Below, in pieces: positions 1 through 64,000 of a DNA stretch of 64,000 nt. The notes under the pieces were generated by a model. It was not told where the DNA came from and searched no databases. It saw only the letters and a program-made list of their open reading frames with translations. A program made the translations under genes and the position numbers. Positions within the stretch are counted from its first letter, which is position 1, and each line of letters opens with the position of its first letter. The DNA lies in assembly GCF_001894805.1 (NCBI RefSeq), contig NZ_BCWX01000004.1, forward strand, positions 372,001 through 436,000, given 5' to 3'. The DNA is from Rhodococcus globerulus NBRC 14531. GTDB lineage: Bacteria > Actinomycetota > Actinomycetes > Mycobacteriales > Mycobacteriaceae.

Positions 1-1765
1 CCACCGGAAGCTGCAGCGGACCTGAGGCGTCGGCAAAGATCGTCACCGGCATCCCGGCCAGACCGCCCCGGAAGCTGATGTCTCCCCCTGTGATCGCCAG
101 TCGCACAGCATGATCGGGTTCGAAACGATGGACAATCGCGGGCATGGTCACCGGCACCGGTTGCGACGGATCACTGATCCTGATCGGCGCGATCAAACCG
201 TTGATCAACGTCGAGCTTCCGTCGGGCGCCACGTCGTACACCTTGGCGAACACCACCGGCTGGCCGGGCGCCGCGACCCGCAACGTGACAGTCGGCGAAC
301 CGACAACGTCCATTGTGTCGGTCATCGGAGCCGAGGTCCACAAGGCCTCGGTTCCGGGGATCTGCACATTCGGAATATTGCCTGCCGGAGAGATATTGAG
401 CGGTTCGATGCCAGTCGGAAGACCCGCTGGAGCGGTGACTATGGTGTTCGCTCCGGGTACCGGCGGTACACCGCCTGGCAGCAGTGCGCCATCCGCGGAG
501 AGATGGAAGTCCCGGTTGCTGCCGACATTCACGGTATTCGACGTCGCATAGGCCGGCGCAGCATTTCCCTCGTAGTCGATCCAATTACGGAAGTAAGCAA
601 ATTCCGGCCCGGTTTCGGTGTTCTCGTCCCGAAGATAGTGGTCGAACCAGTCGAGGAATCGGCCTGTTTCGTACTGAGTTTCGGCGTCCGGAGCACTGAA
701 GCTGAATTCGCCTGGCGCAGCAGCCAAGTGACTGTGCCCCCACGAATGCCAGATCATCTTCACATCCACACCATGGCTTTTCAGCGCTTCATAGGTGGCC
801 GTCGCCTCGTTCAAATCGAACAGAGTGTCCTGCTGCCCCTGCGCGAGCAACACCGGGATCTTGATCTGATCGATGTAGGACGCGACCGACGACGCCCGCA
901 GATCCGCAACTATCTTCGGACCCACTTCACCTGTAACCACCGCCTGCGCAATGGCATTGCACATGTACGACACGTAGTTCGGGCAACCCTCGAGCCGCGC
1001 GGGATCGGCGACATACCCGTCGACACCAGGATTCGTGACTCCCAATCCGAACAGCAACGACGCGAACAGCACCTTGGAGGCACCGGGTTCCACCGTCGAG
1101 ACGCCGGTGACGATGCCGGTACTGTTGGGCGCCAACGAATACGACAGATCGTTCCATGTGATCATCGGGATGATCGTGTCGATGCGCGGGTCGACACTGG
1201 CAGCGGCAAATTGAATACCGCCACCGTACGATCCGCCCGACATACCGACGCGAGGATCGTTGATCGACGGCACTCCGTTGTGGTCCACCGAGTCTCGAAC
1301 CACCACGTCCAGAGCCGGAAATGGTTGCGTCAGACCAGGATCAGTGAATGCAATTCCTTCGCTGCCGCCAAGGAAGCTGACCAACTGTGACGCGGCGATG
1401 CCGTCGTATGCGGGAGCATCGAGGGTGATCTTGCAGGTGGTTCCGCCGAATCCCAGGCCCGAATACGTCAGACCCACGTACCCGTTCTCGGCAAGAAATT
1501 GCACCATCGGTATCTGATCTTTGTACGATCCGCCAAAACCATTGGTGGTCAGGATTGCCGGCGCCCGATTTCCGGCACTGACGCCGTCAGGGATGGTCAG
1601 CTCGCCGACAACCGTGCACTGCGTAGCCCGATCGGGGCCGACCTGAACCGAAAAGTACAGTAGCTGTGACGAATACGTACTGTCTGCGAGCGCGGGCGGC
1701 GCGAAGCCGAGGGCGCAAACCACTAACGTGACGATACTGATTACCAGTCTCCGGCGCACCCGCAT
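1..1765 (-). CDS. Secreted CocE/S15-type acyl hydrolase (partial, C-terminus beyond window)
   Basis: Read directly on the minus strand; the frame stays open to the window edge, so the gene is truncated at its 3' end. The ATG at 1765 begins an MRVRRR stretch, a hydrophobic core and an ALA-D cleavage site near residue 28, giving a typical signal peptide. The nucleophile elbow GGSYGG places the serine at about residue 179. Further on, GQQD and HSWGHSH carry the likely acidic and histidine catalytic residues. The visible end (VGSPTVTLRVAAPG) resembles the jelly-roll PepX_C domain of X-Pro dipeptidyl-peptidase/CocE proteins. The family hydrolyses esters or amides; the substrate here is unknown. 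An in-frame GTG lies three codons upstream, and neither start has a strong ribosome site. The 135-nt upstream region holds spaced repeats (see separate entry). Confidence 0.85.
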   Translation of the reverse strand, partial: MRVRRRLVISIVTLVVCALGFAPPALADSTYSSQLLYFSVQVGPDRATQCTVVGELTIPDGVSAGNRAPAILTTNGFGGSYKDQIPMVQFLAENGYVGLTYSGLGFGGTTCKITLDAPAYDGIAASQLVSFLGGSEGIAFTDPGLTQPFPALDVVVRDSVDHNGVPSINDPRVGMSGGSYGGGIQFAAASVDPRIDTIIPMITWNDLSYSLAPNSTGIVTGVSTVEPGASKVLFASLLFGLGVTNPGVDGYVADPARLEGCPNYVSYMCNAIAQAVVTGEVGPKIVADLRASSVASYIDQIKIPVLLAQGQQDTLFDLNEATATYEALKSHGVDVKMIWHSWGHSHLAAAPGEFSFSAPDAETQYETGRFLDWFDHYLRDENTETGPEFAYFRNWIDYEGNAAPAYATSNTVNVGSNRDFHLSADGALLPGGVPPVPGANTIVTAPAGLPTGIEPLNISPAGNIPNVQIPGTEALWTSAPMTDTMDVVGSPTVTLRVAAPGQPVVFAKVYDVAPDGSSTLINGLIAPIRISDPSQPVPVTMPAIVHRFEPDHAVRLAITGGDISFRGGLAGMPVTIFADASGPLQLPV

Positions 1766-1829
1766 ACCGTACACCCGGAACTGTTTCCGGGCCGGTTATT
1801 TACGGCAAAACTCATCCCTCCCAACAGAG

Positions 1830-1874
1830 CGAAAGTACCTTTCGGCGCATCGAAGGCGACCAAGATACCTTTCG
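1830..1874. promoter_or_regulatory. Repeated TACCTTTCG boxes upstream of the secreted hydrolase
   Basis: The 9-mer TACCTTTCG occurs at 1836-1844 and again at 1866-1874, exactly 30 bp apart (about three helical turns). The first copy also forms a 6-bp dyad, CGAAAG-TAC-CTTTCG (1830-1844). A further dyad, CCGGAA-CTGT-TTCCGG, lies at 1775-1790, next to the hydrolase start. Operator function is inferred from position only. Confidence 0.4.
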
Positions 1875-1900
1875 CTCGGAAGGGGGCTGATCACTTCCTC

Positions 1901-2281
1901 TCAATCCTCCACGGTCAAGGTCCCGTGCATGTCCGAGAAGTAGGTGCAGTGGAACGCGTAGGACCCTGGTTCCTCGGGCGCTGTGAGACGTGCGACTTCG
2001 TTCTCGTTGACAATGACGTCGAACAACCCTGGTGTATCAGACGTAACGGAATGCTCGTCATCAGTGTTGTTGCGGACCGTGACAGTTTGACCCGGCATCA
2101 CGGGGGCCGGTGTGGAGTATTCGAAGCCGTTGATCACAATTTCCGCTGCCTGTGCGTTTGCAGCTGTCACTCCCATCTCGGCAGAGTGATTGCCGTGGGA
2201 ATCGGTGCTGGTGTCACCACACCCGATCAAGGCAAATGTCGACAGGAACAGCGCCGCGATTGCGGCGACGATCCTTCTCAT
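1901..2281 (-). CDS. Cupredoxin-like lipoprotein
   Basis: A 126-residue secreted lipoprotein. The start at 2281 is chosen because GGAGG lies directly upstream; a longer frame to 2314 has no such support. Residues 1-21 form a lipoprotein signal ending in the lipobox LIGC (Cys21), followed by a Ser/Asp/His-rich linker and one cupredoxin beta-sandwich (about residues 45-126). Candidate type-1 copper ligands are His77, Cys112 and Met118. In the usual ligand loop C-x2-H-x2-M the middle histidine is expected at 115, but here it is Phe, with a His at 119. Copper binding may therefore be altered or lost. It is divergent from the antiporter at 2371, with 89 bp between them. The electron-transfer or copper role is inferred from the fold. 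Confidence 0.8.
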   Translation of the reverse strand: MRRIVAAIAALFLSTFALIGCGDTSTDSHGNHSAEMGVTAANAQAAEIVINGFEYSTPAPVMPGQTVTVRNNTDDEHSVTSDTPGLFDVIVNENEVARLTAPEEPGSYAFHCTYFSDMHGTLTVED

Positions 2282-2370
2282 GGGTACCGCCTCCTGGTCG
2301 AATCCCCCCGTCATCCCCCAATGCGATGATTACCCCTGGGCACAGGCACCAAACGGCGAGGAGATCATTG

Positions 2371-3516
2371 GTGACATTCGACGTACTCGCATTGGTTGCT
2401 TTCGCCGGGCTACTCGGGCCGCTGCTGGCGGCACGCGAAGGCTGGCATATTCCGGTAGTCGTAGGCGAGTTGGCGGCAGGTGTCATTCTCGGGGTCACCG
2501 GATTCGGATTGCTCGATGCGACTGACCACACTTTCACGTTCATGGCCGATATCGGTTTTGCGTTGACGATGTTGGTGGCAGGCTCGCACGTCCCCGTTCG
2601 CGATCCTGCGGTTCGGTCGGCGATGGGTAAGGGCGCGGTCCGCGCAGTGATGGTCGGGGTTCTGGCCGCTGTCGCCGGGTACGCGGTGGCATCGGTTTTC
2701 GATACCGGTCACGCCGCTCTGTACGCGGTGCTCATAGCGTCTTCGTCTGCAGCACTTATTCTTCCGATCGTAGATTCACTCGCACTTGGTGGAACATCCG
2801 TTCTGCAGATGACGGCACAGATCGCCATCGCCGACACGGCATGCATCGTGGCGGTGCCGCTCGTAATCGATCCCGGTAACGCGGTGCGTGCGGGGCTCGG
2901 TGCATTCGCCGTCATCGCCGCTGCGGTCGTGCTCTATTTCGGGCTCCGGTCATTCCACCGTTCCGGAGCATGGCGGCGGCTCCACAAGTTCTCGGAGAAG
3001 CGTAAGTTCGCCCTCGAACTGCGGATCAATCTGGTGATCCTGTTCTCTCTGGCGGCGCTGGCAACAACCACTCACGTCTCCGTCATGCTCGCGGGCTTTG
3101 CTTTCGGTTTGGTCCTTGCGGCGATCGGTGAGCCCCGGCGCCTGGCGAAACAGCTCTTCGCCGTCACGGATGGCTTTTTTGCGCCGCTGTTCTTCGTGTG
3201 GCTCGGCGCTTCCATCAATCTTCGGGACCTCGTCAGCAATCCGTCGTCCATCTGGCTCGGTGTGTCTTTAGGCATGGCAACGCTCGTAGTGCATGCCGTG
3301 GTTCGGGTAATGGGTTTACCTCTTCCGCTCGGCATATTGTCTGCTGCGCAGCTCGGTGTTCCCGTTGCCGCGGTAACGGTTGGCTCGCAGCTCGGCGTGC
3401 TCGGCGACGGTGAGCCTGCAGCAATTCTGCTTGGCGCGATGATCACCGTCGGTGCCGCGACATTGGCCGGTGCAAGTGCGGCACGGTCGGGTCGATTACT
3501 GGCAGGGAAACGGTAA
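2371..3516 (+). CDS. CPA2-type cation/proton antiporter membrane protein
   Basis: A 381-residue integral membrane protein with about 11-12 hydrophobic segments. The GTG at 2371 follows GGCGAGGAGA at good spacing, so I prefer it to the longer frame beginning at 2152, whose extra residues are not membrane-like. The N-terminal motif VVVGELAAGVILG is typical of Na+/H+ exchanger (CPA2/KefB-like) proteins, and IADTACI carries the buried aspartate expected in the ion path. No C-terminal RCK/TrkA-N domain is present, so this is a transmembrane-only version. The family exchanges monovalent cations for protons across the cytoplasmic membrane; the ion is not predictable from sequence. It shares an 89-bp divergent promoter region with the cupredoxin lipoprotein. 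Confidence 0.85.
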   Translation: MTFDVLALVAFAGLLGPLLAAREGWHIPVVVGELAAGVILGVTGFGLLDATDHTFTFMADIGFALTMLVAGSHVPVRDPAVRSAMGKGAVRAVMVGVLAAVAGYAVASVFDTGHAALYAVLIASSSAALILPIVDSLALGGTSVLQMTAQIAIADTACIVAVPLVIDPGNAVRAGLGAFAVIAAAVVLYFGLRSFHRSGAWRRLHKFSEKRKFALELRINLVILFSLAALATTTHVSVMLAGFAFGLVLAAIGEPRRLAKQLFAVTDGFFAPLFFVWLGASINLRDLVSNPSSIWLGVSLGMATLVVHAVVRVMGLPLPLGILSAAQLGVPVAAVTVGSQLGVLGDGEPAAILLGAMITVGAATLAGASAARSGRLLAGKR

Positions 3517-3674
3517 AACCTTCATCGCTGCGACCTATTTTCGGTTCTCACGAAAACATGCACAAAGTCAGTTCCCCGAAGTATTCATGCACTTGATCCC
3601 CGCGACTCTCCGAACAAATCAACCTGGTGATTGTTAGTTTTTCTTCGCTGGAATTCAATGCCAAAATAGGTGTC

Positions 3675-4799
3675 ATGCGCACCCCTGTCCATCTTCCAAC
3701 AGGGGGTAACTCATGGAATTTGCTCAATGAGTGGTACCACGAGGAGCACGACTACGAATGGATGAAACGCCAGCGCTCCAGCCGCGCGATTCAGCCTCTC
3801 TGTCGCGCCTTGCTCGGCATCATGTCGATGATCTTCGGTCTTACCGCGCTCGTTAAACTCGTCGGGCCCGACGCGCCGCCGACAACACTCGGGAAATACC
3901 TGGGGGCGATCGTGGTCGTCAGTTGTTTTGTCATCGCGGGACTTTGGTTCACTCGCCCCTTCCCCGGACGGCGTGGACTTATCGCCTTTGCAATTTTTGC
4001 CGACATCGGTCTGGCTGGGGCGGTTCTCATGGTGACTGATCGCGATTCAGCGACTTTCGGGTGTATCGCCTTTGCCGTGAGCGGTACTTACGCGACATTG
4101 TTCGTCAGCGCTAAATGGCTTCTGGGACACGTAGCCTGGGCTACCGGCGTCAGCATCATCGTTTTTGTTCTTGCTTTCGGTGCGGGAACAGTCGACCACG
4201 GCACACTCCTTGCCCGCGCATTGGTCCTATTTGCCGCAGTAACCCTTCTCCCGATCTTCTCGCATCTGACGTGGCGCATGATGTATCGAGATGCCCGCGA
4301 ATCGGACCACGACCCCCTGACCGGTCTATTCAACCGTCGTGGACTCGACGCTGCGGTTACGGTTCTGTTCGATCAGGCCCGCGATGATGCGTGGTGTCTT
4401 GCATTCATCGTGGTCGACATCGACAAGTTCAAGTTGGTCAACGATGTACACGGGCACCCCGCAGGCGATCGGGTAATCCAGAGAACAGCCAACCGACTCA
4501 GCGCTCACCTCGGTCAACGGGCCGTAGTCGGTCGAGTCGGCGGTGAAGAGTACCTCGCAGTCATAGCGGGGCCACCCGAGATGATCATTACGTTGACCGA
4601 AGGCATTGTTCCGGCACTCTCCGATTACCCGGACCCGATACACACAACGGTGAGCGTCGGAGTGGCGATCATGCCAACCGAGTCAAAAGCATGGACGGGT
4701 GGATCGTCAGCAATCTCGGTTGCGTCGAACGTCGCCGATTCGATGATGTACCAGGCGAAGGCTGCCGGAGGAAACGGCGTCCGAACCACCAGTATCTGA
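3675..4799 (+). CDS. Membrane-anchored GGDEF diguanylate cyclase, paralogue 1
   Basis: 374 residues. A short soluble N-terminus (WNLLNEWYHEEHDYEW) is followed by about six membrane helices (residues 42-200) and a GGDEF domain (about 205-374). The domain starts with DPLTGLFNRRG, has the metal site VDIDKFK, and carries the active loop as GGEEY (289-293), an accepted variant of GGDEF. The RxxD inhibitory site five residues before the loop is absent (RAVV), so product inhibition at that site is not expected. The family makes c-di-GMP from two GTP. The start at 3675 is supported by alignment with the downstream paralogue, which shares both protein and upstream DNA (AATGCNANAAT). No ribosome site is visible, so the mRNA may be leaderless. 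Confidence 0.88.
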   Translation: MRTPVHLPTGGNSWNLLNEWYHEEHDYEWMKRQRSSRAIQPLCRALLGIMSMIFGLTALVKLVGPDAPPTTLGKYLGAIVVVSCFVIAGLWFTRPFPGRRGLIAFAIFADIGLAGAVLMVTDRDSATFGCIAFAVSGTYATLFVSAKWLLGHVAWATGVSIIVFVLAFGAGTVDHGTLLARALVLFAAVTLLPIFSHLTWRMMYRDARESDHDPLTGLFNRRGLDAAVTVLFDQARDDAWCLAFIVVDIDKFKLVNDVHGHPAGDRVIQRTANRLSAHLGQRAVVGRVGGEEYLAVIAGPPEMIITLTEGIVPALSDYPDPIHTTVSVGVAIMPTESKAWTGGSSAISVASNVADSMMYQAKAAGGNGVRTTSI

Positions 4800-4863
4800 G
4801 CTGAAACTGCACTGAGGGACTGATTGCCATGCCTTCCCGAACTTGAATGCGAGAATGAACCAC

Positions 4864-5988
4864 ATGTCCAGTTCGGAAAGCGTGCGTTCGAGGAACACCT
4901 CGTGGCGCACGCTCAAGGAATGGTTCGACGAACCACACGATTACGAGTGGATAAGTAACCAACGATCAAGTCGCGCTATCGCGCCGATCTTCCGTGGCCT
5001 GCTTGGCGTAATGACTGCCATCCTCGGATCGGGCGCATTCTTCAAATTGATCGGACCCGATGCACCGACAGCCAGTGCCGGCAAATTCCTGTCGGTCTGC
5101 ATGGTCATCGGATCGCTTATCGTCATGACCTGTTGGTTCACGCTGCCATTTCCCGGTAGACGCGGACTGCTCGCATTCGGCATATTCGCCGACCTCGGAA
5201 TCGCGTCGGCAATTCTTCTTGTCCCCGACCGCGACTCGGCATTGTTCGGGTGCATCATCTTTGCGATAAGCGGTACCTTCGCAACGCTGTTCGTCAGTGC
5301 GAGATGGCTTATGACGCACGTAATCTTTGCAACGTCGATCACCACCCTCATCCTCGTGCTCGCCTATCAACAAGGAACCGTCGACCCCACGACCATCGCG
5401 GCCCGAGCCACCGTTCTACTTGGAGCCGTGACCATCGTGCCGATTTTCTCGCATTTGACGTGGCGAACCCTCTACCGCGATGCCCGCGATTCCGATCGTG
5501 ATCCTTTGACCGGACTGTTCAACCGCCGCGGCCTCGACGCTGCGGTCATCGATTTGTTCGATTCGGCCCGGGTACAGGAAAAATGCCTGGCATTCATAGT
5601 CGTCGACATCGACAAATTCAAAATGGTCAACGATCTTCACGGGCATTCCGAGGGCGACCAAGTAATTATTCGCACTGCCAACCGCTTGAAGACGCATATA
5701 GGAGATCAGGGCGTCGTAGGGCGGGTGGGCGGCGAAGAGTACCTGGCTGTCATTTCAGGATGTCACGAAGAAATTGGCACGTTGATCGACGGCATCACTT
5801 CTGCAATTTCGGATCATTCCGATCTCGTCCCGACCACCGTGAGCGTCGGGGCAGTGATAATGCCGGCGGGGTCGAAGGCCTGGACCGGTGGATCGTCCGC
5901 AATATCTGTGGCATCGAATGTCGCGGACTCGATGATGTATCAAGCGAAAGCCGCCGGAGGAAACAGTTTGCGGGCTACGGAAATCTGA
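4864..5988 (+). CDS. Membrane-anchored GGDEF diguanylate cyclase, paralogue 2
   Basis: 374 residues, clearly a tandem duplicate of the gene at 3675. The N-terminal motif (LKEWFDEPHDYEW), the six-helix membrane region, DPLTGLFNRRG, VDIDKFK and the GGEEY loop are all shared, and the C-terminal part around KAWTGGSSAISV is nearly identical. The I-site RxxD is again missing. The ATG at 4864 matches the paralogue start; ATGs at 4843 and 4855 are alternatives. It lies 64 nt after paralogue 1 and may be co-transcribed or have its own duplicated promoter. The last 14 nt overlap, tail to tail, the end of the convergent PAS-GGDEF-EAL gene. It presumably senses something in or at the membrane; the ligand is unknown. 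Confidence 0.88.
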   Translation: MSSSESVRSRNTSWRTLKEWFDEPHDYEWISNQRSSRAIAPIFRGLLGVMTAILGSGAFFKLIGPDAPTASAGKFLSVCMVIGSLIVMTCWFTLPFPGRRGLLAFGIFADLGIASAILLVPDRDSALFGCIIFAISGTFATLFVSARWLMTHVIFATSITTLILVLAYQQGTVDPTTIAARATVLLGAVTIVPIFSHLTWRTLYRDARDSDRDPLTGLFNRRGLDAAVIDLFDSARVQEKCLAFIVVDIDKFKMVNDLHGHSEGDQVIIRTANRLKTHIGDQGVVGRVGGEEYLAVISGCHEEIGTLIDGITSAISDHSDLVPTTVSVGAVIMPAGSKAWTGGSSAISVASNVADSMMYQAKAAGGNSLRATEI

Positions 5989-8302
5989 AGAATGGATGAA
6001 TATGGCTGCCTGATTCAGTCTTCGTTGCGGCAAAATATTCTTCCAAATTCGCCGCATCCAGGGGCTTGCTGATGTAAAAGCCCTGAACAAGTTGGCACCG
6101 CGCGGCTTGAACACGTCGCAATTGCACTGCCGTTTCGACGCCTTCAGCCAACGACTTCATCCCTAGTGTTCCGGCAAGTTCGACCACCGATTGCACCACC
6201 GCCATCGGCTGGTCGGCACAGTCGACGATAAACACGCGGTCGATCTTGAGGACGTCGATGGGCAGCCTCTGCAAAGTCGCGAAAGACGAGTATCCGGTAC
6301 CGAAATCATCCAGAGCTACGGTGACCCCCAGCTCGCGCAATCGGTGCAGATCTGCGACAGCCCGATCGTCGACGACCCCGGTTTCGGTAATTTCGACCTG
6401 CAACAAATGCGGTTCGAGTCCGGTGGTTCTCAATACATCGACAACGGTGGCAAGAAAGCCCGTGGACACCAGCTGAACGGATGAGACGTTGACGGTGACC
6501 GCGATGCCGTCTGGCCAATTCGCGGCAGCCGTACAGGCAAGCTCCAAGGCCCGCGCCCCGAGGGGAATGATCATCCCGGTTTCTTCAGCCACTCCGATGA
6601 ACTGGCGTGGTCCGAGCTGACCTCGCACAGGATGGTTCCACCGAATCAATGCCTCGAACGCCACCACCTGACCGGTCACCGCGTCTACCTGGGGCTGATA
6701 GTGAAGTTCGAATTGGTCGGCCGCGATTCCACGGGCGAGCTCCTGTTGAGCGGTGGCGCGCTCCGATGCCCGCGCCCGCAGCGCCGGGGAGAATCGGCCC
6801 ACCCGGTTACGTCCTGTCGACTTGGCCTCGTACAAGGCAAGATCAGCGAGCATGACCAATTCGTCGACGTCGGCGGAGTCATTCGGGTTGGTCGCGAAGC
6901 CGATGGTCGCGCGTACCTCGATCCGGTTGCCGTCGACGAAGAACGGATCGTGCAGGACGTCGAGGTATCGTTCGAATGCGCCTCGCTCGCTCTGGCCTGC
7001 GGGCATCCGGGCGATGAATCCGAACTCGTCACCACCCATGCGCGCGCACACATCCGAATCCGCTACGGCGCACAGTCGCTCGGTGACCGCGAGCAGCAAC
7101 CCGTCTCCCACCGGATGTCCCAGCGTGTCGTTGACGGATTTGAAGTTGTCGAGGTCGAGGATCGCGACGTGCACCTGGCCTTCGTCACGGTCCGCGATTG
7201 CCTGCTCCAGCGCTTGTCCGAATGCTCGCCGGTTGGGCAGTCCCGTCAGGGCGTCGGTCTCCGCCTGCCGCAAAATATCCTGCTCGCGGACGTACCACTC
7301 GGTGATGTCGGAACCGACGCCGCGCCATCCGAGCATTTCACCGTCCTCGCGGATTCGTGGCTTTGCGGAGAGCGACCACCAACGGCAAACGCCGTCGACG
7401 CGGACTGACACCACCAGATCGCCGAAGGGCACCTGGCGTTCGAACTTGTCGACCAACAGATCAACTGCCTTCCGGCCCTCCGCGCTGGAGGTGATGGCAA
7501 GTTGGTCGAGCATCTGATCGAAAGTCCTGTCCTGTAGCTCGCCAACCGCTAACCCCGTTACCTCGGCGAACCGGGGCGACGTGTGGGTGAAGCGTCCCGC
7601 AGCGTCGACTTCCCACAGCCAGTCGCGTGATCCACCTTCGAATCCGTCGAGCAACAAGGCCACTGTCTGACGTTCCGATTCGGCTTGCATCTCGGCGAGC
7701 CACCTCCGCTTGAACGACGCGGACAGATACAGCGCACCGATTGTGAGTGCAAACGTGTAGATCACCAGTTGAAGCATCAAGACCGAGAGATACGGCTTCG
7801 TGTGGGACAGGAAGATGATGAACAACCCAACACCGTGGATATATATCCAGGTCAGACTGGCTGAACGAAGCGTATAGAAATTGATGGTTCCGGCGCCCAT
7901 GAGACCGGCCATTGTCGCGATCAGGATCACGTCATCGGTTGCCGTCTCGGAAAACAGCAGCGCGAACAGAACGACGTCGAGGACTCCGAGAACTACAACC
8001 TCGAACATCAGACCGATGTAGTCCCGGCGAACAGATCGTTGCGCTCGTTTCTGGCGCAACGAGACCCACGTGTAAGTCGAGTTCAGGAAGACAAGAAGAA
8101 TCGCCACCGCGCCGACCCAGCGAATCAGGTGCTGCTCCGGAGGAATGACAAACACGAGCACCGAACTGATGCCGGCCATGATGGCAAAGTTCGCCAACGG
8201 TGCGACGGTGACGGCCTCGTCTACCTGGCGGCGGAAGAAGTCGCTGCGCTCGGATTCCGGCAATGCGGCCCGGCGACTTGTTTGTCGGACAGAACTCAAC
8301 AT
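5975..8302 (-). CDS. Membrane PAS-GGDEF-EAL c-di-GMP signalling protein
   Basis: 775 residues. About six membrane helices occupy residues 35-200, followed by a short coiled linker, a PAS domain (about 215-340), a GGDEF domain with an intact loop GGDEF at 423-427, and an EAL domain from about 520. The EAL domain keeps the motifs of active phosphodiesterases: EAL (550-552) in FEALIRW, NVSSVQL, EITETGV, DDFGTGYSS, and the late AEGVET and QGF motifs. Both synthesis and hydrolysis of c-di-GMP look possible; which dominates cannot be read from sequence. No RxxD I-site precedes the GGDEF loop. The gene faces the two GGDEF genes and overlaps the second by 14 nt, so the locus encodes opposing activities. 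Confidence 0.92.
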   Translation of the reverse strand: MLSSVRQTSRRAALPESERSDFFRRQVDEAVTVAPLANFAIMAGISSVLVFVIPPEQHLIRWVGAVAILLVFLNSTYTWVSLRQKRAQRSVRRDYIGLMFEVVVLGVLDVVLFALLFSETATDDVILIATMAGLMGAGTINFYTLRSASLTWIYIHGVGLFIIFLSHTKPYLSVLMLQLVIYTFALTIGALYLSASFKRRWLAEMQAESERQTVALLLDGFEGGSRDWLWEVDAAGRFTHTSPRFAEVTGLAVGELQDRTFDQMLDQLAITSSAEGRKAVDLLVDKFERQVPFGDLVVSVRVDGVCRWWSLSAKPRIREDGEMLGWRGVGSDITEWYVREQDILRQAETDALTGLPNRRAFGQALEQAIADRDEGQVHVAILDLDNFKSVNDTLGHPVGDGLLLAVTERLCAVADSDVCARMGGDEFGFIARMPAGQSERGAFERYLDVLHDPFFVDGNRIEVRATIGFATNPNDSADVDELVMLADLALYEAKSTGRNRVGRFSPALRARASERATAQQELARGIAADQFELHYQPQVDAVTGQVVAFEALIRWNHPVRGQLGPRQFIGVAEETGMIIPLGARALELACTAAANWPDGIAVTVNVSSVQLVSTGFLATVVDVLRTTGLEPHLLQVEITETGVVDDRAVADLHRLRELGVTVALDDFGTGYSSFATLQRLPIDVLKIDRVFIVDCADQPMAVVQSVVELAGTLGMKSLAEGVETAVQLRRVQAARCQLVQGFYISKPLDAANLEEYFAATKTESGSHIHPFFRFP

Positions 8303-8506
8303 TCAGGTGGCCTGAGACCGTGGCGGATCGCAGCCGGACGCTGGTGTCCGGGCATCGGTTCCTCCTTTGTCGCCATACCGATCGGATTGCCGGTTGAATG
8401 GAGCTTTCCAGACTTTTTGGCTGTTTCTTCGCTCGACGTTAGCCGACTGCGAGTTTCCAGTTCCCGAAGATCGCCATTTCTCGACGTGAACGACGCAAAG
8501 CAGTTG

Positions 8507-10162
8507 TCAGTCGGAGGCAGGAATTCCGTTCGTTCGATCGTCGGACCCGACCGGTATCCGCGGAATCCGGCCGGTCGCGAACAGCGCCGCGACGGCAAGG
8601 AACGCTGCGACGGCAAAAGCAACACGCAGAGCTTCGAGTCTGGCCTCGGAATTGACGTCGACGATCGCCGCAGAAGTCTGCTCGTTCACGCCGGCCTGCG
8701 CCAAGGAGTCTTGAAGTTGGGTGGTCGAGAGGAATGGAACACCGGACACCATATTCGTCGTGGCTTGTTGCTGTACCGCTGCTGGAACAGCCGGATTGTC
8801 CTCGATCCCGGCAATTGCCGACGTTGTCAATGTTGCGATCAGCACCGAACCGATCAACGCCGTTCCCAGTGACGCACCGAGGTTGGTTGCAGTGTTCTGT
8901 AATCCACCTACTTCTGCGCTCTTGTCGTCCGGCAGCGCCGACACCGTGACGGCTCCGAGTTGTGACGACAGCGCCCCCAAACCGAACCCCAGGAACAACA
9001 TCGGAACCATCACGATCGCGGCATTTGCGCCCGGATCCATCCCGGCAACCAACAACAGGATGCCGACAATCATCGACAACAACCCGATGCGGACGACGCG
9101 ACGGGGATTCGCCGTCGGCCGGAGCTTCGGAATTCCGATCGCGGCCAGTACCAGGGCTGCCGACAACGGCAGGATTCGCACCCCGGTCTCGAGTGCGCTC
9201 AGTTCGAGAACCACGGACAGGAAAAGCGGCACCGCAAAAAACACGCCCGCTTGAACGAGGAATTGGGCAAAGAACATCGAAAGCCCACCTGTCAGTTGCC
9301 GATTCCTCAGCATGTCCGGATCGACAAGTGGTTCCTTGCCTACACTGACCAACCACGCTTCCCAGCGGAGGAAGCCGTAGACAACCAACATCCCACCGAG
9401 CAACAGCCACACGACCGGCGACATCCCCAGCATCTCCGGCCCTTGGGGTTTGGCCTGCAACCAACCCCATTCACTCGAACGCAGAACACCGAAAACGATC
9501 ATGCCGAGGCCTGCCACTGACAATAGGGAACCCACACCGTCGAGATGACCCTTGGTGGGGGCAACATCGGCAACCTTTCGCAACACCAACAAGATCGCAA
9601 CTACAAGGACGACCTCGCCGAGGAAGACATACCGCCACGACGCGAAAGTCGTGACAGCGCCACCGATCAGTGGTCCGACGGCAACTGCCATCGCTCCGGC
9701 GGCCGCTACCAATCCGTATGCGGCCGGTCGCTTTTCCGCCGAAAAGTTTGATGCCACCAGCGCCACGATCGCCGGCATGATCAATGCCGCACCGATCCCC
9801 TCGAGGAGCGACCATCCGATCAGCAACACGGCAAGATTGGGCGCGATCGCCGTCGTGAACGACCCGACCCCGTAGATGACCAGCCCCAACCCGAAGGCCC
9901 GCCGCCGGCCGATCATCGAACCGACTTTGCTGCCCGTGATCATCAGGGTCGCCATCACCAGGGTGTACAGCGTGATAGCGGTTTGGATACCGGTAATTGT
10001 GGTCCCGACATCCGCGGCCACGGTCGCCATCGAGACGTTCATGACCGAACTGTCGAGAGTCATCAAGAATTGGCCACATGCCAACACTGCGAGGACCAAA
10101 CCAGAACCTGCTTGTGTTGCCGATGTCTGCGCACGGGTCATCGCGAGGGAATACCCGAACAT
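8507..10162 (-). CDS. MFS drug/proton antiporter, DHA2 (EmrB/QacA) family
   Basis: 551 residues with about 14 hydrophobic segments, the size and helix count of DHA2 exporters. The N-terminal MTLDSSVMNVSMATV matches the motif D1 region (LDxTIVNVALP-like) and GSMIGRRRAF is the motif A loop. The start at 10162 lies 8 nt after the stop of the VWA gene, with a GAAAG site upstream; an internal ATG at 10141 is an alternative. The long hydrophilic loop near residues 460-520 is usual for the family. Its place directly downstream of the MoxR/VWA/SWIM genes suggests co-transcription, but a functional link is unproven because DHA2 genes turn up in many contexts. The substrate is unknown. Confidence 0.88.
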   Translation of the reverse strand: MFGYSLAMTRAQTSATQAGSGLVLAVLACGQFLMTLDSSVMNVSMATVAADVGTTITGIQTAITLYTLVMATLMITGSKVGSMIGRRRAFGLGLVIYGVGSFTTAIAPNLAVLLIGWSLLEGIGAALIMPAIVALVASNFSAEKRPAAYGLVAAAGAMAVAVGPLIGGAVTTFASWRYVFLGEVVLVVAILLVLRKVADVAPTKGHLDGVGSLLSVAGLGMIVFGVLRSSEWGWLQAKPQGPEMLGMSPVVWLLLGGMLVVYGFLRWEAWLVSVGKEPLVDPDMLRNRQLTGGLSMFFAQFLVQAGVFFAVPLFLSVVLELSALETGVRILPLSAALVLAAIGIPKLRPTANPRRVVRIGLLSMIVGILLLVAGMDPGANAAIVMVPMLFLGFGLGALSSQLGAVTVSALPDDKSAEVGGLQNTATNLGASLGTALIGSVLIATLTTSAIAGIEDNPAVPAAVQQQATTNMVSGVPFLSTTQLQDSLAQAGVNEQTSAAIVDVNSEARLEALRVAFAVAAFLAVAALFATGRIPRIPVGSDDRTNGIPASD

Positions 10163-10170
10163 GTGTTCTT

Positions 10171-11328
10171 TCAAGCAGGGCGATTTTTGTCTGCCCACGC
10201 ACCGACGTCGCCGCGCTCCAACGCCACCGCGAGTAACTCCGGGAACTTGTCCGGCGTACACGCAAAAGCAGGAATGCCCAGCCCGCCCAAAGCTGCGGCG
10301 TTGTCGTGATCGAACGAGGGTGCACCGTCGTCGGAGAGCGCCAGCAAGACCACCACCTGAACGCCGGCCGCTTTCATCGCGGCCATGCGCCGAAGCATCT
10401 CGTTGCGAATTCCGCCCTCGTACAGATCGGAGATGAGCACGAACATCGACTCGGACGGCCGTGAGATCAACGACTGGCTATAGGCGATCGCTCGGTTGAT
10501 GTCGGTGCCGCCACCCAACTGAGTTCCGAACAGCACGTCCACCGGATCCACTAATTTCTCCGTCAGATCAACCACCGCGGTGTCGAAGACCACCAGCGAC
10601 GTCTTCAGCGCGCGCATCGACGCCAGGACTGCGCCGAATACCGAGGCATAGACAACACTGGACGCCATCGAACCCGATTGATCGATGGCCAGTACCACGT
10701 CACGTTGTACGGCCGTGGATTTCCGTCCGTAGCCGATCAGTCGTTCCGGCACCACAGTGCGATACTCGGGCAGGTAATTCTTCAAGTTCGCCGCGATGGT
10801 GCGGTTCCAATCGATGTCTCGCAGCTTCGGATTGGACGTCCGGGCAGCACGATTGAGCGCCCCGGTCACCGCTGCTCTGGTCTTCTGAGCAATGCGCTCC
10901 TCCACTTCGCGCACCACCTTGCCCACCACCATCCGGGCGGTGGCCTTGCTGGCTTCCGGCATCACCTGGTTGAGGCTGAGCAGGGTGCCCACCAAGTGCA
11001 CATCAGGTTCGACGGCATCGAGCAGTTCCGGTTCCAGCAGCAGGTGCGTCAGTCCGAGTCGTTCTATCGCGTCCTTCTGCATCACCTGAACCACGGTGCT
11101 GGGAAAGTAGGTACGGATATCGCCGAGCCACCGTGCAACTTTTGGCGCCGACGCACCCAACCCCGCTGAGCGCCGAGTTCCCTTCGTTGGCTTCGAACTG
11201 TCGTAGAGAGCGGCCAGAGCGGCATCCATCTGCGAGTCTCCCGGCAAGCCGAGTCCGCCCGTCGACTCCTCTGCGGATTCACCCAGCATCAAGCGCCATC
11301 GCCGCAGCCGCTGCTCGTCTTCGCTCAT
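10171..11328 (-). CDS. VWA-domain protein of a MoxR/VWA/SWIM operon
   Basis: 385 residues. An N-terminal helical region (1-200) precedes a von Willebrand factor A domain (about 205-375). The metal-ion-dependent adhesion site is complete: DQSGS (Asp216, Ser218, Ser220), the threonine in GGGTDI and the aspartate in LISDLYE. This argues for a metal-dependent protein-binding role. VWA proteins commonly pair with MoxR AAA+ ATPases as substrate adaptors, and the ATPase is two genes upstream. The ATG overlaps the stop of the DUF5682 gene by 4 nt, so translation is probably coupled. No signal peptide or membrane segment is seen, so the protein is cytoplasmic. The target is unknown. Confidence 0.88.
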   Translation of the reverse strand: MSEDEQRLRRWRLMLGESAEESTGGLGLPGDSQMDAALAALYDSSKPTKGTRRSAGLGASAPKVARWLGDIRTYFPSTVVQVMQKDAIERLGLTHLLLEPELLDAVEPDVHLVGTLLSLNQVMPEASKATARMVVGKVVREVEERIAQKTRAAVTGALNRAARTSNPKLRDIDWNRTIAANLKNYLPEYRTVVPERLIGYGRKSTAVQRDVVLAIDQSGSMASSVVYASVFGAVLASMRALKTSLVVFDTAVVDLTEKLVDPVDVLFGTQLGGGTDINRAIAYSQSLISRPSESMFVLISDLYEGGIRNEMLRRMAAMKAAGVQVVVLLALSDDGAPSFDHDNAAALGGLGIPAFACTPDKFPELLAVALERGDVGAWADKNRPA

Positions 11329-13520
11329 GCGTTGACCCCCAAGATATCCGAAACGACAGCCATCGCTGCCCGGCCACGTCGTGCATCGGTCTCGACTGAG
11401 GTCTCGGTGACACGGCCACCGCGCACGGCCTGTCCGATCGCGCGCCGCTCCCCCGCCTCGAATGCACCGAACGTCCGGCGCAGCAACGGGAGGGTGTCGA
11501 TGAAATCCTGCTCACGCAGCTGCCCAACCCAACTGTCGATCAAGTCCAGTAGCGCTCGATCGTGCACCAGGACCAGCCCACCGCCGCCGAGGAAACCGTC
11601 GACCCACCCTGCCTTGTCCACTGGCGCGCTACCGATGGACAGCGCCCGTGACAACCGCTGCGCCGCATCGAATTCCGAAATCGATCCGGCATCACGGAGC
11701 AATCGGACCATCCGACCCGTCAGAATCCCGTTGACGTCGTCACGGTCGATGAGACCTGAGACCACCTTCAGCCATCGCACGATGGACTCCGGATGGTCGC
11801 GCATCAACACGGCCGCGTGCACCTTGTCGAGATGATCACGGAACTCTTCGGCGCTCGCGTCGTCAAGTCCGGTAACCGCCACCGGCAGGCCGGTGCAGAT
11901 TCGAACCAACAGTCCGTCGGCAACTTCCGTCAGAGCAGATACGTCGGTACCGCGCACGTCACCGTAGCGCAGGGTGCGTGTGAGTATCGGCAGCGCTGCC
12001 ATCAGATGTGTTACGTCATGATCAAGAGCTGCAACAGTTTTGACACTCGTCAGCACCCGGGTCAGCGCGTCCGGAAGATCAGCGAGGAGGCACTGTTCCA
12101 AGAGTTCGATCAGCGCAGCGAGCGCAATATCGGGTGCCTGAACTCGTGCCTCGATTTTGGCCGCAGCTCCGACCGATACCGTTGTTCCCCACAGCGATGC
12201 CTCGATCACCGACACCGCAAATTCCGGCTTCCATTGCAATGCCCACGTTTCCCGGAAGGTACCCGTAGAACGCACTTCGTCCTCCGCCGGCACACCCCAG
12301 TCGATATCGAGGAGAGCCAACCTGTGCAGGAATCGTGAACGCTCGACGTCGATGTCGCGGCGCAAGTCCAGATCAAGGTTCTTCGCGCCCGCCTGTTGCT
12401 TGAGACGCAGCGTTTTTGCCCTGGCCCGCAAGTCTGCTTCCAGCGGAACCGTCGGAGTTTCTTCAGGCACTTCACCCAAAGACTCGCCGACCACCAATTT
12501 TCGGGTGATCAGATCGAGCAGCACGTCGTTACCGTCGCACATCACCGACCTTGTCGCCTCTGTCACTTCCGACAAGCCGGCCAGAGGCCGAGAGCGTATG
12601 ACTGCCAATGCTTCTGCCAGTCTCACCGCTTCGATGACGTGTGCACTCGAGATCGGCAGATCTTCGGCGCGAAGCACCCGGGCAACCTTGGTCAGCCAGC
12701 GGGCAACAGTCTTGTCCTGCGCTGTGAACAGGTGGTGATACCAACCCGGCGAGGTGATCCCCGCGCCGTACCCCGATACGGACGCCAGTCGCGAATGCGT
12801 CCAGGGAACCCACGTCAACGACGTCTTGATCTTGGTCATTCCCTTGAGGATTCGAGCATCCACCGAAGCGGGACCGAGCGGGCCCACCAACGCGGGCGCA
12901 TGCCACGCACCGCACACGACGGCCACTCGCTGCGCGCCGTCCTTGAGTGTTTTTCGCAGCACCTGACGCATGTACGCCTCACGGTGCGCCGTCTCCTCGT
13001 CAATCGGCACGGTCTCCCGAAGTGCCGCCATCGCATCGGTGATCGCATCGAAGACATCCGAGCTGCCTGTACCCGAGTTGGATTCGATGACGGAATCCCA
13101 CCAACGCTCGGTGTCGTCGTAACCTGCAGCCGCAGCCAACTCGGCTAGTGGGTCTCCTTCACGCGTGCTCAGTTCAGGCCGATCTGCCAACATGTTGTAC
13201 GCGGGTAGGTCGCAGAAACGTGCCTGCACACCGTTTTTCGCAGACCAGTCAAGGGCCTGCCATTCCGGCGAAAACACCGCAAACGGCCAAAATGCGGCCT
13301 TCGACGGTTCGCCCGTCGCATACGCCAACAGAGCAACCGGTGGCGACATGGTTTCCGATGCCGCCAGCATTACCAGTGGATCTGCATCCGATGGACCTTC
13401 GATCAGGACAACTTCCGGAGCAAACTCCTCCAACCCGCGCCGAACGGCACGCGCCGAGCCCGGCCCGTGATGACGGATCCCGAAAACTCGGACCCTGCTG
13501 TCCTGCATGGCAAATGTCAC
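11325..13520 (-). CDS. DUF5682 family protein
   Basis: 731 residues, cytoplasmic. The N-terminus carries the family signature VFGIRHHGPGSAR followed by a VVLIEGPSDAD strand, and later the motif VVCGAWHAPAL. These resemble the GxxH and E/H positions of TraB/erythromycin-esterase-like folds, but I cannot assign a catalytic activity. The rest is mainly helical. The start at 13520 overlaps the MoxR stop by 4 nt (ATGA), and its own stop overlaps the VWA start by 4 nt, giving tight coupling on both sides. An internal ATG at 13508 is less likely because it would break that overlap. Members of this family are, from memory, regularly found beside MoxR, VWA and SWIM genes. Confidence 0.85.
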   Translation of the reverse strand: MTFAMQDSRVRVFGIRHHGPGSARAVRRGLEEFAPEVVLIEGPSDADPLVMLAASETMSPPVALLAYATGEPSKAAFWPFAVFSPEWQALDWSAKNGVQARFCDLPAYNMLADRPELSTREGDPLAELAAAAGYDDTERWWDSVIESNSGTGSSDVFDAITDAMAALRETVPIDEETAHREAYMRQVLRKTLKDGAQRVAVVCGAWHAPALVGPLGPASVDARILKGMTKIKTSLTWVPWTHSRLASVSGYGAGITSPGWYHHLFTAQDKTVARWLTKVARVLRAEDLPISSAHVIEAVRLAEALAVIRSRPLAGLSEVTEATRSVMCDGNDVLLDLITRKLVVGESLGEVPEETPTVPLEADLRARAKTLRLKQQAGAKNLDLDLRRDIDVERSRFLHRLALLDIDWGVPAEDEVRSTGTFRETWALQWKPEFAVSVIEASLWGTTVSVGAAAKIEARVQAPDIALAALIELLEQCLLADLPDALTRVLTSVKTVAALDHDVTHLMAALPILTRTLRYGDVRGTDVSALTEVADGLLVRICTGLPVAVTGLDDASAEEFRDHLDKVHAAVLMRDHPESIVRWLKVVSGLIDRDDVNGILTGRMVRLLRDAGSISEFDAAQRLSRALSIGSAPVDKAGWVDGFLGGGGLVLVHDRALLDLIDSWVGQLREQDFIDTLPLLRRTFGAFEAGERRAIGQAVRGGRVTETSVETDARRGRAAMAVVSDILGVNA

Positions 13521-14617
13521 CCGGTGACCTCGCGGCAGGCCCGGTAGAAGTCGGACCAGTCGCCTCGTTCACGCACCACGGCCTCTAGGTATTCGTTCCA
13601 CACCACGCTGTCCGCTACCGGGTCCTTGATCACCGTGCCGAGAATCCCGGCCGCGACGTCTGATGCGCGCAGGACACCGTCACCGAAGTGCGCGGACAAC
13701 GCCAAGCCGTTGGTGACCACCGAAATCGCCTCTGCTGTTGACAGCGTCCCGGATGGGGACTTCAGCTTTGTCCGACCATCTGCCGTGGTGCCGGAACGCA
13801 ATTCGCGAAATACGGTGACGACTCGACGAATTTCCTCAGCCGCTGCCGGAACGAGAGGCAACTCCAGCGCCGCACCCAATTGTTCGACCCGCCGGGCCAC
13901 AATGGCCACCTCGTCTTCCTCGCTGGCAGGCAGAGGCAGAACGACGGTATTGAATCGTCGACGCAATGCGGAGGACAGATCGTTGACACCACGGTCGCGG
14001 TCGTTGGCAGTGGCGATGAGGTTGAAGCCCTTGGCCGCCTGCACTTCCATACCCAATTCGGGCACGGGAAGCGTCTTCTCGGACAGGATCGTGATGAGAG
14101 CGTCCTGCACGTCGGCCGGGATGCGCGTCAACTCCTCGACTCGAGCGATCTTCCCGGTTTCCATCGCGTTCATCACCGGCGAGGGCACCAACGCGCCGGC
14201 GGTAGGGCCTTCGGCGAGCAGACGCGCGTAGTTCCAGCCGTACCGGATGGCTTCTTCGGGTGTGCCGGACGTGCCCTGAACCAAGAGCGTCGACGCCCCC
14301 GATATCGCAGCCGAAAGGTGCTCGGACACCCAGGTTTTAGCGGTTCCCGGCACTCCGAGCAAGAGCAGTGCGCGGTCGGTCGCGAGCGTCGCGACGGCGA
14401 CTTCCATCAGCCGACGCGGGCCCACGTACTTGGGAGAAATGACGGTACCGTCCTCGAGAGTGCCGCCCAGCAGGTACGTGACGACCGCCCAGGGTGAGAG
14501 GTTCCACGACGGTGGCCGCGGACGCGTGTCGGCCGCCGCCAGTGCGGCTAACTCATGTGCGTATTCCTGCTCGGCGTGCGGACGCATCAGTGAGGTCGGA
14601 TCAACAGTGGCACTCAT
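13517..14617 (-). CDS. MoxR-like AAA+ ATPase
   Basis: 366 residues. Walker A is GVPGTAKT at 88-95. The Walker B region reads IARVEELTRIPADVQDALI, where the usual Asp-Glu pair is Glu-Glu. Sensor 1 is NLIATAND and the arginine finger region is SSALRRRF, both typical of the MoxR clade. MoxR ATPases act as oligomeric chaperone-like remodelers, usually with a VWA partner that brings in the client. The first codon overlaps the DUF5691 stop by 4 nt, and the last overlaps the DUF5682 start. The client and physiological role are unknown. The conserved surroundings make this the energy module of the operon. Confidence 0.9.
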   Translation of the reverse strand: MSATVDPTSLMRPHAEQEYAHELAALAAADTRPRPPSWNLSPWAVVTYLLGGTLEDGTVISPKYVGPRRLMEVAVATLATDRALLLLGVPGTAKTWVSEHLSAAISGASTLLVQGTSGTPEEAIRYGWNYARLLAEGPTAGALVPSPVMNAMETGKIARVEELTRIPADVQDALITILSEKTLPVPELGMEVQAAKGFNLIATANDRDRGVNDLSSALRRRFNTVVLPLPASEEDEVAIVARRVEQLGAALELPLVPAAAEEIRRVVTVFRELRSGTTADGRTKLKSPSGTLSTAEAISVVTNGLALSAHFGDGVLRASDVAAGILGTVIKDPVADSVVWNEYLEAVVRERGDWSDFYRACREVTG

Positions 14618-16098
14618 GTGAGCTCCTCGAGCAGTGTCTTGCGGTGGACAATGGCGTTGGCGGTCTTGACAAAAGCTTGCTGCCAGTCGAGATCACGGGC
14701 ACGTTCCGCGGCCCGGCCGAGCACGGTTACTGCGCTGTACGGGAAACTGGCCTGCGCAAGACGCAGCGACTCGGAGTACTTGTAGCGGGAGAACTCGGCA
14801 GATCTGGCCCCGCCATCTGCACGCCTGGCCGCGGCGCGTTCCCACTGCGCCACCACGGAGGCTGTGATGTCGTCCGGCCACGGGCGAGGCAGCGTCTGGA
14901 AGATCGCCGCCCGGTCCGGATGCAGGATGTTCGCGTCACCAGTTCCAGACAAGAGGAGATCGGCCAGATCGCGCGGCGGAATCATCGGGAGCAGGCGCCT
15001 GTCGGTGGACAGACCACGCGTGCGGAAAATCGCCTGAGCCCATTCCGAGTTATGTTGGAGTACAGCGGCCGTGGACCAGGCGTCGTGAAGGATCGGTTCC
15101 CAGGTTCGGTCGAGACTCAGGTTCAGAACTGCCGACGGTTGACCGATCATGTTGTTCCACAAAGATAGTGGAGCTGCACTGATCGCCTGCCGTACGTACT
15201 CGGCGCGGTAATCGGTGTGTGGGTTGGGCCGATCCTCGATCCCGTCGCGCTTCGCAGCCGCATCGATTTCTTCGGGGGCCTCGACCACAAGTCGCACACC
15301 GGACTGTGTTCGTTCGATCCGCACCCATTCCTGGACGCGCCGAGCCATACGTTCACCGAAAGGCGACTGCGGCAGTCGGGCGAGAACCGTCGCTGCTTCA
15401 CGCCGGACATCCTTGCGCCTGTCGTCGAGGGCGCGTTCGAGCAAGGGCACGTCATCGGCACTCAATCCGGTGACGAGAGCTGCGACAAACGCTGCTTTGT
15501 GTTCTCCCCGTTCCGTTTCCCAGGATTGTGTCAGCTCTTCCGACGCCTGCGCCGGCTCGCTCCGGCGGGTATCGGCCAACCACCGGAGGCGTTCTGCCGG
15601 CGTTCCGTGCCGCCACCCGTCGACGCCGCCGCCGTGACCGCGAATCAGAATGGACCACTCCGGATTTCGGGTTGCCAGCCACTGTCCGCGCTCGCCGGCG
15701 ATTCGCAGGATTCTCTCACGGTAGACCTCACCGGCTCGCGCATACGCCAATAGTTCCGCGACCAGATGATCCGGTGCCCGGAAGTTTCGCTCGAGCGCCA
15801 GCGCAAACCACTCGTCGAGCAGCGTCGCCTTGGCAGCCAGCATGGAAAGCAGATGCGCAGAAGACGATTCGGGGAGAACCAGCCGCGGATCGTCCTCCGC
15901 GGGCACAGGCAGATCGGCAGTGACGGAACCTGCTCCCCCGGCGCGGTAGGCCCTGGCCAGCGCCGCCGCCTCCAGCAGCACTACTGCCGGATCGCCGCCA
16001 AGTCGCGTGGCAGCCGAACGGACATCGACCGGAAGATCATCGAAACTCGCTGCTGTACGCGATGTTCCGAGCAGAGCCGCCGACATGAGAGTGCTCAC
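14614..16098 (-). CDS. DUF5691 family HEAT-like protein
   Basis: 494 residues when started at the GTG at 16098, which overlaps the SWIM gene stop in a GTGA junction; a longer frame to 16209 lies inside the SWIM gene and is not needed. The N-terminus STLMSAALLGTSR is typical of the family. The body is rich in short amphipathic helices (LLERALDDRRKDVRREAATVLARL resembles a HEAT repeat in its central part), suggesting a protein-binding scaffold. No catalytic motif or signal peptide is visible. It sits between the SWIM and MoxR genes with 4-nt overlaps at both ends, as expected for a subunit or adaptor of the MoxR/VWA assembly. The molecular function is unknown. Confidence 0.82.
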   Translation of the reverse strand: MSTLMSAALLGTSRTAASFDDLPVDVRSAATRLGGDPAVVLLEAAALARAYRAGGAGSVTADLPVPAEDDPRLVLPESSSAHLLSMLAAKATLLDEWFALALERNFRAPDHLVAELLAYARAGEVYRERILRIAGERGQWLATRNPEWSILIRGHGGGVDGWRHGTPAERLRWLADTRRSEPAQASEELTQSWETERGEHKAAFVAALVTGLSADDVPLLERALDDRRKDVRREAATVLARLPQSPFGERMARRVQEWVRIERTQSGVRLVVEAPEEIDAAAKRDGIEDRPNPHTDYRAEYVRQAISAAPLSLWNNMIGQPSAVLNLSLDRTWEPILHDAWSTAAVLQHNSEWAQAIFRTRGLSTDRRLLPMIPPRDLADLLLSGTGDANILHPDRAAIFQTLPRPWPDDITASVVAQWERAAARRADGGARSAEFSRYKYSESLRLAQASFPYSAVTVLGRAAERARDLDWQQAFVKTANAIVHRKTLLEELT

Positions 16099-17402
16099 AG
16101 TGCCATCACCTGACCATTCACGAATACCGAGAATGCCTCGATGTATCGTGCATTCCACGTTCCGCAGACACTCACCGGATGCCCACCGGAAATGCCGAGG
16201 AGTGTCCACATCATGCGTGAATCACCTTCTGCCGGAAGCGCTGAACCGGACTTGTCCACCAGAAACCACGATCCGTCGACATACGACGGCGTCACATCGG
16301 TGACCACAACCGGCCACGACCGCAACCACGGATCAGCGCTGACTGCGTCGGTGTAGTGCTCCAGCGCCGCCGCAATGTTCCCCGCCGGCAGAGTCGTGAA
16401 CGGCTCCGCCTCACCATGTGTTGCTCCGAGTCGTGCCCGCAGCGCCGCCGCACCGGGATAGAAGTGCAGGTCTGCGTCGACCACATGTCCGACAGGCGGT
16501 ACGCCACCCGAGAAGTTGGGAGAACCGTGGGAGAAGTCGAGCAAAATCGCCCAGCGTCCCGTAGCTCGCCCCAGGAGCCACGTGGTGCGGGTGAAGAGCC
16601 GCTTCTCCTCCGTGATGCGTGAACCCATCACCATCCAGAGTTCGCGAACAGCAGGCAGTTCCATCACACTCTCGGTGGACACCGGGTATCCGACGTGCGC
16701 TCGCACCGAATCCCGAAGTGGACCGGGAAGTTGGTCCATTCTCTGATGCGCAACAACAAGGAGATGCAGGCGTACGAGTTCACCCAACACCAGCTCGGGC
16801 CAGTTCTCCGCCCCGGCCACCGCCCCGGCCAGCGACCGGAGCGCTCCGGCAACCCCCGGCGCCTGCGCGTCGACCATGCGTGCGGCCACTCCGTCGAGCG
16901 CTTCCCAGGAGATATCCATCGATGCCAGGCCACCACGTATCTGGTCGGTGATCCACAGGTCCAATTCGACCAATCCGCTTGCCACTCGTTCGGCGCGTTT
17001 CTGGGCTGTGGCCGGATCGGCAACTGCCTTGGCGGCAGGTACCGGTTGCTGTGCGGCCTTCCCCTCCCGTTGTGCCAACCACTCCGCAGCGAAGTCGAGC
17101 GGTTCCGATCCCACCGGGACGCGTCCGGTCGACCATTCGAGAAGAAGGCCGAGCGCGTGCTTGCACGGGAACTTGCGGCTGGGGCACGAGCACTTGTAGG
17201 CGGGACCGCTCAGGTCGATTATCGCCTGGTAAGGCTTCGATCCGCTGCCCTGGCACAGTCCCCAGAGGCCGTTCTCGACCTGCCCGGTCTGCGACCACGA
17301 ACCGGCCAGTTTCTGCGCAGCTGCCAACGAGGAGGCGTCGGGAGCTACCGATGCCACCTGCCCGGCAGTCCACGGCGAAGTCACTCGAACACCGTAGGTC
17401 AC
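16095..17402 (-). CDS. SWIM zinc-finger protein, first gene of the MoxR/VWA operon
   Basis: 435 residues from the GTG at 17402. The SWIM signature is KCSCPSRKFPCKH, giving Cys71, Cys73, Cys80 and His82, a zinc-binding CxC-xn-CxH module used for nucleic-acid or protein binding. The C-terminal two thirds is mixed alpha/beta with no recognised domain. The start is uncertain: an ATG at 17471 (MPTSFFELC) and more distal starts are open in frame. GTG at 17402 is favoured because the downstream protein aligns with typical family N-termini (VTYGVRVTSPWTA), but its ribosome site is weak. It heads the operon and is divergent from the DGPF gene, with about 150 bp between the two starts for promoters. 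Confidence 0.82.
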   Translation of the reverse strand: MTYGVRVTSPWTAGQVASVAPDASSLAAAQKLAGSWSQTGQVENGLWGLCQGSGSKPYQAIIDLSGPAYKCSCPSRKFPCKHALGLLLEWSTGRVPVGSEPLDFAAEWLAQREGKAAQQPVPAAKAVADPATAQKRAERVASGLVELDLWITDQIRGGLASMDISWEALDGVAARMVDAQAPGVAGALRSLAGAVAGAENWPELVLGELVRLHLLVVAHQRMDQLPGPLRDSVRAHVGYPVSTESVMELPAVRELWMVMGSRITEEKRLFTRTTWLLGRATGRWAILLDFSHGSPNFSGGVPPVGHVVDADLHFYPGAAALRARLGATHGEAEPFTTLPAGNIAAALEHYTDAVSADPWLRSWPVVVTDVTPSYVDGSWFLVDKSGSALPAEGDSRMMWTLLGISGGHPVSVCGTWNARYIEAFSVFVNGQVMAL

Positions 17403-17552
17403 GCTGCCGACACCACCGCTTTCAGACGCTTCACCAGCACATACACAAAGCTCGAAAAAACTTGTCGGCATGATGTCGAGAATCCGTGGCTTGCTACGTC
17501 CCTGTAGTGAAGTGCGACCAGAATGGTGGCACCAACCCCGAGGAGAAACACG

Positions 17553-17960
17553 ATGGCCAAGTACCTGCTTCTCAAGCATTACCGCGGCGCTCCGGCGTCG
17601 GTCAACGACGTTCCCATGGATCAGTGGACACCGGAAGAGATCACGGCCCACATGCAGTACATGCAGGACTTCGCGGATCGGCTCGAGGGGACGGGAGAGT
17701 TCGTCGACGGTCAGGCTCTTGCCCCTTCAGGAACATTTGTCCGGTACGACGGCGAGGGTCGACCGCCCGTCACCGACGGCCCGTTCGCGGAGACCAAGGA
17801 CCTCATCGCCGGCTGGATGGTGATCGACGTCGACAACTACGACCGTGCCGTCGAACTGGCGGGTGAGTTGTCGGCAGCACCCGGAGCCGGCGGAAAGCCG
17901 ATCCACGAGTGGCTCGAAGTGCGCCCCTTCTTGACCGCACCACCCGCGATCACCGACTGA
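17553..17960 (+). CDS. YCII/DGPF-domain protein, partner of an ECF42 sigma factor
   Basis: 135 residues with a ferredoxin-like alpha/beta YCII fold. The family motif is visible as TDGPFAETKDLIAGW in the middle of the protein. The start at 17553 follows GAGGAGAAACACG, a strong ribosome site; the frame is open upstream but the extra ten residues are not conserved-looking. The gene lies 9 nt before an ECF sigma factor with a C-terminal extension, the hallmark arrangement of the ECF42 group. In Streptomyces, ECF42 factors are known to control DGPF genes, so this gene is a probable sigma target as well as its neighbour. The biochemical role of DGPF proteins is unknown. Confidence 0.9.
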   Translation: MAKYLLLKHYRGAPASVNDVPMDQWTPEEITAHMQYMQDFADRLEGTGEFVDGQALAPSGTFVRYDGEGRPPVTDGPFAETKDLIAGWMVIDVDNYDRAVELAGELSAAPGAGGKPIHEWLEVRPFLTAPPAITD

Positions 17961-17969
17961 CCTCGACAG

Positions 17970-19118
17970 ATGAACGACGTCTTGCTTCGGAGCCTCACTC
18001 CGAGCGTGCTCGGAATCCTCGTCCGCCGCGGAGCAGATTTCGCGGCGGCCGAGGACGCCGTGCAGGATGCGCTGCTCGAGGCAGTTCGGGTCTGGCCCGA
18101 CAACCCGCCGCGAGACCCGAAAGGATGGTTGGTCACCGTGGCCTGGCGGCGGTTCCTCGACGCGACCCGAGCGGAGGCTGCTCGCACCAGGCGTGAGCAG
18201 CTGCTCGAGGAAGAACCCGTGCGGGAGTCCGCACCCGCAGTGGACGACACACTCCAGCTCTACTTTCTGTGTGCGCACCCGTCGCTGACGTCGTCATCCG
18301 CGGTCGCGCTCACGCTGCGGGCCGTCGGCGGGCTGACCACCCGCCAGATCGCGCAGGCTTACCTGGTCCCCGAATCGACGATGGCGCAGCGCATCAGCCG
18401 GGCCAAGCGCACCGTATCCGGCGTGCGGTTCGATCAGCCGGGCGATGTCACCACGGTCCTGCGAGTCCTCTACCTGGTCTTCAACGAGGGGTACTCCGGC
18501 GATGTCGACCTCGCTGCCGAGGCCATCCGGCTCACCCGGCAGCTCGCGGCCGCAATCGACCACCCCGAAGTGGCGGGCTTGCTCGCCCTCATGTTGCTCC
18601 ACCACGCTCGGCGAGCTGCCCGGATCTCGCCCGACGGCAATCTTGTGCCCCTCGCGGAGCAAGATCGCAGCCGGTGGGACACCGCGGCGATCAGCGAGGG
18701 CATCACAACCTTGTACGCCGCGCTCGCCCGCGACCGACTCGGTGAGTACCAGGTTCAGGCCGCTATAGCGGCACTCCACGCTGACGCGCTCACCGCCGAG
18801 GAAACCGACTGGGTTCAGATCGTCGAGTGGTACGACGAACTCGAGCAACTCACCGACAGCCCGGTTGTCCGCCTCAACCGAGCGGTCGCCGTGGGAGAGG
18901 CTGACGGAGCGCGCGCCGGTCTGGCGGCACTGGCAAGGCTGGACAACTCACTGCCCCGCTACACGGCGGTGGCGGCGTATCTTCACGAGCGCGACGGAGA
19001 CCTCACGACGGCGGCGCACCTGTATGGCGAGGCGGCGCACAAGGCAACCAACCTCGCCGAACGCGACCACCTCACACGCCAGGCTTCCCGGCTCAACTCC
19101 CGCCGGAGTGCAGACTGA
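17970..19118 (+). CDS. ECF42-type RNA polymerase sigma factor with C-terminal extension
   Basis: 382 residues. Region 2 is near the N-terminus (FAAAEDAVQDALLEA, PKGWLVTVAWRRFLD) and region 4 follows (TRQIAQAYLVPESTMAQRISRAKR). A roughly 200-residue TPR-like C-terminal extension contains LALMLLHHARRAARI and LNRAVAVGEADG, signatures of the ECF42 group (sigma-70 with SnoaL-free DGPF context). No anti-sigma gene is next to it, consistent with ECF42 control through the fused extension rather than an anti-sigma factor. It starts 9 nt after the DGPF stop without a clear ribosome site, suggesting coupled translation. It converges with the PucR gene, with 9 nt between stop codons. Confidence 0.92.
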   Translation: MNDVLLRSLTPSVLGILVRRGADFAAAEDAVQDALLEAVRVWPDNPPRDPKGWLVTVAWRRFLDATRAEAARTRREQLLEEEPVRESAPAVDDTLQLYFLCAHPSLTSSSAVALTLRAVGGLTTRQIAQAYLVPESTMAQRISRAKRTVSGVRFDQPGDVTTVLRVLYLVFNEGYSGDVDLAAEAIRLTRQLAAAIDHPEVAGLLALMLLHHARRAARISPDGNLVPLAEQDRSRWDTAAISEGITTLYAALARDRLGEYQVQAAIAALHADALTAEETDWVQIVEWYDELEQLTDSPVVRLNRAVAVGEADGARAGLAALARLDNSLPRYTAVAAYLHERDGDLTTAAHLYGEAAHKATNLAERDHLTRQASRLNSRRSAD

Positions 19119-19127
19119 ATTCCTGTC

Positions 19128-20450
19128 TCAACCGAGAGGGCGCAACACCGATCTACCGAGCAATTCGCACACCTGCAACGCCAGAGCCAGATCCAGCTTG
19201 TCACGCCCGACGATGACTGGATCGCCGAGCGCTTTGTTGATGCGGTATTTCACGGTATTGCGGTGCAGATTCATCTGATTGGCAGTATGGAGGTGACTTT
19301 CGCCGTTCGCAAAGTACACGCTCAATGTTGTGCGCAGGGACGCCGCACCCGGGGTGTCGGCAGCCAGCGGCCCCAACACTTCCCACACCCAGGACTTGGT
19401 CGCATCCAGATTGTCCGACAGGAGAGACACCACCGCGATGCCTCGGTCACCAAAACTCACGAGAGGCCGTCCCGGCGTATCCGGCACGGTTGCAACAGAA
19501 TAGGCGGCGCGCGCTTGCTCATGCGAACGCTTGAACCCGGACATCCCATTCCCTGGAAGACCGATGGCGACGCGGGTGCCACCGTCGAGCGGCACGGATG
19601 CCGACAGCACCTGCAGATCCGGTGCCGGAACGCGGCGTCCGAAGGGCAACCACGCCCACACTGTTCGACGGTCGATCGCGGTGACGATCACTGATTTGTC
19701 AGCGCCGGCCGCCGCGCCGAGATCACGCACCAGCCGATCCAGGGCATTGAAGCCCAACGCATCGGCATCCCACGTCGACCAGGCAACCACGGCAATGTGG
19801 TTCTGGTCCAGCCGATATCCGGTTTCAGACTCGAAACTTCCTGTGTCTGACCCAGTTCCGGACAACAGTGCGTGGATCGCAGCTGAATGCAAGTTGCCCT
19901 GTGCGTTGATCCACCGACTTCGCTCCTGTTCGTACGCATCGAAGACGTACAACGTAATCCAGTCGATGTAGCTGTACACCACGTCCGAAGTATGTTTCAG
20001 GACAGCCAAAGTCAGTCGGGCCGGAATGTCGAGGGCGCTGACCTCGTCATGACAAATCCTCATCAGATCGCCCTGGCCCATGTGATATGCCCGTACCAAC
20101 GAGTTGGACGGGACGTCTCGTTGGGCGAGCCTGAGCGCGTATTCCACTGCCGCGGTTGTGGGCTGGAGATGATCGATGGGTATGTCGTTTGCCAGCACAT
20201 GAATGATGGTGGTGACATTTCCCTGCACGCTGGCTTCGAGCATCTCGATCAAATTGGCATCGTTGTCCAACTGGTCGATCTCGTGAGCCATCATGACGCT
20301 CATTTCGCGCGCTATTTCAGTGCTACGCGCATCGAGGCGTCGCGCCAATTCTGCAACCACGGCAAGAACTTCCGGTTCGGCGGCAGCCGGCACCCGGGCG
20401 AGGCGCCGCCTCGCGACGGCGTCTCGATCCTTGTGCGATGGACCCGTCAC
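19128..20450 (-). CDS. PucR/CdaR-family transcriptional regulator 1
   Basis: 440 residues from the GTG at 20450, which overlaps the flavoprotein stop in a GTGA junction. The N-terminal half is a helical sensory region (resembling RsbT co-antagonist/PucR-N folds), a GGDEF-like central part follows, and the C-terminus carries the PucR helix-turn-helix LHTANQMNLHRNTVKYRI. PucR proteins usually activate nearby catabolic operons in response to a metabolite. As the last gene of the acyl-CoA ligase / DUF3556 / flavoprotein group, it probably controls that group. The longer frame to 20555 would run into the flavoprotein gene and is not supported. The ligand is unknown. Confidence 0.88.
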   Translation of the reverse strand: MTGPSHKDRDAVARRRLARVPAAAEPEVLAVVAELARRLDARSTEIAREMSVMMAHEIDQLDNDANLIEMLEASVQGNVTTIIHVLANDIPIDHLQPTTAAVEYALRLAQRDVPSNSLVRAYHMGQGDLMRICHDEVSALDIPARLTLAVLKHTSDVVYSYIDWITLYVFDAYEQERSRWINAQGNLHSAAIHALLSGTGSDTGSFESETGYRLDQNHIAVVAWSTWDADALGFNALDRLVRDLGAAAGADKSVIVTAIDRRTVWAWLPFGRRVPAPDLQVLSASVPLDGGTRVAIGLPGNGMSGFKRSHEQARAAYSVATVPDTPGRPLVSFGDRGIAVVSLLSDNLDATKSWVWEVLGPLAADTPGAASLRTTLSVYFANGESHLHTANQMNLHRNTVKYRINKALGDPVIVGRDKLDLALALQVCELLGRSVLRPLG

Positions 20451-21880
20451 AAAACCTCCGCACCCTTCCGCCTGAGATACTTCAGTGCAGATTCGGCCGC
20501 GTTGTATCCGCACATTCCGTGCGCCCCGGCCCCTGGCGGCGTCGACGCCGAGCAAAGGTACGTGCCCTCGATCCCGGTACTGTACGGATCTACAGCGATG
20601 CGCGGACGCAACACCACTTGCAGTTCGGAGTTTGCTCCTCCGATGATGTCGCCGCCCACCTGATTCGGATTGTCCTGTGCCAGATCAGCGGTATTGCGAC
20701 TCGATGTGGCCACGATCTGATCCCGGAACCCCGGTGCAAACCTTTCGATCTGGCGGATGATCGCCTCCGTAGCATCGCCGGTATATCCTTGTGGCACATG
20801 GGCATAGGCGTACAGCGGATGGATGTTCCCGGCAGAGCGGGTGGGATCAGCGAGGTATTGCTGCCCTAAGAGCACAAACGGTCGCTGCGGCATGCGCCCC
20901 GCATTCGTCTCACGCTCATTTGCCACAATTTCGTCGAAACCACCTGCCAGATGGACTGTTCCGGCCCGCGCACAATCCGGGTTAGTCCACGGCACATGAC
21001 CTTCGATCGCAAAATCAACCTTGAAAGCGCCGGGTGCCAACTTGAACTTCCGGTAGGCCTTTGCCACTCGGGCGGGGAGACGATCCCCCAGGATTTCGAG
21101 AGCACCAACTGGATTGACATCCATCAGAACAACATCGGCGTCCGGAATCTCGACAGCTGTGCGCACCCGGATACCGGTGTCGATCTTGCCACCATGATCG
21201 AGGAGCATCGCCGCTAACGCATCGGTGATGGAGCGTGAACCGCCCTCGGCAACTGGCCATCCGTAGCGGTGACCAGCCGCGGTGATCATCAACCCCACGG
21301 CCGATGTGGCCGGACGGTGAAGTGGATAGAAGGCGTGCGCGGCGACCCCACCGAACAAAGCCTTGCCCTTGTCCGTCTTCCACAATTTCGCGGTCACGGT
21401 TGCCGGAAGCAGTGCTCGCGGACCGAAAGCCGCAAGCCTGAGCGGATGACGCGGAACGTTCACGATGGGGCGCATCAGGTCGGACGCCAGCGCGTCGAAA
21501 CCAGTCGACAGGTCGCTGAACATGCGTTGCCATCGCTGCCCGTCCGCGCCGAGCCCCGCCGCGGTCTGCTCCAGCGAGCGATACAGAACACCGGCATCAC
21601 CGTTGTCGAGGGGGTGCGCACAGTCCGCCTCGGCCCACCGCCAAATCAACCCGTACCGCTCGAGGTCGAGCTTGGACAGATACGGCGAACCGATACCCAT
21701 CGGGTGAAACGCCGAGCAGTGATCGTGGATCAACCCGGGCACGTCGATCGGACCGGAGCGTGTTCCTCCGCCGATCTGGTCGGCGGCCTCGAGTACCTGC
21801 ACGTCCACACCGCTCCTGGCAAGGTGTACCGCGGCAGCGAGCCCGTTCGGCCCGCTGCCGACAACTACGGCCTTTGTCAC
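20447..21880 (-). CDS. FAD-dependent oxidoreductase, phytoene desaturase/carotenoid isomerase-like
   Basis: 477 residues. The N-terminal dinucleotide motif VVVGSGPNGLAAAVHLA is followed by VLEAADQIGGGTRS, the GG-doublet typical of flavin amine oxidase/CrtI-like proteins. Near the end, GTYLCSASTPPGAGAHGMCGYNAA is the usual FAD-binding tail (only its central GAGAHG is diagnostic). The substrate is unknown; isoprenoid or lipid desaturation is possible from the family, but carotenoid genes are absent nearby. The ATG overlaps the DUF3556 stop by 4 nt and its stop overlaps the PucR start by 4 nt. This suggests that it works with the membrane protein, perhaps on a membrane lipid substrate. Confidence 0.85.
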   Translation of the reverse strand: MTKAVVVGSGPNGLAAAVHLARSGVDVQVLEAADQIGGGTRSGPIDVPGLIHDHCSAFHPMGIGSPYLSKLDLERYGLIWRWAEADCAHPLDNGDAGVLYRSLEQTAAGLGADGQRWQRMFSDLSTGFDALASDLMRPIVNVPRHPLRLAAFGPRALLPATVTAKLWKTDKGKALFGGVAAHAFYPLHRPATSAVGLMITAAGHRYGWPVAEGGSRSITDALAAMLLDHGGKIDTGIRVRTAVEIPDADVVLMDVNPVGALEILGDRLPARVAKAYRKFKLAPGAFKVDFAIEGHVPWTNPDCARAGTVHLAGGFDEIVANERETNAGRMPQRPFVLLGQQYLADPTRSAGNIHPLYAYAHVPQGYTGDATEAIIRQIERFAPGFRDQIVATSSRNTADLAQDNPNQVGGDIIGGANSELQVVLRPRIAVDPYSTGIEGTYLCSASTPPGAGAHGMCGYNAAESALKYLRRKGAEVL

Positions 21881-23724
21881 TTACCCACCTCTTGCTCGAT
21901 ACTGCTGGTCTTCGTTCGCATCCTCGGCTCGGAGACGACCTGCGGGTCTGTCGCCGCGCGGTCAGCTCGTACGTCCAGTGTCCACTGAACATCGAACGGA
22001 ATGGGGCCATTCGGCAACCACGGTTGTTCGGCTACCGCGTCGGCCACCTTGAAGGTGCCCCGTTCGATGACGCCCAACGCCGCGTCGATCACCTTGTACT
22101 CCTGTGTGCCCTTGTGGATGGGCTGGGATTCGATCCACGTCACCAGGAACTCGCCCGGTGCGAAGTTGCAACGACGCTGAATCGCCGCGATCATCTTCTC
22201 GTCGTGCAGATGGCCGTCGCCGAAGTTGAAGGCGACGATGGAGTTGCACATGAATTCGGCCTCCCGCAAGGAGTACGTGTTGATGTCCTCACCGAGGTGC
22301 CGGAGCATCAGCGAGAACAGCGCGCGCCCCTGGCTGTGCATCGAACGCCACCCCAACAGCTGATGCAGAACGACGTCGGACACGTCTTCGGGGTACATCG
22401 TCATCAACTGATTACGGGTATCGGGCGACGGACGCTTGATGCACTGATCGATCTTGGCTTCTGCACCCGGCGCGAATGCCCACGTCGCAGACGCCCAGTT
22501 GCCGGCGTACTGACGCATGGAGGGCAGGAACGACACGAGATCGGGTCGAAGATTGCCGAGAATCGGGAAGAAAGCAAGTGCTGCAACAATTCCCACGGTA
22601 ATCCACGGCGAGGACATGGCACCGAGACCGTAGCCGTCCCACGCCGGGAAGCCGAGGAACAGGAACGCCGCCGCGTAGGCAAACAGCAGGTTCCATTCCA
22701 GTGGAACAGCCAACGGGAAGGTCGACGCGATGAACAGGTGGAATCCGACCATGAGAATTACGGCAAGAATGGTCAGGGTCTTGTTGGTGGAGAACAGCAG
22801 GATCAACGGTGTGACGATCTCGACCATTGTTCCCGCCACGTGTGCAACTCCGCCACCGAGGTGTGAGGGCCGCAGGTCTTCGGGGAAATTACGGTAGTGC
22901 GCGCGCTTGATCTTCTTCGAGGGAATCCACGGTGTATTACTCAACATCGGCGGAACCACCAGTGAGAAGTGGCGACCGAACTTCGAGATACCGGCTCCGA
23001 TCCACACCATGACGATCAGCAACTTGAGCGCCAGGATCATGTCGACGAACGGCAGGAACGTGAAGAAGAAAATAGCCGGCAGGTACTGCTCGCTGCGCGC
23101 GGCGATGAACGGGACCTTGTCGCGCAGACCAAGAATCGCCATGAGGACCAGGAACGAGTACAGGGCGGTCGGGCGTACCAGTCCGGCGTTATCGGCGATC
23201 GCCGCGTCGATTCCCGTGGTGTGCACTCCTGGAAGCACTGTGGCAACAAGAAGATTGGCAACAGCGGCGACGTAGATGAGCACGTCGAACACCGTCCGGG
23301 TGTCGCCGGAAGTGAGTGGAACCTTGCCCGGCCACGGTGGCAGGCGAATCGTTCCCGGCCGAATCCAGTAGAGGACGCCACCGGTCATCGGCTTGAAGTG
23401 ACCGGCCAGCGGGCCCCACGAACCTGCCAGGCCCAGCATCTCGAGCATCATCGTCCACAGGATCAGCTTTTGGTAGACGATGGGCTGATTCCACCAAGAT
23501 CCTGGATCGACCCAGGAAAGCCCGGAAGTCAGTGTCGCAACTGCGGTTCCGGCCAGCAGGTAGAGAAACAGCAACTTCATGATGTAGACGGTGTGGACCA
23601 TCTTCGGTGTCCCGAAGCCGTAATCAACCCAGTGCGTGGACATGTCGCGAAGACGCTCGAGGAAAGGCTTGTCCATGAACGTGGCCGGGTCGACGGGAGG
23701 GAAGTTTCCTTCTTTGAATCCCAT
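21877..23724 (-). CDS. DUF3556 multi-pass membrane protein
   Basis: 615 residues. The start at 23724 has AGGAG upstream at good spacing; a longer frame to 23775 lacks a site. The N-terminus MGFKEGNFPPVDPATF is typical of DUF3556 proteins of mycolic-acid actinomycetes. About eight to ten hydrophobic segments lie between residues 50 and 460, with conserved-looking Trp/Pro-rich loops (WVDPGSWWNQP). A soluble C-terminal tail of about 140 residues follows. The function is unknown. Coupled translation with the downstream FAD oxidoreductase (ATGA overlap) and an upstream acyl-CoA ligase suggest modification of an acyl or isoprenoid lipid in the membrane. This is inference from neighbours only. Confidence 0.82.
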   Translation of the reverse strand: MGFKEGNFPPVDPATFMDKPFLERLRDMSTHWVDYGFGTPKMVHTVYIMKLLFLYLLAGTAVATLTSGLSWVDPGSWWNQPIVYQKLILWTMMLEMLGLAGSWGPLAGHFKPMTGGVLYWIRPGTIRLPPWPGKVPLTSGDTRTVFDVLIYVAAVANLLVATVLPGVHTTGIDAAIADNAGLVRPTALYSFLVLMAILGLRDKVPFIAARSEQYLPAIFFFTFLPFVDMILALKLLIVMVWIGAGISKFGRHFSLVVPPMLSNTPWIPSKKIKRAHYRNFPEDLRPSHLGGGVAHVAGTMVEIVTPLILLFSTNKTLTILAVILMVGFHLFIASTFPLAVPLEWNLLFAYAAAFLFLGFPAWDGYGLGAMSSPWITVGIVAALAFFPILGNLRPDLVSFLPSMRQYAGNWASATWAFAPGAEAKIDQCIKRPSPDTRNQLMTMYPEDVSDVVLHQLLGWRSMHSQGRALFSLMLRHLGEDINTYSLREAEFMCNSIVAFNFGDGHLHDEKMIAAIQRRCNFAPGEFLVTWIESQPIHKGTQEYKVIDAALGVIERGTFKVADAVAEQPWLPNGPIPFDVQWTLDVRADRAATDPQVVSEPRMRTKTSSIEQEVGK

Positions 23725-23809
23725 GGTGTGCTCCTGATGTGCAATATGTGGGCATGACGGATCAACTCGACGCACGTCATCGAGTTATTCGGGTATTACG
23801 GGGATGTGG

Positions 23810-25294
23810 CTAGCGAGCGGGTTCGACGCTCAATGCTCGCCGCATTCCAGGTTTGTCGATCTTGCCCACCGGGTTTCGGGGTAGCGCGTCGACGACGTAG
23901 ATCGCCACTGGCAGCTTCACGCGAGTGAGGAGCGCCGTGACATGTTCGAGCAGTTCGTTTTCCGTGACAGGCGAATCCGGATACGTAACAACATAGGCAA
24001 CAGGTACCTCTCCGTAGACCTGGTGCGGAGCCCCGATCACAGCGGCCTCCAACACGGAAGGGTGCGTGGCAAGCGAGTTTTCGATTTCCTTGGGGTAGAT
24101 GTTTTCTCCTCCCCGGATGATCATGTCTTTGATGCGGTCGACCAGAGTCAGGTAACCATCCTCGTCCAGAAACCCGACGTCGCCGGTATGCAGCCAACCG
24201 TCCACAACAGTTTTGGCTGTCTCTTCCGGTCTGTTCAGGTAGCCACGCATCACGTTGGCACCCTTGATGATTACCTCGCCCGCGACACCACGCCGAGCAA
24301 GAGTCCCGTCGTCGGCGAGGATCGCAATCTCTTGCCCGGGCAACGCAGGGCCGACTGTGCCGAGTTTGCGAATGCCGTCATAGGGATTACACGCAGACGC
24401 ACATGTTCCCTCGGTCAGTCCGTAGCCTTCCACGATGACAAAACCGAACCGTTCCTCGGCGCGTTCGAGGAGTTCTTTACTGATCGGTGCGGCGCCGCAG
24501 ACACCTAGTCGCAACGACGCCGTGTCGAGCGTTGCACCTTCGGACTGCGAGGTCAGCATCGCGTAGATGGCGGGAACGGCGGAAAAGTACGTGGGCCGCA
24601 AGCGTGCCACGTCGTCGAAGAACCTTGATACCGAGAACTTTCCGGTGATACTGACCTGACCGCCGACGATCAGCGGGGCGAGAACGCTCACGCAAATAGC
24701 ATTGACGTGAAACAAGGGCAGTACCAGAAGACAATGGTCGGCTCCCGTGATGCCGATACTGCGCCCCATCGACGACGCCATGAACTGCAGGTTGGCATGG
24801 GTCAGAATGACGCCCTTGGGGGTACCCGTAGATCCACTGGTGTAGATCAAGAGCGCAAGGTCTTCCTCCGCCACGGCGACGTCCGGCAACGGTACGGATG
24901 GTGGCGCAACAGCCAGATCATCGACGCACAGCACTGCGCGTCCACCGTTCGGTGCACCCAGTCCAGACGTAACAACCAGTTGCGCACCGGAATCCATGAT
25001 CTGATAGTCGGCCTCATTGGCCGTGAACATCGGATTGATCGGTGTCGCAGCGGCGCCGACGCGCCAGGCCGCCATGATCGCCGTCACCAACTCGACTCGG
25101 TTGGGAAGCATGATCGCAATGACGTCACCACGCCCGATACCCCGGCTTGCGAGTTGCGCCGCAACAGCTTCTACGCGATCGGCGAACTCCGCATAGGTCA
25201 GTTCGCTTCTATCGTCACGAAGGCACGGAGCGGATCCGTACTTCTTTGCCAGATCGGGGGCCAGATATCCGATGTCCACCACGTGAGTCAGCAC
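23810..25294 (-). CDS. AMP-dependent acyl-CoA synthetase/ligase
   Basis: 494 residues. The P-loop-like core motif YTSGSTGTPKG, GYGLTEGTC, the TGDVG hinge region and the C-terminal catalytic lysine in NPVGKIDKP identify an ANL-superfamily adenylating enzyme that makes acyl-CoA from a carboxylic acid, ATP and CoA. Length is typical for FadD/acyl-CoA ligases. The start is uncertain: GTG at 25294 is the longest, but GAAAGG sits immediately before it, so the GTGs at 25282 or 25279 are better spaced. It lies 85 nt upstream of the DUF3556 gene, on the same strand, as the first gene of the group ending with PucR. The acid substrate is unknown. Confidence 0.87.
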   Translation of the reverse strand: MLTHVVDIGYLAPDLAKKYGSAPCLRDDRSELTYAEFADRVEAVAAQLASRGIGRGDVIAIMLPNRVELVTAIMAAWRVGAAATPINPMFTANEADYQIMDSGAQLVVTSGLGAPNGGRAVLCVDDLAVAPPSVPLPDVAVAEEDLALLIYTSGSTGTPKGVILTHANLQFMASSMGRSIGITGADHCLLVLPLFHVNAICVSVLAPLIVGGQVSITGKFSVSRFFDDVARLRPTYFSAVPAIYAMLTSQSEGATLDTASLRLGVCGAAPISKELLERAEERFGFVIVEGYGLTEGTCASACNPYDGIRKLGTVGPALPGQEIAILADDGTLARRGVAGEVIIKGANVMRGYLNRPEETAKTVVDGWLHTGDVGFLDEDGYLTLVDRIKDMIIRGGENIYPKEIENSLATHPSVLEAAVIGAPHQVYGEVPVAYVVTYPDSPVTENELLEHVTALLTRVKLPVAIYVVDALPRNPVGKIDKPGMRRALSVEPAR

Positions 25295-25397
25295 CTTTCA
25301 TTGCATGTGACTCAGAACACTATCGGCGATCTGGGGCCGAAGAAACGGTCGCGGAGGCTCAACTTGCCCAATTTCTTTGTCTCCGGAGCACAATCGG

Positions 25398-26285
25398 TCA
25401 GGCACTCGATTGAGGCAAGATCTCCTGGGCACGAGCAGCAACGGCGTCGGCGATTCGTACCAAGATGGGCGGCGACAACTTCCACTGCTGCCAGAACAGC
25501 GGCACGTCGTAGACAAAATCCGGATCGAACCCGATCAGCGCATACGCCGATTCGTGACTTTGCAGATCAGGCAACAGACCCCAGCCGTAGCCCAGTCGCA
25601 CCGCATCCGAAAAACCCGCAGACGAGGGCACCTGGTGACGAGGAGGGTCAACGGGGTAGCCGACCTTCCTGCGCAAGTACCTGTCCTGCAGCAAATCCTT
25701 GCGGTTGAACACCACCACCGGTGCGGCTGAAAGTGCTTCTGCCGTAACACCGTCCGAAAACCATCTGTCACAGAATTCGACGCTTGCCATCGGCCGGTAT
25801 CGCATGATGCCGAGCCGGCTCGACGTGCACCCTTGAATTGGCGTCGCCGCCGAGGTTACTGCCGCCATCACCGACCCGTCACGGAGGAGATCGGTTGTAT
25901 GGTCCTGATCGTCGAGATGAAAGTCGAAACTCGCTTCGGCCGTGAAATCTGCAAGCACCTGAAGTACCCACGTGGACAACGAGTCTGCGTTGACCGCAAC
26001 CGAGATACGAGCCAGTGAGCCCTGTTCGTTGTCAAGACCCAACTCGCGCATGGTATCCCGCGAGAGAGCATCTATCTGACGGGCCAATCGCAGTACCTCG
26101 CGCCCCGAGTCGGTGACCTGAACCGGCTTGGTGCGTTGCAGCAGAATCCGGCCCACCGCACGTTCGAGCGCTTTGATCCGCTGACTGACTGCAGATGGCG
26201 TGATGTGCAGTTTCCGAGCAGCCGCGTCGAATGTTCCCTCGTCTACCGCGGCGTGGAGCGCTTTCAACTGCTCGATGTCCAGCAT
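25398..26285 (-). CDS. lysG: LysR-family regulator LysG/ArgP
   Basis: 295 residues. The N-terminal winged helix-turn-helix reads FDAAARKLHITPSAVSQRI, typical of ArgP/LysG (IciA) proteins, followed by the periplasmic-binding-like effector domain. It is divergent from lysE with 74 bp between starts, the classic arrangement in Corynebacterium where LysG activates lysE in response to basic amino acids. The start has no ribosome site; TAGTTT sits 6 nt before the ATG, so the transcript may be leaderless. Assignment rests on the divergent LysE partner and HTH sequence. Confidence 0.9.
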   Translation of the reverse strand: MLDIEQLKALHAAVDEGTFDAAARKLHITPSAVSQRIKALERAVGRILLQRTKPVQVTDSGREVLRLARQIDALSRDTMRELGLDNEQGSLARISVAVNADSLSTWVLQVLADFTAEASFDFHLDDQDHTTDLLRDGSVMAAVTSAATPIQGCTSSRLGIMRYRPMASVEFCDRWFSDGVTAEALSAAPVVVFNRKDLLQDRYLRRKVGYPVDPPRHQVPSSAGFSDAVRLGYGWGLLPDLQSHESAYALIGFDPDFVYDVPLFWQQWKLSPPILVRIADAVAARAQEILPQSSA

Positions 26286-26291
26286 AATCTG

Positions 26292-26297
26292 AAACTA
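26292..26297 (-). promoter_or_regulatory. Candidate -10 element for leaderless lysG
   Basis: On the minus strand TAGTTT is followed by 6 nt and then the lysG ATG, the spacing expected if transcription starts at the first base of the start codon. No Shine-Dalgarno sequence is present. Confidence 0.4.
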
Positions 26298-26359
26298 CTC
26301 TTATGTGGCTTAAGAATCATTAGCTGGACTGCTGATTATTCGACGGCCAGGCTGGTGAC

Positions 26360-26980
26360 ATGCTCAGCAATAGTGACCCGACGTCCGCCGTCGTCGGTTT
26401 TGGTGTCGGACTCTCGTTGATCGTTGCGATCGGTGCCCAGAATGCGTTTGTACTTCGCCAAGGCCTGACGCGCTCGCACGTACTCCCGATCGTGACAGTT
26501 TGCGCCGTTTCGGACGCAATTCTGATTCTCGCCGGCATCAGTGGAATTGGAGCCATTCTCGAACACACACCGTCACTGATCACTTTCGTTCGCGTTGCCG
26601 GTGCGATTTTCCTACTCGGCTATGCAGTGTTCGCAGCCAAACGTGCCGTCCGGCCGCAGACGTTGGCGCCCGATCAACACGGCAACGGATCAAGGCTTGC
26701 CGCCATCACTATGGCATTGGCGCTAACCTGGCTGAACCCACATGTCTACCTCGACACCGTGGTACTGATGGGTTCGATTGCCAACGGCCGCGGCGAGATC
26801 GGACGGTGGTGGTTTGCTGCCGGCGCCATCACCGCCAGCGCACTCTGGTTTGCCGCTCTCGGTTACGGCGCACGTCTGCTGACGCCACTTTTTGCCAAAC
26901 CCAATGCCTGGCGAGTTCTCGACGCCATTATCGCCGCGATGATGACGACCCTCGGGGTCAGCTTGCTCCTGGAACTCTGA
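26360..26980 (+). CDS. lysE: LysE-family basic amino acid exporter
   Basis: 206 residues with six hydrophobic segments, the LysE size. The N-terminal motif VAIGAQNAFVLRQG is a signature of LysE/ArgO exporters, and TWLNPHVYLDTVV in the middle is the second conserved motif. It exports L-lysine and/or L-arginine across the cytoplasmic membrane. It is divergent from lysG, which should activate it when basic amino acids accumulate. The start at 26360 has only a weak CAGG upstream. Confidence 0.92.
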   Translation: MLSNSDPTSAVVGFGVGLSLIVAIGAQNAFVLRQGLTRSHVLPIVTVCAVSDAILILAGISGIGAILEHTPSLITFVRVAGAIFLLGYAVFAAKRAVRPQTLAPDQHGNGSRLAAITMALALTWLNPHVYLDTVVLMGSIANGRGEIGRWWFAAGAITASALWFAALGYGARLLTPLFAKPNAWRVLDAIIAAMMTTLGVSLLLEL

Positions 26981-27007
26981 ACACGGGCGGGCTGAATTTT
27001 GTATCCC

Positions 27008-27019
27008 GTTCACTGGAAC
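27008..27019. promoter_or_regulatory. Short inverted repeat upstream of kstD
   Basis: GTTC-ACTG-GAAC lies in the 200-bp gap between lysE and kstD. It does not match the KstR consensus (TnnAACnnGTTnnA) that I recall, and no such site is visible in this gap. The role is unknown. Confidence 0.2.
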
Positions 27020-27180
27020 ATCGACAACCGCACGCGGGTGAGGCCGTGCTTAAAATCACCTTACGTCGACGTCGAGGACATCACTGACGACATGGTTTCC
27101 CGCTTCGCATCTGCACAACCAGTAGCTTTCCGTGCGCGGAAGAACCCACCTGGAAAACCGGCGTAGCCGGGAAAGGCTGA

Positions 27181-28731
27181 ATGATGATGAACTGGAACGA
27201 AGAATATGACGTGCTGGTGGTCGGTTCCGGCGGCGGCGGCGTCACCGGCGCCTACACGGCGGCTCGCGAGGGACTGACCGTCAATCTCATCGAGGCGACC
27301 GACAAGTTCGGCGGCACCACCGCGTATTCCGGCGGCGGCGGCGTCTGGTTTCCGTGCAACCCGGCGCTGCAACGCGCGGGTACCGACGACACCATCGAGG
27401 ACGCGCTCGAGTACTACCACGCCGTAGTCGGCGACCGTACTCCGCGCGAGTTGCAGGACACGTACGTCCGCGGCGGCGGCCCCCTGATCGAGTACCTCGA
27501 ACAGGACGAATACTTGAAGTTCGAAATGCTCCCCTGGCCCGACTATTTCGGCAAGGCGCCCAAAGCCCGCCTTGATGGACAACGGCACACCATGCCCTCC
27601 CCGCTCCCTGTCTCGCAGGCGCCGGAACTGCGGGAGGTTGTGCGCGGCCCCCTCGACTTCGACCGTCTCGGGATCCCGCAACCCGACGACTTTTTCATCG
27701 GCGGACGAGCACTGATAGCCCGCTTCCTCAAAGCCATCGAAAAGTATCCGAATGCGAAGTTGACCTTGAACAGCCCGCTTGTCGAGCTTGTGGTCGAAGA
27801 AGGAGCCGTCGTCGGCGCCATCGTCGAACGCGATGGACAGCGCGTAGCCATCCGTGCCCGCAGCGGCGTGATCCTGGCAGCCGGAGGTTTCGAGGCGAAT
27901 GACGAACTGCGACAGAAGTTCGGGGTTCCCGGCCACGCCCGCGACACCATGGGGCCCGGAGCGAACCTCGGCAAAGCGCATCAGGCTGCCATCGCAGTCG
28001 GCGCTGACACCGACCTCATGGATCAGGCATGGTGGTCACCCGGACTGACCCATCCCGACGGGCGTTCTGCGTTCGCACTGTGGTTCACCGGCGGCATCTT
28101 CGTCAACCAGGACGGTGCACGCTTCGTCAACGAGTCGGCTCCGTACGACCGACTCGGGCGCGATGTGATCGCTCAGATGGAACAGGGCACGCTCACGCTG
28201 CCGTACTGGATGATCTACGACGACAAGGAGGGCGAGCGCCCGCCGGTGCAGGCACCGAACGTGTCGATGACAGCGACTGAAAAGTACGTCGACGCAGGCC
28301 TGTGGCACACCGCCGACACCCTTGAAGCCCTCGCCGAAAAGATCCGAGTACCGTCCGAAATACTGGTGGAGACAGTCGCTCGATTCAACAAGATGGTCGA
28401 AAACGGCGTCGACGAGGACTTCGGTCGTGGTGACGAAGCCTATGATCGTGCGTTCTCGGGCGGCGAACCACCACTGGTGGCGATCGAGCAGGGCCCGTTC
28501 CATGCGGCGGCGTTCGGAATCTCCGACCTCGGCACCAAGGGCGGGCTGCGCACCGACACGGCAGCTCGAGTTCTCGATACGTCGCACAACCCGATTCCCG
28601 GCCTCTACGCGGCGGGTAACACCATGGCTGCGCCAAGTGGAACGGTCTATCCCGGCGGCGGAAATCCCATTGGCACCAGCATGCTCTTCAGCCACCTCGC
28701 CGTGCAGAAAATTCTCTCCGAGCGCGAGTAA
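27181..28731 (+). CDS. kstD: 3-Ketosteroid Δ1-dehydrogenase (KstD-type flavoprotein)
   Basis: 516 residues. The N-terminal FAD motif is DVLVVGSGGGGVTGAY, followed by FGGTTAYSGG. The C-terminal motif YPGGGNPIG places Tyr490 and Gly494 at the positions equivalent to catalytic Tyr487/Gly491 of the Rhodococcus KstD1 enzyme. The enzyme removes 1α and 2β hydrogens from 3-ketosteroids in steroid ring degradation. GGAAAGG precedes a run of three ATG codons; the first (27181) is used. No other sterol gene is adjacent, so this is probably one of several KstD isozymes. Related FAD-dependent fumarate-reductase-like enzymes are possible, but the tyrosine motif favours KstD. Confidence 0.88.
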   Translation: MMMNWNEEYDVLVVGSGGGGVTGAYTAAREGLTVNLIEATDKFGGTTAYSGGGGVWFPCNPALQRAGTDDTIEDALEYYHAVVGDRTPRELQDTYVRGGGPLIEYLEQDEYLKFEMLPWPDYFGKAPKARLDGQRHTMPSPLPVSQAPELREVVRGPLDFDRLGIPQPDDFFIGGRALIARFLKAIEKYPNAKLTLNSPLVELVVEEGAVVGAIVERDGQRVAIRARSGVILAAGGFEANDELRQKFGVPGHARDTMGPGANLGKAHQAAIAVGADTDLMDQAWWSPGLTHPDGRSAFALWFTGGIFVNQDGARFVNESAPYDRLGRDVIAQMEQGTLTLPYWMIYDDKEGERPPVQAPNVSMTATEKYVDAGLWHTADTLEALAEKIRVPSEILVETVARFNKMVENGVDEDFGRGDEAYDRAFSGGEPPLVAIEQGPFHAAAFGISDLGTKGGLRTDTAARVLDTSHNPIPGLYAAGNTMAAPSGTVYPGGGNPIGTSMLFSHLAVQKILSERE

Positions 28732-28760
28732 CGCACAGGCTGCCAGCGCACATGCGTTAC
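28728..28760. terminator. Hairpin at the end of kstD
   Basis: GTAACGCA (28728-28735) and TGCGTTAC (28753-28760) form a perfect 8-bp stem overlapping the kstD stop codon. There is no T-run, so termination strength is uncertain. Confidence 0.4.
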
Positions 28761-28830
28761 CGTTCACACGACGCATGTTCCACGCAATTCACGTTTCGAG
28801 AGTTGTGACCGTCAGGTAGGACTGACCACG

Positions 28831-30153
28831 ATGACCGCGGACGATATCGGCGACGAACCGCGTGAAGCCAGCCGCGGGTTGGTGCTGCTATGCCTGCTCG
28901 CGATCGTCGCCGGAGCTTGTGTCGGCTTCATTGGTGGAGCGTTCCGGTGGTGCCTGCACAGGGCGGACAGTCTGCGCGAGGCGATTCTGGAATGGTCACA
29001 TGGGATTCCCTATGTCGGCTGGCTTGTCCCTGTTGCACTGGTGGCGTTGTGCACAGCGCTTGCCGTCATGATCGTGCAACGCGTGCCGCTGGCAGCGGGA
29101 AGCGGTATCCAGCATGTGGAAGCCGTCTTTCGCGGCGAGGCACAACCTCCACGTCTTGTCCTCGTGCCCGCAAGATTTGTGGGCGGCCTACTGGCGATCG
29201 GTTCGGGACTCGTGCTCGGTCGCGAAGGGCCCACCGTGCATATGGGTGCGGCGATCGGAGCAGAAGCAGGTCGGCGAGCCCGGCTTTCGGTACCGGATGT
29301 GCGACTGCTTCAAACATCCACTGCCGGAGCCGGACTTGCCGTGGCATTCAACGCGCCCATCGGTGGCGCTTTGTTCGTCTGCGAGGAAGTCACCAAATCG
29401 TTCCGGCTCCGCACAGTCCTTCCCACCCTGTTCGGCGTAGCGGTGGCAGTGGCATGCTCACGGCTGGTGATAGGTGATCGGCCTGACTTCGCGGCCGGCA
29501 CCGTCCCAAGCCCACAGATTGCGCTCCTACCGCTGTTTGTCGTCTTCGGACTGCTCACCGGGATACTGGGGATTGTCTACAACCGCCTGATTCTGGGCAT
29601 GCTCGATCTTGTTGCGCGCCATCGTCGTATTCCGCCGACCGCCATCGGAGCGATGATCGGTGCCGTCATCGGCGTCGTTCTGTTTCTCAACCCGCTGGTT
29701 GCCGGCGGCGGCGATACAGTCTCGCAGATACTTGTCGGTGGGCGCACCTTCGTCATGCCGATTCTGCTGCTGTACTTGGTTGTTCGATTCTTCACCGGCC
29801 CGCTGTCCTACGCCGCAGGAACTCCCGGAGGCCTTTTTGCTCCGCTACTCGCCCTCGGCGCGCTCTGGGGTTCGTTGTTTGCCGGGCTGGCAAGCTTCAT
29901 CCCCGGCGTCGACGCCGGAGTTACCGTCGCGATGGCGATGGTCGGTATGGCCGCGTTCTTCGGCGCTGTGGTGCGGGCGCCGTTCACCGGCATTGTGATC
30001 GTCGTGGAGATGACAGCCGTCACTTCGGTGCTGGTTCCGATGCTCGCCGCCACCGCTGCCGCAGTCGTCGTCGCGACATTGGCCGGGTCAGCACCTATTT
30101 ACGACAGTTTGCGCGAGCGGATGCTGCAAGGCCAACGCCCACCTCGCGCGTAG
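28831..30153 (+). CDS. ClC-family chloride channel/transporter
   Basis: 440 residues, about 12-14 hydrophobic segments and no CBS domains. All three ion-site motifs are present: GSGIQH (90-95, the GSGIP equivalent), GREGPTV with the gating glutamate at 132, and GGLFAPLLALG (the GxFxP motif). The retained gating glutamate is compatible with either a channel or a Cl-/H+ exchanger. AGGTAGGA precedes the ATG at 28831. It lies downstream of kstD on the same strand but is separated by a hairpin, and a functional link is doubtful. It is convergent with ndh. Confidence 0.9.
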   Translation: MTADDIGDEPREASRGLVLLCLLAIVAGACVGFIGGAFRWCLHRADSLREAILEWSHGIPYVGWLVPVALVALCTALAVMIVQRVPLAAGSGIQHVEAVFRGEAQPPRLVLVPARFVGGLLAIGSGLVLGREGPTVHMGAAIGAEAGRRARLSVPDVRLLQTSTAGAGLAVAFNAPIGGALFVCEEVTKSFRLRTVLPTLFGVAVAVACSRLVIGDRPDFAAGTVPSPQIALLPLFVVFGLLTGILGIVYNRLILGMLDLVARHRRIPPTAIGAMIGAVIGVVLFLNPLVAGGGDTVSQILVGGRTFVMPILLLYLVVRFFTGPLSYAAGTPGGLFAPLLALGALWGSLFAGLASFIPGVDAGVTVAMAMVGMAAFFGAVVRAPFTGIVIVVEMTAVTSVLVPMLAATAAAVVVATLAGSAPIYDSLRERMLQGQRPPRA

Positions 30154-30168
30154 CGAAGTGGGCGTTGG
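30132..30168. terminator. Hairpin between ClC gene and ndh
   Basis: CCAACGCCCAC (30132-30142) pairs perfectly with GTGGGCGTTGG (30158-30168) over a 15-nt loop that contains the ClC stop codon. It lies between convergent genes and could serve both, though neither side has a long T-run. Confidence 0.55.
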
Positions 30169-30199
30169 AAGAACCTGCGTTACCGGGCAGTCGCGAGAA

Positions 30200-31573
30200 T
30201 CAGGCGGAGTGCGCCAACTCGGGTTCCTTTTCGAGCACCGGTGGAGCAGCCTCGATTTTCACCGGTTCCTGCGTGTAGTGGAAGTGCGGGCGACGGTGGC
30301 CGATGAAGGACCCGAACCAGGACATCACTGCGACATAACGGTTTCGGAAGCCCACCATGTACATGACGTGCACGGCCAACCACATGAACCACGCGATGGT
30401 GCCCTTGAATTCGATCTTCTTGCCCACCCGGACCACAGCGCTGAATCGGCTGATGATCGACATGCTGCCCTTGTCCATGTACTTGAAAGGCGTTCCGGCC
30501 TTGCGCTTTCCATTGACAATCTTGGCAGCGTGACGGCCACCCTGCATCGCGACGGGCGACTGACCCGGCAACCCGTTGAGCGAGGTCATGTCGCCGACGG
30601 CATACACGTTGGCGAAGCCGCCCACCGTGAGGTCTGGATTGATGAGGAGTCGGCCGGCACGGTCACTCTCACAACCGGTTGCGGCTCCGAGAACTGCGGC
30701 AAAGTCGTTGGCGCGCACGCCTGCCGACCAAATGACGGTCTCGGCGTCGATACGCTTCTCTTCCTTGGTCGGGATCGACGACACCGTGACGCCATGCTCG
30801 TCGATGGCGGTGACCATGGTGTTGAGAACTACCTCGACACCGGACTTCTCGAGCGATTTCTGCGTGTATTCACTGAGCTTGCCACCGAAGGCGGGCAGTG
30901 CAACGCCGGCGCCTTCGACCATGGTGACAGTGACTTCTTCTGCACTGATGTTGTTGATAGCCATCGCGAAATAGCGTCGCGCCAATTCCTTGATCTGACC
31001 GGCCAACTCGACACCCGTTGCACCGGCACCGACAACAACAAAGCTCAGCAGGTTCTTGCGAGTGAGTGCGTCGGTGGTGGTGTGAGCCTCTTCGAAGCAG
31101 CGCAGGATTTGCTTACGAAGCAATTCCGCGTCTTCGACGGTCTTGAGCTTGTACGTGACCTCGGCAAACTCGTCGCGGCCGAAGTACGCCTGCGTTGCTC
31201 CTGTTGCTGCGATCAATGAGCGATATCCGAGCGTGTGCCGTTGGCCCGACGCCTCGTACACGATTGTGTTGTCTTCGGCATTGACCTCGACGACGCGTCC
31301 GAGACGAACATCCGCGTCGGGGAACTTCTGCAGGATGTTGCGGATCGGCGGAGCGATTTCGCCGGCCGAGAGCACGCCGGTCGCAACCTGGTAGAGCAGC
31401 GGTTGAAAGAGGTGCTCAGTGGTCTCGGAGATGAGGACAAACGGCGTCTTGGACTTCGTGAGCGTCTTCGCGGCAGCAAGTGCCCCGAACCCGGATCCGA
31501 CGATGACGACCTGAGTCTTCTCGTGTCCCGTTGCATCCACATCTGCGCGACCCGCAGCAGTTCTGTCCACCAC
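30200..31573 (-). CDS. ndh: Type II NADH dehydrogenase (NDH-2)
   Basis: 457 residues. Two dinucleotide-binding folds are visible: VVIVGSGFGALAAA for FAD near residue 23 and VVGAGATGVELAG for NADH near residue 170. HLFQPLLYQVATG and the later AVGDMTSL motif are typical of NDH-2. The C-terminal amphipathic/hydrophobic region anchors the enzyme at the membrane, where it passes electrons from NADH to menaquinone without pumping protons. AGGAG precedes a GTG pair at 31573/31570; the second is better spaced. It is divergent from a LysR gene with a dyad between them. Mycobacteria and rhodococci usually have this enzyme as a main NADH entry point. Confidence 0.92.
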   Translation of the reverse strand: MVDRTAAGRADVDATGHEKTQVVIVGSGFGALAAAKTLTKSKTPFVLISETTEHLFQPLLYQVATGVLSAGEIAPPIRNILQKFPDADVRLGRVVEVNAEDNTIVYEASGQRHTLGYRSLIAATGATQAYFGRDEFAEVTYKLKTVEDAELLRKQILRCFEEAHTTTDALTRKNLLSFVVVGAGATGVELAGQIKELARRYFAMAINNISAEEVTVTMVEGAGVALPAFGGKLSEYTQKSLEKSGVEVVLNTMVTAIDEHGVTVSSIPTKEEKRIDAETVIWSAGVRANDFAAVLGAATGCESDRAGRLLINPDLTVGGFANVYAVGDMTSLNGLPGQSPVAMQGGRHAAKIVNGKRKAGTPFKYMDKGSMSIISRFSAVVRVGKKIEFKGTIAWFMWLAVHVMYMVGFRNRYVAVMSWFGSFIGHRRPHFHYTQEPVKIEAAPPVLEKEPELAHSA

Positions 31574-31596
31574 AAACTCCTAAACCAAATTGAAAG

Positions 31597-31625
31597 TATG
31601 ACTATTACCGTATGGAACGGTCATA
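31597..31625. promoter_or_regulatory. Nested inverted repeat between ndh and lysR
   Basis: TATGAC (31597-31602) and GTCATA (31620-31625) flank an inner dyad ACCGT-ATGGA-ACGGT (31607-31621). The position, midway between divergent starts, fits an operator for the LysR protein, but a T-N11-A core is not clear. Confidence 0.4.
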
Positions 31626-31693
31626 GGCTCAGTCCAGCTAGCTGCAGTATTCGCAAGACTGTTATCTGTTTTGCTCATAAGTAGGATGTCGGT

Positions 31694-32584
31694 ATGGACT
31701 TTCGCCAACTCAAGTATTTTCTCGTCGTCAGCGAGGAACTGAGCTTCAGCCGTGCTGCCGAACGGTGCTTCATCTCCCAATCCGCCATCAGCCATCAGGT
31801 CGCGCGACTGGAAAAGGAACTCGGCGCGACGCTCTTCGAGCGGTCCACCCGGGCCGTGCACCTGTCACCGGCAGGCTCCCGGTTGGTGCCGATCGCCCAG
31901 CAGGTTCTCAGTCTCGAAACCATGGCGTACTCGGTGGCACGCGATCCCAGCGCACGCATCCGCATCACCGGGAACATGAGTTTTGCCGGTCAAACCCTGG
32001 ATGCGATTGCCCATGTGCGCGAACGACATCCAGATCTCGACGTCGAGTTCGTGATCAAGAGTTTTGCGCACCGCATGGACGCGGTGGCGTCGGGGGATGC
32101 AGACATTGCACTTATCCGCGGTAGCGTCGACCGCCCCGGTCTGGAACCTATCGACCTCGGCGTCGAGGATCTGCTGATCGTCATGTCGAGTCGCCACCCA
32201 TTGGCCGGCCAGCAGAGCGTCGACCTGAACGATCTCGCCGCCTATCCCTTGCTGCTGCCGCCCCGCCAAAGTCAGGTACTGATTCACCAGGTCGTGGAAG
32301 ACGCGTTCCGGGAAATCGGCCGTCGAGTGCAGTTGGGCCCGGCGATTCCGAGCGATCACACCGCCACCCTCGACGTCATCACGAACCCCAAGGCCTGGAC
32401 CCTCCTGTACTCGATCACCGCCGGCGAATCACCTCGGGCCGGAATCAGCTTCATGCGAGAAGCGCACGGCCGCTTGCGAATCCCGGTATCCGGCGTCACG
32501 CGCAGCGGGGCCACCCACGTACCGGAGTTCGACGATCTGATTCAGGCACTCAAAGATTCCATGAACCCGTCTTTCACTGAGTGA
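31694..32584 (+). CDS. LysR-family transcriptional regulator
   Basis: 296 residues. The HTH reads FSRAAERCFISQSAISHQVARLE and the substrate-binding domain follows from about residue 90. AGGATG lies before the ATG at 31694. It precedes an aldehyde dehydrogenase / alcohol dehydrogenase / MFS group on the same strand and is divergent from ndh. Control of the catabolic group by an aromatic inducer is likely by analogy, but could also extend to ndh. The stop codon lies inside a perfect 17-bp palindrome (separate entry). Confidence 0.88.
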   Translation: MDFRQLKYFLVVSEELSFSRAAERCFISQSAISHQVARLEKELGATLFERSTRAVHLSPAGSRLVPIAQQVLSLETMAYSVARDPSARIRITGNMSFAGQTLDAIAHVRERHPDLDVEFVIKSFAHRMDAVASGDADIALIRGSVDRPGLEPIDLGVEDLLIVMSSRHPLAGQQSVDLNDLAAYPLLLPPRQSQVLIHQVVEDAFREIGRRVQLGPAIPSDHTATLDVITNPKAWTLLYSITAGESPRAGISFMREAHGRLRIPVSGVTRSGATHVPEFDDLIQALKDSMNPSFTE

Positions 32585-32587
32585 AAG
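32571..32587. promoter_or_regulatory. Perfect palindrome at the lysR stop codon
   Basis: CTTTCAC-TGA-GTGAAAG has perfect 7-bp arms and overlaps the end of the LysR gene, 90 bp before the aldehyde dehydrogenase. It could be an operator or a small terminator; there is no T-run. Confidence 0.4.
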
Positions 32588-32630
32588 ATGGGTAGTCATC
32601 AGTTCCTCGGCAAAGCAGCGTGGAGGGTAA

Positions 32631-32665
32631 CCATGTGATGCGGCCGAGCGGCGCATCCCTTTTTT
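32631..32665 (+). terminator. Attenuator-like hairpin with T-run just before the aldehyde dehydrogenase
   Basis: GATGCG (32637-32642) pairs with CGCATC (32652-32657) around GCCGAGCGG, then CC and six T residues follow (32660-32665). Immediately upstream GGAGGG and ATG-TGA form a start-stop mini-ORF (ATG at 32633). The ribosome site AAGGAG of the aldehyde dehydrogenase begins right after the T-run. This looks like an intrinsic terminator in the leader. Confidence 0.5.
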
Positions 32666-32677
32666 CAAGGAGCGACC

Positions 32678-34141
32678 ATGACGAGTTTGATGACCGAACC
32701 GGTCTGGGAATCGAAGATTTTTGCCGGAGAATGGATCGCCGGCGGGGCCGCAGATCGCATAGTTGTCGAACCCGCAACAGGTAAGCAGCTCAGCACGGTC
32801 GGCATGGCTACGCCTGACGACGTCGCTGCCGCAGCCGCGAGGGCCGCCGCGGCCCAGAAAGACTGGGCAGCACGGCCGTATACCGAGCGAGCAGCCGTTT
32901 TGCGCCGCGCGGGTCACCTGTTCGAGCAGTACGCCGACGAAATCGGTGAGTGGGTAATCCGCGAGGCCGGCAGCATTCCGGCCAAGGCCGGGCTGGAAAC
33001 CCACACCGCCGCTGAGGAGTGCTACAACGCAGCTGCCCTGGCCGCCCACCCGGTCGGGGAGGTTCTGCGTTCGGAACAGCCTCGCCTCAGCTTCTCGCGG
33101 CGCGTCCCCGTCGGAACTGTCGGCGTCATCGCGCCTTTCAACTTTCCGATCATCCTGGCCATCCGCGCGGTTGCACCCGCCCTCGCACTGGGCAATGCGG
33201 TGATCCTCAAGCCAGATCCGCGCACCGCAATCTGTGGCGGCGTGGTCCTCGCCCGCATCTTCGAAGAAGCCGGCTTGCCCGCCGGCGTGTTCAGCATGCT
33301 GCCTGGTGGCGCCGACGCGGGTGAGGCCATCGTGGTTCATCCGAGCATCCGCGTCATCGCCTTCACCGGATCGACTCGCGCCGGCCGGGCAGTCGGCGAA
33401 CTGGCCGGACGTCATCTCAAGCGCGCCCATCTCGAACTAGGTGGCAACAACGCCCTGATCGTGATGGACGATGTCGACCTCGAAAAAGCAGTGTCAGTAG
33501 GCGCTTTCGGCTCATTCATGCACCAGGGACAGATCTGCATGACGACCGGCCGCCAATTGGTACACGAGAGCATCGTCGCCGATTACACTGCACTCCTCGC
33601 CGAGCACGCCGAGAAACTTCCGGTCGGCGACCCCTTCACCGGCCAGGTAGCGCTCGGCCCCATCATCGACGCCAAACAGCGCGACCACATCCACTCGCTC
33701 GTCACCGAAAGCATTGCGGCCGGAGCAAAACTGGCCGCAGGCGGAACCTACGAAGACCTCTTCTACCGGCCGACAGTCCTGGCCGATACGCCACTCACAG
33801 CCCCCGCCTTTGCCGACGAGGTGTTCGGTCCCGTCGCCCCGGTGACGTCCTTCGCGAGCGTCGACCAGGCGATCGCCATCGCCAACAACTCCGAATACGG
33901 CCTGTCCCTGGGCATTCTGACCGCCGACGCCATGCGTGGGCTCGAAATCGCCCAGCAGATCCCGACCGGTCTCGTGCACATCAACGATCAGACTGTCGGC
34001 GACGAGGCTGTCATTCCCTTCGGCGGCATGGCGTCCTCGGGCAACGGGGGTCGCGTCGGCGGCATCGGTGCCAACCTCGATGCCTTCACCGAAACACAGT
34101 GGGTAACGGCGCAGAGCACATTGCCCGTCTACCCCTTCTGA
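32678..34141 (+). CDS. NAD(P)-dependent aldehyde dehydrogenase, benzaldehyde-dehydrogenase-like
   Basis: 487 residues, the normal ALDH length. Conserved motifs include APFNFPIILAIRAVAPALA, the cofactor-loop FTGSTRAGR, the catalytic glutamate in LELGGNNALIV and the catalytic cysteine in GQICMTTGR. The ETQW end and GGMASSGNGGRVGG motif resemble XylC-type aryl aldehyde dehydrogenases. It oxidises an aldehyde to the acid. CAAGGAGCGACC precedes the ATG at 32678. A zinc alcohol dehydrogenase follows after 23 nt, so the pair probably converts an aryl or related alcohol to the acid; the exact substrate is inferred. Confidence 0.9.
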   Translation: MTSLMTEPVWESKIFAGEWIAGGAADRIVVEPATGKQLSTVGMATPDDVAAAAARAAAAQKDWAARPYTERAAVLRRAGHLFEQYADEIGEWVIREAGSIPAKAGLETHTAAEECYNAAALAAHPVGEVLRSEQPRLSFSRRVPVGTVGVIAPFNFPIILAIRAVAPALALGNAVILKPDPRTAICGGVVLARIFEEAGLPAGVFSMLPGGADAGEAIVVHPSIRVIAFTGSTRAGRAVGELAGRHLKRAHLELGGNNALIVMDDVDLEKAVSVGAFGSFMHQGQICMTTGRQLVHESIVADYTALLAEHAEKLPVGDPFTGQVALGPIIDAKQRDHIHSLVTESIAAGAKLAAGGTYEDLFYRPTVLADTPLTAPAFADEVFGPVAPVTSFASVDQAIAIANNSEYGLSLGILTADAMRGLEIAQQIPTGLVHINDQTVGDEAVIPFGGMASSGNGGRVGGIGANLDAFTETQWVTAQSTLPVYPF

Positions 34142-34164
34142 TCCGAATTCCTCAGGAGCACAAC

Positions 34165-35274
34165 ATGTCCCAAACAGCGCGCGCCGCGGTCGTCGACAAG
34201 ATCGGCGACCCGTTCACCCTCGGCGACGTCACATTGGACACGCCACGGGCGGACGAGGTTCTGGTCCGCATCGTGGCCGCGGGTGTGTGCGGCACCGACC
34301 TCGGCGTTCAAGCCGGCCACATTCCCTTCCCGTTACCCGGCGTTCTGGGCCACGAGGGAGCGGGCATCGTCGAAGAAGTGGGCAACGCTGTCACCTCGGT
34401 CAAGCCCGGTGACAAGGTCCTGCTGTCCTTCACCAGTTGTGGAACGTGCCGAAACTGCCGCACAGCACACCCCGCGTATTGTCAGGAGTTCTTGCCGCGC
34501 AATCTTATCGGTGGTAGTCGAGCCGACGGCACCGCGACGATCTCGCGAGGCGGCGAAGACGTGAGCGGCCACTTCTTTGCTCAATCCTCGTTCTCCACAT
34601 ATGCCCTTGCCGACGAGCGCGGCGTCACGAAGGTCTCCGACACTGCTGATCTCGGTCTACTCGCTCCGCTCGGATGCGGCATCCAGACCGGTGCAGGAGC
34701 GGTACTCAACATCCTGAAGCCGGAATCCGGCTCGACCATCGCAATCTTCGGTGTCGGAGCAGTGGGCATGGCGGCAGTCATGGCTGCAAAGCTGACGGGT
34801 GCGGAGCGCATCTTCGCGATCGACATCGTGCCGTCTCGCCTCGACCTGGCACGCGAACTCGGCGCCACCGATGTGATCAATTCGAAGGACGTTGACGCCG
34901 CAGCGGAACTGGACCGGATCAGCGGCGGTCTAGGCATCGACTACGCCATCGACGCCACCGGCAACGTCGCGGTGCTTGCGACTGCGATCGAATGCCTCGC
35001 TCCGCTGGGTACCGTCGCTGCCATCGGCGCTCCCGCAGCCGGAACCACTGTGGCGGTGGACGTAAATTACCTTCTCAACGGGCGCAAGTTTATCGGTGTC
35101 ACGGAGGGCGACGCGGTGCCGCAGGTATTTCTGCCGTCGCTGGTGTCGCTGATCGAGCAGGGGCGTTTCCCTCTGGAGAAGCTGGTCAAGCACTACAGGT
35201 TCGATCAAATCAACGAAGCCGCTGAGGGCATCAAGAACGGCAGTGTGCTCAAGCCGGTGTTGCTGTTCGACTGA
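34165..35274 (+). CDS. Zinc-dependent alcohol dehydrogenase, aryl-alcohol type
   Basis: 369 residues. The catalytic zinc ligands are in GVCGTDL and GHEGAG, the structural zinc site is the four-cysteine [15 protein letters not shown], and the cofactor motif is GVGAVGMAA. The four-cysteine loop and overall pattern resemble benzyl/aryl-alcohol dehydrogenases of the MDR family. The start at 34165 follows CAGGAGCACAAC; the open frame upstream overlaps the aldehyde dehydrogenase and is ignored. It oxidises alcohol to aldehyde with NAD+, feeding the upstream enzyme. Substrate range is not determined by sequence. Confidence 0.9.
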
Positions 35275-35335
35275 TTCCCAGCGAGCTTCGGTGGACATAA
35301 CCGTTGACGGGATCAATTCCCCGGACCTACGATCC

Positions 35336-35372
35336 AGAGAAATTTACTTCGCCACATTAAATACATTTCTCT
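35336..35372. promoter_or_regulatory. Inverted repeat upstream of the MFS gene
   Basis: AGAGAAAT (35336-35343) and ATTTCTCT (35365-35372) are perfect 8-bp arms separated by 21 nt, in the 120-bp AT-richer gap before the transporter. It may be an operator or mRNA hairpin. Confidence 0.35.
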
Positions 35373-35394
35373 TGTAGTTCCCGAGAAGGACCCA

Positions 35395-36906
35395 TTGACG
35401 AATACCGCTACGACAAACACCGCTACTCCGTACTCCGCGGTCGAATTCACCGCAACGTCTCCGCGCCGAGAAGCGTTGATCATCGCGGCCCTGAGCTTGG
35501 CCGCGATGATCGTCTCGATGATGCAGACGTTGCCGGTTCCGATTCTCGGGCGGATCCAATCCGACCTGGGAGTCTCGACCGCCGGCGTCAGTTGGGTGAC
35601 AACGGCGACGCTGCTGTCTGCGGCGGTTTTCACCCCGCTACTGGGCCGCTACGGGGACCAGCATGGCAAGAAACGCACACTGGTCGGCGTTCTTGTCGTC
35701 ATGGTGATCGGTTCGATCGTCGCCGCGCTGGCACATAATCTGCCACTGCTCATTCTCGGTCGGGTTCTTCAGGGAACAGCAACCGCGATCTTCCCGCTGG
35801 CACTCTCGGTCTTGCGTGAAGAGCTACGGCCGCACAGGCTTCCCGGCGCAATGGCCTTGGTCAGTGGAACTCTCGCGTTCGGCAGTGGGCTGGCCCTTGT
35901 TGCCACGGGGCTTCTCACGTCCGGCCCCGACGCCGACTACCGCAACGCCTTCTGGATGGCCACAGGATTCGCGGTGCTGGCCTTGATTGCCGTCATCACC
36001 CTGGTCCCGCCCACCACACACAAAAGCGGTGGGCGCGTGGACCTCATCGGTGCGCTGAGTCTGGGAGCAGCACTACTTCTGCTTCTGCTGTCGATTTCTC
36101 AAGGCCACCAATGGGGTTGGCGCTCACCCTTGACGATCATCGTCTTTCTGGCCTCGATCGTGATGTTCGCAGTCTGGGTGTGGATCGAGAAGATCGTCGA
36201 CGAACCGCTGGTCGACATGCGGATGTTCGTCCACCGCCCGGTGATGATGGCAAATCTTGCCGGCGTCGTGGTGGGTTTCGGCATGTTCGCAAACTTCCTC
36301 GGGATCTCGTATCTCGCACAACTTCCCCGCGATCTCACCGGCTACGGGTTCGACGCGAGCATTCTGCGTGCGTCGGTCGAATTCTTGCTGCCAGGCGCGT
36401 TGGTTTCCTTGATCGCCGCCCCGATCGGCGGTCGACTCATCAGGCTGCGTGGGCCACGCTTCGTCCTGGGGCTCACCGCGGTCCTCGGGGCGTTGCCGTT
36501 CGCATGGCTGGCGTTCGACCACACGCACACCGCATCGGTAATCGGTGCAGGCATGGTGATCGGCGCCGCCCTCAGCCTCGGTTATGCAGCCATGCCCGCC
36601 ATCATCATGTCCAACGTGCCACATCATCAGAGCGGCATCGCCAACGGCATCAACTCGATCTCACGTTCCACCGGCAGTGCCATCGGCAGCGCAGTGGTGA
36701 CGACGATTCTGGCGTCGATGACAATCGCGAATCTCCCCGAAGGAGTACCTGCGATGCCCAGTGAATCCGCTTTCACTGTCACGTTTTCGACCGCCGCCGT
36801 CGCCTTCGTACTGGTGGGCCTGGTGGGGTGGCTGGGTCTGCGCCCGCCGCGTTCCCTTGCGGCTTCGGAGCAACGTGCCACCCCGGAGCAACCTCCCGCT
36901 AGGTGA
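35395..36906 (+). CDS. MFS transporter, 14-helix type
   Basis: 503 residues with about 14 hydrophobic segments. The loop motif LLGRYGDQHGKKR is MFS motif A and LGRVLQGTATAIFPLALSV is motif C-like, as in DHA2/EmrB-type proteins. The start is a TTG at 35395 preceded by GAGAAGGA at good spacing; no ATG is available before the first helix. It follows the alcohol dehydrogenase after 120 bp that contain an inverted repeat, so it may have its own promoter. Uptake of the aromatic substrate or export of a toxic intermediate are both possible. Confidence 0.85.
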   Translation: MTNTATTNTATPYSAVEFTATSPRREALIIAALSLAAMIVSMMQTLPVPILGRIQSDLGVSTAGVSWVTTATLLSAAVFTPLLGRYGDQHGKKRTLVGVLVVMVIGSIVAALAHNLPLLILGRVLQGTATAIFPLALSVLREELRPHRLPGAMALVSGTLAFGSGLALVATGLLTSGPDADYRNAFWMATGFAVLALIAVITLVPPTTHKSGGRVDLIGALSLGAALLLLLLSISQGHQWGWRSPLTIIVFLASIVMFAVWVWIEKIVDEPLVDMRMFVHRPVMMANLAGVVVGFGMFANFLGISYLAQLPRDLTGYGFDASILRASVEFLLPGALVSLIAAPIGGRLIRLRGPRFVLGLTAVLGALPFAWLAFDHTHTASVIGAGMVIGAALSLGYAAMPAIIMSNVPHHQSGIANGINSISRSTGSAIGSAVVTTILASMTIANLPEGVPAMPSESAFTVTFSTAAVAFVLVGLVGWLGLRPPRSLAASEQRATPEQPPAR

Positions 36907-36939
36907 GATCGAAAGTACCGCAGAGGATTAGGTGCACCG

Positions 36940-36945
36940 TAGCCT
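36940..36945 (+). promoter_or_regulatory. Candidate -10 element of a leaderless gene
   Basis: TAGCCT lies 6 nt before the ATG at 36952, and no ribosome site is present, as expected for a leaderless transcript. Confidence 0.4.
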
Positions 36946-36951
36946 GCGGGC

Positions 36952-37299
36952 ATGGCAGGCGAGACGCTCTACGTGGTCGACCGGATCGTCACGAATCGCG
37001 GATGTGGGAAGAAGTTTGTCGACGAATTCCGTGCCGGCTACCTACCTGGTGCCAGTCGTCGCGGCCTGACGCTCGACAACATACTTGTCAGTCCGCCGTT
37101 GTGGTCCGACAGCGAACCCAACGTCGTGACGATCACGTGGACCGTCGACGGAACCACCGGTTGGTGGGCAATGACTCGCCTGAGCCGCGGTGACACCAGC
37201 CTGAAGCAATGGTGGGATGCAATGGATCCACTCATCTCCGAGCGTAGTCGCACCATGGCCGCTGCAGCCGACGACGTCGCGCCACTGGCCGATGTATAA
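36952..37299 (+). CDS. Small uncharacterised protein (possible dimeric alpha/beta-barrel fold)
   Basis: 115 residues, cytoplasmic. The start VDRIVTNRGCGKKFVDEFRAGY and the central strand VVTITWTVDG alternate in a way that resembles NIPSNAP/ABM-type ferredoxin-like proteins of about this length, but I cannot confirm this. Trp-rich segment TGWWAM and KQWWDAM are noticeable. It follows the MFS gene by 45 nt on the same strand and may belong to the aldehyde/alcohol dehydrogenase unit, but its own -10-like box suggests separate transcription. Function unknown. Confidence 0.7.
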   Translation: MAGETLYVVDRIVTNRGCGKKFVDEFRAGYLPGASRRGLTLDNILVSPPLWSDSEPNVVTITWTVDGTTGWWAMTRLSRGDTSLKQWWDAMDPLISERSRTMAAAADDVAPLADV

Positions 37300-37368
37300 C
37301 GTCAAGAGAGTCGTGCATCTTCAATTCGATGACAAGTCGGAATAGCAGTCAGACGGAACGCGTCGCGC

Positions 37369-38013
37369 TCAGATCTCCTTCCACCTGCCGCCGCGTACGG
37401 GGCGGGGCAAGCCGAAAGCATCGATGTCTCCTTGCGCAATTCGAGCTGCGGCCTCATCGATATCATCGAGCAATTGGGAGGCGAGGTCGATCTCCGCCTG
37501 AAAATGGCGGCCTACCCATCGCAAACTCATCTGGGTAAACGCCCAGCCTGGTTCGTTCTCGGAATGATCGGCATGTTCTATTGCCTCGAGCTTCTTCGCC
37601 TGAAGATTACAAATGTGATCCAGCACTATCGCTTTGAGTTGATCGGGGTCATTCAGGTGACCCACCCACAGTCTCAACATCACGCCATGTTTGAGGACAG
37701 GTGTTTCGATCGGCGATTCGCGTGACCATAATCTGACGACCTCGATACCGGATTCGGTTATCTCGAAGACTCGTCGGTTCCGCTGCCCCGATTCGGAAAT
37801 CTCCCGCGAACGAACAAATCCCAGTGCTTCCAGCTTCTTCAACTCGGCGTAAATTTGACTTACCGAAGGACTCCAGTAATAGAATCCAATGCTCCAATCA
37901 GCCCACTTCTTCAGGTCGCTACCACTGAGTTCTTCACCGAATGTGAGCATTCCCAGCACTGCCCAACTTGTCGCGGGCAATGCTGGATAACACGTGGTCG
38001 CGGGATCAGGCAC
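37369..38013 (-). CDS. PadR-family transcriptional regulator
   Basis: 214 residues. The N-terminal winged helix spans SWAVLGMLTFGEELSGSDLKKW to KLEALGFVRS, ending in the wing RRVFEITESG, followed by a helical Vir_C-type dimerisation region. GTG at 38013 has no ribosome site, but TAGTCT occurs 6 nt upstream, so it may be leaderless. The TSGYEL segment usual in PadR is changed to SGSDLKKW. PadR proteins repress detoxification or phenolic-acid genes; the neighbouring 115-residue protein/MFS unit converges on it. The target is unknown. Confidence 0.88.
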   Translation of the reverse strand: MPDPATTCYPALPATSWAVLGMLTFGEELSGSDLKKWADWSIGFYYWSPSVSQIYAELKKLEALGFVRSREISESGQRNRRVFEITESGIEVVRLWSRESPIETPVLKHGVMLRLWVGHLNDPDQLKAIVLDHICNLQAKKLEAIEHADHSENEPGWAFTQMSLRWVGRHFQAEIDLASQLLDDIDEAAARIAQGDIDAFGLPRPVRGGRWKEI

Positions 38014-38019
38014 CGGGCC

Positions 38020-38025
38020 AGACTA
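38020..38025 (-). promoter_or_regulatory. Candidate -10 element of the leaderless padR gene
   Basis: TAGTCT on the minus strand is 6 nt upstream of the GTG start at 38013; no Shine-Dalgarno sequence is present. Confidence 0.4.
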
Positions 38026-38191
38026 ACAAGATGTCAATCACCTGACGCCGACTTCCTCACCGAGTGGACTGATTTCGATATTGCGCTAACAGCTAAAGCC
38101 GCAATCGCAGTTCGGATACACCACGGATAAATGCTGTTCCGCCTCAGGTCACTGCACAAACAAATTCCCTGGACCCTGAGGTCGGGCAGAG

Positions 38192-38224
38192 AAAGGGAGA
38201 CCGCAGACAGTGCGGTCTCCCTTT
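38192..38224. terminator. Strong intrinsic-type terminator downstream of terC
   Basis: A perfect 14-bp stem, AAAGGGAGACCGCA (38192-38205) with TGCGGTCTCCCTTT (38211-38224), over a 5-nt loop. It lies 20 nt after the terC stop on the minus strand. The stem ends in AAA/TTT on both sides, giving a short T-run in either direction. Confidence 0.8.
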
Positions 38225-38243
38225 CATTCTCGGTCAGTCGGTA

Positions 38244-39329
38244 TCAGCTCCTACTACGGGCATCCACCTTGTCGTCATCGTCGTCGCGCTCGCCGGCTGC
38301 GAGCTCGATGTCGGAATCCCGGGCGCCGGCGTCACCGCTCGCCTTCTCGAGCTCGACCGGTGTGTCACCTGACACGACCTCTTCTGCATCAGGCTTTTCC
38401 GGCAACGGCTTCTTGAGGCTCAAGATGATCGAGCCTGCCAGCACCACGATGATCACGGCGAGGCTTACCAGTGACGGAATCTCGGGGATGGAAGTGCTGA
38501 TCACCTTGTGACCGGCCTGCATGATCAGCTTCACGCCGATGAAGGCGAGGATGATCGACAGTCCCTTGGACAGGTAGTGGAACTTCTCGAGTAGTCCCGA
38601 GAGCAGGAAGTACAGAGCACGAAGACCCAGGATCGCAAACGCGTTGCTGGAGTACACGATGAACGGGTCGTCGCTCACTGCCAGAACTGCCGGGACACTG
38701 TCGACGGCAAACACGAGGTCGGCCGCTTCGATGGCTACGACAACCGCGAACAGCGGTGTTGCGATGCGCTTTCCGGCTTCCTTCACGAAGAACTTGGTGC
38801 CGACGTACTCGTCCTGAACCGGCATGATCTTGCGCAACATGCGAACCGCGAACGACGTGCCGGGGTCGAAGCTTTCGTCCTCGTCCTTGAGGAGCTTGTA
38901 GGCGCTGTAGAGCAGGATCGCGGCGAACACGAACAGGACTGCCGTGAACTTGCTGACGATCGCGACACCAGCGGCGAGGAAGATACCGCGGAAGATCAGG
39001 GCGCCGATGACACCGAAGAACAGCACGCGGTGCTGGTACTCACGCGGCACCTTGAAATAACCGAAGATCAGGGCGAAAACAAACAGGTTGTCAACGGAGA
39101 GGCTCTTCTCCAGCAGCCAGGCCGTGGTGAATTCGACACCTGAGTCCACCCCCAAGGTCAGGGTGACAACCACCGCGAACACCAGCGACAAACCGACCCA
39201 GAGTGCACTCCACCTGGCGGCTTCCTTGAATCCGATGACGTGCGCGCCGCGGTGGGCAAGCAGGTCGATCAGCAGCATGATGACGATAACGGCGGCAAAC
39301 GCGGCCCATGCCCACACGGGAACCGTCAT
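38244..39329 (-). CDS. terC: TerC-family integral membrane protein
   Basis: 361 residues with about eight to nine hydrophobic segments and a charged acidic C-terminal tail (ERDDDDDK). The two family motifs are visible: EKSLSVDNLFVF in the third helix and VFAVDSVPAV in the later half, with acidic residues thought to bind metal. TerC/Alx proteins are linked to tellurite resistance and, in studied bacteria, to manganese export. The ATG at 39329 overlaps the stop of an upstream 14-codon ORF (ATGA), and AGGTGA lies before it. A 14-bp terminator follows the gene. The ion in this organism is not known. Confidence 0.92.
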   Translation of the reverse strand: MTVPVWAWAAFAAVIVIMLLIDLLAHRGAHVIGFKEAARWSALWVGLSLVFAVVVTLTLGVDSGVEFTTAWLLEKSLSVDNLFVFALIFGYFKVPREYQHRVLFFGVIGALIFRGIFLAAGVAIVSKFTAVLFVFAAILLYSAYKLLKDEDESFDPGTSFAVRMLRKIMPVQDEYVGTKFFVKEAGKRIATPLFAVVVAIEAADLVFAVDSVPAVLAVSDDPFIVYSSNAFAILGLRALYFLLSGLLEKFHYLSKGLSIILAFIGVKLIMQAGHKVISTSIPEIPSLVSLAVIIVVLAGSIILSLKKPLPEKPDAEEVVSGDTPVELEKASGDAGARDSDIELAAGERDDDDDKVDARSRS

Positions 39330-39370
39330 CGCCGATCACCTACCCGACTGCCACGGTTAACTTCAGTCAC
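39326..39370 (-). CDS. Short leader ORF (14 codons) coupled to terC
   Basis: GTG at 39370 follows AAAGGAG at ideal spacing and encodes VTEVNRGSRVGDRR before a TGA that overlaps the terC ATG by 4 nt. The strong ribosome site and the overlap suggest translational coupling or a leader peptide. No known function; it is too short for homology to help. Confidence 0.5.
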   Translation of the reverse strand: MTEVNRGSRVGDRR

Positions 39371-39494
39371 GGGATTCTCCTTTGCCTGGAAGACGATTAC
39401 TTCGATCACGACGGCCGTTTCACCGTCTTCACCAGTTTTCCTTGCCGACTTCAAACCATCACGGTCTATTTGTCGACGACTTTTCCCGCTGAAA

Positions 39495-39511
39495 TTGCCG
39501 GGTTACGGCAA
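39495..39511. promoter_or_regulatory. Dyad in the terC/small acidic protein intergenic region
   Basis: TTGCCG-GGTTA-CGGCAA forms 6-bp arms within the divergent region. It lies about 56 bp before the start at 39567. Operator role is inferred from position. Confidence 0.35.
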
Positions 39512-39553
39512 TCTAGGCGTGATTATGCATGTCGGCAATCTGTCCGAGTGTTC

Positions 39554-39559
39554 TAGCCT
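39554..39559 (+). promoter_or_regulatory. Candidate -10 element of a leaderless gene
   Basis: TAGCCT is 7 nt before the ATG at 39567, which lacks a ribosome site. Confidence 0.35.
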
Positions 39560-39566
39560 GGCAAGC

Positions 39567-39914
39567 ATGAGCACCTCGTTGTACTACTCCGCCGTTCGCC
39601 CTGAACCGTTGTCGGCCGACGAGAGGACGGAAATCGACCGTCTGATCGCCGTGCACAACGACGAGTTCCCCTTCGACGCCGAAGTCCTCGACTTGTACGA
39701 CTCGGACATCCCGAACACGGTCCTGAACGGGTCCACCAAGATCTCGAACGACGAAACGGAAATCATCCCGTCCCTCGTGTACTGGTTCAACGCACTGACT
39801 GAACTCAGGCGTGCCTTGCCGAACGCGCAGTGGGATGTCTCGCTCAACGACACGCCCGTCGACTGGGACGACGAATCAGGCTATTCGCTACCCGGGTTGC
39901 CCGACATCAGCTGA
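39567..39914 (+). CDS. Small acidic hypothetical protein
   Basis: 115 residues, strongly acidic, no signal peptide or membrane segment. Begins MSTSLYYSAVRPEPLSADE and ends SLPGLPDIS. No domain is recognised. The start at 39567 is chosen because the open frame upstream runs through the terC promoter region. It lies between divergent terC and convergent PucR (7 nt to its stop). Function unknown. Confidence 0.7.
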   Translation: MSTSLYYSAVRPEPLSADERTEIDRLIAVHNDEFPFDAEVLDLYDSDIPNTVLNGSTKISNDETEIIPSLVYWFNALTELRRALPNAQWDVSLNDTPVDWDDESGYSLPGLPDIS

Positions 39915-39920
39915 GAGCAA

Positions 39921-41132
39921 TCAGGTGAGCGGAGTTCGGGGCCAATCGAGAAGCTTGGCCCCGAGCACCGCCGCGTGCAGAGCAAAAGCGTCGCCGGGAT
40001 CATTCACGTTCTGGCCGGTGAGTTCGCGAATGCGATCCAACCGGTAGGTCACCGCCCGTACCGACAGGTGCAGATCCCGGGCCGTCTTTGCCGTGTTCCC
40101 TCCCGCCGCGAAGTAGGCGAGCAGCGTCTCCACCATCGGCTCTGCTCCCCCACGTGCTTCGAGCAGCGGCGTGAGGAGAGTCTGAATCAGGTCGGTGACC
40201 GCCGGCCTGTCGTTGACCAGCACGCGATAGACCAGCAGATCCCGCGCGTCGATTACCGGCGACTCGAGCGACAACCGCTGTGCGAGATCGAGTGCGTCGA
40301 GCGCTTCGCGGTACGACGCCACCACACCGGCGGCCGTTGTACGCGGTCGTCCGACCGCAATCTGCCAGGCCACGTCCATGGCGCGTCGTTGCAACTGAAC
40401 GCGTCCGGCGCCATCGGCCCCGGATTCGAGAGCCAACCGAATTCCGCGAAGCACATGGTCGATTGCATCTCGATCCGGCGCCGCAAACACGATGACGAGT
40501 TTGCCGCTCTTGCTGGCGACAAGCGCGTCGGCATCACCTTTACTGCCGAGCACTGCACGCTCGACAGCGCCGACCAGAGGATTGTCGTCGGTGAATTCAC
40601 GCGCAGCGGTCACGACTGCCACCGAATGCGGTCCGGACAAATGCAACCCGAAACTCGAAGCGCGAGCGAGCAATCCGACAACATCGGCGCCACCGGTCAA
40701 CAAATCGTCCACAAATTCGCGGCGCGCGGATACTTGCGAACGCACGAGAGAGCGCTGCGCCAGCTGAAACCCCTCCGTCAGTTCCGCGACGGCGTCGTCG
40801 ACAGCCCGGAGCATCACCTCGCCGGCTGCCACTACCGCGTTCGGATCCGATTGCGCTGCAATGACAGCGGGAAGCTCACGCCATAGGCGCCAGGCAGACG
40901 AGAGGTACAGATCAAGCAACGCACGTAACGCAACACCTTGCTCGGCCGCGTCCTCGCCACGGCTCCGGAATCGGTGAAGTTGCCTCCGCTGCAGCGGTTT
41001 ACCGTCACAGACGGCTGAACTGATCACATCGAGGAAATCGCCGAGAAGTTCGATCGGCAATCCACCGGCGTCGTCTGCTCCCGCTACTGCAACCCGTCGA
41101 AGCACATCTGCGGGTACACCGGTTCCGTTCAC
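39921..41132 (-). CDS. PucR/CdaR-family transcriptional regulator 2
   Basis: 403 residues. A helical N-terminal sensory region and a GGDEF-like middle precede the C-terminal PucR HTH (TAKTARDLHLSVRAVTYRL). It starts with GTG at 41132, 26 nt after the stop of the acetyl-CoA hydrolase/transferase gene, so the two are probably co-transcribed and the regulator may act on that operon. The ribosome site is weak. It differs in sequence and size from the PucR protein at 19128. Confidence 0.87.
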   Translation of the reverse strand: MNGTGVPADVLRRVAVAGADDAGGLPIELLGDFLDVISSAVCDGKPLQRRQLHRFRSRGEDAAEQGVALRALLDLYLSSAWRLWRELPAVIAAQSDPNAVVAAGEVMLRAVDDAVAELTEGFQLAQRSLVRSQVSARREFVDDLLTGGADVVGLLARASSFGLHLSGPHSVAVVTAAREFTDDNPLVGAVERAVLGSKGDADALVASKSGKLVIVFAAPDRDAIDHVLRGIRLALESGADGAGRVQLQRRAMDVAWQIAVGRPRTTAAGVVASYREALDALDLAQRLSLESPVIDARDLLVYRVLVNDRPAVTDLIQTLLTPLLEARGGAEPMVETLLAYFAAGGNTAKTARDLHLSVRAVTYRLDRIRELTGQNVNDPGDAFALHAAVLGAKLLDWPRTPLT

Positions 41133-41158
41133 TCCCGCATTCTCTCACTGCGCGGGTG

Positions 41159-42712
41159 TCAGGACAGATGCATCGAGCCCGTATCGATGTAGCGCTGATG
41201 GAACGAGAAAGCCTCGCCCAGGATGTGCGGAGTCTGACCCGCGCCCGGCTGTGCGTCGGCGCGGGCGACGTAGTCATGCAGCAGCGGACGGAATTCGGGG
41301 TGCGCACACTTGTCGATGATCAGGCGGGCGCGACGTCGCGGCGACAGGCCACGCAGATCAGCCAGGCCTTGCTCCGTGACAAGCACCTGGGTGTCGTGTT
41401 CGGTGTGGTCGACGTGCGGCACCATCGGGACGATCGCAGAAATCGCGCCACCCCGAGCTGTCGACGGGCTCAGGAACATCGAGACGTAGCCGTTGCGAGT
41501 GAAGTCGCCGGAACCGCCGATTCCGTTCATGATCTTCGTGCCCATGACGTGGGTCGAGTTCACGTTGCCGTAGATATCGGCCTCGAGCATGCCGTTCATC
41601 GCGATGACGCCGAGCCGGCGGATCACCTCGGGATGGTTGCTGATCTCCTGCGGACGCAACGTGATGTGTTCGCGGTAGAAATCGACGTTCGCGGTCAGTT
41701 CTTCGATGCCTTCTTCGGTGAGCGCCAAAGCCGTCGACGACGCATGCGCGACGGTTCCGTCCTTGATCAGCTTGAGCATCCCGTCCTGGATGACCTCGGA
41801 GTAGCAGGTCAGGCCGCGATACGGCCCCCGATCGAGACCGCCGAGCACCGCGTTTGCGACATTGCCGATGCCCGCCTGCAGCGGAAGCAAGGTATCCGCC
41901 GGCATCCGTCCAGCACGCACCTCGAAGTCGAAGAACTCCAGGACGTGGCCGGCGATCGCCTCACTGACGGCGTCGGGTGCAGACAGGGGGCTCGCACTGT
42001 CGCGGCAGTTGGTCTCGACGACGGCAACTACCTTGGCGGGGTCGACCCGGAACGTGGTCTGACCGATCCGGTCCTCGACACGAATGATCTCGAGCGGCTT
42101 GCGGTGAGGAGGGAGGGCAGTGCCGTAGTACACGTCATGCATGCCTTCCATAGCCTCGGGCACCCACGAATTGACCTCGAGAATGACTCTGTCGGCAACA
42201 TCAAGCCAGGTTTTGTTGTTGCCGATCGATGCGGCGGGGATGAGCTCACCCGACGCGGTGATTCCGGCGACCTCGACAACTGCCACGTCGACCTTGCCGT
42301 AGTAGCCCTCCCAGACCTGCTGGGCAACGTGCGAGAGGTGAATGTCGACGTAGTCCATCCGGCCGTCGTTGATCCGCTTACGGGCTGTCGCCTCGGACTG
42401 ATACGGCATGCGCAACGCGATGCCGTCGACCTCGGCGAGTAGGCGCTCGGTCTCGGTGGAGACCGAGGCGCCGGTCAGGAGGTTGATCGTGAAGTTCGAC
42501 CCCTCCCCGCGGGTGTGGTGAATCCGCTCCGCCAGGGCAGGAACGATGACCTTGGGTGTGCCGGCGCTGGCAAAACCGCTGATCGCGACGGTATCGCCGG
42601 GGTGAATGAACTTCACCGCTTCCGCTGCGGACATCACTTTGGAAGCAAAAGCTGTGCTGCGAATACGTCCGGGGGCCGTTGTGTGCCCGGGCTCACCCAA
42701 TGAGGAAGTCAC
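41159..42712 (-). CDS. Acetyl-CoA hydrolase / succinyl-CoA:acetate CoA-transferase family protein
   Basis: 517 residues from the GTG at 42712, the usual length for Cat1/AarC-type CoA-transferases. The N-terminal glycine-rich loop GDTVAISGFASAGTPK and the late motif LQAGIGNVANAVLGGL bracket the active site, and the catalytic glutamate is probably in CYSEVIQDG. The enzyme moves CoA between acyl groups and acetate, or hydrolyses acetyl-CoA; which reaction cannot be read here. TATCCT lies 6 nt before the GTG and no ribosome site exists, so I chose this start; an in-frame TTG at 42745 would overlap the promoter. A PucR regulator follows after 26 nt. Confidence 0.9.
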   Translation of the reverse strand: MTSSLGEPGHTTAPGRIRSTAFASKVMSAAEAVKFIHPGDTVAISGFASAGTPKVIVPALAERIHHTRGEGSNFTINLLTGASVSTETERLLAEVDGIALRMPYQSEATARKRINDGRMDYVDIHLSHVAQQVWEGYYGKVDVAVVEVAGITASGELIPAASIGNNKTWLDVADRVILEVNSWVPEAMEGMHDVYYGTALPPHRKPLEIIRVEDRIGQTTFRVDPAKVVAVVETNCRDSASPLSAPDAVSEAIAGHVLEFFDFEVRAGRMPADTLLPLQAGIGNVANAVLGGLDRGPYRGLTCYSEVIQDGMLKLIKDGTVAHASSTALALTEEGIEELTANVDFYREHITLRPQEISNHPEVIRRLGVIAMNGMLEADIYGNVNSTHVMGTKIMNGIGGSGDFTRNGYVSMFLSPSTARGGAISAIVPMVPHVDHTEHDTQVLVTEQGLADLRGLSPRRRARLIIDKCAHPEFRPLLHDYVARADAQPGAGQTPHILGEAFSFHQRYIDTGSMHLS

Positions 42713-42718
42713 GCCAAC

Positions 42719-42745
42719 AGGATAAACACAGCCTGCCAAGGTCAA
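42719..42745 (-). promoter_or_regulatory. Candidate promoter for the leaderless CoA-transferase gene
   Basis: TTGACC (42745-42740) and TATCCT (42724-42719) on the minus strand are separated by 15 nt, and the GTG start lies 6 nt after the -10. The spacing is short of the optimum 17 nt. Confidence 0.4.
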
Positions 42746-42918
42746 ATATTCGGATTACCGAGACAGATTTGTTTCAACGTGATATGGCCGCGATCGATGG
42801 TCGACGCGGCCCGTACCCACAGTCCCCGAAACCACATTGCCCTCCGACCCCACGAAAGAGTTGACGGACAACGTCGTTGAGCATGTGCGCACCGATCGAG
42901 TGCGTTCGGCCGGGAAGG

Positions 42919-44598
42919 TCAGCTACCGAAGATCGAGCCGAGGGATCCGGTGACGGGTGGGTCGACGACCGGTGTCGTAGTGACGGTGAAGGTACCTGTA
43001 CCTGTTGTCAGGACGTCGCCGCTCACGCTGGTGACGGTGCAGGTGACGGAGGTGGCCCCGACCGGAAACACGGTTCCGGAGGCGGGAGTGCAGGTGCCGA
43101 AAGTCAGCCCGGTGGGCATCGCGGGAACCGCCCAAGTTGCGGGGGCGCCGTCATTGGATGTGGCGGGGACGGTGATGTCGGACGGTAGTGCCGATGTACC
43201 GGTCAGGTTCGCACCTGTCAGGGTCACCCCGGTGAGGTTCGCGCCGGTGAGGTCTGCGCCGGTCAGATCCGCGTGGTAGAGGTCCGCGCCGGTCAGGTTC
43301 GTGCCCGCGAGATCCGTTCCGGTCAGGTTTGCGCCGGTCAGGTTGACGCCGGCGAGGTCCGTTCCGGCGAGGTTTTTTCCGGAGCAGTCGGTGGAGTTGC
43401 CGGCGGTGGGGTTGGCGACGTAGTTCCCGCACGCGCCGGCGATGATCTGGGCCGGGGTTTGCGTTGCGGCGGTGATGGTTCCGTTGACCTGCAACGTGGC
43501 CGGGGTTCCGACGCCGTTGTCGGCGGTGATGGTGAAGTTGATCGGTCCGGGGGCGGTAGGTGCTCCGGTCAGGACACCGGCGGAGGTCAGGGTGAGGCCG
43601 TCGGGAAGGGCCCCGCCGGTGACGCTGATCTGCGGGGCGGGTGTTCCGGTGGCGGTGAAGGTATGTGGGAGTTCGGTGCCCACAGTCCCCGACAACGTGA
43701 CGGGCGCGGAGGCGGCGAACCCGGGAGCTGCGGTATACGGGTTGACGGTGACCGTAACGGTCCCCGAACCGGACGCAAGGGTGTTTCCGGCGGTGCACGT
43801 GACGGTTGTAGTTCCGACGGGGAAGGTGGTCGGGGTGCCGATCGGGACTGCGATATCGGTCGGTCGGGTGCATTCGCCGAGCGCTACTCCCAAAACGCCC
43901 GGGGGTGCGGGAATTGTGACGGCAGCATCGGCGGGCGACGAGGCGGTTATGTGAATATCCGAGGGTATTGCTCTCGTTCCGGTCAGGTTCGCGCCGTACA
44001 GATACGAAAAGCTCAGATCTGCGTCGGTCAGGTCCGCGTCAGTCAGGTTCGCGAGGACCATCGTGGCTGAGTACAGATACACCTCGGTCAGGTTCGCTCT
44101 GGTCAGATCGGCCTCCCACACATTTGCGCCGTACATGTTCGCGCCGGTCAGGTTCGCGTCGGTCAGGGTTCCGTAGCTCATGAAAGTGTTGCTCAAGGAT
44201 GCGTCGATCAGGATCGCGCGGGTCAGGTCCACACCCGTCATTTGCGCGTCGCTCACGTCCGCGCCGGTCAGATCCGCGTCGGTCAGGTTGGCCTGCTCCA
44301 GTGTCGCGTAGCTCAAATCCGCGTCGGTCAGGATTGCGTTTGTCAGTGTCGCACCGGTCAGGTCCGCGCCGATCAGGTTCGCGCCGGTGCAGTCGGACAC
44401 TATGCCTTCAACAGGATCGGGGTTCGGGACATAGCGGACGCATTCACGGTTGAGGGTTTCAGCGACTGTGTCGGCGGCAGCGAAGCCGGCACCAGCAGTC
44501 ACGAGCGAGGCCGTTGCGAGAACAACACCACCGAACGCAGCGACAATGCGACCGCAACGAGGACGAGTCCGCCCAGAGCGAGAATTGAGAATCGTCAT
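42919..44598 (-). CDS. Secreted pentapeptide-repeat protein with Ig-like modules
   Basis: 559 residues. GAAGG precedes the ATG. A signal peptide ends near AAA-D (about residue 42). Two pentapeptide-repeat blocks (A(D/N)LxX), about residues 70-205 and 420-475, should each form a right-handed beta-helix. Each block is preceded by a Cys-containing cap (SDCTGANL, TDCSGKNL) and followed by a beta-sandwich domain of HYR type (FPVGTTTVTCTA and FPVGATSVTCTV); the middle part (GALPDGLTLTSAGVLTG) is a putative-Ig domain. The module order suggests an internal duplication. No LPxTG, membrane anchor or catalytic motif is present. Surface or matrix role is inferred; the function is unknown. Confidence 0.85.
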   Translation of the reverse strand: MTILNSRSGRTRPRCGRIVAAFGGVVLATASLVTAGAGFAAADTVAETLNRECVRYVPNPDPVEGIVSDCTGANLIGADLTGATLTNAILTDADLSYATLEQANLTDADLTGADVSDAQMTGVDLTRAILIDASLSNTFMSYGTLTDANLTGANMYGANVWEADLTRANLTEVYLYSATMVLANLTDADLTDADLSFSYLYGANLTGTRAIPSDIHITASSPADAAVTIPAPPGVLGVALGECTRPTDIAVPIGTPTTFPVGTTTVTCTAGNTLASGSGTVTVTVNPYTAAPGFAASAPVTLSGTVGTELPHTFTATGTPAPQISVTGGALPDGLTLTSAGVLTGAPTAPGPINFTITADNGVGTPATLQVNGTITAATQTPAQIIAGACGNYVANPTAGNSTDCSGKNLAGTDLAGVNLTGANLTGTDLAGTNLTGADLYHADLTGADLTGANLTGVTLTGANLTGTSALPSDITVPATSNDGAPATWAVPAMPTGLTFGTCTPASGTVFPVGATSVTCTVTSVSGDVLTTGTGTFTVTTTPVVDPPVTGSLGSIFGS

Positions 44599-44871
44599 CT
44601 ATCGGCCTTCACACTCTGGGTCCCCGCACCGTGCGGCATGGCACCACAGCAGTAACCACCTGGAAAACGTAACGGATATCAGGGCATGAAACACCCAAAA
44701 AGAGTGGCCATTTTAGGCCTCGGGTACTAAGTGGCCGGAAACGCCCAACCGAGGGGCGAGTTCAGATAACCAGTCGAAGATCATCCGCCGTTGGACAATG
44801 GGCCGAAGCGCAATCAAAGGCATCGTGCAGCCGTCTTCTGAAACCGACATCCCGACCGAATGGAGCAACAC

Positions 44872-45525
44872 GTGAGGACCTCACCGCCGACCGTCTCGCT
44901 GACGCTCGACCAGCTTGCCTCACGCGCTGCTTCACTGATTGCCGACAACCGTCGGTACATCCTCGGCATCGCGGGAGCACCTGGAGCCGGAAAATCGACG
45001 GCATCCCAGACCATCGCGCGAAAGCTGGGTTCTCGATGCGCCATCGTCGAGATGGACGGCTTCCATCTCGCCAATCGGGAACTCGACAGGCTAGGCAGGC
45101 GCGATCGCAAGGGCGCCCCCGACACCTTCGACGCCGACGGGTACGCGGCACTACTACGTCGACTTCGAATGCAGGACAGCACGATCTACGCACCGATCTT
45201 CGATCGCGAGATCGACGAATCCGTCGGCAGCGCAGTGCCCGTCGATCCGGAGACTCCGCTGATTGTCACGGAAGGCAACTACCTTCTCTTCGAGACCGGA
45301 GCCTGGCCCGACGTCCGCGCGTCACTCGACGCCGTCTGGTATCTCGACGTTCCGGAAGAAACTCGCACGGAAAGACTGGTGACACGACACAGCCGCTTCG
45401 GAAGAAGTTCCGAAGCGGCTGCGGCATGGGTACACACGGTGGATCAACCGAATGCCGTTGCTATCGAGGCAGTTCGGGTGCGGGCGGACCTGATTGTCAG
45501 GATCGAGCCGTCAGAGCGCCCGTGA
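44872..45525 (+). CDS. P-loop kinase of the uridine/fructose kinase-like family
   Basis: 217 residues from the GTG at 44872, which has GGAG upstream; the ATG at 44860 has none. Walker A is GAPGAGKS (35-42), followed by VEMDGFHL, the substrate-binding and Walker-B-like motif of uridine kinase, phosphoribulokinase and pantothenate kinase relatives, and TEGNYLLF. The lid region and WVHTVDQPNA near the end match nucleoside/nucleotide-kinase-family proteins. It phosphorylates a small metabolite, probably a sugar or nucleoside. A LacI-type regulator relic lies just downstream, consistent with a former sugar-regulated locus. A perfect 13-bp inverted repeat lies within the coding sequence (45391-45420). 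Confidence 0.85.
   Translation: MRTSPPTVSLTLDQLASRAASLIADNRRYILGIAGAPGAGKSTASQTIARKLGSRCAIVEMDGFHLANRELDRLGRRDRKGAPDTFDADGYAALLRRLRMQDSTIYAPIFDREIDESVGSAVPVDPETPLIVTEGNYLLFETGAWPDVRASLDAVWYLDVPEETRTERLVTRHSRFGRSSEAAAAWVHTVDQPNAVAIEAVRVRADLIVRIEPSERP
45391..45420. repeat. Perfect 13-bp inverted repeat inside the kinase gene
   Basis: AGCCGCTTCGGAA (45391-45403), loop GAAG, TTCCGAAGCGGCT (45408-45420). It encodes part of the lid segment and would form a very stable mRNA hairpin about 105 nt before the stop. Confidence 0.7.
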
Positions 45526-45556
45526 TGGGAGTTTGCGGACCTATGATCCTCCTCCA

Positions 45557-46043
45557 GTGCCGAAAAACGCTGCAAGTCCGGCAGCACGGGCGATACCCGC
45601 AAAGATCGCGGCGATTCCGCCGGCAACTGTGTCCGAGGCATACGTGCTCGAGTCAGCAATCTACGCAGTGCCCGACCCGAAGGCACTGTCGAACACTTGT
45701 CGGCGCTGCGTATTCGACGACTCACGAAGCACCGACATCCGAGAATCCGCCGGACGCGATCCTTTCGTTCATCCTCGGCTGCGCTCCTGCTGCTGCACGA
45801 GCGGCGCTCGATCTCGGTCTGTCAATTCCTGGAAGCATCTTGATCGCCCAGAACAGCGACGAACCCGCTCTACTGATCTCCGATCCCCCGATCACCGCCG
45901 TCGACTTCTTCCCCGAAGAACAGGCAGTATTGGCAGTGGATGCACTGCTAGCCCTGATCAACGGCGACGAACCGCGCAACCAGGGCCACACACGGGGCGA
46001 ACTTCGCGTCAGAGCCAGCACGGACCGAGCCGTAGGCACCTGA
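45557..46043 (+). pseudogene. Decayed LacI-family regulator (C-terminal remnant)
   Basis: The frame ending at 46043 encodes, from about 45735, a recognisable C-terminal LacI effector-domain segment: PPDAILSFILG, ALDLGLSIPGSILIAQNSDEP, ITAVDFFPEEQ and a last VDALLALING helix. It lacks the N-terminal HTH and most of the sugar-binding domain. In another frame from 45557, AARAIPAKIAAIPPATVSEA faintly resembles a LacI HTH, so deletions and a frameshift probably destroyed the gene. It lies 31 nt after the kinase gene. Confidence is good for the C-terminal remnant and low for the N-terminal part. Confidence 0.6.
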
Positions 46044-46050
46044 AATTCAC

Positions 46051-46080
46051 TTGTCGTAGATAGACTCCCATTTACGACAA
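46051..46080. promoter_or_regulatory. Inverted repeat upstream of the esterase gene
   Basis: TTGTCGTA (46051-46058) and TACGACAA (46073-46080) are perfect 8-bp arms over a 14-nt spacer, between the LacI remnant and the esterase. It could be an operator or a terminator-like hairpin. Confidence 0.4.
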
Positions 46081-46158
46081 TCGCCCCAGCGTGACGAGAG
46101 GAATCCGGCCATCGCGCACCGCTCCGCCACCCGACTGCTTCGGTATATCGCGGTTGCA

Positions 46159-47001
46159 TTGGTCTGCCTGTCCACTCTAGTTATTTCCGTTTCCAGCGCT
46201 GCGGGCACCGGCCGATCCGTAGCCCCGGTACGCATTTCCTATGCCGCCGACACGGACACGTTCGGGGATTTGTATCTACCTCCGGGCGACGGCGATTCAC
46301 TACCCGTGGTGGTCCTCATTCACGGTGGCGGATGGGCCCAGAAAAGTAACCTCGACTACGCGGGCGCGTGGGCGCGATCGTTGACGCCCTACGGAATTGC
46401 CGTGTGGAACATCGAGTATCGGCGCGTGGGCGGGCACGGCGGATGGCCGACCACTCTCTCGGACACCGTCACGGCAACAAACGCCTTGGCCGACGCTGCA
46501 CAGGAAAAGGCTTCCGGAAGACTGGATCTGGGCCGCGTGCACGTAGTCGGCTACTCGGCCGGCGGCCAACTCGCAGCCTGGGCAGCATCGCGACCAAGCC
46601 AAGGTATCGACGCGCCCGAACCTGCTCTCACAGTGTCCATTCGATCAGCCACCGTTATGGCCGGTGTCTTCGACATGGAACTCGCGGCCACAGCCGGCAA
46701 GGATCGATTTGTTCGAAATCTTCTGGGCGGCATGCCGTCCGACTACCCGGATCGATACCGTGTTGCCTCGCCGATCGAACATCTTCCCATCGGCATCCCG
46801 GTCACTGCACTGCACGGGCAAGCTGACCGGGTGGTCTCGATCGAGCAGAGCCGACGCTATGCCGACGCCGCCCGCGCGGCCGGTGATCGCGTCGACCTGA
46901 TCGAACTTCCCGGCGTCGGCCACGGCGAATTCACCAACACCGAATCCGCAGCCTGGGCTACCACCAAGCAAGCAATAATCGATCACGTAAATACCCCTTG
47001 A
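46159..47001 (+). CDS. Secreted alpha/beta-hydrolase (esterase/lipase)
   Basis: 280 residues from the TTG at 46159, but the signal peptide seems to begin further upstream: the in-frame codons from 46111 read AHRSATRLLRYIAVALV, a positive charge patch and hydrophobic core. No ATG, GTG or TTG lies there; an AGAGG site precedes an ATC at 46111, so a rare start or a sequence error is possible. The hydrolase fold shows the oxyanion HGGGWA, the nucleophile GYSAGG, the acid in ALHGQADRVV and the histidine in GVGHGEF, as in BD-FAE/HSL-type esterases. It probably acts outside the cell on short acyl esters; the substrate is unknown. Confidence 0.82.
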   Translation: MVCLSTLVISVSSAAGTGRSVAPVRISYAADTDTFGDLYLPPGDGDSLPVVVLIHGGGWAQKSNLDYAGAWARSLTPYGIAVWNIEYRRVGGHGGWPTTLSDTVTATNALADAAQEKASGRLDLGRVHVVGYSAGGQLAAWAASRPSQGIDAPEPALTVSIRSATVMAGVFDMELAATAGKDRFVRNLLGGMPSDYPDRYRVASPIEHLPIGIPVTALHGQADRVVSIEQSRRYADAARAAGDRVDLIELPGVGHGEFTNTESAAWATTKQAIIDHVNTP

Positions 47002-47338
47002 ACAGGTGAAACCACCTACTGTGAGCATGATCGCCCGGAAAAGGATTAGCTGAAACCGACACCATGACGTACGGTGGGGTTATCAGAGGGCAGCCGTCAG
47101 TCAGGCAGCCGGTCGCTTCGCCCGGAACGACAGTTCCAAAACTCGTTCCAGGGGCAAGACTTCCAGTTCGGTGCAAATCCGCGCCTTTGGTCACTACGCA
47201 CTTTCATCAGTCCCGCAGATTGTTGACCAGGCCGAAGACTCCGACGGAGTCCGCCGCCAATCGCGTACCGACTGCACCAGTATCAACATGCGCTACACAC
47301 CGCACGGGTCCAAAACCCATGTGGTTTAAAGGAATACC
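47002..47338. other. 337-bp intergenic region with three hairpins (ANTAR gene leader)
   Basis: No credible gene is seen. Three stems were found: CCCGGAACGA/TCGTTCCaGGG (47121-47153), GACTCC-GAC-GGAGTC (47237-47251), and CCGCACGGGT/ACCCATGTGG (47300-47324, one mismatch and one G-T pair). The last lies 3 nt before the AAAGGA ribosome site of the next gene. A structured 5' leader is likely. Confidence 0.45.
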
Positions 47339-47704
47339 TTGTACAACACCATGATTCACCCCGACAACACGAACAACCAGACGAACAGTGTCACGACAAA
47401 CGGACTACGGATCCCGGCCAATTCGGGCCGTCTCCGCGAACGGGCTCTCGAAATTGTCTGCACGCTCTACCGCTGCAGCACCGACGAAGCTGCTGACCTG
47501 CTGGTACGACATTCTCAGACCAACAACCTCAAGGTCACCAGCCTGATCAAGGCGCTTGTCGCCTTGATCGACGAAGACACGTCCGGCACCGGCTATGGCA
47601 ACAACAATGCGCTGGCGTCTCACTTCTGGCTTCGCGAGATCAGGAATCTCAGCCAGGCCCACCGTCGCAGCGATCACTTTCACCGCCATCTCGTCGGCGC
47701 GTAA
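47339..47704 (+). CDS. Small ANTAR-like domain protein
   Basis: 121 residues. The central segment LRERALEIVCTLYRCSTDEAADLLVRHSQ followed by a helix KVTSLIKALVALI resembles the three-helix ANTAR RNA-binding domain in its middle part, where A-x-x-x-L and an aromatic residue are typical. There is no GAF or receiver domain attached, so it would be a stand-alone ANTAR protein. AAAGGA precedes the TTG at 47339 by 5 nt; ATG at 47351 is an alternative. ANTAR proteins bind paired hairpins and prevent termination. The long hairpin-rich leader suggests self-control, which is inference. Confidence 0.68.
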   Translation: MYNTMIHPDNTNNQTNSVTTNGLRIPANSGRLRERALEIVCTLYRCSTDEAADLLVRHSQTNNLKVTSLIKALVALIDEDTSGTGYGNNNALASHFWLREIRNLSQAHRRSDHFHRHLVGA

Positions 47705-47817
47705 CCGGCGCTGAACGACCACTGACCTGAAACGACAGCTCCCCCTCATACGCGCGGGTAACCCTCTTTGCCGGATACGGTCTCTTCACCGTCCACCGAC
47801 TCCAAGAGGCCCACTTG

Positions 47818-48369
47818 ATGTCTGAATCGATCTCCCTGCCTGAATCCAAGCAAGCACCGCAGCACACGGCAAAACAAACCCTGTCCATGACCGTCCTCAT
47901 GACGCCGGACATGTCCAACTTCTCGGGCAACGTGCACGGCGGAACGATTCTGAAGTTTCTCGACCAGGTTGCTTACGCGTGCGCGAGTCGATACGCCCAG
48001 ACGTACGTCGTGACCCTGTCCGTGGATCGTGTGGTGTTCCGCGAACCGGTGCATGTCGGAGAACTCGTCACGTTCAGCGCTTCCGTCAATTACACCGGGC
48101 GCACGTCGATGGAAATCGGAATACGAGTCGAAACCGAAGACATTCTTCTCGGAAAATCTCGACACACCAATAGTTGCTATTTCACGATGGTGGCAATGGG
48201 CAGCGACGGAAAACCAGCTGAAGTACCCCAACTCCGACCAACCGGAACAATTGCGAGGCAACGATTCGAGGCGGGCCGTAGGCGCCGTGAGCTGCGCAGA
48301 GAGAACGAACTTCGTGAACGGTCCATACGAGCCGCAGTTCGGGACCTAACGCCCGAACATGACGACTGA
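47818..48369 (+). CDS. Hotdog-fold acyl-CoA thioesterase
   Basis: 183 residues. The YciA/BACH-type motif is FSGNVHGGTILKFLDQVA, with the catalytic Asp in the long helix, followed by VVTLSVDRVVFREPV. It hydrolyses acyl-CoA to the free acid and CoA. The ATG at 47818 follows AAGAGG; a TTG at 47815 is in frame. The C-terminal 40 residues are very rich in Arg and Glu, probably a basic tail. No obvious operon partner; it follows the ANTAR gene by 113 bp. Confidence 0.9.
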   Translation: MSESISLPESKQAPQHTAKQTLSMTVLMTPDMSNFSGNVHGGTILKFLDQVAYACASRYAQTYVVTLSVDRVVFREPVHVGELVTFSASVNYTGRTSMEIGIRVETEDILLGKSRHTNSCYFTMVAMGSDGKPAEVPQLRPTGTIARQRFEAGRRRRELRRENELRERSIRAAVRDLTPEHDD

Positions 48370-48727
48370 GCTTCTCGACAACCGTCACCGATCCCGTAGG
48401 TAACGGGTTCGCACTCATCGGCGACGCTGGTGAAGACGACAACACACGGCCCCGATTCACAGCGGAACGTAACCGCTACTTTGACTCAATACCGCAGTGC
48501 CAGAGCGGGTATGACGATCCACATCGACTACATGGGCGGGTACGCGGGCGGCCGAAAGCACACCGTCTTCTCATTTCCGCGGCCACCCACGACAACGGCG
48601 AAGCCCAAAAAAACATCTCGGGCATCGCCTGCGTCGTAAATCTGTGGCCGGGACGTAATCTGCACGGCGTTTCTTCGGCGGCACCAAGGGGGAACCCTCC
48701 GATCACCACCGAGCCGGAGGAGCGAGC
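48370..48727. other. 358-bp intergenic region
   Basis: No coding frame is credible. A small dyad CCCGT-N5-ACGGG (48393-48407) lies just after the thioesterase and may be a weak terminator. Nothing else is recognised. Confidence 0.4.
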
Positions 48728-49051
48728 ATGCGTGCACACACCGCCATTCCGAGCGAATCCACTTGTCAAAGGTACGTAGTCGCGGTCGCCGCCTCCGCCT
48801 TTGCCGAATCGGTCATCTGGTTCGACGGTCCGGCGTTCGACGCGGTACTTGTGCTTGGCAACGAGATTCCGCAGCACAGCGGCCACCGCGCCGTACTCGC
48901 GTGGAACCACTACTTCGGGTGGGCGCTCGGTGTGGAGGACATGCCGGATGCATCGTTCACCGTCGTCGAGTGCCTCGGCATCGGGAGAATGCCCGATCCG
49001 GACCTGTGCGCCGACCGCGTTGTCGAGTTGATTGCCCAGGCGAGTAGTTAA
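48728..49051 (+). CDS. Small hypothetical protein
   Basis: 107 residues. GGAGGAGCGAGC before the ATG is a strong ribosome site, supporting expression. The sequence has a central LVLGNEIPQHSGHRAVLAWNHYFGWALG-like core (only GWALG and WNH are noted as distinctive), with a Cys near each end. It resembles small actinobacterial proteins of unknown role (possibly DUF6292), but I am not certain. No signal peptide. Function unknown. Confidence 0.7.
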   Translation: MRAHTAIPSESTCQRYVVAVAASAFAESVIWFDGPAFDAVLVLGNEIPQHSGHRAVLAWNHYFGWALGVEDMPDASFTVVECLGIGRMPDPDLCADRVVELIAQASS

Positions 49052-49131
49052 CGAACTCGTCGCGCGGTACTAATTCCAGCGGGCATAAGATCGAGCGCGA
49101 GTTTCGCACGCCCGACGAAAGAGAGCCCGAC

Positions 49132-50553
49132 ATGGACCCGCTGAGTAGGCCTGCCGGTCAGTTGGCTCTCGAAAACGAACCGGACGGCAGGGCGACCCTG
49201 CGCGCGCGTCAAACCCCTCGCAGTGAGCGGCGCAAGATCGGAAAGAGTCTACGTAAACGAGTGGCACGGTCGTCACTTGGCGATTGGACGCCACCACCGA
49301 ACCGACGTGACCCGGTCGATCAGGTCAACACTGCCCACGAGGGAAGACTCGACTGGTTGGTACCGATTCGGGTGGGGCGCATGGTCGCTTCCCCGTACGG
49401 ATTCCTCCGCGGGACTGCCGGACTGATGGCCGAGGACATGGCGGCGCTCCCGGCCACCGGTATCACGCCGGTCATCTGCGGTGACGCCCACGTCGGCAAC
49501 TTCGGGTTCTACGGATCGCCGGAACGCGAACTTGTCATAGACCTCAACGATTTCGACGAAGCACATCCAGGCCCGTGGGAATGGGACCTGCGTAGGTTGG
49601 CTGCGAGCATCTGGGTGGCCGGTCGACAAAACGGCCTCACCGAATCTCAATGCGAAACAGCGACGACCTCGTGTGTGTCCGCGTATCGCCTCCACCTGGG
49701 AAAGCTGTCCGAGCGGCCACTCTTCGATCGTTCTTTCGACCGAGTCGATTTCGACGGACTGACCGACCACGTCACCGATCCAGGCTTGCTCGCCGAGATC
49801 CAACGCGCAGCGGAACGCGCCCGCCGACGTACCAGCGATCACGCGGTTCCCCGATTCACCGTCGAGGATCACGGACGACGACAACTACTCGAGAACCCGC
49901 CGCTCACAACACGACTCACCCCACAGGACACCGACTTCCTCTTGGAAGGTCTCGACGAATATCTCGAAACCCTTGCACCGCACTGGCGTCGAGTGGTCTC
50001 GGGATACAACGTCATCGACGTGGCGCACCGGGTCGTCGGCGTCGGAAGTGTCGCCCTACGAGCCTATGTCGCCCTGTGTGAAGGGAGCATCCCGGACGAC
50101 GTCATATTCCTGCAGCTCAAACAGGCTCGCCGATCCGTTGTTGCGCCGTTCGTGCACGGCGACTCGGCCTGGCACGATCACCAAGGACGACGTGTCGCGG
50201 AATACCAGCAGGCCCTCCAGACAGTCAGCGATCCACTGCTCGGTTGGTGCACCGTCGACGACCGCCAGTACTACGTCCGCCAGTTCCGGAACATGAAAGG
50301 TTCAGTGGACCTGAACAATATCGACGCAGCAGCGCTGACCGACTATGTCGCGATCTGCGGTCGCCTACTGGCGAAGGGACACGCCCGAACCAGTGGCGCG
50401 TCACTGATTTCCGGCTATCTGGGAACCTCGGACACGGTCGATACTGCCCTCACCCGATTCGCTCGGCTCTACGCCGATCAAACCGAACGTGACCACGACG
50501 CTCTGTGCCGGGCGGTATCCGCCGGTACGATCGCCGCGGAGCCGGGAATCTGA
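49132..50553 (+). CDS. DUF2252 family protein
   Basis: 473 residues. The motif GDAHVGNFGFYGSPER followed by VIDLNDFDEA is the family hallmark and resembles the catalytic and metal-binding segments of aminoglycoside-phosphotransferase-like kinases (HxDxxxxN and D-x-D/E variants). The conserved KGSVDLNNI and VISG-type motifs follow. A phosphotransfer role is plausible from the fold but unproven. GAAAGAGAG precedes the ATG at 49132. The basic N-terminus (ERRKIGKSLRKR) is typical. Neighbours give no clue. Confidence 0.88.
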   Translation: MDPLSRPAGQLALENEPDGRATLRARQTPRSERRKIGKSLRKRVARSSLGDWTPPPNRRDPVDQVNTAHEGRLDWLVPIRVGRMVASPYGFLRGTAGLMAEDMAALPATGITPVICGDAHVGNFGFYGSPERELVIDLNDFDEAHPGPWEWDLRRLAASIWVAGRQNGLTESQCETATTSCVSAYRLHLGKLSERPLFDRSFDRVDFDGLTDHVTDPGLLAEIQRAAERARRRTSDHAVPRFTVEDHGRRQLLENPPLTTRLTPQDTDFLLEGLDEYLETLAPHWRRVVSGYNVIDVAHRVVGVGSVALRAYVALCEGSIPDDVIFLQLKQARRSVVAPFVHGDSAWHDHQGRRVAEYQQALQTVSDPLLGWCTVDDRQYYVRQFRNMKGSVDLNNIDAAALTDYVAICGRLLAKGHARTSGASLISGYLGTSDTVDTALTRFARLYADQTERDHDALCRAVSAGTIAAEPGI

Positions 50554-50613
50554 TCCCTCACGTCCGACTCACTGCAGTTTGACGCCGGATCACGCGACTT
50601 GATCGAATGAACC

Positions 50614-51624
50614 ATGACTTCGTCGTACATCGACCTACGCTCGGACACCGTCACCAAACCTGACGCAGAGATGCGAAGGGCAATGGCCGACGCAGAGGTC
50701 GGTGACGACGTCCTCGATCACGACCCGACCATGGCGGCGCTCGAGGAAGAAGTGGCACACACTCTCGGTTTTCCGGCGGCTCTGTGGGTACCGAGCGGAT
50801 CGATGGGCAACCTGATTGCGCTGATGCTGCACCTCCGCCGTGGTGATCAGTTCCTGGCACCGGAGCACTCCCACGTCCTGGGGTCCGAGTTGGGCACCGC
50901 TGCCTGGCTCGCCCAGGGCATGCCGGTGGCGCTGCCGCACGACGGAGGGCCCGGACGGCCTAGCCCCGAGACGGTTCTGAAGGCCGCAGGCTCCCCCGGT
51001 CCGTATTTCACGCTGAACACCACGTTGCTCTGTCTCGAGAACACCCACAACTTCGCCGGCGGCGCCGTCATGAATCCGGCCGAGTGGACAACGCTGGTCG
51101 ACGCGGCCCGATCATGCGGCTTGAAGATTCACCTCGACGGTGCACGCCTCTGGAATGCCGCTGCTGCACTCGATGTTTCGCCCACCGAACTGACTTCCGG
51201 CGCCGACACCGTCCAGGTATGCCTGAGCAAGGGACTGGGCGCGCCGGTCGGCTCGATACTGGCCGCGTCACCCGAACTGATCACCGAGGCCCGAAGGATT
51301 CGCAAGATGCTCGGCGGCGGCATTCGTCAGGGCGGCGTGCTTGCCGCGGCCGGCATCGTGGCCTTGCGCTCGCAGGCCCGACTGTCCGACGATCACGACA
51401 ATGCGCAGCGCCTCGCGTCGGGGCTTCGTGAGCGCGGTTGGGCTGTCGACGAACCCGCCACCAACATCGTTCTCGCCGCCACAGCCGATCCATCGGCCAC
51501 CGTTGCTCAGCTCGCCGCTGTCGACGTCGGTGCGGTCACCGTCGCCGGGAAGGTTCGGTTCGTGACACATCGAGACGTGAGCACTGCCGCCATCGACGAG
51601 GTTCTGTCCCGAGTAACCTCCTGA
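50614..51624 (+). CDS. ltaE: L-threonine aldolase (low specificity), PLP-dependent
   Basis: 336 residues. Motifs DLRSDTVTKP at the start, GDDV, HLDGARLWNAA and the PLP lysine in SKGLGAPVGS (Lys206) match fold-type I threonine aldolases, which split threonine or allo-threonine into glycine and acetaldehyde. No ribosome site is obvious before the ATG at 50614. It follows the DUF2252 gene by 60 nt and converges with the LLM gene with 1 nt between stops. Confidence 0.92.
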   Translation: MTSSYIDLRSDTVTKPDAEMRRAMADAEVGDDVLDHDPTMAALEEEVAHTLGFPAALWVPSGSMGNLIALMLHLRRGDQFLAPEHSHVLGSELGTAAWLAQGMPVALPHDGGPGRPSPETVLKAAGSPGPYFTLNTTLLCLENTHNFAGGAVMNPAEWTTLVDAARSCGLKIHLDGARLWNAAAALDVSPTELTSGADTVQVCLSKGLGAPVGSILAASPELITEARRIRKMLGGGIRQGGVLAAAGIVALRSQARLSDDHDNAQRLASGLRERGWAVDEPATNIVLAATADPSATVAQLAAVDVGAVTVAGKVRFVTHRDVSTAAIDEVLSRVTS

Positions 51625-51625
51625 G

Positions 51626-52480
51626 CTACACCATCAGCGGTTGAACCTCCTGCGCGACAAGGCGAATGAACTCTCGGACGTCCGGCTCGTCAACGGTCGG
51701 TTGGAGTACAACGGTGGTTGCACCCGCGTCCACCCATCGCACTGCTGCTGCCGCAACGTCGGCCGCGGTCCCCACGGCAATCGCTTCCTCCGGCGACTCG
51801 CTACCGGACGCTGCGGCCTCGGCCAGCGCGCGCTCACGACCGCCTGAACCGAAGGCACAGATGACGTAGACGACCACCTCGTGATCTTGCGCTCCGATGT
51901 GTTGGATCGCCCGGCGCACGCCGTCCAGGGTGGTCCCTCCCGACAACACCGTGCCCTGCGCCAACTCACCACTGAGCGCCAAAGTCTTTGGCCCCGTAGC
52001 ACCGACAAGCAACTGAGGCACCTCCTCCGGCGGCCATGCCAGCGTGACGTCCTCGAGATTCACGTACCTACCGGATACCGTCACCGACTCGCCACGTAGT
52101 AGCCGCTCGACCGCTCCGAACTGCTCACGCAGGAGGGTCAACGGCGATTCGGCCTTGGCGCCGATCTGTCGCATCCAACTCTGAACGCCGTGACCGAAGC
52201 CAACCCGCAGTCGATCCGGATGGATTCTGCCCAGCGCCGAAATCTCCATCGCCGTGATCGCGGTGTTGCGCATCGGCGTCGGCAGCACACCGATCGCCAC
52301 TCTCATCCGCGCGGTTGCGGCCAATACAGTTGCAGCAGTAGCTATTCCTCCACCGAAGAAGCAGTCCTCCCACAACCAGACCTCGTCGATACCGACTTCG
52401 TCGGCATATTTGGCAAGCTGGATCAGATCCTCCGGCGACTGCTCCGGACGCAGGACCACGGCAATCCGGGCCCCACTCAT
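51626..52480 (-). CDS. LLM-class (F420-dependent-like) oxidoreductase
   Basis: 284 residues. The TIM-barrel LLM pattern is visible as LAKYADEVGIDEVWLWED, GVLPTPMRNTAITAMEI, and RLRVGFGHGVQSWMRQIG. Actinobacterial members mostly use F420, some FMN; the cofactor is not decided by sequence alone. The ATG overlaps the patatin gene stop by 4 nt, so the two are probably co-translated. The substrate is unknown. Confidence 0.87.
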   Translation of the reverse strand: MSGARIAVVLRPEQSPEDLIQLAKYADEVGIDEVWLWEDCFFGGGIATAATVLAATARMRVAIGVLPTPMRNTAITAMEISALGRIHPDRLRVGFGHGVQSWMRQIGAKAESPLTLLREQFGAVERLLRGESVTVSGRYVNLEDVTLAWPPEEVPQLLVGATGPKTLALSGELAQGTVLSGGTTLDGVRRAIQHIGAQDHEVVVYVICAFGSGGRERALAEAAASGSESPEEAIAVGTAADVAAAAVRWVDAGATTVVLQPTVDEPDVREFIRLVAQEVQPLMV

Positions 52481-53331
52481 GTCGTCACCAGAAACGCAGC
52501 GATCTCGTCAGCCGTTCGGCGGCCCTGTTCGCGACCGAGTTCAGCTGCCGGACGCCGAGTGGCCGGCGAGAGGGAGTTCGTTCCGATCGCCTCGACGACG
52601 GCGTCGTCGGCGAAGATCGGCAGTACCCGTGACTGCGTCATCGCGTCGATTTCCTCTCGCAGACTGCCGCCCAGAAGATTTGGGGCGGGATCGGCTGCTG
52701 GTGAAAGAACCACGACCACATCGCAGTCGGCAGCCAAATGAACATTCGAGCCACTTGCCATTCCGCCATCCATGTATCGGCGCCCGTCGATCGTGACCAC
52801 CGGCCACACACCGGGGACGGCGCAACTCGCTCCGACTGCGTCGATCAGGTCTACGCCGGCCGACTTGCCGAACACCCTCAACTCACCGGTCTCGGCGTTG
52901 ATTGCCGGGATGCGCAACTCCCGGTCGGGCCACGCCCGATTGCGCAGCCTCGCCTCGATGACCGCACGACGCACGGCGGGTTCGACGGTGTCGGCGGCCA
53001 TCGCTGCCTCGCCGAGCGCACGAAGTTGTTCGGATCGATCCGCGGAACCTGCAATCGCGTCGACGAACATCTGACCGAGTACCTCGACATCGACCTTCGG
53101 ATCGATCTCCCCCGTCGCCTCCGCTGTTTGTGCGTCGAAAAGTTCCTGCAGTGTCGCACCGCCCGCGATCTGAGCGGTCACGGTGGAGCCTGCAGAAGTG
53201 CCGATCAACACGTCCGCTGCCAGCAGCGCTGCGGCGGCGTCCGCCGAATTGTCCTGAACGCCGAGTAGAAAACCGGTTTCCCAGGCGATTCCCGCAACGC
53301 CGCCACCGGCCAGTACCAACCCCAGTTTCAC
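52477..53331 (-). CDS. Patatin-like phospholipase
   Basis: 284 residues from the GTG at 53331, which follows GAGAGG at good spacing; the upstream open frame to 53568 overlaps the divergent DhaK gene and is not used. The oxyanion motif GGGVAG, the nucleophile GTSAG and the aspartate in MDGGMASGS form the Ser-Asp dyad of the patatin family. It probably hydrolyses phospholipid or other lipid acyl esters. Unlike secreted patatins it has no signal peptide. It shares a short 63-bp region with the divergent DhaK gene. Confidence 0.9.
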   Translation of the reverse strand: MKLGLVLAGGGVAGIAWETGFLLGVQDNSADAAAALLAADVLIGTSAGSTVTAQIAGGATLQELFDAQTAEATGEIDPKVDVEVLGQMFVDAIAGSADRSEQLRALGEAAMAADTVEPAVRRAVIEARLRNRAWPDRELRIPAINAETGELRVFGKSAGVDLIDAVGASCAVPGVWPVVTIDGRRYMDGGMASGSNVHLAADCDVVVVLSPAADPAPNLLGGSLREEIDAMTQSRVLPIFADDAVVEAIGTNSLSPATRRPAAELGREQGRRTADEIAAFLVTT

Positions 53332-53382
53332 GCCGTCCACCTCTCGTCGATCACCACCCGTGCCCGAACTCGACGTTAGACC

Positions 53383-53388
53383 TACTCT
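53383..53388 (+). promoter_or_regulatory. Candidate -10 element of the leaderless DhaK gene
   Basis: TACTCT lies 6 nt before the ATG at 53395; no ribosome site is visible. Confidence 0.4.
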
Positions 53389-53394
53389 GAAGTG

Positions 53395-55068
53395 ATGTTC
53401 ATGCGCAGCGCAAAGACATTTGTTCCCGACGCACTTCGCGGGTTGATCGCATCCACCGACGACATCGCGTGGAATCCCGACCCCGGATACCTCACACGGG
53501 CACAACCGCTGCCCAAAGGACAAGTCGCCATCGTCTCCGGCGGCGGATCCGGACACGAACCGATGCACGCCGGGTTCCTCGGCGCAGGCATGCTGACCGC
53601 AGTCTGCCCCGGCTTGGTCTTCACTTCACCCAACGCTCTGCAAATTCACGAGGCGTGCAAAGCCGTCGACGCCGGCGGCGGTGTCCTCCACATCGTGAAG
53701 AACTACACCGGCGACGTCATGAACTTCGGTATCGCACGAGAGTTGCTGCGGGAAGACAACATCGATACCGATGTGGTCCTCGTCGAGGACGATGTGGCAA
53801 CCGAACGAGCTGACGGCGACGGACCAGGACGCCGAGGTACGGCAGCCACCGTCGTCGTGGAAAAGGTTTGCGGTGCAGCAGCCGAGCGCGGCGAGTCTTT
53901 GGCAGAGGTTGTCCGGATCGGTCGCCTTGTCGCACAATCGGCACGCAGCATGGCCGTCGCGCTTGCGCCGTGCACGCTCCCCGGCGCAACGGAACCTTCG
54001 TTCGATCTACCCGCGGGCCAGATGGAACTGGGCATCGGTATCCACGGCGAGCGAGGACGCGAACGGATCGACGCGTTGCCTGCTCCCGAACTGGTGCGCC
54101 GACTGACCGATCCGATCATCGACTCACTCGAACTGGCAGAGGGAGATCGTGTTATCGCGCTGGTCAACGGATTAGGTGCAACACATCCCCTGGAACTGCA
54201 GTTGCTGTTCGCGGAACTCGGAGAATATCTAGGCGAGAAGGGAATTCACATCGAACGCCCCCTCGTCGGAACATTTGTGACGGCGATGAACATGGCAGGC
54301 GCATCCATCACCTTGGTACGCGTCGACGATCAGATCCTCGAACTGTGGGACGCCCCGAGCGCCGCGCCGGCCTGGCCGAATTCGCCGGCACGAAGTTACT
54401 CGGCTGTGGGTCCGCGGGAATCGTTCGGCCCTTCGTACACTGCACCGACAACCCCGACTTCCGACGGAAACATCGGGGCATGGGTAGCCGATTGGGCACA
54501 GAAGGTACTCGACGAGGAACCCGCCCTCACCGATCTCGATCGACGGGCGGGCGACGGCGATTTCGGTACCAACATGGTGGCCGCACTGGAACAATTGGAT
54601 TTGACCGAGATGCGCAATACCTATTCCGCATCAACAACATTCGATGCCATCTCGCAAGCCTATCTCGGCCATGCGGGTGGAACGTCCGGAGCACTGTTCG
54701 GCATCTGGTTCCGTCATTTCTTCCGGGTAGCCCGAGAGGGCACACTGGATCTCGCGACCATTGCCGCTGCGGCACGGGCAGGTCTGGACAACATCACCGC
54801 ACTGGGGGGAGCACGCCCCGGAGACAAGACCATGGTGGATGCGATTGCCCCCGCAGTGGACGCTCTCGAGGAAGGAGTTCGACTCGACGGCGTACGCGCG
54901 GACGTGTTGCAACGAACCTCGGAAGCCGCTCGCGCCGGAGCCGAGTCGACGGAAGTCATGGTCGCCAGCCGGGGCCGCGCAAGCTATGTCGGCGAGGCTG
55001 CTCGCGGCGTCGTCGACCCGGGCGCACTCGTTATCGCATGGTTCTTCGAGTGTGCAGTGGGTCACTAA
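53395..55068 (+). CDS. Dihydroxyacetone-kinase-like protein, DhaK-DhaL fusion
   Basis: 557 residues. The N-terminal DhaK domain (about 1-335) has VSGGGSGHEPMHAG and the covalent-binding histidine in GIGIHGERG. The C-terminal DhaL domain (about 365-557) has LDRRAGDGDFG, where three aspartates coordinate Mg-ATP. A Pro/Ser/Thr linker joins them. This single-chain ATP-dependent form phosphorylates dihydroxyacetone or another short ketose/aldose; the exact substrate varies in the family. ATG 53395 is favoured by the -10 position; GTG at 53392 and ATG at 53401 are alternatives. Confidence 0.92.
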   Translation: MFMRSAKTFVPDALRGLIASTDDIAWNPDPGYLTRAQPLPKGQVAIVSGGGSGHEPMHAGFLGAGMLTAVCPGLVFTSPNALQIHEACKAVDAGGGVLHIVKNYTGDVMNFGIARELLREDNIDTDVVLVEDDVATERADGDGPGRRGTAATVVVEKVCGAAAERGESLAEVVRIGRLVAQSARSMAVALAPCTLPGATEPSFDLPAGQMELGIGIHGERGRERIDALPAPELVRRLTDPIIDSLELAEGDRVIALVNGLGATHPLELQLLFAELGEYLGEKGIHIERPLVGTFVTAMNMAGASITLVRVDDQILELWDAPSAAPAWPNSPARSYSAVGPRESFGPSYTAPTTPTSDGNIGAWVADWAQKVLDEEPALTDLDRRAGDGDFGTNMVAALEQLDLTEMRNTYSASTTFDAISQAYLGHAGGTSGALFGIWFRHFFRVAREGTLDLATIAAAARAGLDNITALGGARPGDKTMVDAIAPAVDALEEGVRLDGVRADVLQRTSEAARAGAESTEVMVASRGRASYVGEAARGVVDPGALVIAWFFECAVGH

Positions 55069-55164
55069 CACGGTGCCCCGGCGATATGACTAGCCTGACA
55101 TCACACAACCTCGATTGCGGCCGGTCTGGAAAGCACAGGATCGCATGACACCCAGGAGTAGCCC

Positions 55165-56787
55165 ATGCTGAGCACGATGCAAGACGCCCCACTCTCCATT
55201 GCTCAAATCCTGCGGCACGGAGCCTCCGTCCACGGTGACGCCGAGGTTGTGACCTGGACCGAAAGTGGTCCGCGCCGTACGTCGTATGCCGAGGTGGGAC
55301 GTCGCTGCGCTCAGCTGGCACACGCACTGCGCGGACTGGGCGTCGACGGGGATCAGCGAGTGGCCACGTTCATGTGGAACAACTCGGAGCACCTCGAGGC
55401 GTACCTCGGCATTCCTGCGATGGGCGCTGTCCTGCACACCCTCAACATCCGATTGTTCCCCGAGCAGCTGATCCACGTTGCCAATCACGCCGAGGATCAC
55501 GTGATCATCGTGGATCCGTCGCTGATCCCGTTGCTCGCACCCCAACTGCCTTCGCTCACGACCGTCAAGCACATCATCGTGACGGGCTCTTCCGCCGCCG
55601 GCCTCGAAGCGCCCGCCGGTGTTGAGGTACACACGTACGAAGGCCTGATCGCGGAGCAGCCGACAGAGTTCGACTGGCCCGAACTGGACGAGCGCAGCGC
55701 TGCCGCGATGTGTTACACCTCCGGCACCACAGGCGACCCCAAAGGTGTTGTGTATTCCCATCGTTCGATCTACCTGCACTCGATGCAGGTCTGCATGAGC
55801 GACGGACCCAACCTCAAGCAGGGCGACCGCGCACTTGCCGTCGTTCCGCAGTTCCATGCGATGTCGTGGGGACTTCCCTACGCCGCGTTCATGATCGGCG
55901 CTTCGCTGATCATGCCCGATCGCTTCCTCCAGCCGGCTCCGTTGGCCGCGATCATCGCCAGCGAGAAGCCGACGTTCGCCGCCGCGGTCCCCACGATCTG
56001 GCAGGGTCTGCACCTCTACCTCGAACAGAATCCTCAGGACATCTCGTCTATGCGTGAGGTTCTGATCGGCGGCTCGGCAGTTCCGCCGGCACTGATGCAC
56101 GCGTTCGAAGACGATCACAACGTCAGCGTCCTGCATGCGTGGGGCATGACCGAAACCTCGCCACTCGGCTCCGTGGCTCGCCCGCCGCTCGGTATCACGG
56201 GTGACGAGATGTGGAAGTACCGATACTCGCAGGGCCGCTTCCCCGCATCCGTCGAAGCACGCCTCATCGACGATGACGGCAAAACTGTTGCCCACGACGG
56301 CGTCTCCGTTGGCGAGCTCGAAGTGCGCGGCCCCTGGATTACGGCGTCGTATTACGGTGTCGAGGCAGCAGACAAGTTCAACGACGGCTGGCTCAAGACC
56401 GGCGACGTCGGATCCATCACTGCCGACGGCTTCCTCAGCCTCTCGGACCGTTCCAAGGACATCATCAAGTCGGGCGGCGAGTGGATTTCGTCGGTCGACC
56501 TCGAGAACGCAGTCATGGGTCATCCCGATGTCACGGAAGCAGCTGTAATCGGCATTCCCGACGAGAAGTGGGATGAGCGACCGCTGGTGGCGGTAGTCCT
56601 GCGCGCGGATTCGGCAACAACGATGGCCGAACTGCAAGAGTTCCTCTCGGACAAGATCGCAAAGTGGCAGCTTCCCGAGAACTGGGCTGTGGTGCAGGAA
56701 GTTCCGAAGACGAGTGTCGGCAAGTTCGACAAGAAGCGTCTGCGGGCCGACTACCACGACGGCGGACTCAACGTCACGCGGCTCTGA
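55165..56787 (+). CDS. Fatty-acid/medium-chain acyl-CoA synthetase (FadD-like)
   Basis: 540 residues. The AMP-binding motif YTSGTTGDPKGV, HAWGMTETSP, the hinge LKTGDVGSI and the C-terminal catalytic lysine in TSVGKFDKKR define an acyl-CoA ligase. The length and IHVANHAEDHVII region resemble AlkK-type medium-chain enzymes. AGGAGTAGCCC precedes the ATG at 55165. It faces the thiolase/SDR/TetR operon, separated by a shared 14-bp terminator, and could supply acyl-CoA for that beta-oxidation group. Confidence 0.92.
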   Translation: MLSTMQDAPLSIAQILRHGASVHGDAEVVTWTESGPRRTSYAEVGRRCAQLAHALRGLGVDGDQRVATFMWNNSEHLEAYLGIPAMGAVLHTLNIRLFPEQLIHVANHAEDHVIIVDPSLIPLLAPQLPSLTTVKHIIVTGSSAAGLEAPAGVEVHTYEGLIAEQPTEFDWPELDERSAAAMCYTSGTTGDPKGVVYSHRSIYLHSMQVCMSDGPNLKQGDRALAVVPQFHAMSWGLPYAAFMIGASLIMPDRFLQPAPLAAIIASEKPTFAAAVPTIWQGLHLYLEQNPQDISSMREVLIGGSAVPPALMHAFEDDHNVSVLHAWGMTETSPLGSVARPPLGITGDEMWKYRYSQGRFPASVEARLIDDDGKTVAHDGVSVGELEVRGPWITASYYGVEAADKFNDGWLKTGDVGSITADGFLSLSDRSKDIIKSGGEWISSVDLENAVMGHPDVTEAAVIGIPDEKWDERPLVAVVLRADSATTMAELQEFLSDKIAKWQLPENWAVVQEVPKTSVGKFDKKRLRADYHDGGLNVTRL

Positions 56788-56806
56788 CACAGGGTAAACA
56801 CCACAA

Positions 56807-56839
56807 GGCGGGCAACAGGTCTTAAACCTGTTGCCCGCC
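56807..56839. terminator. Strong bidirectional intrinsic-type terminator
   Basis: GGCGGGCAACAGGT (56807-56820) and ACCTGTTGCCCGCC (56826-56839) form a perfect 14-bp stem with a 5-nt loop, followed by TTCGTTT. It lies between the convergent acyl-CoA synthetase and TetR genes. Confidence 0.85.
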
Positions 56840-56844
56840 TTCGT

Positions 56845-57471
56845 TTACGGTCGATACCCGACTGTATGAAACGCGATGTCGACGTACTTCTCTGCCAATT
56901 GGGACGGCGACATCGGACCACCGGTCTGGAACCAACGTGGTAAAGATTGAGCCATTCCGAGTATGGCCCGGACGGTTTCTTCGGTGTCGGTGACCGAGAA
57001 ATCTCCTGATGCCACACCGTTATCGACAATCCTGCGCATCAGCAATTCGAGTCGCTTGCGACTGGCCGCGTATCGGCTTCGGCTTTCCGGCGAGACATGC
57101 CGGATCTCGGTGTCCAACGCAGCGTGATGCGCCCGATGAGTCATGTACAGAACGATCGCCTCGACCACCAGCGCAAAGCGCTCCACCGGTTTTTCTCCGG
57201 CTTCTGCTTCTGCCGCTTCGGTTCTGGTATTCAGTTCGCTCATCGATACGTCGAACAGCGCGACCAGAACGGCCTCTTTGTTCGCGTGGTGATAGTAGAG
57301 CGCGGGAACGGTTACCCCGACGCGGTTGGCAATCTGCCGCACAGTTGTGCCGTGGTAACCGTTCTCGTTGAACAGTTCCAGCGAAGCCGTCAGGATGTCA
57401 CTCATCAACAGCGGCGGAAAAGACCTCCAGTCCACTGCTACCGAATCTACACTCATCGCTTCGCCAGTCAT
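56845..57471 (-). CDS. TetR-family transcriptional regulator
   Basis: 208 residues from the ATG at 57471. The HTH is TTVRQIANRVGVTVPALYYHHANKEAV, with its core (VRQIANRVGV) typical of TetR proteins of the fatty-acid group. The remaining helical domain binds the ligand, probably an acyl-CoA. Upstream open frame to 57687 overlaps the SDR gene and is ignored. It is the last gene of the thiolase-SDR-TetR operon and probably regulates it via the dyad at 59572. Confidence 0.88.
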   Translation of the reverse strand: MTGEAMSVDSVAVDWRSFPPLLMSDILTASLELFNENGYHGTTVRQIANRVGVTVPALYYHHANKEAVLVALFDVSMSELNTRTEAAEAEAGEKPVERFALVVEAIVLYMTHRAHHAALDTEIRHVSPESRSRYAASRKRLELLMRRIVDNGVASGDFSVTDTEETVRAILGMAQSLPRWFQTGGPMSPSQLAEKYVDIAFHTVGYRP

Positions 57472-57484
57472 CTTGTCTCCGAAA

Positions 57485-58246
57485 TTACCGCGGTGCCATA
57501 CGGATTGCACCGTCGAGGCGGATCGTCTCTCCGTTGAGCATCGGGTTGGAGACGATGTGCGCTGCGAGTGCACCGTACTCGCTGGGGTCACCCAAGCGGG
57601 AGGGGTGCGGCACCTGAGTACCGAGCGACGCCTGAGCCTCTTCCGGCAGGCTGGCGAGCAACGGCGTCTTGAACAGGCCAGGAGCAATCGTGTTGACGCG
57701 GATCAGCAGCGACGCGAGGTCGCGGGCGATGGGGAGCGTCATACCGACAACGCCGCCCTTGGATGCGGAGTAAGCAGCCTGGCCGATCTGTCCGTCGTAT
57801 GCTGCGACCGAGGCGGTGTTGATGATGACACCCCGCTCGCCGTCAATGGGCTCGGTCTTCGAAATGCGCTCTGCAGCAAGGCGAAGCACGTTGAACGTGC
57901 CGATCAGGTTGACGTCCACGACCTTCTTGAACGCGTCGAGGGGGAATGCGCCCTTCTTGCTGACGGTCTTGATGGCGTTGCCGATTCCGGCGCAGTTGAC
58001 CGTGACGCGGATCGGTCCGAGGGTCTCCGCGAGATCGAGAGCGGCCGACACAGCTGTCTCGTCCGTGACGTCGGCCGCAGCGAAGCGAACGCGGTCGCCG
58101 AGTTCCTTGGCGATGGCCTCACCGTTGGAGGACGGCAGGTCGATGATGACGACGCTGGCGCCGTCGGCGAGAAGGGCTTTGGCGGTGGCCAGGCCGAGCC
58201 CGGAGGCTCCACCGGTGACGACGGCTACGCTGTCGTTGACGATCAT
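57485..58246 (-). CDS. Short-chain dehydrogenase, HSD10-type 3-hydroxyacyl-CoA dehydrogenase
   Basis: 253 residues from the ATG at 58246, which has AAAGGGAA upstream. The cofactor motif is [12 protein letters not shown], the structural NCAG and the catalytic Ser-Tyr-Lys set in [10 protein letters not shown] / AYSASKGG. The pattern matches type 2 (HSD10) 3-hydroxyacyl-CoA dehydrogenases. It would oxidise 3-hydroxyacyl-CoA to 3-ketoacyl-CoA just before the thiolase step encoded next to it. The gene starts 28 nt after the thiolase stop. Confidence 0.9.
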
Positions 58247-58274
58247 GTGATTCCCTTTCGAAAGATGTTGTGTG

Positions 58275-59468
58275 TCAGATACGTTCGATGATGGTGGCGT
58301 TTGCCATGCCGGCACCTTCACACATGGTCTGCAGGCCGTAGCGTCCGCCGGTGGCCTCGAGGTGGTTGACCATCGTCGTCAGCAAACGCGTGCCCGAGGA
58401 TCCGAGTGCGTGGCCGAGCGAGATGGCTCCGCCCCACGGGTTGAGCTTGGCCGGGTCGGCACCGAATTCGTGTGCCCACGCGAGTGGCACGGGCGCAAAT
58501 GCTTCGTTGACCTCGTAGGTGTCGATGTCGTCGATGCTCAGTCCTGCGCGAGCAAGGACCTTGTGGGTGGCCGGGATCGGTGCGGTGAGCATGAAGACCG
58601 GGTCGTCGCCCATCACGGAGAACGAGTGGAAACGCGCTCGGGGCGTCAGACCCAGCTTGGAGGCCATCTCTTCGCTCATGATCAGAGCAGCCGAAGCGCC
58701 GTCGGTGAGCGGTGAGGAGTTGCCGGGAGTGATCGACCACTGTGCTTCCGGGAAACGAGCTGCGTACTTCTCGGAGTAGAACGACGGCTTCAAACCGGCC
58801 AGGCCCTCGGCGGTGGTCGATGCGCGCACAGTCTCGTCGACGGTGTGCGAAACGGTCTCACCAGCGGCATTGGTCACCGAGATCGGCACGATCTCCTTGT
58901 CGAACAGTCCCTCCGCCGCCGCAGCCGCAGCGCGCTGATGGGACTGAGCCGAGAAAGCGTCGAGCGTGTCCCGGTCGAACTTCCACTTCGCCGCAATCAG
59001 TTCAGCCGAAATGCCTTGGTTGACCAAGCCCTCGGGGTAGCGAGCGGCGATACCGGGACCGGATGCGTCCTTACCCACCGAGGTGAACCCCATAGGTACA
59101 CGGCTCATGGATTCGACACCGGCGGCAATCACGATGTCGTACGCCCCGGCGATAACGCCCTGAGCGGCGAAATGTGCTGCCTGCTGGCTGGATCCGCACT
59201 GGCGGTCGATCGTAGTGGCAGGCACGGATTCGGGGAACCCAGCCGAGAGCACGGCCGTTCGGGTGATGTTCAGTGCCTGCTCGCCGGCCTGACCGACACA
59301 GCCGCCGATGACGTCGTCTACCAGCGCCGGATCGATGCCGTTGCGCTCGACGATCGACCGAAGTACGTGGGCCAACAGTTCGACGGGATGTGTCCCGGAC
59401 AGTGCCCCGCCTGGCTTGCCCTTGCCTGATGCGATCCGGACTACATCGACAATCACTGCCTTGGTCAT
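58275..59468 (-). CDS. Acetyl-CoA acetyltransferase (thiolase)
   Basis: 397 residues from the ATG at 59468. The nucleophilic cysteine is in [11 protein letters not shown], the histidine motif is [14 protein letters not shown], and [12 protein letters not shown] and [10 protein letters not shown] carry the remaining active-site segments. Thiolases cleave 3-ketoacyl-CoA with CoA. AAGGGAACG precedes the start. It is the first gene of the operon with an HSD10-type dehydrogenase and TetR regulator. The chain length is not predictable. Confidence 0.92.
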
Positions 59469-59571
59469 CTTCTTCGTTCCCTTCGAGGACGTGCACTTGA
59501 GACGGTCCGGCACCCAAGACGCATGCATCAGGCACCGGACCGAGATCATGTTGCGCAAGCCAACCACTGAC

Positions 59572-59585
59572 TTAGCGCTCGTTAA
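59572..59585. promoter_or_regulatory. Candidate TetR operator upstream of the thiolase operon
   Basis: TTAGCG-CT-CGTTAA is a near-perfect dyad (one mismatch), about 104 bp before the thiolase start, in the size range of TetR fatty-acid operators. The TetR gene of the same operon is the obvious partner. Confidence 0.45.
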
Positions 59586-59926
59586 ATAGCTATCATGCCA
59601 GAGATGCCGGCGTCAATGGCAACCACTGGGATCGATACGGGGCGGACAGGGGGCAAGGAGGCGCCCAGCGACGGAGTCGGCAGCGCTACGTTCGACCGTG
59701 TAGTGGCCCTAAACCAATGAGCCCGAGATGTCCTCACCAAAAGGAATTAACACCAAAGTATTAGGAACGCGATCCCGCATTCAAGCCACCTCTATGAATC
59801 GAGATTCCGCACTTCGCCAAGAGACAAAAGAAGCACTCTTCGCGGTGGTTCTGCACAACTTTACCGAAGGTTATGAATAACGCGTAGCTCATCAGCGCAT
59901 TTACTACAGGGGAATGAGCGACTCGC

Positions 59927-59980
59927 CTAACGTGTCGCGAGAAAGAAGAACACTGAGAACACGAAGGCCAACACGATCAT
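59927..59980 (-). CDS. Possible 17-residue hydrophobic peptide downstream of the histidine kinase
   Basis: The ATG at 59980 follows CAGGAC with a spacing of about 9 nt and encodes MIVLAFVFSVFFFLATR, a single membrane-spanning length. It begins 46 nt after the kinase stop on the same strand. Expression is unproven. Confidence 0.3.
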   Translation of the reverse strand: MIVLAFVFSVFFFLATR

Positions 59981-60025
59981 CGAGAGACGTCCTGGTTGAA
60001 TCTTGCCCGATTTGCCGCGGGGTAA

Positions 60026-61312
60026 CTATCCGATGATCTGGCCGGCAGTGGGAATGACTGCCTTTACAGTCCAACCGTTGTCGTTGGGTCCGGCGAGAAG
60101 GGTTCCGCCAAGAAGGGTGACGCGTTCACGCATCCCCGAGATTCCCAGACTCTGACCGTCTGTCGCGGGTGTTCCTCTGTCGGCAATATTGGTGACGTCG
60201 ACGCTGATCGAATCGCGCTCACGTCGCACAGTCACTGTCGCGGAACTTTCCGGCGCGTGGCGAAGAATATTCGACAATGCCTCTTGTACAACGCGATAGG
60301 AGGACAGTTGCACGGCACTGTCGAGTTCGGTGAAGCTATCCTCCAGATCGAGTTCCAAGGACGGTATGGACGCTCGACATCCCTCCACGAGTTCCGGAAT
60401 ATCGGCGATCATCGGTTGGGGGTACTTGGGATCGGCCTCGCCCAACCGCAGAATCCCCACAGTTTGACGCAAACTGTTCAGCGCCCGGTCGCCATGGTCG
60501 ATCACACCACCGAGCAGTGCCTTAGCTTGCGCCGGGTTGGAGGAAAACAATTTGTCGGCCGACCTCGCCTGGATCAGCAGACCCGTGAGGTGATGAGCGG
60601 CGACGTCGTGCAATTCACGCGCCATATTCTGCCGTTCCTCTGTGATCGCATCGCTTATTCGCGCGTCGCTGTTCAACTGCATTTGCTCGATGGCTGCGGC
60701 ACTGGCGGATGATTGAGCTCGATATCTCTGCACAACTTTCCCGATAACGATCATGACCGCGTAGCTGGTCATGATATTCACCGCGGGTGCTAACAAGAAT
60801 TCTGGCAAATCCCCAGCCGGGACCTGAGCAAGCGTCATGCTTTCACCAGCGTCGCCCGGTCGAAATCTGGTCGTCATCCACAGATCAGCGAGCATTCCGG
60901 CAATCGTCAGTAGTACCAAGCGACTTCCGGAAGTTCTCCCAGCCATGACGATGATCGCAAACCAATACAGCGGAGTGGCCGCTGCTACTCGGTCCTCGAA
61001 CAGCAGGGCCAAAGCGACGGTGCCGACGAGAGTCAGAAGATACATCCACACCGGATGCCGCCGACGGAAACATGCGGCCACTGTCATGACAGTCAGAATG
61101 AGCACTGTCGTGATGAGAACAACCGGGTCGTCCGCGGCCGACTCTCCCGAATAACCACTACCCCGCGCCACCGACCAGGTTGCAACGAGCATCCACACGA
61201 GGCTGAGAATTCCGGCAGTGAGCGCCAAGACAGCTGGGTTCCGCGATAGAATTTCGCGAGCACTCAGCGAAATCTTCTTGACCCGCGCCGGTTTCCGGCG
61301 AATGTCTGCCAC
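60026..61312 (-). CDS. Orphan sensor histidine kinase (HisKA_3/NarL-type)
   Basis: 428 residues. About six membrane helices (25-195) precede a dimerisation domain with the phospho-accepting histidine at 235 in ARELHDVAAHHLTG. The ATPase domain has QEALSNILRHAP (N box) and LGISGMRERVTLLGG (G box). It starts with GTG at 61312, with GGGGAAT upstream. Such kinases normally pair with a NarL/LuxR response regulator, but none is within reach on either side; the next genes are SDR upstream and thiolase downstream. The signal and partner are unknown. Confidence 0.9.
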   Translation of the reverse strand: MADIRRKPARVKKISLSAREILSRNPAVLALTAGILSLVWMLVATWSVARGSGYSGESAADDPVVLITTVLILTVMTVAACFRRRHPVWMYLLTLVGTVALALLFEDRVAAATPLYWFAIIVMAGRTSGSRLVLLTIAGMLADLWMTTRFRPGDAGESMTLAQVPAGDLPEFLLAPAVNIMTSYAVMIVIGKVVQRYRAQSSASAAAIEQMQLNSDARISDAITEERQNMARELHDVAAHHLTGLLIQARSADKLFSSNPAQAKALLGGVIDHGDRALNSLRQTVGILRLGEADPKYPQPMIADIPELVEGCRASIPSLELDLEDSFTELDSAVQLSSYRVVQEALSNILRHAPESSATVTVRRERDSISVDVTNIADRGTPATDGQSLGISGMRERVTLLGGTLLAGPNDNGWTVKAVIPTAGQIIG

Positions 61313-61419
61313 TGGCTATTCCCCTACTTCATTTCTCGATCAAGTTTTGCGCGCATTCGCCGTCTTCAAAGTACGCCATACCCTCATTTATTTACCCGAT
61401 ACTTCGGCAGCGAGTACTT

Positions 61420-62268
61420 TCAGATTCCAGAACGTCGCACGAATGCATCTGTGGCAGAGGGTGATATAGCGCCAATGACCCTGAGCAGGCCGGCATAGCG
61501 TGGATACAACTCGATCGGACGCGTTTCGATTGCCCGCAGGATCCACGACGCTGCCTGCTCCGCGGTCAATGCCGGTTGGCTGACGTATTCGGCGGTTGGC
61601 GCAATCATCGGCGTGCGAATCAGTGGAAATTGCACGGTACTGACGGCGACGCCCGTGCCATGACACTCTGCGCCGAGACTACGGCCGAAGGCACTGAGCG
61701 CAGACTTCGACGCGTGATACGCACTGAACCGTGGCATCACGCCGGCGCTCACACCCCACGTCCCGACGTTGACAATATGTCCGGCACCGGCCTCGAGCAT
61801 TGACGGCAAGAGTCGAAGCGTCAGCCGCGCCGGACCGAAGTAGTTGAGCGCCATCGTGCGCTCGTAATCATGAAACCGTTCTACGGAATCGGCGGCACTG
61901 CGGCGGATCGAGCGGCCCGCGTTGTTGATCAAAACGTCGACGGTCCCGAACTGGTCGGCTATCGCGTCGGCAAGTTCGTCGACGCTTTCACCGTTCGAGA
62001 GATCCGCGGGTAGAACGTGAGCCCACCCTCCCTCTCGGTGGATGTCGTCACGCACGCGCTCGAGTTCGTCAATGCCTCGGGCAACCAGGATCATCTCGGC
62101 ACCACGAGCCGCCAACATGTGCGCGGTTGCCTCCCCGATACCGGACGACGCCCCGGTCAGCACGATGGTTCTCTCCGAAAGGTCGACGCGGGGGCGCGGA
62201 AGCAGCGAACCAAGCCTCGTGGGCGGATTCAACACGAAATTGCCCACCAGCCTGCTGATCATCGTCAT
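61420..62268 (-). CDS. Short-chain dehydrogenase/reductase
   Basis: 282 residues from the ATG at 62268 (AAAGGACAGG upstream). The cofactor motif TGASSGIGEATA, INNAG and the YHASK active site identify a classical SDR, with S-x-Y-K partly visible as VGTWGVSAG then AYHASK. The N-terminal extension before the Rossmann fold (MISRLVGNFVLNPPT) is hydrophobic and may contact the membrane. Similar SDRs in mycobacteria act on lipid or mycolate-type substrates, but no substrate can be assigned. It is divergent from the AurF-like gene with an 18-bp palindrome between them. Confidence 0.85.
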   Translation of the reverse strand: MTMISRLVGNFVLNPPTRLGSLLPRPRVDLSERTIVLTGASSGIGEATAHMLAARGAEMILVARGIDELERVRDDIHREGGWAHVLPADLSNGESVDELADAIADQFGTVDVLINNAGRSIRRSAADSVERFHDYERTMALNYFGPARLTLRLLPSMLEAGAGHIVNVGTWGVSAGVMPRFSAYHASKSALSAFGRSLGAECHGTGVAVSTVQFPLIRTPMIAPTAEYVSQPALTAEQAASWILRAIETRPIELYPRYAGLLRVIGAISPSATDAFVRRSGI

Positions 62269-62382
62269 CGCCTGTCCTTTTCTATAGGTTGACGAGATTA
62301 CCGAGCAGTAAGTTATTGCGCGCCCATACGCCAGAAGATCGCGGAAACGCCCACGAAGCAGCAGGCAAAGCGTGACCCACAA

Positions 62383-62400
62383 AGCTACTGACCAGTAGCT
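62383..62400. promoter_or_regulatory. Perfect 18-bp palindrome between SDR and AurF-like gene
   Basis: AGCTACTG-AC-CAGTAGCT has perfect 8-bp arms and lies in the divergent region, 115 bp from the SDR start and 162 bp from the oxygenase start. It is the best operator candidate in the window; no regulator gene is adjacent within the window. Confidence 0.55.
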
Positions 62401-62561
62401 CATGCCGCTTGTCGATCGAGAACTGTCTGGGACTAGCTTTTCCTGATACCTGTGGTTACATTAAAGCCAGACCGAGTGCCTGCGATCACACGAACCGGCC
62501 CTCGATACCACCGAAACCGCACGTAAGACCAGCGGTGACCGCGACAAAGAGGGAGACGCAC

Positions 62562-63569
62562 ATGACGCTGACAACGCCGTTCGACAAGAACGCGGAAGCA
62601 TCCGACGACTCGTACAACGAGACACTTCGCCTCCTGTCCGAAGGATCCGTGAACAAGCACTTCGATCCGTATCTCGATATCGACTGGGATGCCCCCGAAT
62701 TTGCGGTCACGCCCGGCGATACGCGCTGGATCCTCCCGGCTGAGACGGATCCGCTCGGCGCCCACCCGTGGTACCAGGCTCAGCCGATCGACAAACAAAT
62801 CGAAATCGGGATGTGGCGTCAGGCCAACGTCGCGAAGGTCGGCCTGCAGTTCGAGAACATCCTGATCCGCGGCATGATGCAGTACGTTTTTTCACTTCCC
62901 AACCAGTCGGCCGAGGCACGCTACTGCACTCACGAATCCGTCGAAGAGTGCAACCACACCATGATGTTCCAGGAAATGGTGAACCGCATCGGCGCCGACG
63001 CTCCGGGCATGAATCGCGTGATGCGCATGCTGGCGCCGTTCATCCCACTTGCTGCCGGCCCCTTCCCGGAACTCTTCTTCGTGGGTGTCCTCGCAGGCGA
63101 AGAACCTATCGACCACATCCAGAAGAGCATCCTGCGCTCCGGGGGCGATATCCACCCGATCATGGCGTCCGTCATGGCAATTCACGTTGCCGAAGAAGCG
63201 CGTCATATCTCGTTTGCGCACAAACTTCTGAGCCGACGCATCCCGCTGATGTCGCGGCCGAGCCGCTTTGTCCTGTCGCTCCTCTTCCCGATCACCATGC
63301 GAATCCTGTGCGATGCCATCGTGATTCCGCCCAACACATTCTGGAAGCAGTTCGACATCCCGAAGTCCGTCAAGAAGGACTTGTTCTGGGAGCTACCGGA
63401 ATCGCGTCAGACGCTGCGCAACTACTTCGGCGACGTCCGCATGCTCGCAACAGAGACGGGTTTGATGAACCGCGCGTCGCGATTGGTGTGGAAGGCCTGC
63501 AAGATGGACGGCCGCGCATCACGTTTCCGCAGCGAACCCCACCGCAGCGCACACAACGCTGCCGCCTAA
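62562..63569 (+). CDS. AurF-like diiron oxygenase
   Basis: 335 residues from the ATG at 62562 (GAGGGAG upstream); the open frame from 62409 has no ribosome site. The diiron ligands are visible: Glu98 in QFENIL, Glu129 and His132 in VEECNH, Glu212 and His215 in AEEARHISFAH, as in p-aminobenzoate N-oxygenase AurF and other ferritin-like oxygenases. A hydrophobic central segment (ILCDAIVIPPNTF) suggests membrane contact. It activates O2 to oxidise an unknown substrate. FprB follows after 22 nt, offering reduced ferredoxin. I recall the same pair (Rv0885-fprB) in Mycobacterium tuberculosis. Confidence 0.87.
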   Translation: MTLTTPFDKNAEASDDSYNETLRLLSEGSVNKHFDPYLDIDWDAPEFAVTPGDTRWILPAETDPLGAHPWYQAQPIDKQIEIGMWRQANVAKVGLQFENILIRGMMQYVFSLPNQSAEARYCTHESVEECNHTMMFQEMVNRIGADAPGMNRVMRMLAPFIPLAAGPFPELFFVGVLAGEEPIDHIQKSILRSGGDIHPIMASVMAIHVAEEARHISFAHKLLSRRIPLMSRPSRFVLSLLFPITMRILCDAIVIPPNTFWKQFDIPKSVKKDLFWELPESRQTLRNYFGDVRMLATETGLMNRASRLVWKACKMDGRASRFRSEPHRSAHNAAA

Positions 63570-63591
63570 TCCGAGATCGGACCCAACCGCC

Positions 63592-64000
63592 ATGCCACAC
63601 GTAGTCACGCAGTCCTGCTGCAGCGACGCCTCGTGCGTCTACGCCTGCCCGGTCAATTGCATTCATCCGACGCCGGACGAACCGGATTTCCTCACCGCCG
63701 AGATGTTGCACATCGATCCACAGGCCTGCGTCGACTGCGGCGCATGCGTCTCGGCCTGCCCGGTCGACGCCATTGTTCCCGAGTCGAAACTGGCTGAACC
63801 GCAGCGGGTTTTCCTCTCGATCAACGCAGATTTCTACAAGGAGCAGCGGCCCCGCCCGTTACTTGCCAAGGTGATCCCAGCCGCGACTATCGACCAGGGG
63901 CGTCCGCCGCTGCGAGTTGCGATCGTCGGCTCCGGTCCGTCCGCGATGTACGCGGCAGACGAGTTGCTCACGCAACCCGGTGTGCAGGTCAACGTCTTCG
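63592..64000 (+). CDS. fprB: Ferredoxin-NADP+ reductase with N-terminal ferredoxin (FprB), partial
   Basis: Truncated at the window edge; 136 residues visible. A seven-/eight-iron-type ferredoxin domain comes first, with Cys10, Cys15, Cys19, Cys23 and the second cluster CVDCGACVSACP (46-57). Then VAIVGSGPSAMYAA (109-122) starts an adrenodoxin-reductase-like FAD fold. This fusion is the FprB type: NADPH electrons pass through FAD to the built-in Fe-S clusters. The first motif CCSDASCVYACP has an irregular spacing, so one cluster may be modified. It directly follows the AurF-like gene and is the likely electron donor. Confidence 0.92.
   Translation, partial: MPHVVTQSCCSDASCVYACPVNCIHPTPDEPDFLTAEMLHIDPQACVDCGACVSACPVDAIVPESKLAEPQRVFLSINADFYKEQRPRPLLAKVIPAATIDQGRPPLRVAIVGSGPSAMYAADELLTQPGVQVNVF

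What the first reader, a model, noticed from the sequence alone, without database searches (positions are those of the whole stretch)
8507..17402. Fully coupled SWIM-DUF5691-MoxR-DUF5682-VWA operon with MFS exporter
The first five genes have 4-nt overlaps (GTGA, ATGA, ATGA, ATGA) and the sixth follows by 8 nt. The set combines an AAA+ remodeler, a VWA protein with a complete MIDAS site, a zinc SWIM protein and two uncharacterised families. I recall a similar set in the E. coli yehL/yehM/yehP/yehQ region. A conserved stoichiometric machine with no known client is a good candidate for a new system, possibly stress response, maturation or conflict related. The Walker B Glu-Glu is unusual.
Basis: partly seen in the sequence, partly recalled or inferred. 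Interest (0 to 1): 0.7.

Follow-up and report, generated by a model that had tools for sequence, protein, structure and literature searches.

The report
Conserved five-gene MoxR–VWA remodelling machine
Five neighbouring genes encode what is probably one ATP-driven protein machine that many unrelated bacteria keep, with a distant version in nearly every E. coli; its job is still unknown, but one part looks like a divergent enzyme of the Tiki family, which gives a first testable idea of what it does.

Summary
The operon is real: SWIM, DUF5691, MoxR, DUF5682 and VWA genes run from 17402 to 10171 on the minus strand, each overlapping the next by 4 nt (the third overlap is GTGA, not ATGA). All five families lie together in 68 of 69 related loci with complete flanks. 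All 18 of 296 actinobacterial genomes with DUF5691 over cut-off also have DUF5682. In two cyanobacteria all five persist at separate places. Fusions join SWIM to DUF5691 and DUF5682 to VWA.

The MFS gene is not part. MoxR, DUF5682 and VWA match E. coli YehL, YehM and YehP; yehM is in 5284 of 5426 E. coli genomes, which argues against a mobile phage-defence cassette. The Glu-Glu Walker B is a family trait.

New lead: the DUF5682 N-terminus resembles Tiki-superfamily hydrolases; scores are weak and no structure could be predicted. Best reading: a MoxR–VWA motor coupled to a Tiki-like enzyme, with an exchangeable SWIM/DUF5691 module. Enzyme activity and client are inferred.

The parts
16095..17402 (-). 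SWIM zinc-finger protein, 435 aa (GTG start): CxCx6CxH motif plus a conserved C-terminal region with no Pfam family
   Evidence: Pfam SWIM 26.8 bits over cut-off 19.6; C71, C73, C80, H82 invariant in 32 of 32; C-terminal region distantly similar to E. coli YehQ
14614..16098 (-). DUF5691 protein, 494 aa, with a HEAT-repeat-like segment
   Evidence: PF18944 385.7 bits; weak HEAT-type matches at E up to 1: HEAT_2 in 10 and HEAT in 6 of 28 members
13517..14617 (-). MoxR-type AAA+ ATPase of the YehL kind, 366 aa
   Evidence: PF07728 129.2 bits; 40% identity over 361 aa to E. coli YehL; G88, P90, G91, T92, K94 (Walker A), E161-E162, N205 and R220-R221 invariant in 20 of 20
11325..13520 (-). DUF5682 protein, 731 aa: N-terminal Tiki-superfamily-like domain (about residues 10-210) followed by about 500 residues of unknown fold
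   Evidence: PF18934 873.5 bits; 27% identity over 736 aa to YehM; Tiki-like evidence
10171..11328 (-). CoxE-type VWA protein, 385 aa, complete MIDAS
   Evidence: PF05762 167.1 bits; 36% identity over 367 aa to YehP; D216, S218, S220, D301 invariant in 18 of 18
8507..10162 (-). DHA2/EmrB-like MFS exporter, 551 aa: a lineage-specific neighbour, judged not part of the machine
   Evidence: TIGR00711 186.9 bits, below its cut-off of 230.2; follows VWA in 9 of 16 congener regions fetched; in 74 of 80 wider loci its profile has no match within 600 nt after VWA, some loci being cut by contig ends

Best explanation
The five genes encode one soluble, ATP-driven protein-remodelling machine related to E. 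coli YehLMPQ. Shown by sequence: a core of MoxR, DUF5682 and VWA that is shared by several arrangements, plus a SWIM+DUF5691 module found in this arrangement. Inferred: MoxR forms the hexameric motor; the VWA protein docks on it and grips an acidic residue of a partner or client through its MIDAS site, as proposed for NorD with NorQ; DUF5682 is bound to the VWA protein and carries a Tiki-superfamily-like active site that hydrolyses a peptide or ester bond in the client, so that ATP-driven remodelling is coupled to a cut or to switching the enzyme on and off; the SWIM and HEAT-like DUF5691 proteins recognise the client. No client or activity has been shown. The MFS exporter is a bystander.
For: Linkage: all five families in 68 of 69 full-flank loci out of 80; 33 of 60 further regions carry all five, 16 of them congeners, and 3 more are cut by contig ends; the same order annotated in Rhizobium and Deinococcus plasmids. 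Co-inheritance: all 18 of 296 genomes with DUF5691 over cut-off are among the 21 with DUF5682; in cyanobacteria G648 and G712 all five lie far apart on one contig. Physical coupling: DUF5682 and VWA in one frame in 5 of 5 actinobacterial loci of one type, confirmed by Pfam in L164; SWIM-DUF5691 fusion in Hymenobacter, 1009 aa. Core shared with E. coli. Tiki-like: H17, E41, G204 and H207 invariant in 13 of 13 rows not chosen by motif; among 60 N-terminal domains the only other Pfam families matched by more than one member are TraB (8) and ChaN/Tiki (4); the 13-row profile scores 32.7 against TraB versus at most 23.3 in 200 column shuffles and 18.8-23.6 for three unrelated profiles. Mechanism by analogy with NorQD: PMC13036017 (abstract) and PMC9976466 (passages).
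Against: The Tiki assignment rests on weak scores: hhalign probabilities of 3, 10, 21 and 23% with four DUF5682 alignments, over only 35-69 columns at the second motif; the first motif was not aligned. Pfam E-values are 0.0057-0.061, and two unrelated families matched single members as well or better (CBM46 0.0038, AroM 0.0056). No solved structure matched the profiles, and structure prediction failed and was then switched off. The first Glu of the 2His/2Glu motif of one Tiki peptidase (PMC6254334, abstract and passages) has no counterpart two residues before the His. VWA binding to MoxR, and DUF5682 being an enzyme rather than a binding domain, are untested. No consistent client gene was found.
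Confidence: 0.45

Rival explanations
1. A metal- or cofactor-insertion chaperone like CoxDE or NorQD: MoxR-VWA opens a client enzyme, and DUF5682 acts as a ChaN-like carrier or binder rather than a hydrolase.
For: The VWA protein is of the CoxE type; NorQ-NorD inserts iron into its client (PMC9976466, passages; PMC13036017, abstract); one of the two Tiki models hit is the haem-binding ChaN family; a copper-evolution study lists yehM among mutated genes (PMC12409786, passages).
Against: NorQD is encoded beside its client enzyme (PMC9976466); here the cross-genus neighbour clusters that I identified are widespread families at varied positions and none is a consistent partner. The copper mutation is one gene among many.
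Confidence: 0.27
2. A biological-conflict (anti-phage or programmed-death) system like the MoxR-vWA ternary systems of Kaur et al. 2020.
For: Same MoxR-vWA core logic with extra components (PMC7159879, passages); the P-loop has the GxxxTAK form that the paper notes, as GXXXTAKS, for two of its classes; one actinobacterial genus (g8) carries one to three DUF5682 copies per genome.
Against: None of the four third components of that paper was seen in these genes; the bpMoxR match is below cut-off (20 against 27 bits); PADLOC gave only two weak P-loop matches, E 0.018 and 0.029; no effector domain was recognised; yehM in 5284 of 5426 E. coli genomes, 5289 of 5291 places chromosomal; matches in 1 of 50,697 phage records; shared flanks in 9 of 16 congeners.
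Confidence: 0.12
3. The six genes, exporter included, form one export or resistance operon.
For: 8-nt spacing and same strand in the window; the pair is kept in 9 of 16 congener regions fetched.
Against: Absent from the other 7 congeners; within 600 nt after VWA in only 6 of 80 wider loci, 5 of them weak family-level matches; where present in congeners it comes with the GGDEF-EAL neighbour, which suggests local synteny.
Confidence: 0.03

Closest known systems
E. coli YehL-YehM-YehP-YehQ
   Same: Homologous MoxR (40%), DUF5682 (27%) and VWA (36%) proteins in the same order; YehQ is a SWIM protein whose C-terminal region is distantly related.
   Different: E. coli has no DUF5691 by the control searches; SWIM stands last instead of first; a DUF4132 gene (yehI) stands upstream. 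Function also unknown as far as my searches went.
NorQ-NorD and CoxD-CoxE cofactor-insertion chaperones
   Same: MoxR-type AAA+ protein plus VWA partner with MIDAS; the VWA protein belongs to the CoxE family.
   Different: No client enzyme in the operon; three extra conserved proteins; Walker B Glu-Glu in place of the usual Asp-Glu.
MoxR-vWA ternary conflict systems (VMAP, iSTAND, FtsH, beta-propeller)
   Same: MoxR-vWA pair plus additional conserved components; GxxxTAK P-loop form.
   Different: None of the four third components and no effector domain recognised; core-genome behaviour in E. coli.
Tiki superfamily (TraB/PrgY/GumN, erythromycin esterase, ChaN)
   Same: DUF5682 N-terminus has a His, a Glu about 25 residues on, a conserved Arg and a second GxxH, as TraB-family proteins do.
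   Different: Very divergent in sequence, not assigned to a Tiki family above cut-off in these scans, followed by a long C-terminal region and embedded in an AAA+ system.

Membership tests
MoxR-type AAA+ ATPase, YehL-like | Walker A, Walker B glutamate, sensor Asn and Arg finger region intact | tested here: met
   K94, E161, E162, N205, R220, R221 invariant in 20 of 20; Pfam AAA_5 129 bits. The roles of N205 and R220-R221 are assigned from recall of AAA+ anatomy.
E. coli YehLMPQ-type system | MoxR, DUF5682 and VWA homologues in order, plus a SWIM protein | tested here: met
   BLASTP E 5e-73, 3e-42, 2e-76; SWIM against YehQ hhalign 33.5 (probability 11%) versus maximum 24.2 in 60 shuffles
E. 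coli YehLMPQ-type system | DUF4132 (YehI-like) gene beside the operon | tested here: not met
   No YehI-model match in any of the 16 congener regions L180-L195; five window neighbours tested are other Pfam families; the window itself was not scanned with the YehI model
Tiki superfamily | His-Glu pair and second GxxH motif | tested here: met
   H17, E41, G204, H207 invariant in 13 of 13; both motifs found somewhere in the frame in 59 of 59 loci, three with PVCHH
Tiki superfamily | Significant profile similarity to a known Tiki family | tested here: inconclusive
   Weak but specific: TraB in 8 and ChaN in 4 of 60 members, other families in 1 each; 0 of 200 shuffles reach the score; hhalign probability at most 23%
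Tiki superfamily | Parallel beta-sheet Tiki fold | not testable with these tools
MoxR-vWA ternary conflict systems | VMAP, iSTAND, FtsH or beta-propeller third component with effector domains | tested here: not met
   No such Pfam domain above cut-off in the six proteins; bpMoxR 20 bits, below cut-off 27
CoxDE/NorQD cofactor chaperones | VWA protein with MIDAS residues | tested here: met
   PF05762 VWA_CoxE 167 bits; DxSxS and D301 invariant in 18 of 18
CoxDE/NorQD cofactor chaperones | Client metalloenzyme encoded in the operon | tested here: not met
   Cross-genus neighbour clusters of the 80 loci that I identified (7 representatives) are MFS, protein kinase, C39 ABC transporter, UvrD helicase, B12-binding, SDR and PutA proteins; the kinases, the one cluster mapped further, lie at varied positions and strands
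Catalogued anti-phage defence systems | Match to PADLOC-DB models | tested here: not met
   Only two weak IetA P-loop matches, E 0.018 and 0.029

The most novel reading that the evidence does not exclude
A previously unrecognised class of AAA+ machine in which a MoxR-VWA motor drives a cytosolic Tiki-superfamily peptidase or esterase, with exchangeable client-recognition modules (SWIM+DUF5691 here; possibly DUF4132 and YehQ in E. coli): regulated processing by a route separate from Clp, Lon, FtsH and the proteasome.
Probability: 0.25. Interest if true: 0.82.

Novelty: new variant of a known kind. Interest (0 to 1): 0.58.

Why it matters
The same core sits, uncharacterised as far as my searches went, in 97% of E. 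coli genomes (5284 of 5426; 5166 over at least 80% of the gene) and in at least five phyla. If DUF5682/YehM is a Tiki-like hydrolase tied to a MoxR-VWA motor, a nearly universal E. coli gene set of unknown function becomes directly testable with three point mutants in a laboratory strain, and bacteria would have an ATP-driven processing machine outside the known AAA+ proteases. No paper in the searched library holds the words DUF5682 or DUF5691.

Tried and rejected
MFS exporter as a sixth member: rejected. 'Unusual' Walker B: rejected, it is invariant in the family. Recurrent extra neighbours: clustering of 4,495 neighbour ORFs (40 largest clusters printed) gave many clade-specific clusters, several of which look like antisense shadows. 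Succinyl-CoA ligase genes recur in 11 loci of Streptomyces and relatives, confirmed by Pfam in one of them, L102. Seven cluster representatives that spanned genera were identified by Pfam: MFS, protein kinase with ADP-ribosylglycohydrolase, C39 ABC transporter, UvrD helicase, B12-binding, SDR and PutA. The kinase cluster dissolved on inspection: kinases lie at varied positions and strands.

Solved-structure searches with DUF5682 and SWIM profiles gave nothing credible. The E. coli molR/molybdate history of the yehF-yehI region is recalled only; one search did not find it in the 12 papers listed of 193. Literature on yeh genes gave incidental mentions only among what I opened: copper evolution, a butanol-tolerance strain table, a microgravity array; one search found no mention despite the listing. 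A global hhalign run against TraB aligned nothing useful. In one search the A4 rows are stale output and not used; searches repeated the controls and A4 gave no result.

One search uses 12 loci chosen from Pfam-profile hits plus E. coli; one search uses 58 profile-found regions plus E. coli, with patterns allowed anywhere in the frame. G648 and G712 may be close relatives and count as one event. Some DUF5691 matches are weak (43-76 bits).
Full report
OBSERVATION. On the minus strand lie SWIM (17402-16095), DUF5691 (16098-14614), MoxR (14617-13517), DUF5682 (13520-11325), VWA (11328-10171) and an MFS transporter (10162-8507). Each of the first five overlaps the next by four bases: GTGA, ATGA, GTGA, ATGA; the MFS start follows VWA by 8 nt. 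None of the five proteins shows a strongly hydrophobic segment, unlike the MFS protein (maximum 19-residue hydropathy 1.08-1.58 against 2.45), so a soluble machine is expected.

IS THE UNIT CONSERVED? With profiles built from these loci, 71 of 80 carry all five families. Of the 69 loci with complete flanks, 68 do; the exception is L113, a cyanobacterial bin with DUF5682 alone. In 59 of the 69 all five are on one strand; in 9, from Streptomyces, Streptantibioticus and Wenjunlia, SWIM-DUF5691 points away from MoxR-DUF5682-VWA. A second set of 60 regions came from whole genomes by Pfam profile. By my reading they sort as: 33 with all five (16 of them congeners); 3 cut by contig ends; 8 with the E. 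coli-like set (DUF4132, MoxR, DUF5682, VWA, YehQ-like SWIM); 2 further incomplete loci of that type; 5 with MoxR and DUF5682-VWA; 5 with VWA-MoxR and a divergent DUF5682 (in one of them, L168, only the Pfam model found DUF5682); 3 cyanobacterial loci with DUF5682 alone; and 1 orphan DUF5691 of the window's own genome. Rhizobium and Deinococcus plasmids show the same five-gene order by their own annotation; Methylosinus shows the first four plus a VWA gene matching in pieces; Hymenobacter shows SWIM fused to DUF5691, then MoxR, DUF5682 and VWA.

CO-INHERITANCE. In the same 296 actinobacterial genomes DUF5682 occurs in 21, and DUF5691 over its cut-off in 18; all 18 are among the 21. Three further genomes have DUF5691 matches below the cut-off and no DUF5682. 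Of the three genomes with DUF5682 only, G204 has only the other arrangements, G124 has the E. coli-like set, and G259 has DUF5682 at the edge of a 4.4-kb contig. Two cyanobacteria, G648 and G712, hold all five families at separate places on one near-genome-length contig: in G648 SWIM-like at 390 kb, MoxR at 460 kb, VWA at 1640 kb, DUF5691 at 2573 kb and DUF5682 at 4297 kb. G764 has all five on five contigs; in the bin G849 the SWIM relative was not found (same calls). Retention after the operon has fallen apart suggests a functional unit rather than hitchhiking. In G648, G712 and G764 the SWIM-family match covers only the C-terminal part, in an open frame of 320-321 residues; the G648 protein was read (319 residues) and has no Pfam SWIM match. 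A zinc-motif pattern over the three 3.9-kb loci matched once, in L232 on the coding strand far upstream, ending CxC rather than CxH and close to stop codons, so it looks like chance. The C-terminal region, not the zinc finger, therefore appears to be the indispensable part.

FUSIONS AND MODULES. L164 encodes DUF5682 (101-967) and CoxE-type VWA (996-1217) in one 1223-residue frame; in L160, L161, L162, L164 and L176 both profiles hit the same frame. Hymenobacter encodes SWIM (about 6-463, with an intact CxCx6CxH, though without a Pfam SWIM match) and DUF5691 (about 503-1002) in one 1009-residue protein. With the divergent Streptomyces layout, this points to two submodules: MoxR plus DUF5682-VWA as core, and SWIM-DUF5691 as an accessory pair. 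In E. coli the core is YehL-YehM-YehP (40, 27 and 36% identity), DUF5691 is missing by the control searches, a DUF4132 gene stands upstream, and YehQ is a SWIM protein whose C-terminal region aligns weakly with ours (hhalign 33.5, probability 11%, against a maximum of 24.2 in 60 column shuffles).

THE EXPORTER. Among the 16 congener regions fetched (L180-L195, of 20 other congeners with DUF5682), 9 have an MFS gene of at least 81% identity directly after VWA, and the same 9 have the GGDEF-EAL gene; 7 have neither. Among the 80 loci, 6 have an MFS match within 600 nt after VWA, one of them strong (L035). It is a neighbour in one lineage.

DUF5682 AS A TIKI-LIKE DOMAIN. The Pfam model starts after the first motif (residue 26). 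In 13 diverse sequences not chosen by motif, invariant residues include R16, H17, H18, E41, D104, R180, E181, G204 and H207. In 59 of 59 loci with a scorable DUF5682 frame (58 profile-found plus E. coli), an HH motif and a GxxH motif are present in the frame; 56 have RHH and 3 have PVCHH. TraB-family proteins (YbaP and seven relatives) have GxIH, a Glu 26 residues on, a conserved Arg and a second GxxH. Local profile comparison aligns the Arg and second GxxH stretch in register with the 13-row profile: 35 columns, score 32.7, pairwise E 0.003, probability 10%; 200 column shuffles reach at most 23.3 and three unrelated profiles score 18.8-23.6. A larger, motif-selected alignment scores 31.5 with probability 23% and at most 24.4 in 200 shuffles; alignment A2 scores lower (27.6, probability 3%). 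When 60 N-terminal domains are scanned singly against Pfam at E up to 1, the only families other than DUF5682 matched by more than one member, among the 25 shown of 27, are TraB_PrgY_gumN (8 members, best E 0.0057) and the Tiki-superfamily ChaN model (4 members, best E 0.0083); CBM46 (0.0038) and AroM (0.0056) matched one member each. In the 13 unselected sequences ChaN matched 2 and TraB 1. Each score alone is weak; the convergence on one superfamily is what persuades. A Tiki peptidase paper describes a 2His/2Glu active site and a His-Glu pair shared with erythromycin esterases (PMC6254334, abstract and passages). DUF5682 has the His-Glu pair and second His; the first Glu is not at the equivalent place. 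No fold could be predicted.

MECHANISM. NorQD work (PMC13036017, abstract; PMC9976466, passages) shows a MoxR ring with a VWA finger in its pore, and a MIDAS that is essential for client maturation and proposed to bind the client. By analogy MoxR is the motor and VWA the adaptor here. The fusion places DUF5682 on the VWA side. I therefore propose that ATP-driven remodelling is coupled to a Tiki-like hydrolase acting on a client selected by SWIM and the HEAT-like DUF5691. Shown: linkage, co-inheritance, fusions, conserved ATPase, MIDAS and zinc residues. Inferred: complex formation, hydrolysis, client recognition. The cofactor-insertion rival keeps real weight because ChaN-type proteins bind haem and CoxE-type VWA proteins serve metalloenzymes (family names and recall), though I found no consistent client enzyme beside the operon. 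The conflict rival is weak: two weak PADLOC hits only, none of the ternary-system third components, yehM in 5284 of 5426 E. coli genomes with 5289 of 5291 places on chromosomes, matches to the window protein in 1 of 50,697 phage and 36 of 72,556 plasmid records.

DISTRIBUTION. In the window's genus 21 of 28 genomes (own included) have DUF5682; among those at least 90% complete the six without it are 4.4-4.9 Mb and those with it 5.8-10.3 Mb. By phylum samples: 21 of 296 in the window's phylum, 13 of 349 in the phylum of Thiofilum, and 8 of 146 in the phylum of Leptolyngbya over the cut-off.

NOVELTY. Kaur et al. 2020 describe MoxR-vWA ternary conflict systems; a search of its main text found no mention of SWIM, TraB, Tiki, DUF4132 or YehL. 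No paper in the searched library holds DUF5682 or DUF5691; combined-term searches listed none that I recognised as describing this set, judged from titles and abstract starts of the rows shown. Subscription journals are mostly not held, so this is not proof of absence. I file it as a new variant of the known MoxR-VWA kind.

Noticed in passing
A lineage-specific neighbour that may hint at a link to ADP-ribosylation.
   Followed up: partly
G000:C12:61011-62267 (L179: 8979-10394): A second DUF5691 gene in the window's own genome stands without SWIM, MoxR, DUF5682 or VWA partners within the 20 kb examined.
   Followed up: partly
window 17523-19118: A YCII-domain gene and a sigma-70-family gene with DUF6596 sit just upstream of the operon; of the loci compared only L186 showed both, while several others have the PucR-type gene near SWIM (some loci are cut there).
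   Followed up: partly
L167, L177, L178 (and L168, L169): A divergent arrangement, VWA-MoxR with a distant DUF5682 relative reading PVCHH at the first motif and a LELCEDL stretch that resembles TraB proteins as I recall them.
   Followed up: partly
L257: 6383-6994; L260: 6771-7007: Small uncharacterised genes (203 and 78 aa) are inserted between MoxR and DUF5682 in Hymenobacter and Deinococcus.
   Followed up: no
L259: about 9170-10395: In Methylosinus trichosporium plasmid pOB3b3 the VWA gene of the set matches in pieces in different frames and is not listed as a gene; it looks broken.
   Followed up: no
L160-L162, L164, L176: Some actinobacteria carry an additional MoxR plus DUF5682-VWA fusion set; the large ORF upstream in L164 (1609 aa) has no Pfam match at E 0.01.
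   Followed up: partly
E. coli strain HNSQ2209, NZ_CP137737.1:1867916-1871259: yehM appears interrupted by an IS5-family insertion in this strain, though the gene is otherwise nearly universal in E. coli.
   Followed up: no
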